DNA of 55,572 bases, taken from NCBI GenBank assembly GCA_020851115.1, contig JADZDJ010000302.1, positions 1 through 55,572 of the forward strand, in the 5' to 3' direction. The notes under the pieces are model-generated. The model saw only the letters and a program-made list of their open reading frames with translations, searched no databases and was not told where the DNA came from. A program made the position numbers and the translations under genes. Below are positions 1-55,572 of this stretch, piece by piece. Position 1 is the stretch's first letter. The number at the start of each line of letters is the position of its first letter. This DNA is from Pirellulales bacterium. GTDB taxonomy: Bacteria > Planctomycetota > Planctomycetia > Pirellulales > JADZDJ01.

Positions 1-1170
1 ATCGGGGGCGTCATCGGTGAACTTTCCATCGGAGCCAACAGCGCAAATTAGTTTCGGACCATCTCCGTGAATGAAGATCGATTGCTCTCTCAATAAAACG
101 TCAAAGTCAACTTCGCCGAACGCGGGAGCTTGATGGACAATTCCCGTACCGCTATCCGTCGTCACAAAATCCGCGCCAACGATTCTCCAGGTGCGGAAGT
201 CCTCAAGGCCATCTATCCGCTTTCCCTTTTCGCGGCCCAAAGTCTTGTAGTAGAAGTCGAACGGCGGCCGATACATATGCCCAATCAACGACGATCCCTC
301 ACATCGATCGTCAACTTCGGGCAACTCCTGCTTTACTTTGGTTCGAATCGTATCGAGGAGTGCGGTGGCTACCCAAAAACGCTGTGGTTTGTCATTTACA
401 CTGCCCTCGACGAGACTGTACTCGAGATCTGGGTGAACAGCCGCAAATTGATTACTTGGCAAGGTCCAAGGAGTTGTGGTCCAAACAAGCAAGCTCTCTC
501 CAGCATCCTCATCGGCATTTTCATCGAGAAGCGGGAAAAGTATATACACACTCGGATCCGCCACCTCACGATACCCCTGTCCCACCTCGCCGCTCGAAAG
601 CGCCGTTCCTCCCTGCGCCCACCACCAAACAATCTTATGACCCTGATACAACAGCCCACGGTCGAAGAGTTGCTTGAGGCTCCACCACACGCTCTCAACG
701 TAGCTCTGGTGGTAGGTGACGTACGCCTCGTCGAGATTGACCCAGAAGCCGATCCGCTCGGTCATCCGCCGCCACTCTTGCATGTAGCGCCACACGCTTG
801 CTTGGCATTTTTGGATAAACGGCTCGATGCCGAATTTCTCGATCTCCTCCTTCGAGTGGATGCCCAGCTCTTTGCAGACTTCGACTTCGACCGGCAGGCC
901 GTGCGTGTCCCAGCCGGCTTTTCGCTCGCACAACTTCCCGCGCATTGTCTGGTAGCGTGGAAACAAATCCTTGATCGCTCGCGTCAGGCAGTGACCGGGA
1001 TGCTGCATGCCATTGGCCGTTGGTGGGCCTTCATAAAACACAAACCGCTCGGCATTTTGTGCTCGCCGACGCGCGAGCGATTTTTCGTAAATCTGTTCGT
1101 CCCGCCAAAATCGGAGGATGTCCTCTTCGAGCTTCGGGAAATTGACATTGGTTTCGACAGACTGGAACAT
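1..1170 (-). CDS. ileS: Isoleucyl-tRNA synthetase, N-terminal 390 residues (truncated by window edge)
   Basis: Reading the minus strand from the ATG at 1170 gives an open frame to the window edge. It charges tRNA-Ile with isoleucine in the cytoplasm. The N-terminus has the class I signature region [10 protein letters not shown] followed by HPGH at residues 57-60, the HIGH motif with Pro in place of Ile. [10 protein letters not shown] follows, and then the start of the CP1 editing domain with [11 protein letters not shown]. The KMSKS loop and the C-terminal anticodon-binding part lie outside the window. The HPGH form and sequence style resemble the deep-branching, eukaryote-like IleS type rather than the E. 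coli type; this is from memory of the family. A long frame on the plus strand covers the same DNA but is an antisense shadow. The family call is firm. Confidence 0.93.
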
Positions 1171-1484
1171 GGGAAGCGAGTGCTTAGGTGTCAGGTGGTC
1201 TGATGTCTGGTAGGGTTGGGGCCGGTCGAATCTAGCCACCGTAGGCCGCGGGATTTTCGCGGACCAGACACATGACGACCAGACACTCTACCGACACCGC
1301 CGATTCTCGGCAAATTTTTCAGTGTAACAAGGCGGCCGATGGGCGACTATGGCAAGAACAAGAGTCGCTTCAAATACGGCATTCTCTTTGGATGTTGCCC
1401 ATTGAGACGGGACGACATCCACCTCTAAATACCAGCTAAGGTTGATGGCAAAACGTCTCCAAGTCCAAGAGTGGCACGAAACCA
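1171..1484. other. Intergenic spacer upstream of ileS
   Basis: This stretch has no convincing gene on either strand. It contains a loose repetition of CCAGACA/TGTCTGG words around 1200-1290. It should hold the ileS promoter, but no clear -35/-10 pair was recognised. Confidence 0.4.
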
Positions 1485-3266
1485 CTAGCCCGACTGCAAA
1501 TCCACGTGCAGTTGCAGCCAGCGCTCTTCGGCCTCGGTAAGTTCGGCGGCGAGCAACGAACTTTCATCGTGGAGTCGCAAGGCATCCGCCGGATCGGTAG
1601 CGTCCATTAATTGACGCTGGAGTACTTGCTTTCGCTCCTCCAGCCGGCTGATCGACTTCTCAAGATTGGCGGCTTGCTTGCGAAGCTCGCGCTGGTTCGA
1701 CTTTGACGGCTCGATCCGCGTGGAGGATGATTTGTTTGTCGCGACACTCTTTGATTTGTCGGCGAGCTTACACTGCTGGTCGTCAATTTCCTTCGTCACG
1801 GCATACAAATACGCATCGTAATTTCCGCGATAATTCACCACGCGGCTGTCGCGGACTTCCACGATGCAGGTAGCGACGCGCTGGAGAAAGTGCCGGTCGT
1901 GGCTGGTGAAAATCACCGTGCCGCGGTATTCGAGCAGCGCTTCGGCCAGTGCCTCCACAGTATCGACGTCGAGATGGTTGCCTGGCTCGTCGAGTACCAG
2001 CACGTTGTACGGCCCGAGCAGCAATCCGGCCAAACACAACCGAGCGCGCTCGCCGCCGGACAACACGCCGATGCGCTTGTTGATTTGCTCGCCGCGAAAG
2101 AGCAGCGCTGCGGCGGTGTCGAGAATCGTTTGATCTTTGGTTCCCGAAGCTGCCTGACGTTGAAGGTAATCGAGCACCGTTTGTGCTTCCGGCAGACTCG
2201 TGTAAACGTGCTGGGCGTAAATACCGAGCGTGCTGCCGTAGCCCCAGCGTACTTCGCCTGCCAGCGGCGGCAACGAATCGACGACGGTGCGCAGAAACGT
2301 GGTCTTGCCTTGGCCATTGTCGCCGACGACCGCTGCGCGCCAGCCGTGATCGATTTCCAAATCGATTTTCTCGGCGACCACACGTTTGGGATAGCCGATT
2401 GTTAGTTCCCGACAACGCAGCGCCGGCCCTTTGCGCGGCTCGACCGACGGAGCGCGGATCATTGCCGTCGGCTCGTCGCTTGCGGTCTCAATCAACTCTA
2501 ATCGTTGAAGTTGTTTGGCTTTCGATTTTGCCCGCGACGCCGTGCTAGCCCGCGCTTTGTTTCGGGCGATAAAATCCTCAAGATGTCGCTGCTTTGCTAG
2601 CGTCGAGGCATTGACCCGCAAGTCGTGCTCGCGACGCCCGCGTTGATATTCCAAAAATGCATCAATCTTACCGGGGTACATCGTCAGCTTGCCGTGCGAT
2701 AAATCGAGCGTGTGATCGCAAGTGGCGCGCAGGAACGCTCGGTCGTGCGACACGACGAGGCACGCCTCTCGGTGCTCGCGCAAAAAATGTTCGAGCAAAA
2801 TCTGGGTGCGCAAATCGAGAAAGTTTGTCGGTTCATCGAGCAGCAGCAAGTTCGGGTCGTGTAACAGCAGCGCCGCCAACTTGACGCGCGTCTGCCATCC
2901 GCCGGAAAGCTTGGCAACCGGTTCGGTCAGCGCAGCGCCCTTGAGTTCAAAATCACCGGCGACTTCGCCGCATTTCCAATCGGGTTGTCCGCTGTCGCGG
3001 ATTAAATATTCCAGCACGGTTTCGCCAGGCAAGAACGGATCGTGCTGCCGCAGGTAGCCAAGCCGCAGCTTGGGATGTCGCACGATTACGCCGCGGTCGA
3101 GTTCCTCTTCCCCCAGCAAAATCCGCAGCAGCGTACTTTTCCCCGCTCCATTTCGGCCGACGAATCCCACTTTGGCTTCGTCGGTAATGGTTGCCTCCGC
3201 CCGATCGAGCAGCACCTGCTCGCCGTAGCTCTTCGAAGCACCGTTAATCTGCAGCAGGACTGCCAT
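1485..3266 (-). CDS. ABC-F family ATPase (Uup/EttA-like translation factor)
   Basis: This 593-residue protein has two ABC ATPase domains and no membrane segments, the layout of ABC-F proteins that act on ribosomes. Walker A is GRNGAGKST at residues 37-45, with signature LSGGWQTR and Walker B LLLLDEPTNFLD. The second domain has GDNGQGKTT, LSGGERARL and VLVLDEPGNHLD, where Gly replaces the usual Thr after DEP. A basic linker rich in Lys/Arg and Ala between the domains fits the P-site-tRNA interaction motif. The C-terminal 80-90 residues are a charged coiled coil as in Uup. The ATG at 3266 is preferred over an in-frame TTG two codons earlier because the protein then begins MAVLLQINGASKSYG like its family. 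The exact subfamily (Uup, EttA or other) is not settled. The gene stands alone, ending 314 bases from ileS. Confidence 0.92.
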   Translation of the reverse strand: MAVLLQINGASKSYGEQVLLDRAEATITDEAKVGFVGRNGAGKSTLLRILLGEEELDRGVIVRHPKLRLGYLRQHDPFLPGETVLEYLIRDSGQPDWKCGEVAGDFELKGAALTEPVAKLSGGWQTRVKLAALLLHDPNLLLLDEPTNFLDLRTQILLEHFLREHREACLVVSHDRAFLRATCDHTLDLSHGKLTMYPGKIDAFLEYQRGRREHDLRVNASTLAKQRHLEDFIARNKARASTASRAKSKAKQLQRLELIETASDEPTAMIRAPSVEPRKGPALRCRELTIGYPKRVVAEKIDLEIDHGWRAAVVGDNGQGKTTFLRTVVDSLPPLAGEVRWGYGSTLGIYAQHVYTSLPEAQTVLDYLQRQAASGTKDQTILDTAAALLFRGEQINKRIGVLSGGERARLCLAGLLLGPYNVLVLDEPGNHLDVDTVEALAEALLEYRGTVIFTSHDRHFLQRVATCIVEVRDSRVVNYRGNYDAYLYAVTKEIDDQQCKLADKSKSVATNKSSSTRIEPSKSNQRELRKQAANLEKSISRLEERKQVLQRQLMDATDPADALRLHDESSLLAAELTEAEERWLQLHVDLQSG

Positions 3267-3475
3267 GAGCAATTCCCGTGAGTAAAATGAGCTTAGTGTA
3301 ACGGAATCGGCGGGCAGGACAACGCTGCGGCCGTAGGCAGGTAGAGCAAGCCCTCTCCGGCAATCTGCCGCCCAAAGTCGCCATGTTTCGGCTGAATTTT
3401 TCTGGCGGTCGGCGGTTAAGCTAATGGCCCTTCAATGCTACCGTCTCCCCCAATCAACTGCCGCAAGACGAAGAG

Positions 3476-5245
3476 ATGCCGACAACTCCTGCCTGCCAAG
3501 TGCCTCAAATTCGATCTGTCACGCTCAAGGATCGATGGATTTTCGCCGCAACCGCCAGCGCGATTCTGGTAATTGGGTCGGTCGCCCAAGCGCAAGTGCC
3601 GTTTCCCACCAACAACGACCCAGCTAACCAAATTCGTTTCGACACGGTGGCTGAGGCCGACGCCAAACGGTCGCAACTGGTCAATTTCATTTGGAGTGGC
3701 GGCTTGCCATCGGCCATGCCTTCGATGATGCCGAATGTCGCACTCCCCAGTCAGGCGATCGGCATCAATCCACTCAACGTTGCCAGCATCGATCAGCTTG
3801 ACGCCGATGTTTCGGGTTGGAATTTTCACGAACGTTCGTATTTAATTCATCCCACAAACACCACAAATGCCAACCGTGTCGTGATTGTCCATGAAGGTCA
3901 CGCCAACGAACTGATCGGCGGCGTTGGCACAACAGCCAATCACTTTTTGCAAAACGGCTTCACGGTGGCCATCATGGAGATGCCCTTGTTCGGCTGGAAC
4001 ACCGACAAGACGGCATCGATCCCGGGACGAGGAAATTTTACCTACAACAGTCACGATACGATGATCACCAGCACGGCGGTCAACAATGGCGGCCAAGGAT
4101 TTAGGCTGTTTTTGGAACCCGTGGTGCAAACGATCAACTATATTACGGCCAATGTGCCCAACTTGGAAGACATCGGCATGGTGGGTCTATCGGGAGGCGG
4201 CTGGACAACCAGCATGATGTCGGCGATCGATCCGCGGATCAAGTTAAGCGTACCAGTGGCTGGATCGGCGCCGCTTTACCATCGCAACGAGGACCCATCC
4301 GGCGGAACCGTTGGCGACACGGAGCAATATTATCTACCGCTGTTTCGCGAGGATATTGCCTCCAATGGGACGGGCGGCGGGGTAGCCACCTGGCTCGAAA
4401 TCTATGCGCTGGGTGGTTACGGTCAAGACCGTCATCAAATTCAAGTGACCAACGAATTCGACAACTGCTGCTTTTACGGCACTTTTCCCAATTCGTACAA
4501 AGAAATCGTGTCGAGCAATGTAAACGGTTTAGGCACCGGCCAATGGGAGCATTTTCTAGATTCGTCGCATCACTCGCATCAGATTTCGAGTCATGTGATT
4601 GACACCGTCATCGATCCCTTGTTTGGTATTACCAACCCAATGCAGAACCCGAGTGGGCTGCCGTTTCTCGATGATTTCAACAACCAAACCAATGTCTTCC
4701 CTGGCGGTTGGAATGCCGATCCGCAAAACGGCTTCGGGTTTTCCGCGGTTGAAGCAAGCGGCCGCGTCACCGTGAGCGGCCCATCGCTGGCCTCCATGGT
4801 CCGCACTCTGCCGTTCAACCCGCAAATCGGCCAGCCAATTACCATTACGATGGATCTGGCCAGTATGACCACGGACAACTTTGGCGGCATCTTCATCACC
4901 GACGAAGTCGGCTCTCGACCGCATCATCTTGGCGTGCTGCTCAATGTCTCAGCCAAGCAAATCGTCCTCAATGCCGACAATGGCGGCGGTTTCGATGGCT
5001 CCGGCGACCGTGTGATTCTCGGTACGCTCCCTGGCTACACGGGCGGCGCTACCACGTTCTCACTAACCTTCGATGCCAGCGGGTTTTCGGTGACTGTCGA
5101 CGCCGGCGCCGCTGGACCTTCATCTCTGGACAACGACCGTGGTCGCAAGTTCCCAATGGCTTCGATCCAGCCAATTTTGGTGATTCAGCCTACTTGTTTA
5201 TTCAAAGCTTTGATCTCAACGGTGGCACGCTGGGAAGCATGGTGA
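3476..5245 (+). CDS. Secreted alpha/beta-hydrolase-like protein, main part (frameshifted near its end)
   Basis: The protein begins with a Lys/Arg-containing head and a hydrophobic stretch ending AQA-Q, a likely Sec signal peptide. The central part has GLSGGGW, a nucleophile elbow of the alpha/beta hydrolase fold, so a secreted esterase or peptidase-like activity is plausible; substrate unknown. A second beta-rich region follows, starting near FLDDFNNQTNVFPGGWN, which looks like a concanavalin/LamG-type module. From about 5110-5155 the frame goes wrong: the last 30 or so residues to the stop at 5245 are not family-like. The next frame instead reads NGFDPANFGDSAYLFIQSF, then the dockerin and PEP-CTERM tail annotated at 5194-5556. 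One missing or extra base between about 5110 and 5155 explains this, as either real inactivation of sorting or a sequence error. Confidence 0.75.
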   Translation: MPTTPACQVPQIRSVTLKDRWIFAATASAILVIGSVAQAQVPFPTNNDPANQIRFDTVAEADAKRSQLVNFIWSGGLPSAMPSMMPNVALPSQAIGINPLNVASIDQLDADVSGWNFHERSYLIHPTNTTNANRVVIVHEGHANELIGGVGTTANHFLQNGFTVAIMEMPLFGWNTDKTASIPGRGNFTYNSHDTMITSTAVNNGGQGFRLFLEPVVQTINYITANVPNLEDIGMVGLSGGGWTTSMMSAIDPRIKLSVPVAGSAPLYHRNEDPSGGTVGDTEQYYLPLFREDIASNGTGGGVATWLEIYALGGYGQDRHQIQVTNEFDNCCFYGTFPNSYKEIVSSNVNGLGTGQWEHFLDSSHHSHQISSHVIDTVIDPLFGITNPMQNPSGLPFLDDFNNQTNVFPGGWNADPQNGFGFSAVEASGRVTVSGPSLASMVRTLPFNPQIGQPITITMDLASMTTDNFGGIFITDEVGSRPHHLGVLLNVSAKQIVLNADNGGGFDGSGDRVILGTLPGYTGGATTFSLTFDASGFSVTVDAGAAGPSSLDNDRGRKFPMASIQPILVIQPTCLFKALISTVARWEAW

Positions 5246-5556
5246 TCAATTCGGTATCGGTATATAATAGCCTGCTACCCGGCGATTTTGACGGCGACAA
5301 CGATGTGGACGGCGCAGATTTCGTCGTCTGGCAGACGCATTTCCCCACGGCCAGCGGCGCCAGCTTGGCAACGGGCGATGCCGACGGAGATGGCGATGTG
5401 GACGGGGCCGATTTCGTCACTTGGCAATCTCATTTCCCGATGTCAGCCAGTGCGGCGGTCGTCCCCGAACCACATTCGTTCTGGATTCTCATATGTGCTT
5501 TGCTGCCGTGGATGCTGAGGCGACGCCATGCCAAGTCGTTCGCCCGTCAGGGCTGA
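5194..5556 (+). CDS. Dockerin-like and PEP-CTERM tail of the preceding hydrolase (out of frame)
   Basis: This frame is the continuation of the hydrolase gene after a frameshift, not an independent gene; homologous reading begins near 5150, before the first ATG. It holds two calcium-loop dockerin-type repeats, GDFDGDNDVDGADFVVWQ and GDADGDGDVDGADFVTWQ, each followed by a HFP motif. It ends with PEP plus a hydrophobic segment and a basic end (RRRHAKS), the PEP-CTERM signal for exosortase-dependent sorting to the cell surface. The same dockerin pattern appears in the protein at 44877-45917. The start at 5194 is nominal. Confidence 0.7.
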   Translation: MFIQSFDLNGGTLGSMVINSVSVYNSLLPGDFDGDNDVDGADFVVWQTHFPTASGASLATGDADGDGDVDGADFVTWQSHFPMSASAAVVPEPHSFWILICALLPWMLRRRHAKSFARQG

Positions 5557-5637
5557 GTCTCCGGTGGTCCCAAACACCTTGCTGGACCTTGCCGTTACGA
5601 TGATCGTTCCGGTCGAACCCTATCAGCTTCACCGTCG

Positions 5638-5820
5638 ATGAACACCGAAGCTTGCTACCTTTGCGATTTCTGCGGCGAGAAAATTGTCATCCCAATCGAC
5701 CTTTCGGCCGGCCCGCGTCAAGAGTATGTTGAAGACTGTCCGGTTTGTTGCCATTCGAACGTGATCCACGTTGAAATCGAAGAAGGCGGCGACCCGCGAG
5801 TCTGGGCTGAGAGGGAATGA
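5638..5820 (+). CDS. Cys-rich small zinc-binding protein (CPXCG family)
   Basis: This is a 60-residue protein with two cysteine pairs: CDFCGE near the N-terminus and CPVCC near residue 40, preceded by EYVEDC. The spacing matches the small CPXCG cysteine-rich family of unknown function, which probably folds around one zinc ion. The full family length is present. It lies just downstream of the PEP-CTERM gene on the same strand. The longer minus-strand frame over the same DNA has no recognisable features and is taken as a shadow. Function is unknown. Confidence 0.75.
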   Translation: MNTEACYLCDFCGEKIVIPIDLSAGPRQEYVEDCPVCCHSNVIHVEIEEGGDPRVWAERE

Positions 5821-5916
5821 AACGGCTTCATGGTTCAGTTCAGAAAATTGGAGAACGGCGACTCTTGATATTGGACCTCTGATTCTCCGACCTCGACCTT
5901 CGAATCCCGCGCCGCC

Positions 5917-6588
5917 ATGAACTATCTTGCCCATGGACGCCGCTTCCTCGCCGAACCGCTGTTCCTGGCCGGCACGGCGCTTCCCGATTGGCTGGGCGTG
6001 GTGGATCGCCGCGCACGGGTGCGCGCGCGGCGTGCCAGGGAGTTTATCGCCGATCCGAACGAGCACATGGCGGCTTTCGCTCGGGGCATTGTGCAGCATC
6101 ACGACGACGACCACTGGTTTCACACAACCACTGCGTTCACCGACCTTTCGTGGCAGTTGACGGCAATGTGCCGCGATGCGCTACCCGGCGATGCTGGATT
6201 TCGGCCGAGCTTCCTGGGCCATATTTTAGTCGAATTGCTGCTCGATTCGGCACTGGCGGCGGCCGATCCCGTCAGTCTAGACAAATACTACGCGGCCATT
6301 GAATCGCTCGATCCGTCGCTGCTCGAGGCGATCGTCAACCGCATCGCCCCGCACCCAGTCGAACACCTCGGCTGGTTTGTTCAGCGATTTTGTCGCGAGC
6401 GGTTCTTGTTCGATTACGCGGAGGATGGCAAACTACTGTTTCGGTTAAATCAAGTGCTTCGGCGAGCAAGACTGCCTGCGCTGCCCGATTCGTTCACCGC
6501 AGTGCTGGAAACTGCACGCATCGAAGTTACCGCGAGGCACAACGAATTGCTTGCGGAACCTTCCGTTGCGTGTGCCATAACGGCCTGA
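5917..6588 (+). CDS. Conserved protein, possibly related to acyl-carrier-protein phosphodiesterase (AcpH-like)
   Basis: This 223-residue soluble protein starts MNYLAHGRRFL, close to the MNFLAH start of AcpH, which removes 4-phosphopantetheine from acyl carrier protein. A His/Asp-rich stretch, QHHDDDHWFH, lies near residue 65, and GHILVELLLD follows near residue 103, a pattern like the HD-type metal site of that family. The resemblance is by eye only, so the activity is tentative. There is no signal peptide or membrane segment. The ATG at 5917 lies 97 bases after the CPXCG gene. Confidence 0.6.
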   Translation: MNYLAHGRRFLAEPLFLAGTALPDWLGVVDRRARVRARRAREFIADPNEHMAAFARGIVQHHDDDHWFHTTTAFTDLSWQLTAMCRDALPGDAGFRPSFLGHILVELLLDSALAAADPVSLDKYYAAIESLDPSLLEAIVNRIAPHPVEHLGWFVQRFCRERFLFDYAEDGKLLFRLNQVLRRARLPALPDSFTAVLETARIEVTARHNELLAEPSVACAITA

Positions 6589-6803
6589 GCCATGCCTGGC
6601 CTGAATCATGAATGTCGGATACCAGTTCAGCGCACAAAATTCGACGTGAGCTTCCACTGCTGCTGGTGTTGAGTGTCTGAAATTCGAGTCGATCAGTTAG
6701 CGCCAATTTCGCGCTACGAATTTCAGATTTGTCGCAAAAATTGCAGTTGGCCCACGAATCGTACTCCACTCCCAATATCCAATTTCAATCTACGGAGACT
6801 CTC

Positions 6804-7643
6804 ATGCAATTCGGAATGAACCTCTTACTTTGGACAGATCACTTGCACGATGGGCTCTTGCCCGTGCTCGAAATGCTTAAGCGACAAGGCTGGGATGGCG
6901 TCGAGATTCCCGTGCTGGACCTCAGCCTCAATTACGCAGAGTGGGGCAAGCGGCTCAGAGATCTTGACCTGCGTTGCACTGCTGCAACCGCGCGCACCGC
7001 GGCTGACAATCCGATCAGCCCTGATGCCAAGATTCGCGCCGCTGGTGTCGAAGCCACGAAGCGCGCGCTGGACTGCTGTGCCGCGCTCGGTTCGAAACTG
7101 CTGATCGGTCCATTCCATTCCGCGTTAGGAGAATTCTCCGGCAAAATGCCGACGGCCGACGAATGGAAATGGGGGATCGAAAGCATGAGACAGGTTTCCG
7201 AGTATGCCGGCAAAGTCGGAGTCACGCTGGCGATCGAGTTTCTCAATCGCTTCGAGTGTTATCTCCTCAATCACGTGGCCGACACGGTGAAATTTCTCAA
7301 GGACGTGAATCATCCTAACTGCCGCATGATGTACGACACGTTTCATGCGAATATCGAAGAGAAAGACCCAATTGCCGCTTTACATGCCGCCGCGCCGTAC
7401 ACGGTGATGATCCATATTTCTGAAAACGACCGCGGCACCCCCGGTCAAGGAAATATTCCTTGGAAGGAGACCTTCCAAGCGATCAAAGACGTCAAGTACG
7501 ACGGTTGGATCGTCGTCGAAGCGTTCGGACTTGCGCTGCCGGCGGTGCAAGCGGCGACTAAAATCTGGCGGCGGATGTATGAAAGCGAGGAACAGCTTTC
7601 GCGCGATGCGCTCGCTTTTTTGCGGACGGGGCTGAAGAAATAG
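6804..7643 (+). CDS. Sugar phosphate isomerase/epimerase (D-psicose/D-tagatose 3-epimerase-like TIM barrel)
   Basis: This 279-residue protein is likely a cytoplasmic ketose 3-epimerase or hydroxypyruvate-isomerase-like enzyme. The metal-binding set of the family is visible: Glu in LAIEFLNRFE, Asp and His in MMYDTFHANIEE, His in VMIHISENDRG and Glu in WIVVEAFG. The ATG at 6804 is chosen because the protein then begins MQFGMNLLLWTDH, typical for the family, and GGAG sits a few bases upstream. A longer frame from 6729 adds a non-homologous head. The exact sugar substrate cannot be read from sequence. It converges with the arylsulfotransferase gene. Confidence 0.88.
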   Translation: MQFGMNLLLWTDHLHDGLLPVLEMLKRQGWDGVEIPVLDLSLNYAEWGKRLRDLDLRCTAATARTAADNPISPDAKIRAAGVEATKRALDCCAALGSKLLIGPFHSALGEFSGKMPTADEWKWGIESMRQVSEYAGKVGVTLAIEFLNRFECYLLNHVADTVKFLKDVNHPNCRMMYDTFHANIEEKDPIAALHAAAPYTVMIHISENDRGTPGQGNIPWKETFQAIKDVKYDGWIVVEAFGLALPAVQAATKIWRRMYESEEQLSRDALAFLRTGLKK

Positions 7644-7661
7644 CGTCGCGACTGGGACCGT

Positions 7662-9083
7662 TTACCGCCGTATTGGCGAAACGCCCCCTGTCGCAACAGT
7701 CACCTGCGGCATCCTGGCTTTTGCCAATTGCTCGGAGGTTAAGAACGTCAATTGTTCCGCGCGATAACGTTCGGCACTGTAGACTACGGCAACCAAGTCG
7801 CCCTTCTTGGCGTCCCGATGCGGATTGTGAAATTCCCAGGCAACTTTGCCGTCGCGGGTCACTTCGACGAGACGACCATTGTTCGATTCGGTAATCAACA
7901 CATTGCCGTTGGGAAGCAAATCCTGGCAACCGCGCGACGAGGTCTCGAAGGGTTTCTTTGTATCACCAACGTACGCCCACTCGATGGCAGTCGTCTCTGG
8001 GTTCCATTCCAAAATTCGCGATTTGCCCCCTTTGCCTTTGTTGCCTTGGTTGTCGAAGATCAGCAAGTTGCCGTTGTCCAAGGCGTCAGGATCGTGCTGA
8101 AACTCCCAAATCCCACGCGAGGCCCAAACAATTTCCTCGCGCTCGATGTTCAGGATGGCCAGCAGCGATGGATTGCGAAGCGAAATCAACACGTCGCCCG
8201 CGGCGCAGATCGTGTGGTGTTTGGCGAACGCTTCGCTGAGTACTTCTACGTCGTTCGTATGCGTGTGGTCCCCCTTAGAATTTGAGACGATCGTGTGCAA
8301 GCATTCACGGAACTTCGACTTGGCGAACGCTTCCAACACCGGGATTCGACGCAGCTCTTTTCCTTCCGGTGAAATGATCACGACGAAGTCTTCCAACATC
8401 GGTGCGCGTAAGTGCGGCGCGACCGGCGAATTTTCACGTCGAATCTCGTGCGCCAGTGCGTAAATCGTGCCCGATCGATCGATGCTGAAATCATGATGCA
8501 CGCGGCCGTCGTATTTCCAAATCAGCTTCGAGTCTTTATCGAGTTTCACTAGGCCGACGCCATAGGGCGTTTCACCCAGCACGTTGTATATAGCGAGCAA
8601 GTCGCCGTTAGGGAACAAATGGACTCGACGCCAGTGCATCCGCTCTTCGAGCGATTCAGGGTCGCCGTCCGATGTTTCCCAGGCCTTGCCGAAGGGCAAT
8701 TGCCATTCGTGAATCACCTCGCCGCCCATCGAGATCAATTGGGCCGTCGGGCACGAACCCATCGACGAATAGACCGTCAGTCCGTTGTATGCCAGTTCGG
8801 GACGATAGCCTCCGATGCCGATCTTGTCCTCGCGCGGCTTGTACCAACCGTCGCGCTTCCATTCGTGATGATTTTTTTCGTTGATCGCCTTGAGGCCATC
8901 GAAGGATGGCTTCAGCGTTTGGCGGTACAGTTTAACGTCGAAGGCTGCCATATAAGCGCCGATGACGATGCAGGCAAACATCATCGACACCGCAGACAAA
9001 GCAAGAAAAACACGATCGAGGCGGCGCGCTTGAAACATTCGTTTCATGAATGCGAGGCGGCCGGTCGGCGGCGATTGGTTCAT
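7662..9083 (-). CDS. Membrane-anchored arylsulfotransferase-like beta-propeller protein
   Basis: This 473-residue protein has an N-terminal membrane anchor at about residues 21-45 (RVFLALSAVSMMFACIV), so the body faces the periplasm. The rest is a propeller of WEF/WKYDG/EWNPE-type blades with conserved His residues (VHHDFS, EFQHDPDALDNGN, LPNGNVLITE), as in arylsulfotransferases that move sulfate between phenolic groups without PAPS. The start is set at 9083 because AAGGTAGGA lies just upstream, and the frame's further 160 codons upstream are antisense to the sulfotransferase gene and look unlike protein. It is the last gene of a three-gene operon with the sulfotransferase and a small membrane protein, which points to sulfation of an exported compound. 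Confidence 0.85.
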   Translation of the reverse strand: MNQSPPTGRLAFMKRMFQARRLDRVFLALSAVSMMFACIVIGAYMAAFDVKLYRQTLKPSFDGLKAINEKNHHEWKRDGWYKPREDKIGIGGYRPELAYNGLTVYSSMGSCPTAQLISMGGEVIHEWQLPFGKAWETSDGDPESLEERMHWRRVHLFPNGDLLAIYNVLGETPYGVGLVKLDKDSKLIWKYDGRVHHDFSIDRSGTIYALAHEIRRENSPVAPHLRAPMLEDFVVIISPEGKELRRIPVLEAFAKSKFRECLHTIVSNSKGDHTHTNDVEVLSEAFAKHHTICAAGDVLISLRNPSLLAILNIEREEIVWASRGIWEFQHDPDALDNGNLLIFDNQGNKGKGGKSRILEWNPETTAIEWAYVGDTKKPFETSSRGCQDLLPNGNVLITESNNGRLVEVTRDGKVAWEFHNPHRDAKKGDLVAVVYSAERYRAEQLTFLTSEQLAKARMPQVTVATGGVSPIRR

Positions 9084-9144
9084 GGTCCTACCTTCTAAAT
9101 TCGAGATTAGCTGTCTGCGCGAGAGAAGAATTGAGCGACTCGCG

Positions 9145-10338
9145 TTATGCCGCAAGCTGAAGAGGATGCTTGGAAACTTGTTGAGCCGAGAGTTGGTCGA
9201 CGACCTCGGAAGTTTCTTCCTCGATCGCGATTTTCTCGGCGGCTGTGAAATGGGTCCGGTAGTAGGTTGGCGCATGCAAGCGGGAGGCCAACGTAGTGCG
9301 AAGGGCATCGTCGAGTGGCAAATCGCAGTGCCGTTCAATGCTTTCCAACGTGGCTTGCGGCCGACCGCACAGTTCCTCGAACCAGACGATTTTCGCCGCT
9401 TGGCGGAGCATCGCATTGGCAGCCATTCGATGAGCCAGGAACCCGTAGATTTGCGACCAGTATCGCGCCCAGCCGCGCGCTTCATCACCGGCGCACCACA
9501 GTGATTCGACCTCGGCGACAGCCCGCTCGTTGCCACATTGGATCGGGCGTCGATCAAGCCCAAATTCGAAATGACCGCACGATTGCATTTGCACCAGCGA
9601 CCGCCGATACCGCGTTTCGCCTTCCGTAAATAGGCGATGCTGCTTCATCAGCGACGCAACATGATCGCGCGGCCGTCGAATGGGAATGATGAATCGAGCG
9701 TCGGGAAAGATCTTCAGCAAATATTCCAGTCGCGTGACATGATAATTTCCCTTGCACGCATAGCGGTGGCCGCGGCGAATCGCGAGCACCTTGCGGACGT
9801 GATTGCGATAAAACTGCTCGAAATCGGGCCGACTGACGCTTGAGTCCAGCACTTGTGAAGCGCCGCGGTCGTGAGCCTGTCGAAAAAAGGCCATCCACAG
9901 CGGCTCTTCGAGCGCCTCGGGGCTTTCGGACGACACTAGCAACCCGTCGGCATGCACGCGCGGCTTGAACTCGGACGATTTCCGCGGTGCGCGATCCAAG
10001 TACCGGTTCCACCAAATTGGCGTGAACACGAAGGGAAAGTCGCGATACCGATGCGACGCGACGCCTGGGTAGGAAGCGATCGTTTCCAAGAGCACGGTGC
10101 TGCCAGAGCGCGCCAGTCCAGCCACGTAGATCGGCCTGTCAACCGTCACGGGCTGAATCGCATCGGCCAATAGCCGCGATTCCCAGTTGCCGCAGCGAAT
10201 CCAAAATCGAGGAAAATTACTGGCCGCTTGAGTGACGAGATGTCGCCCCAGCGGCACTCGAAATGCCTCGAAACGGTCGTAAATGGAAAGCAAATAAGGA
10301 TTATTACGGTCCTTTGCTTCGGCCGTGGTTGCCATCAT
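9145..10338 (-). CDS. PAPS-dependent sulfotransferase family protein
   Basis: This 397-residue protein is expected to transfer sulfate from PAPS to a carbohydrate or other hydroxyl acceptor. The 5-phosphosulfate loop is IYVAGLARSGSTVLLETI near residue 75. The 3-phosphate region is PIRRPRDHVASLMKQHRL. Tandem ATG codons at 10338/10335 follow a GGGA sequence; an in-frame TTG at 10359 would add seven residues and cannot be excluded. The gene lies 22 bases after the small membrane gene and 61 bases before the arylsulfotransferase, so the three are probably cotranscribed. No signal peptide is seen, so it likely acts on the cytoplasmic side. Acceptor unknown. Confidence 0.88.
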   Translation of the reverse strand: MMATTAEAKDRNNPYLLSIYDRFEAFRVPLGRHLVTQAASNFPRFWIRCGNWESRLLADAIQPVTVDRPIYVAGLARSGSTVLLETIASYPGVASHRYRDFPFVFTPIWWNRYLDRAPRKSSEFKPRVHADGLLVSSESPEALEEPLWMAFFRQAHDRGASQVLDSSVSRPDFEQFYRNHVRKVLAIRRGHRYACKGNYHVTRLEYLLKIFPDARFIIPIRRPRDHVASLMKQHRLFTEGETRYRRSLVQMQSCGHFEFGLDRRPIQCGNERAVAEVESLWCAGDEARGWARYWSQIYGFLAHRMAANAMLRQAAKIVWFEELCGRPQATLESIERHCDLPLDDALRTTLASRLHAPTYYRTHFTAAEKIAIEEETSEVVDQLSAQQVSKHPLQLAA

Positions 10339-10360
10339 TACTTTGTTTCCCGGAGCCAAG

Positions 10361-10573
10361 TTATGTCGTGCTCGAGGCGTCGTCTGCGACAGGTTTTTGC
10401 TGTCCGCGAAGTCGGCGAATGAGCGAGCGAAACGGATAAAGCACGATGAACAAACCTGAAGCGCCCATGGTCAACGCCAATCCGACGACGCTGCTAATGA
10501 GCCCGAGGTCCGCTCCGGGGCCAATATAGGCAAAGAGAGTGGCTGCATGGCCTGCTAGCAAATCGACATTCAT
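10361..10573 (-). CDS. Small membrane protein with YIGPGA motif
   Basis: This 70-residue protein starts at 10573, just after a near-perfect ribosome-binding site (AAGGAGGTG). After AYIGPGADLGLISS comes one membrane segment (VVGLALTMGASGLFIVLY) and then a basic tail, PFRSLIRRLRG. Small YIGPGAG proteins of this build are widespread and unexplained. Its position as first gene of the sulfotransferase/arylsulfotransferase operon suggests a membrane accessory role there; that is inference. Confidence 0.75.
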   Translation of the reverse strand: MNVDLLAGHAATLFAYIGPGADLGLISSVVGLALTMGASGLFIVLYPFRSLIRRLRGQQKPVADDASSTT

Positions 10574-11145
10574 ATTCTCACACCTCCTTGTGCGATCGAC
10601 GATGGGACGCAGTGGTTTCCAAATTGGAAACAATGGCCCCGGCTTAATTGTCGGACTATTGAGCCGAAATATTGAGCCGATTGGGCAATTTGGTTGGAAT
10701 AGTCCAGAGTGGACGGCCCAACTTGCTAGCAGCATCGCACGGATCTTCGCGAAAATCGACAGGCTGCTCATTGAGTACGCCGCGGCAGCGTTTTCTCACG
10801 ATAAGCATTCGCGATGCATTTTCACCAACTCAATCGGCTCCTATCTCGATTGGGCAAACCAAGTTGGGGTGGGAAGATCCAAAGAATCAGAATTCAGAAT
10901 TCCAGACGCTTGCACTATTTTGGACTTGTTCGGAATCGGCCATTTCGTCAAGATTGATACTCCAGATTCCAGGGAATAGGTGTCTGGATGAACGGTTCCC
11001 GCCGTGAATACGTAGTTGGCTGACCGTTTCGCAAAGGTTTGCCAACGACCGACGTTCGGCAAGGATGCCGATGTCAGCGATGCTTCGCACCACGCGCTGC
11101 GCTGGTGCGCTCCCTGGATTCGCAATCTATCCACGGAGGGAGCGC
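10574..11145. other. Divergent intergenic region
   Basis: The spacer lies between the sulfate-transfer operon (minus) and the thioredoxin-protease gene (plus). No frame in it looks coding. Two AATATTGAGC/CTATTGAGC words occur around 10655-10680. It presumably carries promoters for both directions; none is clear enough to mark. Confidence 0.4.
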
Positions 11146-12675
11146 ATGGGTTTGGCGCATCTAGCGGCGGCGATTCTGCTTGTTTCTAGCCCCGGTGATA
11201 CGGTACTGCTCGATTTTGGCGCCGATTGGTGCGGCCATTGTGTGCGAATGGATCCGCTCGTCAAACAACTGGCTGCGGAAGGCTATCCGGTTCGCCAATT
11301 GGATGTCGATGAGCCGAAAAATAAAGCGTTGGCCGACCAGTTGAGAGTCGACGGCTTTCCGACTTTTGTCATGATTGTTGGCGGACGCGAAGTCGATCGC
11401 CAAGTGGGCGCATGCTCGCGCCAGCGCCTGGTGGAAATGCTGGACAAAGCCGGCGCGGATCTCACGGCGAAAGCAGTTCGAGGCCAATCTCCGGAGGCTA
11501 AGGCCCCATTGCAGGCAGTGCCATTTCCCAGCGGTGGCGTAGCAGATTCGCTGACTGGCTCGAATGGCCACCGAGGTCCGTACGAGCACCCCGACGATCG
11601 GCCTACGGCGAAACTCGCACCTGTGGCATCGCCCGGTGGATCGTACGATCATTTGGTTCGCGCCACCGTGCGGCTGCAAATCGAAGACGACCGGGGCAAT
11701 TCGCGCGGTTCGGGCACAATCATCGATGCCCGCGAAGGGGAAGCTCTCATTCTCACTTGCGGCCATGTGTTTCGCGATGCGGCAAAGAACGGGAAAATCA
11801 CGGTCGATTTCTTCGGCCCAGGTGCGCCGCAAGCTGTGCCCGGGCGGCTGGTTGGTTACGATTTGAAATCGGATATTGGCTTGTTGAGCGTTCAAACCAA
11901 CTATCCAATGATGGTGGCCCATTTGGCACCCGCGAGCTTGCAACTAAAACATGGCGATAAAGTCATCAGCGTTGGCTGCGATGGCGGAGCCGACGCGACG
12001 GCGCGCGAAACTCAAGTGACATCGATCAACCGTTATCGCGAACCGAAGTCTAACATTCAGGTCGCATTCCAACCCGTGCAAGGCCGAAGCGGCGGGGGAC
12101 TGTTCACGCCAGAAGGCTGGGTCGTTGGCGTATGCAATGCGGCCGATCCGCAAGACAACGAGGGTCTGTTTGCCGGCCTACCGGTTATCCAAGAGGAACT
12201 TGACAAAGCCAATCTGGCGTTTGTTTACCGCGATATGCCTGCAGGAACGCATGGCGTGGCTGACGGCCGGTTGCAAGCGTCATTAGGCAGGCGACACGCG
12301 GCCAATAACAGGCGGCAGGCCGAAGCTCCGCCGTGGAATGGGCCGATTGGGACGTCGATCGAGATCGACCACTCGGCAGCGCGCGACGTGGCTAATACGG
12401 CGCAGCCAAACGATGTCAGGCTGTCCGCCGACGAGCGAGCAGCATTGGAAATGCTGCAAGTCAAATCACAAGACGCCGAAGTCGTCTGCATCATTCGGCC
12501 GAGAGGAATCCCTGATGCGAAAAGCGAAATCATCGTGCTCGATCGAGCTTCGCCGGAATTCATCCGTCAGCTTTCCAGCGGTCGCGAATCGCGCAGCCAA
12601 CAACGGTTGACGTCCCTGGATTCGCCAGCCGCGCAATCGTGCCGGCCGTCGGAAGCAGCATCGGCTGGATTCTGA
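11146..12675 (+). CDS. Thioredoxin domain fused to trypsin-like serine protease domain
   Basis: This 509-residue protein carries two domains. Residues 18-110 are a thioredoxin fold with WCGHC at 28-32 and the cis-proline region DGFPTFV. After a proline-rich linker, residues 170-370 form a trypsin-like domain with the full triad: His in LTCGHVF (about 206), Asp in KSDIGLL (about 242) and Ser in GRSGGGLF (about 314). The C-terminal 130 residues are of low complexity and unassigned. The ATG at 11146 follows GGAGGG; a longer frame from 11065 adds an unsupported head. The N-terminal hydrophobic stretch is short and may be a weak signal peptide. A redox-plus-protease fusion suggests a role in envelope protein quality control, by inference. 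Confidence 0.85.
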   Translation: MGLAHLAAAILLVSSPGDTVLLDFGADWCGHCVRMDPLVKQLAAEGYPVRQLDVDEPKNKALADQLRVDGFPTFVMIVGGREVDRQVGACSRQRLVEMLDKAGADLTAKAVRGQSPEAKAPLQAVPFPSGGVADSLTGSNGHRGPYEHPDDRPTAKLAPVASPGGSYDHLVRATVRLQIEDDRGNSRGSGTIIDAREGEALILTCGHVFRDAAKNGKITVDFFGPGAPQAVPGRLVGYDLKSDIGLLSVQTNYPMMVAHLAPASLQLKHGDKVISVGCDGGADATARETQVTSINRYREPKSNIQVAFQPVQGRSGGGLFTPEGWVVGVCNAADPQDNEGLFAGLPVIQEELDKANLAFVYRDMPAGTHGVADGRLQASLGRRHAANNRRQAEAPPWNGPIGTSIEIDHSAARDVANTAQPNDVRLSADERAALEMLQVKSQDAEVVCIIRPRGIPDAKSEIIVLDRASPEFIRQLSSGRESRSQQRLTSLDSPAAQSCRPSEAASAGF

Positions 12676-12782
12676 ATTGTATGTCAAGCGAGAGCGGACG
12701 TATCTTCGAGCCGCACCCGTTCAGAAGCAAAGCCACCCCGACCGCTTTCTGACAGTTGCGACTTGGATATCTCGCCGCCCGC

Positions 12783-13967
12783 CTACAACCTTGCTTCTTG
12801 CTTCACCGCAACAAACTGCTTGATTGCGAATTCGAGGTCGGTTTGCGAATGGGCTGCACTCAATTGGACACGAATTCGAGCATTCCCCTGCGGCACCACG
12901 GGATAGCTAAAACCGACGACGTAAACTCCTCGCTCCAGCAGTTTCTCCGCCATCGCGGCCGCAAGCCTAGCATCGCCGAGCATGATCGGCACGATCGGGT
13001 GCTCGCCAGGAACAATGTTGAAGCCCGCTTCGCTCATTGCGGTACGGAAAAATCTGGTATTGGCTTCCAAACGATCGCGCAGCTCGGTGCTGCGTCCGAT
13101 AAGATCGAGCACTTTAAGAGTCGTACCCGCGATTGCGGGTGCGAGGGAATTTGAAAACAGATAGGTTCGCGAGCGCTGCCGAAGCAATTCGATGATTTCT
13201 TTGCGACCACTGGTGTAGCCGCCGCTGGCGCCTCCTAGCGCTTTGCCGAGCGTACCGGTGATGACATCGACTCGGCCCATGACGTGGTGATGTTCGTGCG
13301 TACCACGACCTGTGCGTCCCATAAATCCAACGGCGTGAGAGTCATCTACCATCACCAAGGCGTTGTAATGTTCGGCCAACTCGCAAATGGATGGCAGGTT
13401 GGCGACCGTGCCATCCATCGAAAAGACGCCGTCGGTGGCGATCATTCGAAATCGAGCGGCCTTGGCTTCGCTGAGCTTGGCTTCCAAATCGGCCATGTCG
13501 TTGGTCTTATATCGCAGTCGCTGGGCTTTGCAGAGGCGGATGCCGTCGATAATGCTGGCATGGTTTAGCTCGTCGCTGATCACGGCATCGTCCGCCGCCA
13601 AGATGGTTTCGAAAAGCCCGCCGTTGGCGTCCCAACAGGACGAATACAGGATGGTGTCCTCGGTGCCGAGAAATTCGCTGATTTTCGATTCGAGCTGCTT
13701 ATGCAATTCTTGGGTGCCGCAGATGAATCGCACGCTTGCCAATCCGTATCCCCAGCGATCGAGGGCCGCTTTGGCCGCAGCGACGACATCGGGATGATCG
13801 GCGAGGCCCAAATAGTTGTTGGCGCACATATTCAGCACATCGGGGCGCCCGACGACGCCGATATGCGCCCGCTGCGGAGAAACTAGGACGCGCTCGCCTT
13901 TGTATAGTCCCGCACCACGAATTTCGTCGAGTTGTGCGGTTAGATGCGCTTGCAACGCTCCATACAT
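12783..13967 (-). CDS. kbl: 2-amino-3-ketobutyrate CoA ligase (glycine C-acetyltransferase)
   Basis: This 394-residue PLP enzyme splits 2-amino-3-oxobutyrate with CoA into glycine and acetyl-CoA. It has [12 protein letters not shown] near the N-terminus, the cofactor region [15 protein letters not shown], and the PLP lysine in [15 protein letters not shown]. Length matches the family. It begins 7 bases after tdh, the enzyme making its substrate, so the two form a threonine-degradation operon. The neighbouring tdh is what separates this call from related acyltransferases such as AONS. Confidence 0.95.
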
Positions 13968-13974
13968 CGCTCTG

Positions 13975-15024
13975 TCACCCTTCGTTCCATGTCAGGATCA
14001 CTTTGCCCGAGTTGCCGCTGATCATCGCATCGAAGCCTTTCTGAAAATCGGTGTAGTGAAAACGGTGCGTGATCACCGGTGAAATGTCAAGCCCGCTTTG
14101 CAACATCACAGTCATCTTGTACCAGGTTTCGTACATCTCACGGCCGTAAATGCCTTTGATGGTGAGCATATTAAACACGACGGCATTCCAGTCGATCGCC
14201 ATTTCGCGCTCGGGAATTCCGAGCATCGCGATTTTGCCGCCATGTGCCATGTTGGCAAGCATGTCACGAAACGCGGCCGAGTTACCCGACATTTCTAGCC
14301 CCACGTCGAAACCTTCTTTCATGCCAAGTCGCTGTTGAGCATCGGCGATCGATTGGGTGCGAACGTCGAGCGCCAGCGTGGCGCCCATCTGCTTGGCAAG
14401 GTCCAATCGATAGGGATTCACATCGGAGACAACAACAAATCTGGCGGCGGCATGCCTGGCAATCGCGACCGCCATCATCCCAATCGGTCCAGCGCCGGTG
14501 ATGAGCACGTCTTCTCCCAGCAAATCGAACGATAATGCCGTGTGGACGGCATTGCCGAAAGGATCGAAAATCGATTGGATGTCTCTGGCGAGCGGCTGAT
14601 TGGGGAACGCGGAGGGATCGTGGACCCACACATTCGTCATTGGCAGCGATAAGTATTCGGCGAACGCCCCCGGCCGATTGACGCCGACTCCTTTGGTGTC
14701 TTTGCAAAGATGACGCCGCCCAGCCAGGCAATTGCGGCAGTGCCCACAGACGACGTGCCCTTCGCCGCTGACAATTTCTCCAGGCTCGAAGTCGTGAACA
14801 TTGCTGCCGACTTCGACGATTCGCCCAACAAATTCGTGCCCAACGACCATCGGCGCAGGGATCGTCCGCTGCGCCCAGTCGTCCCACTTGTAAATATGAA
14901 CATCAGTGCCGCAGATGCCGGTGCGCAGCACTTCAATAAGCACGTCGTTGATGCCAATTTCCGGCATCGGCACGTCATCGAGCCACAAACCGGGCTGACG
15001 ATGGTTCTTGACCAAAGCTTTCAT
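13975..15024 (-). CDS. tdh: L-threonine 3-dehydrogenase
   Basis: This 349-residue medium-chain zinc dehydrogenase oxidises threonine with NAD to 2-amino-3-oxobutyrate. Catalytic zinc ligands are seen in [13 protein letters not shown] and VVGHEFVG. The structural-zinc loop is [15 protein letters not shown]. The Rossmann motif is [15 protein letters not shown]. It is the first gene of the tdh-kbl operon. The 784-base spacer upstream must hold the promoter. Confidence 0.96.
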
Positions 15025-15808
15025 GGATTGACAGACGCTAAGAGAGTTGCATTTTCGTCAATGGGGGCATCCACCTATCGGCGTCCATTCGCACGATAGT
15101 TTATCGCACGCGGCAGCGAAGCGTAATGGCCCCATTGCGATGTGGCGAAGCCAGCCAAGGTCGCGAAAACCAGGTGAATTCGCACGCGCGATTACGAGGA
15201 AGCGTGTGTGGGGAGGAATTGCCGGAAGGAATGGGGCGATTGGCTCGCAAGGATGCTATCTGGCTCTGAAGCGGACAGTTTGACGATTTCCTTGGGTGGT
15301 CGTTCTGCGGGCTGAAGCGCGCGATTTTCTTCGAGAATAACGCGGCCTCAGCCAAGACAAGAGGACGCGGTAGAGCTAGCAGACGTATTTGATAGGAAAT
15401 TGTCCTTTGCCGCCTCTCCATTGGAGAACGTTGGTAGGAAAACAGCGTCTCTCCGTTTTGTAAAATGGAGAAGAGTTGACCTCATGCACGGTCGGATTGC
15501 TCGCGAATACAGATGCGCCCGATCCGTTGTTTCCTGCGGGCTATTCCACTCCGCCGTGCCAGCAGTGGGTCGCTGGCAATGGATATTGTATCATCCGTTT
15601 GATAAGTGATCAAGTGATTAGATATGAGTGTTTTTGGGAGATGTTGGATGCTCGATCCTGCGAGCCGCGCATGGTGAGAAATGCGGGCAATATGGCAGCT
15701 CAGATCCCCTCTCGGCTTGTGGATGACTCGGTGGTTGAGAAGCAAACCTGTTGAGGCGATCGAGAGCGAACGAAGCAAGTTGGTTGCTATTTGTCGGCCG
15801 GACGGTGT
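15025..15808. other. Long intergenic region upstream of tdh
   Basis: No frame here looks like a real protein on either strand. One near-perfect inverted repeat lies at 15450-15471 (TCTCCGTTTT, two bases, AAAATGGAGA, one G-T pair). It is not followed by a T run, so it is not a classical terminator. Nothing else was recognised. Confidence 0.4.
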
Positions 15809-17014
15809 TTATTTCGGGTAGAATAGCGGATCGAGCGCGGCAACAATTTCGGAGGTATTTCGTCGAGAGCCGATTTGTTCGGCAGCGTGACGTGCGCGCA
15901 TTTTCATGGCCGCAAGGTCATACTTGCCGGAGGCGATGCCGGTTAGAAGATCGCATAATTGATCGACATTTCCCGGCGTGACGATCCAGCCGCATTGATA
16001 TTCTCGAACAATGTCCAGCAGTTCGCACGCTTGACTGCAAATGACCACGAGCGGCGCGCCGACCGACAGAAAGGTAAACGCCTTGCTCGGGACTGCCAGG
16101 CCGGCAACGGTATTCTCAAGCGACACAAGCGCGACATCGGCGGTGCTGAGCGAATAGCGAAGTTGATCTTCGGGAACTAAATCGAGAAACGAAGCGTTGG
16201 CAAGACGTCGCTCCGACAGTTGGTTGCGCACTTCGATCGACCGTGGACCACCGCCGATGAACATGAAATGCATCGCAGTTAGTGGCTGCATGCGTTCGGC
16301 TGCGGCCAGCATCGAATCCAAGTCGTGTCCGATCCCCATATTGCCCGAGTACATGATGGTGAGCTTGTCGGCTTGACCATGCGCACGAGCAAACGGGTTT
16401 TCGGCTTTCGGCAGGGGACGCAATTCGTCGGTGTTGGCCCAGGGGTAGACGGCGATAATTTTTCTCGGCCCAGGACGGTTGTCATTGAACTGCCGAGCGA
16501 GATGCTCGGCCATATGCGCGCCGAGAGTGATCACGGCCTCGGCGCGGTGGAGCGTGCGCCGGTTCAACCAGCGCCAAATCGAAGCAATGAAGCCGCGCGG
16601 CCGCAACGCGCCAAGGTTCACCAAATAGTCAGGGTAAATATCATAGAATATGACGGCATACCGTTGGCCACGAAGGAGCCGGTGGATCCAGCCAACCCAC
16701 GGCAAGATGGGCGGATTCGTAAAGTACAGGGCCGGAGTTGTTCGCGACCAGCGAAACAGCCAAAATAGCGAGCGCCACCAAAATCGAAGCCACGACCAGA
16801 GCCTCGCGACGCTCCCTTTTCGCTGCACATGCGGCGAGGAGGCGTGTAGCGCGATCAGCGGCGTCGAGCCGCGCTCGAGCGTGTCGATTTGTCCCGTCAA
16901 CATGGCCACTGGCCCGAATTGCCGAGCAATGTCTTCGGCCGTTTCCCAAGCTAGCCGTCCGCACATTTGATTGAGCACCACGAGATGCGGAGGTTCGGAG
17001 CGAGCCGAATGCAC
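15809..17014 (-). CDS. Glycosyltransferase family 4 (WbuB-like)
   Basis: This 401-residue retaining glycosyltransferase has a GT-B fold. The N-terminal half contains LYFTNPPILPWVGW and IFYDIYPDYLVNLG, as in WbuB-type enzymes of O-antigen and capsule synthesis. The C-terminal half has MYSGNMGIGHDLDSML and a nucleotide-sugar region near VALVSLENTVAGLAVPSKAF. It follows gmd by 80 bases in the same direction, so a deoxysugar from the GDP-mannose branch may feed the same surface polysaccharide, though the sugar it uses is unknown. Confidence 0.85.
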   Translation of the reverse strand: MHSARSEPPHLVVLNQMCGRLAWETAEDIARQFGPVAMLTGQIDTLERGSTPLIALHASSPHVQRKGSVARLWSWLRFWWRSLFWLFRWSRTTPALYFTNPPILPWVGWIHRLLRGQRYAVIFYDIYPDYLVNLGALRPRGFIASIWRWLNRRTLHRAEAVITLGAHMAEHLARQFNDNRPGPRKIIAVYPWANTDELRPLPKAENPFARAHGQADKLTIMYSGNMGIGHDLDSMLAAAERMQPLTAMHFMFIGGGPRSIEVRNQLSERRLANASFLDLVPEDQLRYSLSTADVALVSLENTVAGLAVPSKAFTFLSVGAPLVVICSQACELLDIVREYQCGWIVTPGNVDQLCDLLTGIASGKYDLAAMKMRARHAAEQIGSRRNTSEIVAALDPLFYPK

Positions 17015-17094
17015 GTAATTTGTGGTTGAATTAAGCAGCAGCAGAATTCCTCAGAGTTTCGCCACCCGTGACACAATCGGAACACTTGGCAGAG

Positions 17095-18150
17095 TCAGCG
17101 ACGGGAAGCCTCGTCAAAGTCGTGTTTGACCATCATCTGAACCAATTGTTCAAAGGATACCTTCGGCTTCCAGTCTAGCAAGCGCTGTGCCTTCGAGGCG
17201 TCGCCACGCAGGAAGTCGACCTCGGCAGGTCGAAAATATTTTTGATCGACAGCTACCAGTGCTCGTCCGTCCGGTCCGATGCCGACTTCGTGTTGGCCTT
17301 CGCCGCGCCATTGCAGCGGCAAATTGAGTTGCGCAAACGCCAGTTCACAAAACTCGCGCACCGAGTGCGATTGGCCGGTGGCGACGACAAAATCTTCGGA
17401 TGATTCGTGTTGCATCATTCGCCACATGGCTTCAACGTAGTCGCCGGCGAAGCCCCAGTCGCGCTGGGCATTCATGTTGCCCAGGTACAGTTTTTCTTGC
17501 CGGCCTCGGGCAATTTTCGCGGCGGCGCGTGTGATTTTTCGAGTGACAAACGTTTCGCCGCGGCGAGGAGATTCGTGATTGAAAAGAATGCCGTTCACGG
17601 CGAACATCCCGTGGGCTTCGCGATAGTTGCGCGTCATATAAAACGCGAACGCTTTGGCGATGGCATAGGGACTGCGCGGATAGAGTGGCGTTGTTTCTGT
17701 CTGTGGCGATTCGACGACCTTGCCGTAGATTTCGGAGGACGACGCTTCGTAAAACCGCGCCGGCAGTTGCAGTTCGCGCATCGCTTCCAGCAGTCGTACG
17801 CAGCCCAGGCCGGTTACGTCGGAGGTGTATTCGGGGATCTCAAACGACACTTTGACATGCGATTGGGCGCCGAGATTGTAGATCTCATCAGGCTGGGCAA
17901 TTTTTAGGATGCGGTTCAGCGCTGAGCCATCACTTAGATCGCCGAACATGAGGTGCAGTCGCACGTCGGGATCGTGTGGGTCTTGGTAGAGATGGTCGAT
18001 TCGCCCAGTGTTGAACGACGACGACCGTCGCACGATCCCCCACACTTCGTAGCCTTTGCCCAATAGCAACTCAGCCAAATACGAGCCGTCTTGGCCGGTG
18101 ATGCCGGTAATCAGGGCGCGTTTTCCATTTTTTTGCGGGTACTGAGGCAT
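17095..18150 (-). CDS. gmd: GDP-mannose 4,6-dehydratase
   Basis: This 351-residue short-chain-dehydrogenase-type enzyme converts GDP-mannose to GDP-4-keto-6-deoxymannose, the precursor of GDP-fucose, rhamnose and perosamine. It has the NADP motif [12 protein letters not shown], the [15 protein letters not shown] loop, ASSSEIYG and the catalytic YAIAK in [33 protein letters not shown] is also diagnostic. No GDP-fucose synthase follows in the window, so the final sugar is open. Confidence 0.96.
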
Positions 18151-18166
18151 GACAATTTGGTGAAGA

Positions 18167-18313
18167 TTATCGCATAGGTGAGTCTGACTTCAATTGACTC
18201 ATCATCGAAGGTTCGATCGATTCTATCAGGCATACCAAGATTCGGGATGCTACTTGTGGATTTGCTTCAATGGCGCGAATGAACGGAGACGACCTGAAGA
18301 GTCGTCGTGTCAC
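18167..18313 (-). pseudogene. Relic of a RelE/YafQ-like toxin overlapping the antitoxin stop
   Basis: A 48-codon frame starts with GTG inside the antitoxin stop codon (GTGA overlap). It reads VTRRLFRSSPFIRAIEANPQ then VASRI. This matches by eye the opening of RelE/YafQ-type mRNA interferases (SPxFxRAxK..KKNPQL). After VASRI the family continues with a helix and the DPF.P.L.THKLKG core; here the reading is unrelated and stops 17 bases before gmd. The catalytic C-terminal half is absent. I infer a truncated, inactive toxin; a short intact protein of other function cannot be excluded. Confidence 0.5.
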
Positions 18314-18525
18314 GGCCTTGCCTCGCAGAGGATTTTGTCTACCGTCGCGGAATTGAAGCGGCCGGCGGCAAACTTTTCGCGCTCTCCGCGAACTTCGGCA
18401 ACGACGCGACGACGCCCTTTTGCCGTCAAACGACGATGCAAGATCGCGACCACAGTTTCTTGTTCATCGGCGGTGAGTTGGTCTGGCTTGCTGAGAACTT
18501 CGCCCAATGGAATACGATGTGGCAT
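18310..18525 (-). CDS. Antitoxin-like small protein
   Basis: This 71-residue charged protein starts at 18525, five bases after a strong AAGGAGTC ribosome-binding site. It has the layout of small antitoxin-like proteins found next to RelE-type toxins: a helical EEQ-type segment (LTADEQETVVAILHRRL), a basic middle, then FAAGRFNSATVDKIL, recalling the common GxxxPxTxDEIM ending. Its stop codon overlaps the start of the toxin relic at 18313. It has probably outlived its toxin. The family link is by eye. Confidence 0.65.
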   Translation of the reverse strand: MPHRIPLGEVLSKPDQLTADEQETVVAILHRRLTAKGRRRVVAEVRGEREKFAAGRFNSATVDKILCEARP

Positions 18526-18593
18526 GATTGACTCCTTGGATTGCCCTCGATGTATTTTCTGCTTTCGATATCATTGCTTTCGACGAGAATGGC

Positions 18594-20867
<2,274 letters not shown>

Positions 20868-21081
20868 GAGAACGAACCATTGTCCAAAAAGGATCGCAGC
20901 TAACTCCATCCTAAGACTCATGTTAGCTCAATTGGCACCTCTTATACTACGACAGTCAGACCAGAGAGGCTCCTATCGCCGAAACTTGGAGGGCGGAAAA
21001 ACGGCTTTTGTTGATGGCCGCTGAAGTCCGAATAATCGAAATGGAACTGTACTCATCCAACGATTGCCGTTCGAGCCTAGG

Positions 21082-21110
21082 TTGACAGAATTCTGTCGTA
21101 ACCTTAGATT
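21082..21110 (+). promoter_or_regulatory. Candidate sigma-70 promoter overlapping a 14-bp palindrome
   Basis: TTGACA at 21082-21087 is followed after exactly 17 bases by TAGATT at 21105-21110 (4 of 6 to consensus). A perfect palindrome GACAGAATTCTGTC (21084-21097) overlaps the -35 box and could be an operator. The nearest downstream gene starts at 21277. The rest of the 409-base spacer 20868-21276 shows nothing recognisable. Confidence 0.3.
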
Positions 21111-21276
21111 TCATAATGACTTAAGATTGTTGCTCGCCGTGAAGTTTCGGCCGTCCGTGGTGATGAGCTAAAATACCACGGATGCCGATCCTGGCGAGTT
21201 CGGTTGGATTCGCCGTCGGAAGAATCAGGTCTACGCGAACCATTGCATTAACGATTGTGCGAGCCTCCGAGAGGCT

Positions 21277-22395
21277 ATGCTATTTGGGGGGATGTTGCCA
21301 GTGCGACGACCGCTTTTGCTTTCGCTCGTTGTGTTGATGCTGTCGGCGGGCGCCGTTTCGGGAGAGGAATGGGCCCGCAAGATGTTCAAAGAGACGAGCC
21401 ACGATTTCGGCAATGTGGCCCGCGGCGCGAAGACGGAATATCGCTTCACGTTTGAAAATATCTATGTGGAGCCGCTTCACGTGGTCGGCGTGCGCAGTAG
21501 TTGTGGCTGCACGTCGGCCGAGGTCACCAAGCGCGACTTCAAAACTTGGGAAAAGGGAGAAGTCGTCGCCACCTTCAATACGAACGCATTTCTCGGCAAT
21601 CATTCGGCAACCGTGACCGTGACGTTCGACAAGCCGTATTTCGCCGAGACGCAGTTGCAAGTGAAAGGGAACATTAAAGGGGACGTCACGCTGCAACCCG
21701 GCGTCGTCGAGTTGGGCACGATTAACGCCGGCCAACCGGCCGAGCAGCGAATTTCGGTCGCCCGCTCGGGGAGCGGGGATTGGGAAATTGTCGATGTTCG
21801 CAGCGCCAACACCAACTTCGAAGTCGACGTGCTGCTCACGCATCGCAGCAATCTTCAAACCGCCTACGATCTCGTGGTCCGGCTGAAGCCGACTGCCCCG
21901 CCGGGAATCGTGAAGGATCAACTGTTTCTGATCACCAACGACGCCAATTCGACGCAAATTGCGGTTGATGTCGAAGGGCGCGTCGTCTCGAATATCGAAG
22001 TTCATCCGACCAGTTTGTTGTTTCTCACCCTGAAGCCTGGTGAGCACCGCACGAAGCCGGTTATTCTCCGCAGCAAGCAGCCGGTGAAAATCGTTGGAAT
22101 CGAGTGCGATCCTTGCTTTTCGTACGCATTGCCGACCGAATCTCGCACGACCCACAGCATTCCGATTACCTTCACGGCCGGCCAAAACGTCGGCAAAGTG
22201 GCCAAGGAAATCAAGATCAAGACCGACTTGGGGCCGCAGGGGATTGCGGTGGTGAAGTGCCAGGCCGATGTCGAGCCGCCGCAAGCATTGCAGCAGCCGA
22301 CAGCCGCCAGCCCAAGCTCTCATCCGGTCGATTCTCAACCGCCAATCACGACGAGCGATAGCAATCTGAAGCAACTGTCGCCGGTGCCGCGCTGA
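21277..22395 (+). CDS. Secreted DUF1573-domain protein
   Basis: This 372-residue protein has a signal peptide (RRPLLLSLVVLMLSAGAVSG, cleavage before EE). The DUF1573 domain follows at about residues 40-130, with HDFGNVARG and the cysteine motif SSCGCTSA. Two further Ig-like beta domains (about 150-235 and 250-335) resemble the ASPM/HYDIN-type repeats. The C-terminal 35 residues are Pro/Ser/Gln-rich. Role unknown; members are exported and abundant in planctomycetes and Bacteroidetes. A second in-frame ATG at 21292 is also possible as the start. Confidence 0.85.
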   Translation: MLFGGMLPVRRPLLLSLVVLMLSAGAVSGEEWARKMFKETSHDFGNVARGAKTEYRFTFENIYVEPLHVVGVRSSCGCTSAEVTKRDFKTWEKGEVVATFNTNAFLGNHSATVTVTFDKPYFAETQLQVKGNIKGDVTLQPGVVELGTINAGQPAEQRISVARSGSGDWEIVDVRSANTNFEVDVLLTHRSNLQTAYDLVVRLKPTAPPGIVKDQLFLITNDANSTQIAVDVEGRVVSNIEVHPTSLLFLTLKPGEHRTKPVILRSKQPVKIVGIECDPCFSYALPTESRTTHSIPITFTAGQNVGKVAKEIKIKTDLGPQGIAVVKCQADVEPPQALQQPTAASPSSHPVDSQPPITTSDSNLKQLSPVPR

Positions 22396-22566
22396 TGTGG
22401 GCCTGTCTGGCCGACTGGCATTTCTCGCAATCTGTCGTTCTCGCAAGGCTGCTCCACCGCTCCTCCTGGATTCTTTCGCTCGCGCGGGTAAAATACTCGT
22501 TGGGCGGCCGGTTAAATAATGCTAGGGTTTTGGTGGATCTCATCAGCCCAGCTCAGGAGGAATCTC

Positions 22567-22968
22567 ATGTTGAATCGAGCTTTGACCAGCGGAACGATGT
22601 TCGCAGTCGCGTCTGCCGCCGTCTTTTTTGGCGCGGCGCATCGAGCCAACGCCGGCGACAAAGTGCCGGTGAAGTTTGCGGTGAATACCGTCATCGGACC
22701 GTCGGATGCTCCGGTTCGCACGGCCGAGTACAGCGACGCCGATCGCAGCCAAGTGCAGTTTCAAACGGTTGGCTGGCGTGGTCGAGGTTATTACAGCACC
22801 TACTATGCCTTCCCTGCGTACTACCCGGCTTACGGCTATTATCCAGCGCCGACCTACACCTATTACTATCCTGCCGCGCCGGTCTATGTCGTGCCGCGAA
22901 GGAGAGCGTTCTACGCTCCTGCGCCGATGTATGTGCCTTATGGGACAAATTACTACTACGGCTGGTGA
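22567..22968 (+). CDS. Small secreted tyrosine-rich protein
   Basis: This 133-residue protein starts at 22567 just after CAGGAGGAAT, a strong ribosome-binding site, which overrides the longer frame from 22519. It has a signal peptide ending in RANAG. After a short beta-like part (KVPVKFAVNTVIG), residues 70-133 are dominated by Tyr, Pro and Ala (AYYPAYGYYPAPTY, YTYYYPAAP). Such Y-rich exported proteins are common in planctomycetes and of unknown function, perhaps in the cell wall. Its last 13 bases overlap the end of nnrD on the other strand. Confidence 0.7.
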   Translation: MLNRALTSGTMFAVASAAVFFGAAHRANAGDKVPVKFAVNTVIGPSDAPVRTAEYSDADRSQVQFQTVGWRGRGYYSTYYAFPAYYPAYGYYPAPTYTYYYPAAPVYVVPRRRAFYAPAPMYVPYGTNYYYGW

Positions 22969-23819
22969 TTGTCCAACCGTTTGAAGGCCTCGGGTAATTG
23001 GCGCACCAAGTCGCTGGCGATGAGCGATGTTTCGCCGTGCGCCGCCGCCGCCAAATCGCCGGCTAGGCCGTGGACATACACGCCCAGTTGTGCTGCTTGA
23101 AATGGCGATAAGTCTTGGCCGGCTAACGCGGCAATGATACCGGTCAGCACGTCGCCGCAGCCGCCGGTGGCCATGCCAGGATTGCCCGTTTCGTTGACAT
23201 AGGTTTGCGCTCCATCGGCGACGATCGTGCGATGGCCTTTCAGCACGACAACGACCTCGTTGCGTCGAGCGAATTGGATTGCAAGCTCCGTCCGGTCTTT
23301 GGGATCGAGCTTGGCAATGCCGAGGAGCCGGGCGAATTCGCCGGGATGAGGTGTCACGATGCGCGGCCCGGCATGACGAGGCAGCAGGTCGCGCTGTGCC
23401 GATAGGGCATTTAGCGCATCGGCATCGGCCACCATCGGAAGGGACGATTCTTGATAGAGCCACGCGACGAGTTGGTCGATCTCGGCCGAACGCTGCATTC
23501 CAGGCCCGCAACCGATCGTGGTGCAACGACGAGCAAGTTCGGCCACTTGCGGCTGCGCGGTTTTGGCGATTCGCCCGTGGGCGTCGCTTAGCAGCGGCAC
23601 GGTCATGTACGAAGGCTCAAACCCGGCAACCGTATCGACGCATGTCTCCGGAGTTGCAAGGGTGACGAGTCCTGCGCCGCTGCGGAGTGCGGCCATGCCG
23701 GAAAGCGAGATCGCGCCGGCCATTCCGCGCGAGCCGCCCACCAGCAGCACGTGGCCGAAGACGCCTTTATGGCTATCGAGCGGGCGCGGCATCAATTTGG
23801 GAAGGGGTAGATTGGGCAT
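22956..23819 (-). CDS. nnrD: ADP-dependent NAD(P)H-hydrate dehydratase
   Basis: This 287-residue ribokinase-fold enzyme repairs damaged NADH/NADPH hydrates using ADP or ATP. It has VLLVGGSRGMAGA, RIVTPHPGEFARLLG and the nucleotide loop NPGMATGGCGDVLTG. Only the dehydratase (YjeF C-terminal) domain is present; the epimerase (NnrE) domain often fused to it is missing and must be encoded elsewhere if present. It ends within the 3' end of the tyrosine-rich gene on the opposite strand. larB lies 30 bases upstream, so the two may be cotranscribed. Confidence 0.92.
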   Translation of the reverse strand: MPNLPLPKLMPRPLDSHKGVFGHVLLVGGSRGMAGAISLSGMAALRSGAGLVTLATPETCVDTVAGFEPSYMTVPLLSDAHGRIAKTAQPQVAELARRCTTIGCGPGMQRSAEIDQLVAWLYQESSLPMVADADALNALSAQRDLLPRHAGPRIVTPHPGEFARLLGIAKLDPKDRTELAIQFARRNEVVVVLKGHRTIVADGAQTYVNETGNPGMATGGCGDVLTGIIAALAGQDLSPFQAAQLGVYVHGLAGDLAAAAHGETSLIASDLVRQLPEAFKRLDNHQP

Positions 23820-23849
23820 GAGGGATGATTGGCTCTGACGGGCGAGTCG

Positions 23850-24629
23850 TTAGTGGTTCGTGGTTCGACCGTTGGCAATCAGGCCGGCGACGTAGCCGGC
23901 TTTGAATCCGGCGTCGATATTCACGACCGTGACGTTTGCCGCGCAGCTATTGAGCATCGACAGCAGCGCCGCTAGGCCGCCAAAGTTCGCGCCGTAGCCG
24001 ACGCTGGTGGGAACGGCGATTACCGGACAAGCGACATAGCCGCCCACGACGCTGGGCAGCGCCCCTTCCATGCCTGCGACCACCACGACGGCCGCGACAT
24101 CTTCGAGTTCCGCGAGATGTTCGCGCAGCCGATGCGGCCCGGCCACGCCGACGTCTTGAATGAGCTTGACTTCGACGCCCATCCAGCGGAGCGTTTCCAT
24201 CGCTTCTTCGGCCACCGGCCGGTCGGTCGTGCCCGCCGAGACGACGGCAACCTTCGCGCGCTCGGGCTTGGCCGCCGAACGTTCGTTCTCGTTGGCGGAT
24301 CGAATTCGCAGCGTGCGGGCGGCGCTGTTGTACTCGGCCGCGGGGAACCGATGTTGCAGCGCTGACGCAACTTCGGGAGCCGTGCGGGTCACTAGCACAT
24401 CGACGCGATCGCCGACCATTCGCTCGATCGTCTTTTCGAGCGTCGCCAGTGTCTTACCTTCGCCGAACACGACTTCGGGAAAGCCGCAGCGGCGGCGACG
24501 ATCGAGATCGAGCTGCACCTCGCCCAGATCGGCCGTCTGCGGCCGGGCCACTTCGCGCAGGAACCCATCGAGCGACAAACTGCCCTCGGCAAGCTGCTCG
24601 GCCAGCGATTTGAGTTGATCGGGGAGCAT
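23850..24629 (-). CDS. larB: LarB, pyridinium-3,5-biscarboxylic acid mononucleotide synthase
   Basis: This 259-residue protein carboxylates and hydrolyses nicotinic acid adenine dinucleotide in the first step of the nickel-pincer cofactor made for lactate racemase and related enzymes. The C-terminal half is PurE-like: VVSAGTTDRPVAEEA, GVAGPHRLREHL, VVVAGMEGALPSVVGG, PTSVGYGANFGG. The N-terminus contains the LarB-type DLDRRRRCGFPEVVFGEGKT. LarC, LarE and a LarA-type enzyme are not in the window. Confidence 0.93.
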   Translation of the reverse strand: MLPDQLKSLAEQLAEGSLSLDGFLREVARPQTADLGEVQLDLDRRRRCGFPEVVFGEGKTLATLEKTIERMVGDRVDVLVTRTAPEVASALQHRFPAAEYNSAARTLRIRSANENERSAAKPERAKVAVVSAGTTDRPVAEEAMETLRWMGVEVKLIQDVGVAGPHRLREHLAELEDVAAVVVVAGMEGALPSVVGGYVACPVIAVPTSVGYGANFGGLAALLSMLNSCAANVTVVNIDAGFKAGYVAGLIANGRTTNH

Positions 24630-25438
24630 GGGTTTGGTTAGGGGTGGACGGGTGGATGTTTGATTCTGGCTGCTGGATGGTGTTACTGAAGTTTGCGTTG
24701 CTACGGCGGCGAACTGGCGCAGGATGGGGTTTTGTTCGAGAAAACGCGATTTCGTTCGGGTGCGCCGATTTGGAAAAAAATTTTGTGGTGGAAATTAGGG
24801 ACCACGGAAACCGTGTTTTCTTCGAGCAAGACGCACAAATTGGAGCCGGCCGATTTCCAGTCCATTTCCGCCCTCGTTTGCAAATTTTGACCAGGGGAAC
24901 AGCAAATGAGGCCTAAATTACCGAGGATTTTTTCGATTTTCCGTTGGCGAGGGTCGATGGAAAATAAGCCGCCAGCGGCCGAGCGACCCCGGCCGCGGCG
25001 CGCAGATTCCACGCTGACGCAAGCGGCATGCATGGCCGGCCGCGGACGATGTCGCCGCGCCGATGAGCCTGTCGCACCATCGACTGTGGCGGTTGGCAAG
25101 GTTCAGTTGTCAAAGGTCGGACTCGCCCCGCGCAGCGGTCGGCCGCGCTGGCAGGTTCAATTGTATCTAGTGTACGGATGTTGTCAAGGGCTGAAAAAAG
25201 GGTATGGGGTTCGGGGTGTGAGGGGCCGTCAGTGGCAGCCGGAGTATGGGCGGAGGCTGGATTGCTCGTCGCGAATCGCTCGCTGGCGGCTGGTGGGCGG
25301 AAACTTCAAGGCCCAGGTCTCAAGGTCCAGGACACCGCAGGCGTGCAGGTTGCGTGCTGCAAGCGATAGCAGGTTGAGAAGCTGGGCGGGCGACAGGCGG
25401 AAGGATGCTAGATACGAACCAAAATTGCGCACCGATCT
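24630..25438. other. Long intergenic region with no recognisable gene
   Basis: Several frames of 65-185 codons are open here, but they are rich in Arg/Gly/Ser, lack a family pattern, and have no good ribosome-binding site. A small hairpin CACGG-AAA-CCGTG followed by TTTT lies at 24803-24819. The segment 25190-25240 is strongly G-rich on the plus strand. I see no gene. Confidence 0.4.
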
Positions 25439-25711
25439 TCAATCAGGTTCATTTTCGGACTGATCGTCCTCTGCATCCTCGTCGGATTCGCGTGAGGCTG
25501 GTGACTGTTGATCGGTGACAATGTCGTCGTCTTCCAAATCGGAAAAGAGGTCGCGCTCAACGGGTTCTCCGCCGAGCGACTTCCGCCACGCCGGCGGAAC
25601 ATCCAGTGCGCCGGCCGCTCGCAATTCATGAACGGAAATCAAGCGCGGGCCGCCCGCGAGTTCCGGGTCTTTGAGGAGTTCAAGCAGGGAATCTAAGTAG
25701 GGGTCCTTCAC
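25439..25711 (-). CDS. Small acidic hypothetical protein
   Basis: This 90-residue frame starts with GTG at 25711 and overlaps by 32 bases the end of the methylase/helicase remnant upstream. The first half looks like folded protein (DPYLDSLLELLKDPELAGG, HELRAAGALDVPPAWRK). The last 35 residues are very acidic (DLEDDDIV, DEDAEDDQSENEPD). No family was recognised. The tight overlap suggests it was once cotranscribed with the restriction-type gene; it may be a leftover of that system. Confidence 0.45.
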   Translation of the reverse strand: MKDPYLDSLLELLKDPELAGGPRLISVHELRAAGALDVPPAWRKSLGGEPVERDLFSDLEDDDIVTDQQSPASRESDEDAEDDQSENEPD

Positions 25712-26102
25712 AGATGGTCTCCAACAGCTTTGCTTGTGCTGGCTCCAAATCGACGAGCAAGGTCAACACGTGCAAGACGTTGAGCAATTCGGTGGTGTAC
25801 TCGGCGAGCCAATGATCGGGCTGAATGTCGCCGAGCTTCGACGGGGGCCGGCGGTCGCCGATGATTGGCCGCTCTCGATTCTTCTTACGATCGCTGAACC
25901 ATTGTGTCAACACCTGCTTGCCGGAGACTTCATATTTCCACACGGCGGGGGAGACGTTGTCGATGAATCCCTTGTCAGACAACTTATCGCCTGTACAGTC
26001 GCTTGTCAAGATGGCGTGTGGGATTATGTTCACTTCTAGAGAGCAGCAAGAGGGGGCGATTTCTGGTAGCCCAACGCGTCGGCGAGGGAGAAGTGGCCAC
26101 AC
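25680..26102 (-). pseudogene. C-terminal remnant of a type ISP restriction-modification enzyme
   Basis: From about 25975 down to the stop, the frame reads VWKYEVSGKQVLTQWFSDRK, RPIIGDRRPPSKLGDIQPD, AEYTTELLNVLHVLTLLVDL and AQAKLLETICEGP. This matches the extreme C-terminus of large type ISP-like methylase-helicase restriction enzymes as I remember them. Those proteins are well over 1000 residues; here only about 100 remain. The 40 or so codons before the match look non-homologous and the next upstream gene ends 30 bases away. I infer a deletion remnant. Confidence 0.6.
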
Positions 26103-26125
26103 AATCGATCATCAGCCCGGACGCT

Positions 26126-26149
26126 CCCTTGCTAACGCGGCGGGCTTTC
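26126..26149 (+). repeat. 24-bp direct repeat, left copy at edge of the defence island
   Basis: This copy differs at 3 of 24 positions from the one at 32512-32535, same orientation; the shared core includes ACGCGGCGG. It overlaps the last codons and the TAG stop of the GIY-YIG/helicase gene (stop at 26132-26134). It could mark an integration or recombination boundary, or be a dispersed intergenic repeat. Confidence 0.5.
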
Positions 26150-28648
26150 AGACAGGCCGCTGAAGGTGGCTTGGAAGTCTTCTTCGGTCAGCGCTGTATC
26201 GAACAAGCCGACATCCAATCCCTTGTGACGACTGATTCCCATGTAACGCAGGCTGGAATCCTCGTACCGGCGGAACTTCCACACCGCATCGTTCATGAGT
26301 GCGCTATTGAAGACGCCTAGGCTCACGAGCCGCTCGAAGTCCTCGGTCGTCAATCCGGTGACGCGTTTAAAGAGCTTGGGCTCAATCTTGGTGATCACAT
26401 CTTTTAACCGCTGTTCCCGATAGTCGGTCAAGTACATAAAGACCGGAATGCGGGCGGCAAACTTAATCAGTTTCTCTTGCACCTGCTTGCGAAGCGATTT
26501 GCGTTCCCTTTCCGCCTCGGTCAGTTTGCGTTGCTCTTTTTCGCTGAGCTCGCCGTCATCGGCAATTCGGCGTTTCGCGTCTTTGATCTGCTCCGAGCGG
26601 TTGATAATTGTCTCGAGGTCGGCATTAAGGTTTCGGAAACCCTCGATGGCCATCAGCGCTTCCATCGCCTGCGGGTCGTTCATTAGACGATTGAGCGTGC
26701 CATCGTCGACGTTCACCAGCAGCACGCTTTCCCAACGCTTGGCGAGTTGCGTGGCGGCGGTCCCGCTGGTCACGACGTCGAGGATCTCCGTGGCGTCCAA
26801 TTGACGCATCGAACTGCCGTCGTACGCCAGCACGGGCAGGAACCCGACCAGCTCGGTGATGCGTTGCTCCGGCGTCGTTTCATCGGTTGCCAGCCGCGAC
26901 CCGTAATCGGCAATCTGCCGCAAGGCCCGGTTCAACGCGAAGTCGAAGACGTAACACTCCGGCTTCACGATGACGTCGTGCAAATTCGCGTCTTTCACGG
27001 TCCAAGGGGATTGCACGCGAAACGCCGCCTGAAAGTACGACTCCGGGCTGGACAGCTTGCGCAGCATGAGCATCCCCGTCCACGGACGCACCGTCACGCC
27101 CGTGGTCAGCTTTCCGCACGAAAGCGTGATCGACTTGCTCTTGAGCGGATCATCCATCGCTTCGAGCACCGGAGGCAGCGAAGCCGCGCCAATGCCCGCC
27201 GCCGCGCCGGCGGAGACCACTACCTTGAAGTCGTGGTAGAAGACGTTGTGCTTCGCCTGCAGCAAATTCGCCATCGCATGGCACGAGGCCACGCTCGGCA
27301 AAAACCAGAAGGTGTGATTGAGGACACTCATCAACCGCGCGTCGTAGAACGGCAGCGGCGGGCGATCCCGGCCGAGCTTCAAATCGTCGATTGTCGTGCC
27401 TTTGTACGAACCGCGAATGAGGTTCAGCCACTTCTGCACTTCATCTTCGTGCTCGAATTTTGCTTCGTCCTCGTCGCCTTCAGCGCGGAAAAACTCGTTC
27501 AGATCGAACTCGTTGAACTCCCCTTGCTCGGCCACCTGCCGAATCTCGTCCGGCAATGTGTAGGTCATCAGCACCAGTCGGGGTAGCTCGGCGTAGGGGT
27601 TCTCGCCGGGGCCTTTCCAGTCCCGTTTTGCCCGCTGCTCGTCGCTGTACGTCCAGTTGTAGATCTGCTCTTCGATGAATTCGCCCGAGGCTAGCGCTCG
27701 AAACGGGGTGCCGGAAAGGTACAGGTAAGCCCCCGTCTCAATGGGCAGGATGGTTTCGTCAAACGCCTGCTCGTCCTTGGCTACCTCATCCGCAAGTTCG
27801 CCTTCGTCTGCTTCGTCGGCTCCGAACAGGCCCTTGGCGTTCTCTCGCCAGGCGCCGTAATGGTACTCGTCGAGGATGACGCAGTCCCACTCGGTGAGAT
27901 GGACCCATTCGTTCTTGGCTTTGATCGCGCCGGTGCGGTCGCGCTGCAAAAAATCCTGAAAGCTGCCGAAGCAGACGATCGGCTTTTTCGGGTCGGCCTG
28001 TTCGTAAGTTAGGTCGGTGTCCCGGCCGATGAACTGCCAGCCTTCAAAGTCCTTGTGCCGGTTTAGGTCGTCCGCCCAGGCGTGCTTCACCACCGGCTTG
28101 AAGGTCAGCACCAGCACCTTTTTCCAACCCATCTGCTTCGCCAGTTGATAGCTGGCGAACGTCTTCCCGAAACGCATCTTCGCGTTCCAGAGAAAGTGCG
28201 GGGCGCGATCGGGCGTTTTCTGCTGTGCCCGTTTGAAATAGGCGACGGTCTGCGCGACGGCTGCTTTCTGCTCGGGGCGCAGGTCGAAGGTCTGCGTGCG
28301 GTCTTCGACGTTCGCCTCGCGATTCATCACCGCGACGATCGCGGCTTTCACGTCCTTGATCGTACACTTGAACCATTCGTGCGTGGTGTTCTTGTGCCCG
28401 CGCGCTCGCAGGTGTCGGTGAATGTCGCGATCGGTAAAACTCGTCCCGTCCGGCCGCATCGCCGATTCGATCAACTCGATCCGATACGCCTTGAGCCCGC
28501 CCGGCCACTGCTCGGCGATCCGCTCAGCCGCCTCGCGCTCGGTGTAACCGACCTTGAGCAATCCGGCGTGGTCGGGGTGGGTGCTGGCATAGGCATAGAT
28601 CGTTGGGGCTGCGAGGGGACGTGGGGGGAAGAAGTCGCTCGTGCTCAC
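26132..28648 (-). CDS. GIY-YIG-type nuclease domain fused to SF2 helicase (restriction subunit)
   Basis: This 838-residue protein is the likely DNA-cleaving and translocating part of a restriction system. Residues 15-100 are a GIY-YIG relative of the T5orf172/Mug113 type: TIYAYAS, LLKVGYTERE, then HEWFKCTIKDVKAAI. A superfamily 2 helicase follows: Walker A KMRFGKTF (158-163), DEYH box at 260-263, SGTPF at 312-316 and a second RecA-like part with LSCGKLTTGVTVRPW and AAFRVQSPW. The C-terminal 250 residues are charged and helical. The frame is intact, unlike the methylase upstream. Truncated copies of its first 35-40 codons occur at 29224-29342 and 30035-30169, next to toxin-antitoxin genes. If the methylase is dead, this subunit is probably silent or without a partner. 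Confidence 0.8.
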   Translation of the reverse strand: MSTSDFFPPRPLAAPTIYAYASTHPDHAGLLKVGYTEREAAERIAEQWPGGLKAYRIELIESAMRPDGTSFTDRDIHRHLRARGHKNTTHEWFKCTIKDVKAAIVAVMNREANVEDRTQTFDLRPEQKAAVAQTVAYFKRAQQKTPDRAPHFLWNAKMRFGKTFASYQLAKQMGWKKVLVLTFKPVVKHAWADDLNRHKDFEGWQFIGRDTDLTYEQADPKKPIVCFGSFQDFLQRDRTGAIKAKNEWVHLTEWDCVILDEYHYGAWRENAKGLFGADEADEGELADEVAKDEQAFDETILPIETGAYLYLSGTPFRALASGEFIEEQIYNWTYSDEQRAKRDWKGPGENPYAELPRLVLMTYTLPDEIRQVAEQGEFNEFDLNEFFRAEGDEDEAKFEHEDEVQKWLNLIRGSYKGTTIDDLKLGRDRPPLPFYDARLMSVLNHTFWFLPSVASCHAMANLLQAKHNVFYHDFKVVVSAGAAAGIGAASLPPVLEAMDDPLKSKSITLSCGKLTTGVTVRPWTGMLMLRKLSSPESYFQAAFRVQSPWTVKDANLHDVIVKPECYVFDFALNRALRQIADYGSRLATDETTPEQRITELVGFLPVLAYDGSSMRQLDATEILDVVTSGTAATQLAKRWESVLLVNVDDGTLNRLMNDPQAMEALMAIEGFRNLNADLETIINRSEQIKDAKRRIADDGELSEKEQRKLTEAERERKSLRKQVQEKLIKFAARIPVFMYLTDYREQRLKDVITKIEPKLFKRVTGLTTEDFERLVSLGVFNSALMNDAVWKFRRYEDSSLRYMGISRHKGLDVGLFDTALTEEDFQATFSGLSESPPR

Positions 28649-28663
28649 TTTTTAATTCCTTGG

Positions 28664-28693
28664 TTGACAAGATCGCGGCCGCGATCCGATACT
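28664..28693 (+). promoter_or_regulatory. Candidate hicB promoter with palindromic operator
   Basis: TTGACA at 28664-28669 and GATACT at 28688-28693 (18-base spacing, 4 of 6 in the -10) point toward hicB. Between them lies a perfect 16-bp palindrome GATCGCGGCCGCGATC at 28671-28686. Toxin-antitoxin operons usually repress themselves through such operators, so binding by HicB is a reasonable guess. It also lies just upstream of the divergent helicase gene. Confidence 0.4.
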
Positions 28694-28813
28694 TATTAGA
28701 AGCGGCTGCTCGGATCGAAGCCTTGCCCCCGCGTGTGAGATGGATGTCGATTCGGCGAGTTTTTCGACGGTGTGAAGTTCCAATCGCGGCGCGAAAGCAT
28801 GGGTTAGTTCGGT

Positions 28814-29029
28814 ATGAACCACTATACCTCCATCATCCAAAAAGACGGCGACTGGTGGGTCGGCTGGGTCGAAGAAATTCCCGGCGTCAACTGCCAGGAA
28901 CGCTCTCGCGCCAAGCTCCTTGAATCGATCCAAGAGGCATTGAGCGAGATGCTGCAGCTCAACCGCGAGGCTGCCGCCAGCGCCAGCGCCGCCACCGACA
29001 CCAGCGAACGCGTGAAAGTCACGGCATGA
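28814..29029 (+). CDS. hicB: HicB-family antitoxin
   Basis: This 71-residue protein has the HicB partial RNase-H-like fold: YTSIIQKDGDWWVGWVEEIP then GVNCQERSRAKLLESIQEAL. It would bind and block HicA, an mRNA interferase. The usual DNA-binding tail is not evident; the C-terminus is Ala/Ser/Thr-rich, so any operator binding is uncertain. Its stop codon overlaps the start of hicA (ATGA). It runs opposite to the restriction genes around it. Since hicA is broken, it is an orphan antitoxin now. Confidence 0.8.
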   Translation: MNHYTSIIQKDGDWWVGWVEEIPGVNCQERSRAKLLESIQEALSEMLQLNREAAASASAATDTSERVKVTA

Positions 29030-29219
29030 AAAGGCGCGACCTCTAGCGCCACCTTTCCGACCACGGCTGTCGCCTGCTGCGCGAAAGGGCAGGCATTCCT
29101 ACTGGTGCAACAGCGACAACACCCGCCGGTCTGCCATTCCGCGGCACAACGAGATCAAGGAAACGACCGCTCGCGCCATCTGCAAAGACCTCGGTGTCCC
29201 AGTGCCGGGCAGAGCATGA
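29026..29219 (+). pseudogene. hicA: HicA toxin gene, inactivated by an amber codon and a frameshift
   Basis: From the ATG overlapping the hicB stop, the frame reads MKRRDL, TAG at 29044-29046, then RHLSDHGCRLLRE. A frameshift near 29080 moves to a second frame reading GRHSYWCNSDNTRRSAIPRH, then EIKETTARAICKDLGVPVPG and a stop at 29217-29219. Together these match a complete HicA (double-stranded-RNA-binding-like fold with catalytic His in the GRHSYW region). The catalytic region is present but unreachable without reading past the stop and correcting the frame. The neighbours mntA and hicB are intact, so this is specific decay of the toxin. Confidence 0.75.
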
Positions 29220-29223
29220 ACCG

Positions 29224-29342
29224 AGACGCCGCTCGGTGTCGCCGACCTTGAGCAAGCTGGGGTGGTCGGGGTGGGTGCTGGCGAAGGCGTAGATTGTTGG
29301 CTTGGCGGCGGGGCGCGGCGGGAAGAACTCCTGCATGCTCAT
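29224..29342 (-). pseudogene. Truncated second copy of the GIY-YIG/helicase 5' end
   Basis: Reading from the ATG at 29342 gives MSMQEFFPPRPAAKPTIYAF, ASTHPDHPSLLKVGDTERR. This is a diverged copy of the first 38 or so codons of the helicase gene at 28648, about 80 percent identical in DNA over roughly 100 bases by eye. Homology ends at the point where the hicA pseudogene begins on the other strand. An open frame continues to 29043 only as antisense of hicA. It starts 15 bases after the hepT stop. Confidence 0.75.
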
Positions 29343-29357
29343 CGTGTCATCGCCCCT

Positions 29358-29705
29358 TTACTCCGGATCGGGAAGCGTTTGGATGATCGCCTCGACCTTC
29401 GGGATCAACGTCGGAATCACCTTCGTCACCGCGTCGTAGACCTTGTCCAGTTCCAGCTTGTCGTAACCGTGGATCAGCCGATCGCGCAGCCCGGCCATTT
29501 TCTGCCACGGAATGTCCGTGAACTGGCTCCGGAGCGCGGGCGTCAGTCGCTTGGTCGCCTCGCCGATGATCTACAGCCGCCGGTTCACCGCGTCCATTTT
29601 TGCGACATCGGCGACGAACGCGTCGAATGTCGCCTCCCCCATGTGCGAGACTACGATGCGCATCGATTCGCCGACGTCGATCAGATAAGCCTTATCCTTG
29701 TTCAT
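29358..29705 (-). pseudogene. hepT: HepT-like HEPN toxin gene with an in-frame amber codon
   Basis: The frame from the ATG at 29705 codes for a 115-residue DUF86/HEPN protein interrupted only by TAG at codon 45 (29571-29573): DAVNRRL, stop, IIGEATKRLTPALRSQF. In relatives this position is Gln or Glu, so a single CAG or GAG change suffices. The RNase motif, RDRLIHGY (R-x4-6-H), lies downstream and is intact, and no frameshift is seen. HepT cleaves RNA or is AMPylated by MntA in this kind of module. The start overlaps the end of mntA by 14 bases. Read through, it would be full length. Confidence 0.75.
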
Positions 29706-30030
29706 AAACCCGCCTCGCGTGCTTGAGGATGTGCCCGCGTCGAACCGGGTTGGTACTCTGTTCGATCCCGCGCCAGCTCACCACGTCCACCTTGCGGCCC
29801 AGCAATTTCCCCAGTTCCTCCTCCATGTCCATGTACTTGTATCCCCAATCGCCGGCGTCGTTGTCGATGAACCGCACGAGAAAATCCACGTCGCTGCGCT
29901 CCGGGGCGAAGTCGTCGCGCAGCACCGAACCGAATACCGCCAGCTCGCTCACCCCGTACTTCTCACATACGCGGGCGATCGCCTCCAGCGGCAGGTCGAT
30001 GCGAAGTTGTTCCGGTCGCGTCAAGAGCAT
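29692..30030 (-). CDS. mntA: MntA-like minimal nucleotidyltransferase (antitoxin of HEPN/MNT pair)
   Basis: This 112-residue protein has the polymerase-beta-type signature GSVLRDDFAPERSDVDFLV, with Gly-Ser and Asp-x-Asp for ATP and metal binding, and a third acidic strand at KVDVVSW. MntA antitoxins AMPylate the HepT toxin to silence it. It is followed by and overlaps hepT. The module sits between the methylase and the helicase, in the same direction as both, and starts only five bases after the truncated helicase copy ending at 30035. Confidence 0.82.
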   Translation of the reverse strand: MLLTRPEQLRIDLPLEAIARVCEKYGVSELAVFGSVLRDDFAPERSDVDFLVRFIDNDAGDWGYKYMDMEEELGKLLGRKVDVVSWRGIEQSTNPVRRGHILKHARRVYEQG

Positions 30031-30034
30031 GGCT

Positions 30035-30169
30035 TCATCCTAACAGTTGGTGCGATTCATGGCATCCCGCCTCGACCTTCAACAACCCCGCATGATCCGG
30101 GTGCGTGCTGGCGAAGGCGTAAATCGTCGGCTTGGCGTCGGGGCGGTTGGGGAAGAATTGGTCGCGCAT
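30035..30169 (-). pseudogene. Truncated third copy of the GIY-YIG/helicase 5' end
   Basis: The ATG at 30169 directly follows the methylase stop codon (TAG then ATG). It reads MRDQFFPNRPDAKPTIYAFA, STHPDHAGLLKVEAG and stops at 30035-30037 after 44 residues. The part up to LLKV matches the starts of the other two copies; after that the sequence differs. Being fused to the methylase end, this copy probably marks the original position of the helicase gene start before the toxin-antitoxin genes arrived. Confidence 0.7.
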
Positions 30170-31670
30170 CTAGTCGACTCCATCCATTGGACGGACCATT
30201 GACTCGATATACGCCACCTCGTCACCCGTGATACCGTACTTCTTGTACAGAAGTTCGTCTGTCCAAACACTGTCCCACTTCTGCAACGGAACCCAGTTGT
30301 ATGTGGAACGTGTCGCATCTTGCGTGATCTTTCGGAGCGATACGAGGAATCTAAAAAGCCTTGTCTTGTAATAAGATTGGACGCTCTTAGCTTCGGTTCG
30401 TGAACGGATATAGAAGAAAAGACTGGGTACAGACTGACGGCGACGGTGCAATCAGCGGCTTGCCGAGTATTTGATGAGGCAAGCCGTCCCCGCCGTTGAA
30501 TGCCTTCGGGACAAGTACTTTCCATGTGTCGATTAGATGCTCGCTCTTTTCGACAGAACCGCGAGAGATGTAGCCGATGCCCCTTTGCATCTTTCGAATG
30601 TAGTGGATCGGCAAGTCACCTTCGCGTTCCGTTTTGTGGAATCCATCGAAGTTTGACGTCCAACCAAACTCCTTGTCTACGGAAAGGATGTCGCTGATCG
30701 AAGTTTCCTGTTCAAGTTGCACTTTTCGAAGGATGCTAAGTGCCCGGCTGTCGCGCACGAGTACATCGAACTCGCCCAAGCTTCGTTCTTGCGGCCCGAT
30801 CACGTCACTGCCCCTAACCATTGTCATTGCGCAGTCACCCTCGGCATCGCGCTCCCACAAGAAATAGCAGACGCCACCTTTTATCTCCCCGCCAGGAAAC
30901 ACTTCGGCCGCAGCGGGATAGTCCACCAACTTTCGAATTCGCCGATCCTTAAGCATCTGTTGACGGAATTCGGCCAGCCCCAGTCCGCCGGCCATCCAGC
31001 GCGAAGGGACGATCATAGTAAGGAGTCGAGGATTTAGCTTCTTTGCCTAGTCGACAAACTTATTGTAAATCGGAATATCTCGATTGCCTCCGTCCGAGCC
31101 CAACTGGTACGGCGGATTGCCTACGATGACATCAAATTTCACGTTAAACACCTTTCTCGGATCGATGCCGTGGATGAAGGGATAGGCGTATTCTTCGAGC
31201 GATTCGTCGCGGTCGTATTCCCCTTGGCTCGCCCCGCAGAACTCGCAGCGGCCGGCGCTCGTCCACGCGTGGCCGGTCTTGGGCAGGCGGATGTTGCCGT
31301 CGGGCTTGGTGAACGCGGTGGCGATGCTGAACTTGCCGTCGGCCTTCTTCGAGCAGTAGACCGACCGGCGGCTGATGAGGCTGGTCAATTCGGTGATCGC
31401 CAGTCCAAAAACCTGCCTGGTGAGGATGTGATCGATGCGCTTCTGGTCGTCGGGCATCTGGTCGGCCAGACCTTCGTTCAATCGGCGCGCGATCTCGCGC
31501 AGGAAGACGCCGCTTTTGCAGACCGGGTCAAGGAAGGTCGTCTCGGGGGAGCGGAATAGGTCGGCGGGGAGCAGGTCGAGCATGGCCGAGGCCAGCTTCG
31601 GCGGGGTGAAGACCTCGTCGGCCGACAGGTTGGCCAGGCAGGTGAGGATGTCGGGGTTATGGCCGGTCAT
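30170..31670 (-). pseudogene. Eco57I-type adenine DNA methylase, broken by one amber codon and one frameshift
   Basis: The gene starts at 31670, overlapping the previous gene by ATGA. Its first part (31670-31047) has [15 protein letters not shown], motif [14 protein letters not shown] and motif [15 protein letters not shown]. Translation stops at TAG (31047-31049, codon 208) after YNKFVD, but the same frame goes straight on with AKKLNPRLLTMIVPSRW, the expected continuation, to 30387. Near 30420 one extra base shifts the frame; the family-like end is then read in the frame ending at 30170 (YIRSRTEAKSVQSYYKTRLF, RFLVSLRKITQDATRS, WTDELLYKKYGITGDE). Without both lesions it would be a protein of about 500 residues that methylates adenine and probably reads the target site. 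Confidence 0.8.
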
Positions 31671-32320
31671 GCTGCCCCTTCGGCGTCGGCAACCTTCAAG
31701 TAGTGCGATGGCGGGAAATCGCGAACGGGCGTGGGAACGTAGACGTCTTTGCCCAGATCGCTGAAGAGAGGCAAGTTGGCAATGTGGGCATGCTCGAGCA
31801 GGTGCTCGTAAACAAAATCGCGGCGTTTGAGGAGCGCGCCGTTGAGCGGCGACCATTCGCTGAACTCAATTGGCCGCCCGTCGGCGGTTTGCAGCGAAAG
31901 GGCGTCTCCCTGCAGGATATTTCGAGACAGAATGTACGCGATCGCAGCGCCGGCTTCTTCTGGCAGTTCTACTTTGAACGTCTGTGCGTGCGTGGCGGCA
32001 ACAATCTGTAGCAACCGCTCGCGACATTCGGCGACATTGTCGGCCAACAAGTCAACGCCGTAGAGGCTGCAGACGGCGAGGGCGGCGTCGCGCTCCCAGT
32101 GCTGGCGGTTGCGAGCGTTTTGCTTAGTGACCGTGCGGAGCTTGCGGCGCAGCACTTCGGCGAGAAAATTGCCGTTGCCGCAGGCGGGTTCCAGAAATCG
32201 CGAATCGATCCGTTCGCATTCGTGCGCGACCAGATCGAGCATGTCGTTGACGAGGCCGGGAGGGGTGAAGACCTCGCCATGGTCGATGACGCGCTGGCGG
32301 TTGGTGACGGATCGAGCCAT
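31667..32320 (-). CDS. N-6 adenine DNA methylase-like protein, short
   Basis: This 217-residue protein begins [20 protein letters not shown] and has SAM-binding motif [17 protein letters not shown]. The rest contains [20 protein letters not shown], typical of the N6-methylase fold, but there is no catalytic NPPY motif in the frame. It ends with ATGA overlap into the second methylase gene, which has NPPY, so the two may have worked as one split enzyme. It is the first gene of the restriction operon. Confidence 0.75.
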
Positions 32321-32511
32321 TTAGCAACCAGCCATTCTATCTCGGTCTGGTGAAGCTGGAACATCTTGCAATTGCATGGCCGCTGGCTTCATGGGCGGGT
32401 AACCATGTTGAATTTTCGGGAAGTTGAATATAGCTCTTTCAAAGCTTATCGGCGCGACTCTAGTCTAGCAAGGCGAAACGGAGCTTCCGATGAGGCGTTT
32501 GGCATTGCATT

Positions 32512-32594
32512 CCCTTGCTGACGCGGCGGACTTCCATGTGTGCGGGCTTCCATGTATTACCCTTGCTATCCGGCCGCGAAGCTGGTAGCAAGGG
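32512..32594 (+). repeat. Right copy of the 24-bp direct repeat plus adjacent hairpin
   Basis: The repeat copy is 32512-32535. Next to it, CCCTTGCTA at 32560-32568 and TAGCAAGGG at 32586-32594 form a perfect 9-bp inverted repeat with a 17-base loop; the arm shares CCCTTGCT with the direct repeat. The hairpin ends 43 bases before pepP. The remaining spacer 32321-32511 has no gene. Confidence 0.5.
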
Positions 32595-32636
32595 CGGAAT
32601 GAATGGTTCGATCGTTCCCTATTTTGAAGCACATCG

Positions 32637-33725
32637 ATGAGCCGCCATGCTGAACGCTGCCAACGCTTACTCAAAAACCTTCGCCAGTCGGGGGCGGATA
32701 CGCTGCTGGTGACGAATGAAACGAACGTCACTTATCTGACTGGGTTTACGGGGGACGACAGCTATTTGCTGGTGACGCCCGCAGGGAATGTGCTCATCAG
32801 CGACCCGCGATATACGACGCAGCTTGAGGAGGAGTGTCCGGGGCTGGAGTTGCATATTCGGCCGCCGGGAGAGTTGATGCTCGAAGGGACGGTGAAGGTG
32901 CTGAAGCAGGCGAAGGTGTCGAGGCTGGGGGTCGAGGGGGGCTCGATGACGATTGGGCTGCAGGAGCAATTGGCCGCGAAGCTGGAAAAGCTGGAATTCG
33001 TGACGACTAGCAGTCAGGTTGAAGCGTTGCGGATGGTGAAAGACAAGGAGGAGATCGCGGAGATCAAAATTGCAATTACGATCGCCGAGAAGGCGTTTGC
33101 CGTGGTGAAGGCGGCGCTGCGGCCGGGTCAGACCGAGAAGCAGATTGCGGACGAGATCGAGCATCAGGTGCGGATGTTCGGGGGGAAATGCACGAGCTTT
33201 CCGCCGATCGTGGCCGTGGGGGACCGGGCGGCGCTGCCCCATTATCGCGCGGCCGGGAGGAAAATCGCGGACGCGGACTTTGTGTTGATCGATTGGGGGG
33301 CGTTTGGGCGGCTGTATTGCAGCGACTTGACCCGGGTTTTGGTGACCGGTAAAATCCCGCCCAAACTCCAACGTATTTATGAAGTTACGCTCGCCGCGCA
33401 GCAGCGCGCGATCGAGGCGATTCGGCCCGGCATGACGGGGGAAGAAATCGACGCGGTGGCCCGCGGCGTGATCGAGAAGGCCGGCTTCGGCAAGCAGTTT
33501 GGCCACGGGCTGGGTCACAGCTTGGGACTGGAAATTCACGAGGCCCCGCGGTTTGCAAAAGGGCACCCGATCAAGATGCAGCCTGGCATGGTGATGACCG
33601 TTGAGCCGGGGATTTATTTGCCGGGGTTCGGGGGCGTGCGGATCGAGGACGATATTTTGGTGACGAAGCACGGTTGCGAAGTGCTGACGAGCGTGCCGAA
33701 GCGTTGGGAAGATTGTGTCGTGTAG
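32637..33725 (+). CDS. Xaa-Pro aminopeptidase / M24 metallopeptidase
   Basis: This 362-residue cytoplasmic peptidase removes N-terminal residues ahead of proline. After an N-terminal creatinase-like domain (NVTYLTGFTGDDSYLLVTP), the pita-bread domain shows all five metal ligands: Asp in VLIDWGA, Asp in CSDLTRV, His in GHGLGHSLGLEIHE, Glu in MTVEPGIYLPG and Glu in GVRIEDDI. The length is that of the PepP/PepQ-like short form in many bacteria. The start at 32637 fits the family. Confidence 0.93.
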   Translation: MSRHAERCQRLLKNLRQSGADTLLVTNETNVTYLTGFTGDDSYLLVTPAGNVLISDPRYTTQLEEECPGLELHIRPPGELMLEGTVKVLKQAKVSRLGVEGGSMTIGLQEQLAAKLEKLEFVTTSSQVEALRMVKDKEEIAEIKIAITIAEKAFAVVKAALRPGQTEKQIADEIEHQVRMFGGKCTSFPPIVAVGDRAALPHYRAAGRKIADADFVLIDWGAFGRLYCSDLTRVLVTGKIPPKLQRIYEVTLAAQQRAIEAIRPGMTGEEIDAVARGVIEKAGFGKQFGHGLGHSLGLEIHEAPRFAKGHPIKMQPGMVMTVEPGIYLPGFGGVRIEDDILVTKHGCEVLTSVPKRWEDCVV

Positions 33726-33786
33726 GGTTCAAGTTTCAGGGTTCAGAAGGAGCAGAGAGGAGCAGTCGGGGAGCACTGGTGAACCG

Positions 33787-34224
33787 ATGGCTAACTTTTT
33801 GCAAGTGGAGGATTTGGTTGCTTATCGGCGATTGCGCGAGCTGCATTTAGAAGTTTGAAGTTTGCCATTTGACCAAGGGTTGGCCTAATAAAGGAGTGTT
33901 TTGAGTTGGCGTCGCAAGTATGGAGATCGTCGAATAGTTCGCCTGCAAACCTGGCTGAGAAACATCGTGATCGCCAAATTCGCATCAAGATTGAAGGCGA
34001 GCATCGCGATTGAGGGGAGGCGCTAGAAACGGTCTACCACCTCTACATTGCACAGATAAAAGCATATATATTCGTCGGAACCATTGAACGCACGAAGAGA
34101 GAGATATTTGGAATGTGTGCGGATGCTGAATGGACTTGAGCGGACCCTTGAGCGCCATCTGAATATCGTTTCACAAAGGTTTTCAACTGCGTCAAATTCG
34201 ACGCCGGTCGTCACAAATTCCTGA
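33787..34224 (+). pseudogene. Four-helix-bundle (S23 intervening-sequence type) protein gene, heavily decayed
   Basis: Pieces of one family can be read in order in changing frames: MANFLQVEDLVAYRRLRELH then LEV, broken by a 7-base tandem duplication (GAAGTTT twice, near 33850); CHLTKGWPNK; a one-base insertion; ELASQVWRSSNSSPANLAEK, HRDRQIRIKIEGEHRD; TGA at 34011-34013; GEALETVYHLYIAQIKAYI; another shift; YLECVRMLNGLERTLERHLN. Together they span the normal length of the family, small proteins often found in 23S rRNA insertions or as free genes. No single frame is longer than about 60 codons, so gene finders miss it. It is certainly non-functional as read. Confidence 0.7.
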
Positions 34225-34263
34225 CCCCTGACCCCTGACCCCGCTCGCTGGAGCGATGGACCC

Positions 34264-34758
34264 ATGACGAATCCTGCATCGGGCGGTGGCGATATTTTCG
34301 ACGTGAAGAAAGTTCGGCGGCTGGTTGAACTGATGAAGGAACACGACCTGGCGGAAGTGGATTTGCGTCAGGGCGAGCAGCGGGTGCGGATTCGACGCGG
34401 CGCGGAAGCGTTTTTTGCGCAGACGCCGATGATGGCGGCGCCAGTGGCTTCGCAACCGGCGGCCCCAGCGGGAGGTGGCGAGGCGAAGGCTGCGGCTCCA
34501 GCGGCTGGCGGCGATTATGCGGTCATCAAAAGCCCGATGGTTGGCACGTTCTATTCCGCCGCAAATCCCGAATCGCCGCCGTTTGTGAAGGTGGGCGATC
34601 ACGTCGGCCCGGACAGCATCGTGTGCATCATCGAGGCGATGAAGGTGTTCAACGAGATTCCGGCCGAGATGTCTGGCAAGATCGTGGCACTGCTGGTGGA
34701 AAACGGCGCGCCGGTCGAGTTCGGTCAGCCACTGTTTAAGATTGACGCGAAGAAGTAG
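34264..34758 (+). CDS. accB: Acetyl-CoA carboxylase biotin carboxyl carrier protein
   Basis: This 164-residue protein carries the biotin of acetyl-CoA carboxylase. The N-terminal part ([18 protein letters not shown]) and Ala/Pro-rich linker are typical. The biotin domain has [10 protein letters not shown] and the biotinylated lysine in [11 protein letters not shown]. It lies 121 bases ahead of accC. A degenerate repeat of CCTGACC lies just before the start. Confidence 0.97.
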
Positions 34759-34879
34759 GGTTCGGGGTGCAGGGTTTTGGGGCCGAAATGATGATGAGCT
34801 GCTCGAGAACCGAATTGTCCTTGATTGCAACGCACGCCTAGCCGGATTCGGATACGACACCCTGAACCCTCTTCCGGAT

Positions 34880-36223
34880 ATGTATAAGCGTATCTTAATT
34901 GCCAATCGCGGCGAAATCGCCCTTCGCGTCATTCGCGCGTGCCGCGAACTGGGGATCGAGACGGTGGCCATCTTCAGCGAAGCCGATCGCGGCTCGAACT
35001 ATTTGCAGCTTGCCAACGAGGCCTATTGCGTGGGGCTGCCGAAGGCGGCGGACAGCTATTTGAAGATCGACCGAGTCATCAGCGCCGCGGAAATTGGCAA
35101 CGTGCAGGCGATCCATCCTGGCTATGGTTTTCTCTCGGAAAACGCGCACTTCAACGAAATTTGCCGCAGTTGCAACATCGACTTCATCGGGCCGACGCCT
35201 GAGGCGATGTCGAAATTGGGAGACAAGAACACGGCTCGCGGCATTGCCCGCGCGGCGAAGGTGCCGGTCGTGCCGGGGAGCGAGGGACTGATTCAAAACG
35301 AGAAAGATGCGGTGCGGCTGGCGCACGAAATCGGCTTTCCTGTGTTGATCAAGGCCACGGCCGGCGGCGGCGGGCGCGGGATGCGCGTGGCGGCGAACGA
35401 TTTGACGTTGAAGAGCGCGCTGCAGCAGGCCTCCGCCGAGGCGGAGGCGGCATTCGGCAACGCGGGGATTTATTTGGAGCGATATATCGAACGGCCGCGT
35501 CACGTGGAAGTGCAGATTCTCGCCGACCAGCATGGCAACGCGGTGCATTTGTTCGAGCGCGAATGTTCCACCCAGCGGCGTCATCAAAAACTGATCGAGG
35601 AAAGCCCCGCGGCGCATTTAACGCCGAAGAATCGCCGGGCAATGTGCGAGGCGGCGGTGCGGCTGGTGAAGACGGCGGGTTACACGAACGCGGGCACGGT
35701 CGAGTTTATCGTCGATCAGAGCGGCAACTTTTACTTCATCGAAGTGAATGCGCGGATTCAGGTCGAGCACCCCGTCACCGAAATGGTCACGGGCATTGAC
35801 CTGATCAAGGCGCAAATTCGCGTCGCCGCCGGCGAAAAACTCTGGTTGACGCAAGATGACGTGCTGCAGCGGGGCGCGGCGATCGAATGCCGCATCAACG
35901 CGGAAGACCCGCAGCGAGGGTTCCAGCCTTGCCCGGGGAAGATCGAGCGGCTGATTGCCCCTGGCGGCTTTGGCGTTCGCTGGGATTCGCACGCATATTC
36001 GGGGTACACGGTTTCGCCGTATTACGACTCGATGATCGGCAAACTGATCGTGCATCAGCCGACTCGCGCCGACGCCATCAACACGATGCAGCGCGCACTC
36101 GCGGAATTGCGGGTCGAGGGGATCAAAACCACGGCGCCGCTGCACCAGGACATTCTCAGCCACACCGCATTTCACGAGTGCCGCATCGACACTACGTTTG
36201 TCGAGCGGACGCTGCTTAGTTAG
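34880..36223 (+). CDS. accC: Acetyl-CoA carboxylase biotin carboxylase subunit
   Basis: This 447-residue ATP-grasp enzyme carboxylates biotin on AccB. It starts [20 protein letters not shown], which fixes the start at 34880 rather than the longer frame from 34742. Further motifs are the glycine-rich ATP loop [39 protein letters not shown] and [16 protein letters not shown]. It is directly downstream of accB. accA/accD are not in the window. Confidence 0.97.
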
Positions 36224-36369
36224 GCGGTGCAAATACCGCGGTGTATCCCCTAGCTGGCATGGTTGGGCGCATGCAGTTGAGCGCGTCTAAATGGCGCTAT
36301 CTTGCGCGAATGGGGGGCTTTATACTAACGGAAAAGCATTAAGAAATAACACGTTGCTTGGAGTTGCCA

Positions 36370-37689
36370 ATGTCTACGTCGCTGTCGAGCCCGCCCCGTT
36401 CCGAAACGAACATTCATCGCGCCGCCATCCTGTTTGCTGGAGGCCCTGCGCCGGCGGCCAATGCGGTGATTTCGGCGGCGGCGGATTCCTTCATGCGTCG
36501 CGGCATCGAAGTCGTTGGCATCTTGAACGGCTACTCGCGGCTGTTGAAATTCGGGCCGAATTACTCGCTTGCCGAAGGCCCGGGCAAAGACTATCTGAAA
36601 ATTACGCCGCGGATGATGCGTCGCGTGCGAAATTCGCAAGGCATCTTGATCGGGACGGCCAGGACGAATCCCGGCAAGCACGTTTCGCATCCGAGCCATC
36701 TGGACGACCCGGAAAAAGTTCAGCCGCTCCGCACCGTGTACGAGGCCCTGTGTTCGATCGGGGTCGATGCCCTGCTTTCGATCGGCGGCGACGACACGCT
36801 GAAGACCGCCAATAAGTTCAAGCTGTTTCAAGACCGCTTGCCAGCTTCTTCGAAGCGAATTCCGATCGTGCATTTGCCCAAGACGATCGACAACGACTAC
36901 ATGGGCATCGACTTTACTTTTGGCTATTTTACCGCCGTGGAGACGCTGGCCAGCGAGATTCGCAATCTGTTGCACGATGCCGAGGCGAGCGAAGTCTATT
37001 ATCTGGCCGAGACGATGGGGCGCAGCGCCGGTTGGCTCGCCTATGGCGCTGCGATCGCCGGCGAGGCGAGCCTGGTGATCAGCGTCGAGGATATTCACGG
37101 AACCTACGCAGCGACGGAGGAAGAAATCAACTCCGCCACCGGCGAGCGGATTACGCGCACCATTATGAACGTCGACGAACTCGTCAAGCGAATCGTGCAG
37201 ATGATGCGCGTCCGAGAAGAATTCGAAGACAAGCGTTACGGCGTCCTGGTCCTTGCCGAAGGGTTGGCGGAATTTTTGCCGATGTCGTATCTGAAGGGAA
37301 TTCCGCGCGACGAGCACGGCCACATCAACATTGCCCAGGTCAACTTGGGCAAGATGTTCTCGAAGCTCATCATGGAGGAGTACTCGAATCAGACCGGTCG
37401 CAATCGGCGCATTATCGGCTTGCAGTTGGGCTACGAGGCTCGTTGCAGCAGACCGTTGGCGTTTGACGTGATGCTGGGCAGCCAACTGGGCGTGGGGGCC
37501 TACCGGGCCTTGGTCGAGAAGAAGCTGGACGGCGTGATGATCTCCGTCCGCGGTCAACTCGAACTAAACTATGTGCCGTTTGAAACGCTCGTCGATCCCC
37601 AGACGCTGGTTACGAAAGTTCGCTACATCGACCCGAACTCCGATTTCCATAGTTTAGCCCGTTTTTTGGAGACGGACGTGAGGCAGTAG
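36370..37689 (+). CDS. 6-phosphofructokinase, pyrophosphate-type
   Basis: This 439-residue phosphofructokinase has LFAGGPAPAANAVI, the phosphoryl-donor site SIGGDDTLKTAN and the catalytic PKTIDNDYMGIDFTFG. Asp in GGDDT and Lys in PKTIDND are the residues linked with PPi as donor; ATP-type enzymes have GGDGS and PGTIDND. So it is probably a reversible PPi-dependent enzyme of glycolysis. MGRSAGWLAYG and GLQLGYEARCSRPLA are also family motifs. The ATG at 36370 has TTGGAG upstream; the frame opens four codons earlier with TTG. Confidence 0.9.
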   Translation: MSTSLSSPPRSETNIHRAAILFAGGPAPAANAVISAAADSFMRRGIEVVGILNGYSRLLKFGPNYSLAEGPGKDYLKITPRMMRRVRNSQGILIGTARTNPGKHVSHPSHLDDPEKVQPLRTVYEALCSIGVDALLSIGGDDTLKTANKFKLFQDRLPASSKRIPIVHLPKTIDNDYMGIDFTFGYFTAVETLASEIRNLLHDAEASEVYYLAETMGRSAGWLAYGAAIAGEASLVISVEDIHGTYAATEEEINSATGERITRTIMNVDELVKRIVQMMRVREEFEDKRYGVLVLAEGLAEFLPMSYLKGIPRDEHGHINIAQVNLGKMFSKLIMEEYSNQTGRNRRIIGLQLGYEARCSRPLAFDVMLGSQLGVGAYRALVEKKLDGVMISVRGQLELNYVPFETLVDPQTLVTKVRYIDPNSDFHSLARFLETDVRQ

Positions 37690-37962
37690 GAGGGTTCGGG
37701 GTTTAGAGTTCGGGATGGAACGGGAGAGGGGCGGAATCCAAAGAATGGTCTTATGATGGGTTTCCCGCCGATGGTTGAATTGGCCGATCGGCTGCCGATT
37801 TCTTGCGCTGCCCTCGAGGCGGAACCTCGAACCCTTTCTGGTTGCTGCCAGCGACGTTGTTCGCTAAAATGAGAGCAGCTTTGTGCTTCCGGCAGAGAGA
37901 GGCAATCGCCGCCGGGGAGCATCAACGGTTACGGAACATTTTCATCCATTCGGTCCGGTTCT

Positions 37963-39510
37963 ATGACGGATTCGACGACGCTTCCGTTGTCTGTAGTCTC
38001 GGGTGCCCCGTCGAGTAATCCATCGGGCGGCAAACCCGTCGCTGCCAAGCGCCCGGTTCCGCAGCCCCCGCCGATTCCGCTCGGCATGCTCAACGGCAAC
38101 GACGCCGAAGCGGAGAACCAACAGAACGAAGAGGATCTCGAACAGGCGCTGTTGCGCGCTCCGCCGTGGCTGGTCAGCACGGTGGTGCATATGCTCGCGC
38201 TCATTTTGCTGGGCGTCAGTTACTACACGGTCGAGCGCAAGACGGAAGTGGAAATAACCGCGACGTCCGACGCTACGGGATCGGAGCTGGTCGATGAGCC
38301 GGTCGGTTTCCTCGACGGCGACAATCAGCCGCTCGCTTCGCCCAACGCCAATAGCGAAGGCTTTCAGGCGGTCGAATTGCCACTGAGCGTCAGCGCCAAT
38401 CCATTCGCGCAGCCGACGCTCAACGCATTCGCTTCCAATAGTTCCAATACTTCGGGTTTGAAAATCGGCGATGGGTTCCGGGGCCGCGGCAAAGGCATGA
38501 AAGGAGTGATGGGCCGTCGATTTGGCATTACGGCCGACGTCAAGGAAGCGATCAAACGCGCGCTTGAATGGTTCAAACGCAATCAGCGCGGGGACGGCGC
38601 ATGGAGCTTGAAAGGGCCCTATGCCGACGGAGGCTACGAAGAAGATCTCCCTGCCGCCACCGGCATGGCGCTGCTGGCGTTTCAAGGAGATGGCCATACG
38701 CATCGGGAGGGCGAATATAAGGCCGTCGTCAAAAAAGGTTGGGATGCGCTGCTGAAGCTGCAATCGCCCAAGGGACAATTCATGGGGGCCGGCCTGGTCA
38801 GTCAGCACCAGCTTTATGCCCATGCCCAATGCACGATCGCCATTTGCGAACTGTACGGAATGTCGCACGATTCCGCCTATCTTCGTCCCGCGCAGTTGGC
38901 GGTCGATTATTGCGTCTTTGCTCAAGACAAGGGACTCGGCGGCTGGCGCTACGAGCCGCAGAGCGATTCCGACCTGTCGGTGACGGGTTGGTTTCTGATG
39001 GCGCTGCAAAGCGCGCGGATGGCGGGGTTGGAAGTTCCCCCCGAAGTGCTAGAAAAAGCATCGAAATTTCTCGATGCCGTGCAAGTTGCCGAAGGGAGTC
39101 AATACACCTATATCCCCCGCGATCGCCCTAGTATGGCGATGACGGCGGAAGGGCTGCTTTCGCGACAGTATCTGGGCTGGAAGCGCGACGACATTCGCCT
39201 CGTCAACGGGGCGAACCAGATCGTCGCCAATCCGATCACCATGGATGGCAGCGAGCGCGACGCCTACTATTGGTATTACGCGACCCAAGTCATGCACCAC
39301 ATGGAAGGGGATCATTGGCGGCAGTGGAACCGCGTGATGTCGGTCGAGGTGCCTCGGGCGCAGATTAAAGACGGCCGTGAATCGGGAAGCTGGAATCCCG
39401 GCGTCTATCGGTGGGGCGATCAAGGTGGACGTCTATTTATTACTGCCTTGCAGACGTACATGCTCGAAGTGTACTACCGTCATATGCCGATTTACGGCAA
39501 CGTGCGATGA
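37963..39510 (+). CDS. Membrane-anchored terpenoid-cyclase/prenyltransferase-like repeat protein
   Basis: This 515-residue protein has an N-terminal cytoplasmic Pro/Asn-rich tail and one membrane segment near residues 68-88 (PWLVSTVVHMLALILLGVSY). A 190-residue mainly low-complexity part follows, and then an alpha-alpha toroid domain with repeats such as WFKRNQRGDGAWSLKG and GGWRYEPQSDSDLSVTGW, as in squalene/terpenoid cyclases and prenyltransferases. The catalytic Asp box of real cyclases (DxDD) is not seen, so a binding or structural role is likely. Proteins of this type are numerous in planctomycetes. Confidence 0.8.
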   Translation: MTDSTTLPLSVVSGAPSSNPSGGKPVAAKRPVPQPPPIPLGMLNGNDAEAENQQNEEDLEQALLRAPPWLVSTVVHMLALILLGVSYYTVERKTEVEITATSDATGSELVDEPVGFLDGDNQPLASPNANSEGFQAVELPLSVSANPFAQPTLNAFASNSSNTSGLKIGDGFRGRGKGMKGVMGRRFGITADVKEAIKRALEWFKRNQRGDGAWSLKGPYADGGYEEDLPAATGMALLAFQGDGHTHREGEYKAVVKKGWDALLKLQSPKGQFMGAGLVSQHQLYAHAQCTIAICELYGMSHDSAYLRPAQLAVDYCVFAQDKGLGGWRYEPQSDSDLSVTGWFLMALQSARMAGLEVPPEVLEKASKFLDAVQVAEGSQYTYIPRDRPSMAMTAEGLLSRQYLGWKRDDIRLVNGANQIVANPITMDGSERDAYYWYYATQVMHHMEGDHWRQWNRVMSVEVPRAQIKDGRESGSWNPGVYRWGDQGGRLFITALQTYMLEVYYRHMPIYGNVR

Positions 39511-39545
39511 GCACGGAGATTCCGTGACGGCTCTCTGCTCCATGA

Positions 39546-40595
39546 TTATTGCTCGATTCTCACGCCCAGCTTGGCCGCCAAGTCCGTGAGTTGTTTCCAG
39601 TTCCCCTCGTCGATGGGCACGCCGTCGGCAAGCCGCTTTGCCAGCGTTTTTCGCTCGGGATCGCCTGGAAGCAGAATTTCATCGACGCCTGCGGCACGGG
39701 GACATTGGCGGATGAAGGCGACAAGGTTCTCCACTTCGCAAGCGACGTGTTGCGCGCCGCCGACGTGACGCGGGTCGATGATCAGCTCAAACACGCAATT
39801 GCCAATTTGTGTGATGGGCTGCTCGCGAATGCAGGGACCGCCAGACAGCGCCCCGGCGAAAATTTCAACCATCAGGCCTAAAGCAAAGCCTTTGTGCGGT
39901 TGGTCGCCGCCGAACGGGCGGATGGTGCCGGGAGGATTGCCGTAGAGCGTCTGGGGATCGTTGGTCGGCCGCCCTTCACGGTCGAGCAGCCAGCCGTCGG
40001 GGCATTTTTCACCGGCGATGCGCTTGACGCGCACCTTGCCCTCGGCGGTGATGCTCGTGCCGAAGTCCAAGAGCAGTGCGCCGTCCGGATGCGGCACGCC
40101 CAGCGCGATCGGATTTGTCCCCAATCGCGGCGCGGTTCCTCCGGGCGGCGCTACGCGGGCCGCCGCGCCGTGCGTGTTGACCATCATCAGCGAAACCATG
40201 CCTGCATCAGCGGCCAACTCGCAGTATTCCCCCAGCCGCCCGATATGGCTGGAATGAATGAGGGTGCCGATAGCCATTCCCTCCTCGCGCGCTTTGACAA
40301 TGAGCCTTTCCGTCAGCCGCCGCGCTTGCGTTTGGCCGAAGCCCCAATTGCCGTCGGCCTGCACGAGCGTCGGCGTTTCCTTGACGATCGTCAGTTCGGC
40401 CCCTGGCTTCACATCCCCTTTGGAGGCGCTGTCGAGATACTGGGCCACGCGCATTACGCCGTGCGAATCGTGACCGCGCAGATTCGAGCCGACGAGGCTT
40501 TCGCCGACGAGTTTGGCTTCAGCGGCCGAAACCCCGCCGGCTTGGAGCAGCACAACGGCGAATTCGGAAAGCTGTTGAGCGGGAATCAGCGGCAT
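39546..40595 (-). CDS. Ldh-family (malate/L-lactate dehydrogenase type 2) oxidoreductase
   Basis: This 349-residue NAD(P)-dependent enzyme belongs to the YlbC/YiaK/ComC family. Catalytic residues are visible in RGHDSHGVMR (His and Arg) and SSHIGRLGEYCE. It also has GTNPIALGVPHPDG and HKGFALGLMVEIFAG. Substrate in this family ranges over malate, lactate, ureidoglycolate and diketogulonate, so only the family is called. It converges with the toroid-repeat gene. Confidence 0.9.
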   Translation of the reverse strand: MPLIPAQQLSEFAVVLLQAGGVSAAEAKLVGESLVGSNLRGHDSHGVMRVAQYLDSASKGDVKPGAELTIVKETPTLVQADGNWGFGQTQARRLTERLIVKAREEGMAIGTLIHSSHIGRLGEYCELAADAGMVSLMMVNTHGAAARVAPPGGTAPRLGTNPIALGVPHPDGALLLDFGTSITAEGKVRVKRIAGEKCPDGWLLDREGRPTNDPQTLYGNPPGTIRPFGGDQPHKGFALGLMVEIFAGALSGGPCIREQPITQIGNCVFELIIDPRHVGGAQHVACEVENLVAFIRQCPRAAGVDEILLPGDPERKTLAKRLADGVPIDEGNWKQLTDLAAKLGVRIEQ

Positions 40596-40744
40596 GAATG
40601 GATGGAAAAATAGACGCGTTGGTCAAGTTGATCCAACGGTCAAGGATAGCCCAGAAACCGCGGAGTTTCGCGGATCGTCCATCAACCATCCGCCGGCCTC
40701 CGCGCGATCCGCGGTTCCTGCGAACCATTGTCACCGTTGACTTA

Positions 40745-41227
40745 TTATCGGGAAGCTTCCCATTGCCGCAATGCCTCGTAGGCGACGATGCCGACCGCGT
40801 TCGAGAGGTTCAAACTTCGGACCTGCTGGCGGATGGGGATTCGCAAGGCGCAGTCTCGGTTCGGTTCCAACAGCGACGGCGGCAGGCCGCACGATTCGCT
40901 GCCGAACACCAGCGCGTCGCCTGGTTGAAACGCGGCGTCCGTATAGATTCGCGCCGCGGTCTTGGTGAAAAACCACATCTTGCTCGCCGGGGATTGCTCC
41001 CACAGGCCCACTGAGAGCGCATTCCAATCGTCGACGACTTCCCATTCCAGATGCTCCCAATAATCAAGCCCTGCGCGGCGGAGGTAGTAGTCGTCGATCC
41101 GAAATCCAAGGGGGCGAACGAGCCATAGCTTGGCGCCGACCGCGACGCACGTCCGCCCCACGCTGCCGGTGTTGTGAGGGATTTCCGGCTGGTGCAAGAC
41201 GACGTGTAATCGCGGGGCGTAGTTCAT
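40745..41227 (-). CDS. trmL: tRNA (cytidine/uridine(34)-2'-O)-methyltransferase
   Basis: This 160-residue SPOUT methyltransferase modifies the wobble base of certain leucine tRNAs. It has VVLHQPEIPHNTGSVGRTC near the N-terminus, LVRPLGFRID, the SAM knot ALVFGSESCGLPPSLL and RIPIRQQVRSLNLSNAVGI at the end. Length and order match the single-domain TrmL. Confidence 0.95.
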   Translation of the reverse strand: MNYAPRLHVVLHQPEIPHNTGSVGRTCVAVGAKLWLVRPLGFRIDDYYLRRAGLDYWEHLEWEVVDDWNALSVGLWEQSPASKMWFFTKTAARIYTDAAFQPGDALVFGSESCGLPPSLLEPNRDCALRIPIRQQVRSLNLSNAVGIVAYEALRQWEASR

Positions 41228-41504
41228 CTCTTGGCGATACCGCGCCGCTCGATGTTCGTCAAGCGGGCAAGTGACTCACGCGGAGGCGCACAGGAGAAAA
41301 GACTCTGGCGCAGTTGCTCACCGCGACGCTACGGCGTGACGCGAGATTGCATCGCGGCAACTACTGGGTAGCGAGCTAAGTTGAATCCGGCCACGCAGGC
41401 TACCCGATCGGACTTGGCGACCGTCAGCTACTTGCGAAAGCTCACGACTGCCGAGAAACTGTGTTCACTGGCTGAACCCTGAACCTTGAACCCCGAATCT
41501 TCCA

Positions 41505-42623
41505 ATGCCCGACGCCCGCATCGCACGCTATACCGAGGCCCTCGAATTCGCCGAACGACAAGTGGCCGCGCTGGTCGAGCGGCATCCCGATTACTTTCCC
41601 ATCTACACGGTCGGCGGCAAGTGGCGCCACTCCGGTGAGTTGTGGACCGATTGGACCGGCGGCTTTCTGGCTGGCATGATGTGGCAGTTCCACCGCCGCA
41701 GCGGCAGCCCCGAGTGGCGGAAGCGAGCCGAACATTATTCGAAACTGCTGGAACATCGCCAGCACGATCGCCAAGTACACGATCTGGGTTTTATTTTTCT
41801 CAGCACGTACTTGCCGTGGTACGAGTTGACCGGCGAGGCGCGGCTGCATCAAGTGTTGATCCAAGCTGGGCGCACGCTGGCGCTGCGGTTCATGGAGAAA
41901 GGGCAGTATCTGCGATCCTTTGTCGCTCCCGAATCGCTGTTCATCGACATCATGATGAACGTGCCGATTATCTTTTACGCGGCCAAAGAAACCGGCGACG
42001 AACACCTGCTGCGAGTGGCCACGAGCCATTGCCGCACGACGCGCGACACGATCGTGCGGCCTGAGGGTTCCACCGCCCACGAAGGGATCTTCGATCTGGA
42101 AACAGGCAGATTTCTCCGGCAAACCACGCATCAAGGCCTGCGCGACAACAGCGCTTGGGCGCGCGGCCTCGGCTGGTCGCTGTACGGCTACAGTAAAGTT
42201 TACGCGCTGACCGGCAGCGACGAATTTCTGGAAGTTGCGGAGCGGAACGCCAAATTTTGGCTCGATCATCTGCCGGCCGACAAAGTGCCCTATTGGGATT
42301 TCGACGCCGACTTGACGCTGCCGCCTCCCTGGGGCGCTCAGCGCGACACCTCGGCCGGCGCGATCGCTGCCAGCGGCCTGTTGGATCTAGCCAAGCAAAC
42401 CAAATCGCCGCAGCGCTCCGCGGCCTATCGCGATGCCGCGGTCGCCATGCTCGATGCGCTGTGCGAGCCGGAATACCTGGCTTCGAAGACCCCGGGCTGG
42501 GAAGGAATCTTGAAGCATGGCGTTTATCACACGGCAAAAAATCTGGGTGTCGATGAATCGGTGATGTGGGGAGAGTTTTTCATGGTCGAAGCGTTGACGA
42601 AAGTGGTCGGTGTCAGGCAGTAG
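41505..42623 (+). CDS. Unsaturated glucuronyl hydrolase-like enzyme (glycoside hydrolase family 88)
   Basis: This 372-residue alpha/alpha-barrel enzyme probably removes unsaturated uronic acids from lyase products of sulfated or uronate-rich polysaccharides. The two catalytic Asp positions of the family are seen: HDLGFIFLSTY and LFIDIMMNVPIIFYA. WTGGFLAGMMW, NSAWARGLGWSLYGY and RDTSAGAIAASGLLDL are also typical. No signal peptide is seen. A GAACCC-rich spacer precedes it. Regulation is not apparent. Confidence 0.9.
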   Translation: MPDARIARYTEALEFAERQVAALVERHPDYFPIYTVGGKWRHSGELWTDWTGGFLAGMMWQFHRRSGSPEWRKRAEHYSKLLEHRQHDRQVHDLGFIFLSTYLPWYELTGEARLHQVLIQAGRTLALRFMEKGQYLRSFVAPESLFIDIMMNVPIIFYAAKETGDEHLLRVATSHCRTTRDTIVRPEGSTAHEGIFDLETGRFLRQTTHQGLRDNSAWARGLGWSLYGYSKVYALTGSDEFLEVAERNAKFWLDHLPADKVPYWDFDADLTLPPPWGAQRDTSAGAIAASGLLDLAKQTKSPQRSAAYRDAAVAMLDALCEPEYLASKTPGWEGILKHGVYHTAKNLGVDESVMWGEFFMVEALTKVVGVRQ

Positions 42624-42818
42624 CAGCAGCGTTCCCACCTTCACAACCGCGATCCTTCGACCGGCAGGAATTTTGTTTTCCATGGCCATCAGCGATGCGT
42701 CTGGGAAACGGAGGCGCGCCCGTTCGGAAGCCGTTGAGCCGGCGGCGCGCTTTCTCATGGGCACAGCTCGGGGCGCCGATTTTGCGGCCCTCTGGATTGG
42801 AACTTTTGTCGACCGGCC

Positions 42819-44579
42819 TCAATCCTGATTCAGCCAGGCGTAGAGCGTCTTGCGAGAAATTCCCAGTGCTTTTGCGGCGATCGATTTGTTGCCGTTGGCG
42901 TCTTGCAGGGCCTGGATCGCCGTGGCATGGGATTTCACTTTTGATCGATGGGCGGCAAATTTTCCTCGTTCGGTGGGCACGAAGTAGACGCCTTCGAGAG
43001 TTTCTTGATCTTCGCGCAGCGCAGCTTGCGTGAGCGTGTGTTCCAATTCGCGGACGTTGCCGGGCCAAGCGTGGTGCCGGAGTCGCTGATAAAACCCCTT
43101 GCTTAGCCCCAACAGGTGCTTGTTCAACTGGACCTGCAATCGCGACAGAATGGCATCGACCAACATCGGCAAGTCGTCTAGCCGATCGCGCAGCGGCGGC
43201 AAGCGAATCGCGCAGTGATTGAGTCGATAGTACAAATCGGTGCGGAAGCGGCCATCTTCCACGAGTTGGGCAAGCGGGCGGTTGGATGCGGCGACGATGC
43301 GCACGTCCACAGGAATGGTTGATTCGCTTCCCACGCGGGAAATCTCGCGCTGCTGGAGCGCTCGCAAGAGGGCCACTTGACCGTGCGGCGGAAGGTCGGC
43401 GATTTCGTCCAGGAACAACGTGCCGCCGTGGGCCAGTTCGAATTTTCCCAAGCGGCGTCGATCGGCCCCGGTAAACGCGCCCTTTTCGTGTCCGAACAGC
43501 TCGCTTTCGAGCAGTCCTTCGGGAATTGCTCCACAGTTGAGCGTCACGAACGGTCGGCTCGACCGATGGCTGGCGCGATGGAGCTGATTGGCGACCAATT
43601 CTTTCCCGGTGCCGGATTCGCCTTCGAGATACACATTCACATCGTGAGCAGCAAACCGGCGCACCAGGTCGAACATTTCCTGCATTGCGCTACTGCTCCC
43701 GATCATTTCTCCTTGCCCCGAGGGGTCGATCGCGTCGGCACGGTGAATCGCCACGCTCTTGAAGCGACGCACCAGCGAATCGACGGTGCTTTCGATAGGC
43801 AGACGCTCGAACACCGATCCCCCCGCAAAGCCATCGATGGCGCTCTGCCGCAGCACTTGGCGCAGATCGTCGGACGTGGTCATCGGGCCGCCGAAGGCCA
43901 GCGTCAACGGCCGCTGCGTCGCGCTGCCGAGCGCTTCATCGAGCATCTGGTTGAGATGGCTGATCGCGGTTTGAAGCAGGTCGCGGCGCTGCTGAACGTC
44001 GCCGATTTTGCGCGTCAAACCGAGGTCGAGAATCAAACCCTCGACCCCCGCTTCGACAAACCGCCTCGCATCCGCGCCGGTTAACGCAAATCCAAACGCG
44101 GCCAGTCCAATAGTCTGGGCTTGACGGAGCAGCTCGATCTCGCTGTCGATGGTCCAGCCCGTCTGCTCTTCGAGTGCCTCGCGAAACTGGCCGTCGACGA
44201 ACCCAATCGCCGGCCAATTGGTGATGCCGCTGACGCCCAAATGCTTCAGGTTTTCCAGCCACTGTGTCAGGTCTCGCGTCACGTCGCCGGCCAGCACTCC
44301 GGCGACAACCGGCACATCGGTCGCTCTGGGCAGAACCTGTTCGGTCAATAAATCGTAGGTTTGGTCGTTCGCATTGCCGTAGGGCAGAAATGCGGCAAGT
44401 GATCCGGCACCGAGATTTCGATAGCGACTGGCATTGAGCACCAGTAACAAATCGGCGCCGGCCCCGACGGCATACTGCGCCATCTGTCCCGAACCTGCCG
44501 CCACGGCAACGATCGATGGCCCAGCGCGACGAGCGAGCAGCGCCTGAAACCGCGTCGATGCGGACGGATGTTTAGACAA
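42819..44579 (-). CDS. Sigma-54-dependent activator with a PEP-hydrolase-like TIM-barrel sensor domain
   Basis: Residues 1-285 are homologous to the stand-alone enzyme at 47778-48632: both have RYR..G.GSLA..LPYGNAN and a later GGP turn. Residues 295-530 are the AAA+ domain of sigma-54 enhancer-binding proteins, with GESGTGKE at 320-327, GAFTGA at 367-372 and GGTLFLDEI at 385-393. Residues 550-586 are a Fis-type helix-turn-helix ([20 protein letters not shown]). In the sensor, Asp185 and Phe229 replace His182 and His225 of the enzyme, so it probably binds rather than converts its ligand. It is divergent to secreted-protein genes with sigma-54-like promoters. Ligand and targets are inferred only. 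Confidence 0.85.
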
Positions 44580-44666
44580 CGCAGTGTATCCATCAGGTAA
44601 CAGTCGGTAAACATAAAATATACACTCTCCGCGTCTTGGATGGCAAATTGGATGGGCTTGAAAAAT

Positions 44667-44681
44667 TGGCTAAAGTATTGC
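44667..44681 (+). promoter_or_regulatory. Candidate sigma-54 promoter 1
   Basis: TGGCTA, five bases, TTGC. It matches the -24 GG and -12 GC elements of the sigma-54 consensus (TGGCAC-N5-TTGC) with correct spacing: 8 of 10 defined bases. It points to the PEP-CTERM gene at 44877 and lies next to a sigma-54 activator gene. Confidence 0.45.
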
Positions 44682-44722
44682 CTGTCATCAGTTTAGGCAA
44701 AATAATTCATTCGATGCAATTT

Positions 44723-44737
44723 CGGTGCGCTATTTGC
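44723..44737 (+). promoter_or_regulatory. Candidate sigma-54 promoter 2
   Basis: CGGTGC, five bases, TTGC, followed by T. The GG and GC elements and spacing fit; 7 of 10 defined bases match. Same orientation as the first candidate, nearer to the gene at 44877; only one of the two may be used. Confidence 0.35.
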
Positions 44738-44753
44738 TAAAGATGGCATGTCT

Positions 44754-44789
44754 CTATTCGTCTCGCTATTCGTCTCGCTATTCGTCTCG
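44754..44789 (+). repeat. Perfect tandem repeat, three copies of a 12-mer
   Basis: CTATTCGTCTCG occurs three times without mismatch. It lies in the untranslated region between the candidate sigma-54 promoters and the gene at 44877. It may be a protein-binding array, part of the leader RNA, or simple slippage. Confidence 0.8.
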
Positions 44790-44876
44790 CGGACAGGCTT
44801 TGGGTGAATTGATCGCTCGATGCACTGTTTTTTGCCGCGGGAGGGAAGCACCTTTTTTCCAATGGAGGAGTGCAAC

Positions 44877-45917
44877 ATGAAGCGAATCTTTGACAGGGTC
44901 GGTCTATGGCTGATGGTCGCGGCAGCGGCCTGCAGCACGGCGCAGGGGGCATCGTTGAGTCTCGACTTTAAGAACACGTCGCCGGGAACCATTACCGATT
45001 CGGCAGGCAATGGCACTGGCCTCACCGATCGGTTGGCAAAGACCGGTGGATCGATACCGGTGAACGATCCAAACATGACGCTCAATACGAGCGGCGATGG
45101 AACTTTGACCATCATGACGACGACGAATGATATCAACGGGCAAGACGCAATCGATGTCGGCGAGTACATGGGAATTCAACTTAGTTCGTTGGGCTTCACG
45201 GGGGGTGAAGACTTTTCAGTTACCGCAACTTTCCTCGATTCTGTGTTCACTGAAAACTACGATCAGTTCGGGATCATCATCGGAGTTGCAAGCGACATAA
45301 ACGTTCGCATGGGACCGCTGTATGCGGGCGGGCCAGCGATCTATTCGGCGAATAACGTTGGTACTGATGCGGGGGCCTATTTGGATGGAACCTTTGCGCC
45401 GTTTCAAGGAGATGATATCACGCTGAATATCACCCGCCAGGCGGGCATCTACTCATTCAGCATCACGAATCTGACCACCCCAGAACTGAGCGGACAGTTC
45501 TCGATGTATTTTCCGCCGAACTTCTTAAATCTTGCCGACGATTTGATGGTTGGCGTCTATGCGGCAAGCGCTGTCAACACGAATCCCAAACCGGTCATTT
45601 TGGATAGCTTTTCGGTCACCGTTGGTCCGGTCGTTCCCCCGGCGCATCCGGGAGACTTCAACGAAGATGGCAGCGTCGATGGCGCCGATTTCGTGATTTG
45701 GCAGACGCATTTCCCGACCCAAGGCGGCGCAGCACCTGGAGACGGAGACGCCAACGCCGATGGCAACGTTGACGGTTCCGATTTCGTTGTTTGGCAGACC
45801 AACTTTCCCTATTCGCCGCCTGCTTCTGGAATGTCGCAGGTTCCGGAACCGAACAGCCTGTTGCTGATCATCGCCGGGGCAGCAATGGCATGGTCCTCCA
45901 GGAAGTGGCGAAGCTAG
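44877..45917 (+). CDS. Secreted protein with dockerin-like repeats and PEP-CTERM sorting signal
   Basis: This 346-residue exported protein starts at 44877 with GGAGGAG upstream. The signal peptide ends around AQGA. Residues 30-255 are a beta-rich, LamG-like domain (ASLSLDFKNTSPGTITDSAG). Two dockerin-type calcium repeats follow (GDFNEDGSVDGADFVIWQ, GDANADGNVDGSDFVVWQ). The end is VPEPNSLLLIIAGAA, membrane segment and basic SSRKWRS: the PEP-CTERM signal. The ligand of the dockerin-like part is unknown. Candidate sigma-54 promoters and a 12-mer repeat lie upstream, opposite the activator gene. Confidence 0.85.
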   Translation: MKRIFDRVGLWLMVAAAACSTAQGASLSLDFKNTSPGTITDSAGNGTGLTDRLAKTGGSIPVNDPNMTLNTSGDGTLTIMTTTNDINGQDAIDVGEYMGIQLSSLGFTGGEDFSVTATFLDSVFTENYDQFGIIIGVASDINVRMGPLYAGGPAIYSANNVGTDAGAYLDGTFAPFQGDDITLNITRQAGIYSFSITNLTTPELSGQFSMYFPPNFLNLADDLMVGVYAASAVNTNPKPVILDSFSVTVGPVVPPAHPGDFNEDGSVDGADFVIWQTHFPTQGGAAPGDGDANADGNVDGSDFVVWQTNFPYSPPASGMSQVPEPNSLLLIIAGAAMAWSSRKWRS

Positions 45918-46000
45918 TCGACGGTCCCCTGCTAGCAGTGAACTGCCGTGGAACGGAGAAGAGGCTTTTTCCAATTCCAGCGCGCATCGGAGAATGAAAC

Positions 46001-47137
46001 ATGAAGTGCAGTCAGATATTGCCGCGCCGTTGGCCGCGGACGTTGAAGCGGATAGGAACACATGGTTTTACGCTGGTGGAGCTATTGGTCGTGATTGCCA
46101 TTATTGGCATTTTGATTGCGCTGCTCTTACCGGCGGTGCAATCGGCGCGCGAAGCGGCACGACGCTCGCAATGCCGCAACAATGTGAAGCAAATTTCGCT
46201 GGGCGCGCACAATTTCGCATCGGCCCATAAGGAGTTTCCCTACCTCCGGAAGAACGACTTCATGGCTGGCTCCTATACGAGCGACAGTTCGCCGAACAGC
46301 GGGGGTGGTAGCGAAGCTTGGGAGACGGGCATGTCCTACACATGGTTGCAACAGATTCTACCCTTTATCGAGGAGAGCGCGGCGTATGCGCACTACGTCG
46401 AGGCCGGACTGAATAAGGGGGCATTCGGTACTGCGATGGGTGAGTATAACTATCCCGGCGGCGGCGCGCCGTCGACTCACGGATATTTGGCGCGAACCGC
46501 ACTCCTGCCCTCGCTCATCTGTCCCACCGAAGTGCAGACGCCGATGCAAGATGAAATGACGCGCGTTGGCGGCTGGTTCGCTCGCAGTTTGGGTAATTAT
46601 CGCGCCTGCGTCGGAGGAGGAAATGTCTATGGCGATAGAATTGTCGGCGATCTGTTGCCTAATGGCCCCCGCGCAGGAGCGTGGCAAGTGAAGATGGGGC
46701 AGCGATTTCCAGATACGCTCCAGATCAAGCCGACGCAGATGGCCGACGGAACTAGCCATACGATACTCTTCGCGGAGGGGATGTCGACGATCAATTCCAA
46801 TCAGAACATATACGGCGGCGTGATCGGCGATCACACGCGTGCGGCCATGGGAGGGTCGATGTTCAGTTGTTTTGACACGCCAAATACACCCGTCGCCGAC
46901 TATGTTTCATTTGTTGCTTGCCCGCCGGCAAACGGCGGATATCCGAAGAAATTATGTCTGATGTTGAGCGGCAGTGAAACTCGAGCTAGGGCCGCAGCGA
47001 GAAGCCGGCATCCGGACGGTGTGACGGTTGGATTTGCCGACGGATCAGTTCAGTACGTCACCGACCGAATTGCTTTAATTGCTTGGCGAGCTTTAGGCTC
47101 GCGTGACGGCGGCGATTCAGACGGAGGGAGCCTCTAA
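46001..47137 (+). CDS. DUF1559 type II secretion/prepilin-like protein
   Basis: This 378-residue protein has the type IV prepilin cleavage and methylation motif GFTLVELLVVIAI near residue 25, then a long helix (LPAVQSAREAARRSQCRNN). The C-terminal half is the DUF1559 domain, ending with the common HPDGVTVGFADGSVQYV. GGAGA lies just before the start. Planctomycetes carry dozens of these and their job (pilus-like surface fibres or secretion) is unsettled. It follows the PEP-CTERM gene by 84 bases and is probably cotranscribed. Confidence 0.92.
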   Translation: MKCSQILPRRWPRTLKRIGTHGFTLVELLVVIAIIGILIALLLPAVQSAREAARRSQCRNNVKQISLGAHNFASAHKEFPYLRKNDFMAGSYTSDSSPNSGGGSEAWETGMSYTWLQQILPFIEESAAYAHYVEAGLNKGAFGTAMGEYNYPGGGAPSTHGYLARTALLPSLICPTEVQTPMQDEMTRVGGWFARSLGNYRACVGGGNVYGDRIVGDLLPNGPRAGAWQVKMGQRFPDTLQIKPTQMADGTSHTILFAEGMSTINSNQNIYGGVIGDHTRAAMGGSMFSCFDTPNTPVADYVSFVACPPANGGYPKKLCLMLSGSETRARAAARSRHPDGVTVGFADGSVQYVTDRIALIAWRALGSRDGGDSDGGSL

Positions 47138-47212
47138 AGTCTCGGCTTTTGGCGGCCCAAGGTTCTTAACATTGATCACATGTTGAAATTCGCGGTAACG
47201 AGGTCTAGCACG

Positions 47213-47611
47213 ATGCACAAGTGGTCCCAGGTTTTTCTGATTGTCGCGTCGGCATGTCTAACGGTTGCCGTCGGTTGCGGCAAATCGACGGACGGCTTCG
47301 TTTCCGGCAGTGTGACATGGAAGGGAGAGCCTCTACCCTATGGGTACATTATGTTTGCCTCGGTCGATGGCAAGACCAATTCGGCTGGCTCATTGATTGA
47401 AGCTGGGAAATATCGAGCCACCAACGTCCCTCCTGGCGAGAAAGTCGTGCAGGTCACTTCCAGCGATCCGCCGCGGATTGTGCAAACCTCGACGGACAAG
47501 ATGAAACCTCCCGCGATCGACATCCCCGAGAATGCAAAGGGCAACGGTGAAAAGCATACGATTCGGCTCGGCGAGCAAACGCTCGATTTCGCGCTGGCCC
47601 CCCCTAAATAA
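47213..47611 (+). CDS. Small lipoprotein with carboxypeptidase-regulatory-like beta domain
   Basis: This 132-residue protein starts at 47213 in preference to 47180, giving the signal MHKWSQVFLIVASACLTVAV followed by GC, with the lipobox cysteine near residue 22. The body (VSGSVTWKGEPLPYGYIMF, AGKYRATNVPPGEKVVQV) is an Ig-like carboxypeptidase-regulatory-type fold. Such lipoproteins commonly follow DUF1559 genes in planctomycetes, as here, so a shared envelope function is likely. Confidence 0.78.
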   Translation: MHKWSQVFLIVASACLTVAVGCGKSTDGFVSGSVTWKGEPLPYGYIMFASVDGKTNSAGSLIEAGKYRATNVPPGEKVVQVTSSDPPRIVQTSTDKMKPPAIDIPENAKGNGEKHTIRLGEQTLDFALAPPK

Positions 47612-47777
47612 TCCAGCGGAGCGCTGACACCTAAACGACGACGTTTGGCGCTTCGATGCCGACAATTGCAACTTGAATCGTTGGTCGGATGAATGCGCCT
47701 ATAGCACTGACGGGCGGCGTTGGAGGTTTTTACATTCTCGGTGCAATTCGCAAACCACTAGGAACCTATCAAAGATC

Positions 47778-48632
47778 ATGAAATTCTCTCGGACTTCGTG
47801 CCTGCAGAAACTACGCGCCAAAGTCGCCAACGGCCATCCCATTATCGGTGGCGGCGCAGGGACTGGCATTTCGGCCAAGTGTGAGGAAGCCGGCGGCATC
47901 GACTTGATTGTCATTTATAATTCGGGGCGCTATCGGATGGCCGGGCGCGGCTCGCTGGCCGGTTTGCTCCCCTACGGCAACGCGAACCAGATCGTCAAGG
48001 AAATGGGCGTTGAGGTGTTGACGGCCGTTCAGCGCACGCCGGTTTTGGCCGGCGTTTGCGGCACCGATCCGTTCCTGCTCCGCGAGCCATTTCTGAAGGA
48101 ACTCAAGTCGATGGGCTTTGCCGGCATCCAAAATTTTCCCACGGTTGGCTTGATTGACGGCACGTTTCGAGCGAATCTGGAAGAAACGGGGATGAGTTAT
48201 CAGTTGGAGGTCGAACTGGTGGCTGCCGCAAGGGAACTCGACCTATTGACGACGCCGTATGTGTTCAACGTCGAGGAAGCCCGCGACATGGTCGAAGCCG
48301 GGGCCGATATCGTGGTGGCGCACATGGGACTGACCACGAGCGGCACGATTGGCGCGCAGACGGCGAAATCGCTCGACGATTGCGTGGGCCAGGTGCAAGA
48401 TATTGTCGATACGTGCAAAACGCTGCGTGGCGATTGCCTCGTGCTCTGTCACGGCGGACCGATTGCGATGCCGAGCGACGCCCAATATATCCTGGAACGT
48501 TGCCAGGGCGTTGACGGCTTTTACGGCGCTAGCTCGATGGAACGGCTGCCCACGGAAACAGGCATCACGGAGCAAGTGAGACAGTTCCGGCAACTGCGAC
48601 TGGCCAGCGCGATGACCAATTCTAGACCGTAA
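47778..48632 (+). CDS. Phosphoenolpyruvate hydrolase family TIM-barrel enzyme
   Basis: This 284-residue cytoplasmic protein begins [20 protein letters not shown] and has [60 protein letters not shown] and [12 protein letters not shown]. It belongs to the family annotated as PEP hydrolases, often found beside Tm-1-like proteins; the real reaction is poorly known. The start at 47778 removes 35 non-homologous codons of the longer frame. A paralogous domain forms the sensor of the sigma-54 activator at 42819-44579, three kilobases away. His182 and His225, lost there, are kept here. Confidence 0.85.
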
Positions 48633-48779
48633 GGACCGCTGCCGAAAACTCGACTTTTGCCAGGAAGGGGCGAATCCCGCCGCGGGCGGTGGCAGACCTT
48701 CGCGGGCATCGGCGCGAGGTTTCGTCCGCGGCCCAAGTATTTGAATGCCGGTTATTTTGACTCTGCGCGCAATTCGCCC

Positions 48780-51700
48780 ATGAAATTTCACATCAGCATT
48801 CGCTCGTGGCTCGATCGGTTTCTCCTGGCAACCTTGGCTGCGGCCAGCATCGCTTCGGTGGGCGGACGCGCCGTCGCGGTCGAGCCTTGGGCCGACAAGG
48901 CACTGGCGATCACCGACGGCCTAACCGTCTGGCTCGACGGGGCGAAGCAGAACGACGCTCGACGCCAGCGGCAACAGCCCGAACTGCACAGCGGCGATGC
49001 GGTGGATCGCTGGTATGACGGTTCGGGCAGCCAACTCGACTTGTCGCAGGGCGATGTGGATTCGCGTCCAAAATTTCGCCGCGAAGGACGGTTGGGATTG
49101 ATGTCCTTCGATGGCGAAAAATCGAACGTGTCGGCCGATGGGTTGAAGCGGGCGTTTGACGACTTGACGATGTTCATCGTCGCCGCACCACAGAACAACC
49201 CGGGCAACTTTCGGGCGCTGCTGGCGATGAATGCCCACGACCGCAATGACTTCCAAACAGGAATCAACCTCGATCAAGGACCGAACACCACTTCTAGATT
49301 CTCAGTCATTAATGTCGAAGGGGCCGGGTTTGGCGGCGTGCAAAATCTGATGACCCAGCCGGTCGGCTTTCGCCGTTGGCAGCGGATCTGCCTTCGCTCG
49401 ACGATCGGTCGAGGCGGCACCTCGCTGGTCTTGAATGGCGAAGCTGCTGGTAGCCGCGATCGTGATCCCGGGAAAATCGCGATGGATCAACTCGTGGTGG
49501 GATGTCGATTCTACGGCGGCATTATCGGGATGCGCGGCTTTTGGACGGGTGAAATTGCAGAACTCTTGATCTACGATCGCAAATTGAGCGACGAGGAAAT
49601 CCGCGCGGTCGATCGTTATCTGTCCGATAAATATGCGACCGCCGAACCCATTCCTGAACTGCCGGCCGCTCCCGGAATCAAGCGGCTGCGAGCCGTCGAG
49701 AATCCTCCGCCGCTGCAAGTCCTTGTGCCGGGGTTTGCGGTCAAGCAACTGCCGGTCGATCTGCCGAACATCAACAATGTGCTGTACCGCGACGACGGCA
49801 AGCTCGTGGCACTGGGATACAACGGCAATGTGTATCTGCTGGCCGACACCGATGGCGACGGACTGGAAGACACCGCCAACGTATTTTTTGAAAGCAAAGG
49901 TCAACTGCGCGCGCCGATCGGCATGGCCCTCACGCCGCCATGCTACGCCAAGGGTCGCGGCATCTTTGCGCCGTCGAAGAGCAAATGTTCGCTCGTGGTC
50001 GATACCAACGGTGACGATGTGGCCGACGAAGAAATCGTCATCGCCGACGGCTGGAAAGAATCGCCCCACAACGTCGACGCGCTCGGGGTGGAAGTGGATC
50101 GCCGCGACGGCAGCGTGTACTTCGGTTTGGGCTGCCAGGATTACACGAACGCCTATGTCGTCGGAACCGACGGCCAGTCGGGCTATAAGATCGATAGCGA
50201 GCGCGGCACAATCATGCGCATCGCCCCCGATTTGAAGTCGCGCACGATCGTGGCCACGGGAATCCGCTTTCCGGTCGGCATTCGCTTCAATCATCGCGGC
50301 GAATTGTTTTGCACCGATCAGGAAGGGGCGACGTGGCTGGCCAACGGCAATCCGCTGGACGAATTGTTGCAGATCGATCTGACGAAAAAGCGGCATTACG
50401 GTTTTCCGCCGCGGCATCCGCGGTATTTGCCGGGGGTCATCGATGAGCCGAGCGTGTTCGACTACGCCCCGCAGCACGAATCGACATGCGGCTTGAATTT
50501 CGATGAGTCCGTGAACGGCGGCCCGATGTTCGGCCCGGCTTGGTGGCTGCACGATGTGATGGTCACCGGCTACTCGCGCGGCAAGCTGTACCGCACGAAG
50601 CTTGCCGGCACCGCCGCCGGTTACGTGGCGCAAAGTCAATTGCTGGCCGTGGCCAACATGCTGCTGGCGGATGCATGCATCGCGCCTGACGGTTCGCTGA
50701 TCGTCGCCGCTCACAGCGGGCTTCCCGATTGGGGCAGCGGCCCAAGCGGCAAGGGAAAGCTTTACAAAGTCGTCGATGCGAATCAGCAAGCGCCAATTCC
50801 GGTGCTAGCATGGGCGCAGACGCCGCACGAAGTTCGCGTGGCGTTCGATCATGAAGTTGACCCGGAAACGCTCAAAGACGTGGCGGCGAAGGCGAGCATC
50901 GACCGCGGCCCATTTGTGACGGCCGGCGATCGGTTCGAGTCGCTGCGGCCAGGTTATGCGGTGGTCGATCGGCAGGTCGCCTCGCCGCGTTACGATCAGA
51001 AGATCCTTGGCGCGCAGCTTACAGCGGATCATCGGATGTTAATCCTGTCCACCGCGCAGCAAGTTTCCGCCGTCAACTACGGCTTGACGTTGCCGGGGCT
51101 GGGCCGACCCGCGAACGAAAACTCGGCGAATGGCGAGTTGCCGCAGGTGCCGGAGACCGATTTGCTCTACGACTTAACCGGCGTCGAAACGGTTTGGCAG
51201 CCGGCTAACGGCGAGCCGGCTTGGAACGGTTGGCTGCCACATGTGGACCTTGGCGCGGCGCAGGGTCTGACCATCGGAAGCAGCTTTCACGACGATTTGT
51301 GGCAGCGAATGCATCGGGCCGGCACGCTGACGCTGCGCACGCAGTTGCGGCTGAATGACATGCTGCGACCGGCGATCCAGCCCGGTTCATCGATCGACTA
51401 CCAGTGGCCGCCCGAGACGATTACCCTGTCGCTCACCTCCTCGGGTGCCATGTTTGAAGCCAAGTTCGACGGAAAGCCGCTGGCCGTGCGCGAAGCGACC
51501 GGCAAGGACCAGCAATGGATCGCGGAAATTGAAGTGCCTTCGTCCGGTGCAAAACAGACGCATCAACTCGAGGTCCGCCTATCGAATGTCGCACAGCAGC
51601 CGCCGCACTTCTCGGTCGCCTATCACACCAACGAGGATTCCCAGCCGCGGGCGATGCAGACGCGGCGATTTCTGCTGCCGTGGGCTTCGACCGCCGAGCA

Positions 51701-52952
51701 GACCGATTTGATCGTCGATAATCGGCATCTGCCGCAATTGAAGGGAGGCAACTGGCTGCACGGCAAGAAGATCTTTTTTGGAGAGCAAGCCGCTTGCTCG
51801 AAGTGTCACAAAGTGCGCGGCGAAGGAAATTCGATTGGACCGGATCTGTCGAATTTGACTCAACGCGACTATGCATCGGTCGTGCGCGACATTACCGAAC
51901 CAAGCTTTGCCATCAATCCCGATTTCGTCAGCCACAACATTTCGCTAGTCGATGGCCGCTCGCTGACGGGCACGCTGACGAACCAGGGAAACGAAATTGT
52001 CGTAACCGACACCAACGCGCGCCAGACCATGCTGACGCGCGCCGACATTGAATCGATCCATCCGTCGGCGCTGTCGATCATGCCCCAGGGCCTGCCCAAA
52101 CAGATCGGCCCGGAGAATTTTCGGGATTTGCTGACGTTTTTGCTCGTCGAACCGCCGAAGATGCCGATCTATGGCGACCAGGCGCCGCCGCCGGCGAGAA
52201 CGATGGACGAAGTTGGCGCGGTGCTGGCCGGCAGCGACGCGGCGGCTAAAACGCGGCCAATTCAGGTCGTACTCGTCACCGGTCCCAAAGATCACGGTCT
52301 CGGCGAGCATGATTACCCGGCGTGGAAAACCGTTTGGCAGAATCTGCTCGGCATGGCGGCAGATACTCGCGTCACCCTCGCCGACGATTGGCCAAGCGCC
52401 GACGAATTAAAATCGGCCGATGTGCTGGTGTTTTACCAGCAGGGCAAATGGACTGCCGAGCGGGCGAGGGACATCGATGCGTTTCTGAAGCGTGGCGGCG
52501 GCTTAGTCTACATTCATTTTGCCGTCGATGGCGGAAACGACGCCCCAGGTTTTGCGCAGCGGATCGGCCTGGCCTGGCGCGGCGGCCAATCGAAATTTCG
52601 CCACGGGCCGCTCGATCTCGATTTTGCTCCGGGAGAAAGCCATCCGATCGCTCGGAATTTCACAAAAGTCCACTTCTACGACGAAAGCTATTGGAACTTG
52701 ATTGGCGATCCACGCCGATTCAATCTGCTCGCAACTGGCAAGGAAGACAGCGAGTCGCAACCGCTGTTTTGGACGATCGAACAAGGTCGCGGGCGAGTAT
52801 TCGTCTCGATTCCAGGACATTTTTCCTGGACGTTCGACGACCCGCTGTTCCGTGTGCTGCTGCTGCGCGGCATCGCTTGGGCGGCCCACGAACCGGTCGA
52901 TCGATTCAACGAACTGGTAACGCCGGGAGCACGCATTGCAACGCCCAAATAA
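48780..52952 (+). CDS. Giant secreted PVC-type cytochrome protein: LamG, propeller, CxxCH and ThuA domains
   Basis: This 1390-residue exported protein has a signal peptide (RFLLATLAAASIASVGGRAVA). Residues about 30-290 are a LamG/concanavalin-like domain. About 310-700 is the PVC-type dehydrogenase-like beta-propeller (LLADTDGDGLEDTANVFFE, TNGDDVADEEIVIADGW, EWTGC-type blades not seen). Around 1005 a haem c motif ACSKCHKVRGEGNSIGPDL sits in a cytochrome domain. From about 1158 to the end is a ThuA-like domain (VLVTGPKDHGLGEHDYPAWK, GGGLVYIHFAVDGG). This combination is a planctomycete and verrucomicrobial speciality, probably in periplasmic sugar oxidation. The ATG at 48780 is preferred over an earlier in-frame ATG at 48657 because it starts a clean signal peptide. 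Confidence 0.88.
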   Translation: MKFHISIRSWLDRFLLATLAAASIASVGGRAVAVEPWADKALAITDGLTVWLDGAKQNDARRQRQQPELHSGDAVDRWYDGSGSQLDLSQGDVDSRPKFRREGRLGLMSFDGEKSNVSADGLKRAFDDLTMFIVAAPQNNPGNFRALLAMNAHDRNDFQTGINLDQGPNTTSRFSVINVEGAGFGGVQNLMTQPVGFRRWQRICLRSTIGRGGTSLVLNGEAAGSRDRDPGKIAMDQLVVGCRFYGGIIGMRGFWTGEIAELLIYDRKLSDEEIRAVDRYLSDKYATAEPIPELPAAPGIKRLRAVENPPPLQVLVPGFAVKQLPVDLPNINNVLYRDDGKLVALGYNGNVYLLADTDGDGLEDTANVFFESKGQLRAPIGMALTPPCYAKGRGIFAPSKSKCSLVVDTNGDDVADEEIVIADGWKESPHNVDALGVEVDRRDGSVYFGLGCQDYTNAYVVGTDGQSGYKIDSERGTIMRIAPDLKSRTIVATGIRFPVGIRFNHRGELFCTDQEGATWLANGNPLDELLQIDLTKKRHYGFPPRHPRYLPGVIDEPSVFDYAPQHESTCGLNFDESVNGGPMFGPAWWLHDVMVTGYSRGKLYRTKLAGTAAGYVAQSQLLAVANMLLADACIAPDGSLIVAAHSGLPDWGSGPSGKGKLYKVVDANQQAPIPVLAWAQTPHEVRVAFDHEVDPETLKDVAAKASIDRGPFVTAGDRFESLRPGYAVVDRQVASPRYDQKILGAQLTADHRMLILSTAQQVSAVNYGLTLPGLGRPANENSANGELPQVPETDLLYDLTGVETVWQPANGEPAWNGWLPHVDLGAAQGLTIGSSFHDDLWQRMHRAGTLTLRTQLRLNDMLRPAIQPGSSIDYQWPPETITLSLTSSGAMFEAKFDGKPLAVREATGKDQQWIAEIEVPSSGAKQTHQLEVRLSNVAQQPPHFSVAYHTNEDSQPRAMQTRRFLLPWASTAEQTDLIVDNRHLPQLKGGNWLHGKKIFFGEQAACSKCHKVRGEGNSIGPDLSNLTQRDYASVVRDITEPSFAINPDFVSHNISLVDGRSLTGTLTNQGNEIVVTDTNARQTMLTRADIESIHPSALSIMPQGLPKQIGPENFRDLLTFLLVEPPKMPIYGDQAPPPARTMDEVGAVLAGSDAAAKTRPIQVVLVTGPKDHGLGEHDYPAWKTVWQNLLGMAADTRVTLADDWPSADELKSADVLVFYQQGKWTAERARDIDAFLKRGGGLVYIHFAVDGGNDAPGFAQRIGLAWRGGQSKFRHGPLDLDFAPGESHPIARNFTKVHFYDESYWNLIGDPRRFNLLATGKEDSESQPLFWTIEQGRGRVFVSIPGHFSWTFDDPLFRVLLLRGIAWAAHEPVDRFNELVTPGARIATPK

Positions 52953-53019
52953 GGCATGGCACTCCTCGCATTCTGCGCGATCCCAGAATCAATTTCATGG
53001 CGGAGCACGAAGAGTAGGC

Positions 53020-54540
53020 TTATCGGCGCAGATTCGTGACTGGTGCCGGCCGCGCGATGGGATCGGGAAGGGCGGCGGTGGAAGCACTGCGAGATTGTTC
53101 GCTCACCGAGTCAACGCAGCCGTCCGACTTTTCGCCGGCTTTCCTTTCCGCCGCCGCCACCGGTTTCATCTTGTTTGCGGGGAGAGAATCGACGCAGCGG
53201 TCACACGATGGCTCGGGTGGAATGCTGCTGGTAGTGGCCGGCTTGACGGCGGTCTTCAGCGGAGCGCCGCGTTTGGCCAATTCGACGGGCGGCAGCGCTG
53301 CCTGATTGAACAATCGGTCGTGGTAAATCAGTAGCGCGTGCAAAGCATGCCCCCACGGGCCGATGCTCCAGCTTCGATCAGGCTCGGCCAACATGATGCC
53401 CGACAGAAAATCAACCGTCTTCATCACGCTGGGATCGCGCAGCTGCTCGTCGGGCAACGACCAGGCGAGCCATTCCATGATATGTCCGGTCGTTTGCAGT
53501 TTGCGATCGACGTCGCCGGGTCGATCGGCTTTGTACTTGAACCATTCGGTGCTGAAGCTGCCATCGGGGTTTTGCAGTGAATTCAGCGTATAACGCTGAT
53601 AATCGGTGATATATTTGTGGGCGCGAGCATATTCGCCATCGAGCGGCTCGCCACGCTTGAGACGAATTTTATAGGCCTGGCTGATGCCGAACAGGCGGTG
53701 TGTGCCGCCGCAAGGGGCGCTGTGGATGGGGGCTTCGATTTCGTATTTCAACAGTTTTGGAATCGACCACTGTTCGCCGTTGCGACTGGTCCAATGAGCG
53801 TCGCTCGGCAAATAGTGCGACAGTGCGATGAGTTTGAAGGTCAATTCGCCGCCGCTCTTACAGCTCATTTTTTCTTCTGCGATGTAATCGGCGACGGACA
53901 TATCGACGCCTTCGATACGCATCGGGCTTTCTGGGCGCACCTTCCACTGAGCGAGCATGGCGAGATATTGGCCGTCGTGCCCTTGCAAGCCGACGCCGTA
54001 TCGGGCGTGCGGCTTGCCGTTTTCGAGTACGATCAGCACGTCGCCGCGGCATGGCGCGCCCCAGCAAAGCCAGCCCATTGCGTTGACGGTTTGCCCGCCG
54101 GGGCCGTCGCGATAGATTTGCGTCCGGGGGCCATAGGCGATCAGGCCGTGCATCACTTCCCACGAACTATGGTCGCGGGCATTGAGGTGCTTGGGTTCGT
54201 AGATTGCAAGCGTTTGCCGAACCTTTTCCCCAAGCGATTCGAGCTCCGGCGTCATCGGTCGGCCGTCTTTGGCGATGGCAACTTGACGTGCCATGCCTGC
54301 CGCCGAAATTGCTTCGGCGGTTGACGCGTCGCTGCGGTACGCGGACTTGTCGAGTTGCGCCGTGCGGTAAGCGGCGGCTTCGCTCCAGAGGCGGGAAACG
54401 GTATCCCAGATTTGTTGCACATCGAGCGCGTTTCGGCTCGATGTCGACTCCTGTGCCGCCAAAGTCTTCCCAAGCTGGGCCAGCGGCAAGGCCATGAAAA
54501 TCGCTAATAGTGTCACGGGCGGTTTCACAAGCCATCGCAT
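53020..54540 (-). CDS. Secreted planctomycete-type protein with toroid-like repeats, function unknown
   Basis: This 506-residue protein has a signal peptide (VKPPVTLLAIFMALPLAQLG). The middle has conserved-looking stretches: SSWEVMHGLIAYG, AMGWLCWGAPCRGD, GLQGHDGQYLAMLAQ, SAPCGGTHRLFGIS and TTGHIMEWLAWSLPDEQL, with a helical rhythm like terpenoid-cyclase toroids. The last 80 residues are low-complexity with two RCVDSL/GCVDSV cysteine words. I recall such proteins as numerous in Pirellulales with misleading database names. It converges with the giant PVC protein gene. Confidence 0.7.
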   Translation of the reverse strand: MRWLVKPPVTLLAIFMALPLAQLGKTLAAQESTSSRNALDVQQIWDTVSRLWSEAAAYRTAQLDKSAYRSDASTAEAISAAGMARQVAIAKDGRPMTPELESLGEKVRQTLAIYEPKHLNARDHSSWEVMHGLIAYGPRTQIYRDGPGGQTVNAMGWLCWGAPCRGDVLIVLENGKPHARYGVGLQGHDGQYLAMLAQWKVRPESPMRIEGVDMSVADYIAEEKMSCKSGGELTFKLIALSHYLPSDAHWTSRNGEQWSIPKLLKYEIEAPIHSAPCGGTHRLFGISQAYKIRLKRGEPLDGEYARAHKYITDYQRYTLNSLQNPDGSFSTEWFKYKADRPGDVDRKLQTTGHIMEWLAWSLPDEQLRDPSVMKTVDFLSGIMLAEPDRSWSIGPWGHALHALLIYHDRLFNQAALPPVELAKRGAPLKTAVKPATTSSIPPEPSCDRCVDSLPANKMKPVAAAERKAGEKSDGCVDSVSEQSRSASTAALPDPIARPAPVTNLRR

Positions 54541-55068
54541 GAATCTAAGTCTCCGGGGGGAATCGGGAGGAAGTCGCGAGCAGCCGGGAAAAACGGGCCA
54601 AATGCTCGGCGTCCGCTGGAAGTGCTCGGCAAGCCAACCAGAAGTTTCTAGCCTTGGGTCCGAGTAGAATATCGGACGACTGAACTGCAGATTTAATGCT
54701 AGTCGCGGGCAGCCGCACCGACGGCGCGAGCGTCATACACGTTGCGTTGCTTGACATTGGAAAGGCTGGCCAAGATCGGGTCGGCCAGTCCGAGCAATCG
54801 CTAGAGCTTGCGCCGCCGCCCATGTTGCAACTGGTCGCACTGGCGCTTTGAGATTGGCTGGCAGTGTTTGCGCGATCGATCCAACAAGCGCAGCCGCAGA
54901 CTTCGCGGAATTTGCAGTGATGCCGCCGTCACTGCCCGAGCGAACGTCGATCTGGGATGGTGAGTGCCGACATTAGGCAGCCAGCTTAAAATGATCTACC
55001 CGAAAAGTACCGTTTCTGATAAGTAGTCACCACCACAGGGGAAGGATTATTGTCTCAAGGATGGGACC
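54541..55068. other. Intergenic region before the transposase
   Basis: No frame looks coding. The last 80 bases (from about 54988, TAAAATGATCTACCCG, then AAAAGTACCGTTTCTG) may contain the left end of the insertion sequence, but no terminal repeat can be confirmed because the right end is outside the window. Confidence 0.4.
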
Positions 55069-55572
55069 ATGCTGGCGGAGCTTACGGATTCGGTGATCGA
55101 AACGATCAAGAGTGCGGTTCGGAAGTTGACGGGCTTTCGACGGCGACAGTTTCAAGCGGAGATTGCGGTGAAGTATTGCGGCGGCAGTCCGCGACGGGCT
55201 GAGCGGGTGTTCGGTTGGGGTCGCGACGCGGTGAATACGGGACTCGGCGAACGGCGGACTGGCATTCGATGCTGCGACAACTTTACGGCTCGCGGTCGCC
55301 GCCGCACCGAAGAACAGTCGCCTCAATTGGCGGCGGCGATTCACGAGTTGGTGGAACCGGCGAGCCAGGCCGACCCCAAGTTGCAAACGCCTTTTGCCTA
55401 CACGCGGATGACGGCCCGAGCGGTGCGCGAGCAACTGCTGGCCCAGCGCGATCTCCCCGTGCCGGCCGAACGCACGTTGCGAAACATGTTGAACCGACTC
55501 GGTTATCGACTGCGGCGAGTCCGCAAGACCAAGCCGAAAAAAAAATTCCCGAGACCGACGCCATTTTTCAGC
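55069..55572 (+). CDS. ISAzo13-like transposase, N-terminal part (runs off the window; A9 frameshift site)
   Basis: From the ATG at 55069 the frame reads LTGFRRRQFQAEIAVKYCGG, VFGWGRDAVNTGLGERRTGI, FAYTRMTARAVREQLLAQ and TLRNMLNRLGYRLRRVRKTK, matching the N-terminal helix-turn-helix part of Rhodopirellula-type ISAzo13 transposases. At 55537-55545 there are nine A residues. The frame then gives PKKKFPRPTPFF, whereas the family has KKIPETDAIF; slipping back one base on the A tract restores exactly that (ATT CCC GAG ACC GAC GCC). The catalytic DDE part is beyond the window. Either programmed -1 slippage, a decayed copy, or a homopolymer read error. Confidence 0.82.
   Translation, partial: MLAELTDSVIETIKSAVRKLTGFRRRQFQAEIAVKYCGGSPRRAERVFGWGRDAVNTGLGERRTGIRCCDNFTARGRRRTEEQSPQLAAAIHELVEPASQADPKLQTPFAYTRMTARAVREQLLAQRDLPVPAERTLRNMLNRLGYRLRRVRKTKPKKKFPRPTPFFS

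What the first reader, a model, noticed from the sequence alone, without database searches (positions are those of the whole stretch)
28649..30169. Toxin-antitoxin genes placed between methylase and helicase, each beside a truncated copy of the helicase gene start
Three copies of the first 35-40 codons of the GIY-YIG/helicase gene lie in a row on the minus strand: truncated at 30169 (directly after the methylase stop), truncated at 29342, and full-length at 28648. Between copies one and two sits mntA-hepT, between two and three sits hicBA in the opposite direction. The shared text is FFP.RP.A.PTIYA.ASTHPDH..LLKV in all three. I infer that toxin-antitoxin cassettes entered the operon twice at the same place, each time leaving or creating a new copy of the 5' end, perhaps by homologous joining that keeps the downstream gene intact. 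Cargo genes inside restriction operons are known; a ladder of duplicated gene starts separating successive cassettes is, as far as I know, not described.
Basis: partly seen in the sequence, partly recalled or inferred. Interest (0 to 1): 0.85.

Follow-up and report, generated by a model that had tools for sequence, protein, structure and literature searches.

The report
Restriction operon stacks cassettes behind gene-start scars
In a bacterial DNA-cutting defence operon, extra defence genes pile up between the methylase and the helicase gene, and leftover beginnings of other helicase genes between them suggest that they arrived by joining different versions of the same operon.

Summary
Two truncated helicase starts and one full-length start lie in a row (79-81% DNA identity to the middle copy), separated by a MntA-HepT pair and an inverted HicBA-like pair. 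The truncated copies do not look like in-situ duplicates. They differ mainly at third codon positions, and both rank other genomes' helicase starts above their own. They are best read as starts of other, once functional alleles.

Relatives show a general pattern. The operon is DrdVI-like: M1, M2 and a GIY-YIG/helicase. Of 138 loci with a readable M2-helicase junction, 42 carry more than 250 nt there, often toxin-antitoxin, DUF1016, RhuM, Bro-N or HEPN genes. Helicase-start remnants are clear in 6 of these 42 and likely in 3 more; 33 show none.

Best reading: divergent operon copies recombine at the M2/helicase boundary, also the edge of the swapped specificity region. Cargo rides along, and imperfect joins leave gene-start scars. 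Embedding of defence genes is known; yeast WHO elements build a similar ladder. Here M2 and both toxin genes are broken.

The parts
31667..32320 (-). M1: small N6-methyltransferase subunit, 217 aa, intact
   Evidence: ORF; MmeI_Mtase 1.1e-5 (below curated cut-off); 68% to M1 of L007
30170..31709 (-). M2: Eco57I-type methylase with target-recognition half; broken by an in-frame TAG (31047-31049) and a frameshift (about 30387-30451)
   Evidence: Eco57I 1.9e-29; start by homology
30071..30169 (-). Truncated helicase start, copy 1 (about 33 codons), directly after the M2 stop
29692..30030 (-). mntA-like nucleotidyltransferase antitoxin gene, 112 aa, intact
   Evidence: NTP_transf_2 3.2e-14
29358..29705 (-). 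hepT-like HEPN toxin gene with an in-frame TAG (29571-29573)
   Evidence: HepT-like 4.1e-22 when read through
29230..29342 (-). Truncated helicase start, copy 2 (about 38 codons), its end close to the end of hicA
29026..29219 (+). hicA-like toxin remnant (in-frame TAG and frameshift)
   Evidence: intact homologous frames in three relatives
28814..29029 (+). hicB-like antitoxin frame, 71 aa, intact
   Evidence: (weak UPF0150-like)
28536..28648 (-). Helicase start, copy 3, the first part of the full-length gene; closer in DNA to the start of L007 than to L036-L038
26132..28648 (-). Full-length T5orf172 (GIY-YIG)/superfamily 2 helicase, 838 aa, intact; restriction subunit of a DrdVI-like system
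   Evidence: (T5orf172 2.1e-9, ResIII 6.1e-5)

Best explanation
The operon (M1, M2, GIY-YIG/helicase) exchanges its specificity region with other copies of the same operon. The exchanged block runs from the middle of M2 to the helicase start. Cargo genes (toxin-antitoxin and other defence genes) sit at the right edge of this block, between M2 and helicase. When two diverged operon copies are joined, the left part comes from copy A and ends about 6 to 46 codons inside helicase A; the right part comes from copy B and starts at the M2 tail or the cargo of B and runs into an intact helicase B (or an intact start on the resident helicase, if the incoming DNA was a circle integrating by the shared start). 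The result keeps M2 and the helicase whole and leaves the start of helicase A as a scar in front of the new cargo. Repeating this stacks cassettes, each behind a scar. Shown: the scars, their recurrence with different cargo, codon patterns and nearest relatives that point to other functional alleles, a start-plus-M2-tail join in L071 (and a weaker one in L104), and the swap boundary. Inferred: the order of events, natural DNA exchange as the source, and the joining pathway (short homology or illegitimate joining on the left, homologous recombination in the helicase on the right).
For: Scars recur: clear in window (2), L036, L060 (2), L071 (2), L082 and L223; weaker in L091, L093 and L104; 9 of 42 cargo-bearing junctions. 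Motif [FYLI]FP.[RK]P in 42 gaps over 100 nt: 7 forward, 0 reverse, 0.32 expected from elsewhere (motif chosen after seeing scars; two of the 7 are the window's own). Third-position excess: window c1 against its own helicase 4/4/15, c2 5/3/11, L036 3/4/16, L082 1/3/8. Own helicase ranks 7, 3 and 3 of 96 among starts most like c1, c2 and the L036 scar, and ties for first in L082. L071: helicase start runs into an M2 tail between two DUF1016 genes; L104: 18 nt identical to its own helicase start followed by an M2-like tail. In 94 of 122 operon pairs with helicases at least 80% alike, homology starts within -30..+60 nt of the helicase start; in 67 of the 94 the upstream block ends more than 400 nt before the M2 end, in 10 it reaches or nearly reaches the M2 end, and in 17 no upstream block over 300 nt was found. 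Same M2, different cargo: L059/L064. Window helicase start: 71/84 to L007 against 53/84 to L036, p 0.003.
Against: 33 of 42 cargo-bearing junctions show no readable scar, so scarless joins or decay must be common. The six scar loci with a named source are all metagenome bins and the other three lie in draft genomes of unnamed source; none was seen in a finished genome. The 122 pairs share loci (63 distinct loci in the 94) and are not independent, and the boundary at the helicase start is partly trivial, since the recognition half of M2 ends there. L060's scar is closest to its own helicase (10 codons only). The L036 and L082 scars share 47- and 38-nt exact stretches with their own helicase, which could be in-situ duplication or later conversion. 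The M2-tail matches are weak by score: 21.6 bits in L071 and 19.6 in L104, where reverse controls reach 20.8. The tandem array at the M1-M2 junction of L091 is largely 95-100% identical and looks like in-situ duplication. L075 has a 39-nt exact repeat at the junction that is not a helicase start. No parent pair for any join was identified.
Confidence: 0.7

Rival explanations
1. In-situ duplication: the cassette or a replication slip copied the helicase start at the resident gene (target-site duplication or tandem duplication), and the copies drifted apart afterwards.
For: Copies flank the cassettes as direct repeats; the L091 M1-M2 array is largely 95-100% identical; L036 and L082 scars share 47- and 38-nt exact stretches with their own helicase, and L060's short scar is closest to its own.
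Against: Free drift would spread changes over codon positions; third positions dominate. Scars c1, c2 and L036 are closer to other genomes' starts than to their own helicase, and L082 ties. Scar lengths vary from 6 to about 46 codons, unlike a fixed target duplication.
Confidence: 0.1
2. Homing like yeast WHO elements: nucleases in the cargo cut the helicase start of cargo-free alleles and are copied in together with a fresh, resistant start.
For: Same architecture as FBA1 fragments between WHO genes (PMC7282813 passages); DUF1016/YhcG nuclease-fold cargo beside scars in L060, L071 and L104 and, by eye, DUF1016- and GxxExxY-like frames in L091; faster change of the first 28 codons in L036-L038.
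Against: No DNA endonuclease was recognised in the window, L036 or L082 cargo; DUF1016 also occurs without scars (L053, L059, L088).
Confidence: 0.1
3. Assembly chimeras of mixed strains in metagenome bins.
For: The six scar loci with a named source are all MAGs; the window genome is in 304 contigs with 3.5% contamination; L036 and L082 have 47- and 38-nt exact matches between scar and helicase.
Against: In the window the longest exact match to its own helicase is 9 nt for copy 1 and 21 nt for copy 2, little for an assembler to join on; the pattern recurs in unrelated assemblies, and the motif is found in the operon direction only.
Confidence: 0.05
4. The short frames are real small genes or leader peptides that help translation of the next gene.
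For: They keep start codons and open frames; in L060 and L071 they form the start of the cargo frame.
Against: Length, end point and neighbour differ each time; cargo-free operons have no room for such a piece between M2 and helicase; one carries a stop (L060 second piece).
Confidence: 0.05

Closest known systems
DrdVI restriction-modification system (Deinococcus wulumuqiensis plasmid pDrdVI; M1-2.DrdVI, GCAGCC, table passage in PMC6430315)
   Same: Same gene order: DNA methyltransferase, Eco57I methylase, DEAD/DEAH helicase; helicase 53% identical
   Different: pDrdVI has no cargo (gap 1 nt); in the window M2 is broken and two cassettes and two scars are present
Defence genes embedded in other defence systems ('guilt-by-embedding', Payne et al. 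2024, seen only as cited in passages of PMC12988326 and PMC12255303)
   Same: Cargo inside a restriction operon; relatives carry PDC-S02 (DUF1016), PDC-S05 (RhuM) and Ppl; a NTase+HEPN pair is listed as PDC-M05
   Different: The passages that I read do not mention duplicated gene starts beside the embedded genes
Yeast WHO elements at FBA1 (PMC7282813, passages)
   Same: Successive elements separated by fragments of one end of the target gene; the target-gene end is replaced by divergent alleles; older units decay
   Different: 3' ends of a metabolic gene, a dedicated homing endonuclease, eukaryote; here 5' ends of a restriction gene and mixed cargo without a common nuclease
Exchange of target-recognition domains in restriction systems (recalled)
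   Same: Back half of M2 swapped with flanks conserved
   Different: Here cargo and the start of the next gene belong to the exchanged edge

Membership tests
DrdVI-like restriction-modification system | Gene order M1, M2 (Eco57I), GIY-YIG/helicase | tested here: met
DrdVI-like restriction-modification system | All three genes intact | tested here: not met
   M2 carries an in-frame TAG and a frameshift; met in relatives such as L007
DrdVI-like restriction-modification system | N6-adenine methylation of an asymmetric site | not testable with these tools
   needs methylome data
Embedded defence gene | Gene or pair lies between genes of one defence operon | tested here: met
   in the window; 42 of 138 junctions carry over 250 nt
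Embedded defence gene | Cargo belongs to known or candidate defence families | tested here: met
   PDC-S02, PDC-S05 and Ppl in relatives; MntA-HepT in the window by Pfam, not run against PADLOC
Embedded defence gene | Cargo genes intact | tested here: not met
   hepT and hicA in the window are broken; the antitoxin frames are open
WHO-type homing element | Fragments of one end of the target gene interspersed with cargo | tested here: met
WHO-type homing element | Cargo encodes an endonuclease that cuts the target gene | tested here: not met
   no DNA endonuclease recognised in the window cargo; nuclease folds in some relatives, cutting not testable
WHO-type homing element | Target end replaced by divergent alleles, discordant with the gene body | tested here: inconclusive
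   first 28 codons diverge in L036-L038, and the window start is closer to L007; few genomes
Transposon with target-site duplication | Identical short duplication and terminal inverted repeats | tested here: not met
   copies differ by 19-27%; none of the 7 inverted-repeat pairs of 16 nt or more sits at the two borders of a cassette

The most novel reading that the evidence does not exclude
The helicase start is a recurrent docking sequence for a class of homology-borne cassettes in bacteria: units of [M2 tail - cargo - helicase start] that leave as circles or broken ends, enter any operon of the family through the shared start, and stack. Nuclease cargo such as DUF1016 may drive the process by cutting cargo-free starts, a bacterial counterpart of WHO elements.
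Probability: 0.12. Interest if true: 0.85.

Novelty: new variant of a known kind. Interest (0 to 1): 0.6.

Why it matters
Defence genes are often found inside other defence operons, but how they get in without breaking the host genes is, as far as I know, open. The scars here are a readable record of such joins: they suggest that cargo came with a foreign allele of the downstream gene, that several events stacked in one place, and that the site is the edge of the specificity-swap block. This makes the route testable by comparing strains and by transformation assays, and gives a cheap search rule (a stray gene start in front of cargo) for embedded genes in other operons.

Tried and rejected
Simple target-site duplication and plain tandem duplication were rejected for the window from codon-position counts and nearest-start ranks. 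A transposon was rejected because no inverted-repeat pair sits at the cassette borders and the repeats are too diverged. A reassigned TAG codon was considered because of the in-frame TAGs in M2, hepT and hicA; it was set aside because M2 and hicA also have frameshifts and long frames around the operon are open without it. L039 was first read by eye as holding a helicase fragment; the searches did not support it and it is not counted. L068 (23.5 bits, just above the reverse maximum of 23.1) is not counted either. L079 showed an M2 tail in the gap that is its own misread M2 end. L075's 39-nt exact repeat, which beat all 142 random windows, was not pursued. The plasmid search for the HicB-like frame gave nothing, and PDB gave no useful match for the helicase.

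Left out of the counts: the 17 most distant viral loci (L188-L204, 26-33% identity); the distant or partial hits of the order, phylum and class searches (L018-L035, L135, L208, L209, L214-L219; L018-L035 were looked at only); the fragments L003/L008 and L004/L009; L044, which lacks the helicase start; and 11 loci without a readable M2 (7, 3, 1). Near-identical loci were not collapsed in the counts (L105=L141; L154=L162=L163; L155 close to L156). L223 was fetched after the scar searches and searched on its own, which raised the clear cases from 5 to 6.
Full report
WHAT IS THERE. On the minus strand the window holds a restriction operon: M1 (31667-32320), M2 with an Eco57I domain (to 30170), then a start-only copy of the helicase gene (30169), a MntA-HepT pair, a second start-only copy (29342), an inverted HicBA-like pair and the full-length T5orf172/helicase gene (28648-26132). 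The three starts match over 85-112 nt at 79-81% identity to the middle copy. Copy 1 starts directly after the M2 stop, and its homology ends near codon 33; copy 2's homology ends near codon 38, close to the end of hicA. The HicBA name rests on three relatives in which the same small frame is followed at once by an intact HicA-like frame (three read, of 22 of 196 genomes with a match including the window's own) and on recall; Pfam gives only a weak UPF0150-like score. M2, hepT and hicA are broken here, while M1, the helicase and both antitoxin frames are open. The window copy is thus probably not an active restriction system.

WHICH SYSTEM. The helicase matches PADLOC's type IIG restriction model PDLC03626 over profile positions 152-799 of 1359, and M2 of L007 matches its end, 1010-1357. 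On plasmid pDrdVI the same three genes stand in the same order, helicase 53% identical; the published table lists M1-2.DrdVI with GCAGCC (PMC6430315, passage). I call the family DrdVI-like.

THE JUNCTION IS A CARGO SITE. In the simplest layout M2 and helicase overlap or nearly touch (for example L007, gap 12 nt). I measured the gap in 101 loci: one lacks the helicase start, 7 lack a readable M2, and 34 of the remaining 93 have more than 250 nt. The M1-M2 gap exceeds 250 nt in 8 of 79. Viral contigs add 7 of 38 (3 of 41 without M2; three of the 7 are the same sequence) and later loci 1 of 7 (1 of 8 without M2). In all, 42 of 138 (recounted). Cargo by Pfam or PADLOC, some matches below the curated cut-off: DUF1016/YhcG, Bro-N, RhuM, PIN, ParE with HTH, DUF433/DUF5615, zeta toxin, PemK, HEPN families, SLFN_AlbA_2, PDDEXK_3, DUF3800, Ppl and others; several gaps have no recognised gene.

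SCARS ELSEWHERE. Using 100 helicase N-termini against 35 gaps, with the reverse strand as control (maximum 23.1 bits), helicase starts stand out in the window (66.6, 60.1), L036 (85.5), L082 (72.8) and L060 (31.6, 29.3); L071 (23.9) and L068 (23.5) are marginal, and L068 is not counted. With longer queries the reverse maximum is 25.4 and the same four loci stand out; L071 then reaches 26.6 and L036 has a secondary match of 28.1 within its scar. The 7 viral gaps gave nothing above 20.0. L223, searched later, scores 25.8 forward against 18.5 reverse: a 12-codon start of its own, FFP-less subfamily lies at the M2 stop before a PIN and an antitoxin-like gene. L036 has M2, a 46-codon helicase start, a zeta-toxin gene and a small frame fused to the full helicase. 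L060 has the start fused to the front of a DUF1016 gene and a second piece before RhuM. L071 has M2, DUF1016, [helicase start running into an M2 tail], DUF1016, [helicase start running into a RhuM gene shorter at its front than those of L060 and L085], Bro-N (by eye), helicase. L104 has an 18-nt exact start followed by an M2-like tail between two DUF1016 genes; the tail is weak by score, 19.6 bits where reverse controls reach 20.8, but the tail motif occurs only twice in 1.49 million nt-strands elsewhere. L091 and L093 show junction DNA matches better than all 121 and 139 random windows. A motif count made afterwards gives 7 forward, 0 reverse, 0.32 expected; its 11 hits elsewhere look like chance. 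So scars are clear in 6 (window, L036, L060, L071, L082, L223) and likely in 3 (L091, L093, L104) of 42 cargo-bearing junctions; 33 show none.

ORIGIN OF THE COPIES. Differences between scars and the downstream start sit mostly at third codon positions: window c1 4/4/15 (p 0.0017 against one third), c2 5/3/11 (p 0.024), L036 3/4/16 (p 0.0004), L082 1/3/8 (p 0.019), L060 1/1/3 (p 0.21). dN/dS is about 0.11 for c1-c2, 0.08 for c1-c3 and 0.25 for c2-c3 over 28 codons. Among 96 helicase starts the own gene ranks 7th for c1, 3rd for c2, 3rd for L036, ties for first in L082 and is 1st for L060. The simplest reading is that the copies diverged while they were working genes, so they come from other alleles; for L060 this is not shown.

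THE SITE IS A SWAP BOUNDARY. L037 and L038, both cargo-free, are 78-93% alike along M1 and most of the front of M2, 43-63% over the back half of M2, 67% over the first 30 nt of the helicase from the FFP codon, 80% over the next 30, and 87-100% over the following 270 nt. In 94 of 122 locus pairs (helicase at least 80% alike; 63 distinct loci) homology on the helicase side begins within -30..+60 nt of its start; 20 pairs are continuous for over 1000 nt upstream. In 67 of the 94 the upstream block ends more than 400 nt before the M2 end, in 10 it reaches or nearly reaches the M2 end, in 17 none was found. Part of this is expected, since the recognition half of M2 ends there. But L099/L100 (helicase 96%) differ in cargo, and L073/L085 in its presence, right up to the helicase start, and L059/L064 keep the same M2 with different cargo. 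The window helicase start is 71/84 identical to L007 but 53/84 to L036 (p 0.003), although its body protein is closer to L036-L038 (84% against 79%).

MECHANISM. The simplest reading is joining of two diverged operon copies, A on the left ending inside helicase A, B on the right beginning at M2 tail or cargo and continuing to a whole helicase. The start-plus-M2-tail joins in L071 and, less surely, L104 are this product, or equally the joint of a circle that entered through the shared start. The M1-M2 gap of L091 shows the same architecture (an exact 47-nt copy of the M2 leader and start before M1-tail/GxxExxY-like units), but nearly identical, so recent duplication also happens. A mntA remnant lies at the same junction in L039 (70% over 33 residues); the best other mntA in 196 genomes of the order is 55%, which hints that the cassette type moves between copies of this site.

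KNOWN AND NEW. Embedded defence genes, DarTG2 between hsdS and hsdR ('potential recombination hotspot') and RhuM/HEPN genes in restriction loci are in print (PMC12988326, PMC12255303, PMC3710099; passages). WHO elements show the ladder logic in yeast (PMC7282813, passages). I saw no description of gene-start scars in restriction operons in the searches; Payne et al. 2024 itself was not read.

LIMITS. The scar loci are metagenome bins or drafts of unnamed source; the window genome has 304 contigs and 3.5% contamination. The order of events and the recombination pathway are inferred.

Noticed in passing
L091:1130-2278: Tandem array at the M1-M2 junction: M1-tail plus GxxExxY-like units (named by eye) with a 678-nt period at 95%, and an exact 47-nt copy of the M2 leader and first codons.
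   Followed up: partly
window 28814-31709: Both toxin genes (hepT, hicA) and M2 are broken, while both antitoxin frames, M1 and the helicase are open.
   Followed up: partly
L036:2539-5292: The small gene after the zeta toxin is fused in frame to the full helicase, giving a helicase with an extra N-terminal part.
   Followed up: no
L039:4686-5058: Remnants of mntA and of a KilA-N gene stacked after M2, before a HicA-like and an HTH-like frame (both named by eye) and the helicase.
   Followed up: partly
L142 (G702, single-contig genome), M2-helicase gap: The gap holds only what looks by eye like the 5' part of a RhuM gene, a decaying cargo in a single-contig assembly.
   Followed up: no
L040:4785-5765 and neighbours: M2 of G061 matches only in its last 246 residues; frames that look by eye like transposases lie upstream.
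   Followed up: no
L053, L059, L064, L072, L088 and L097, first cargo gene: The first cargo gene starts at the place of the helicase start, overlapping the M2 stop by 8 nt, as if it took over the translational coupling.
   Followed up: partly
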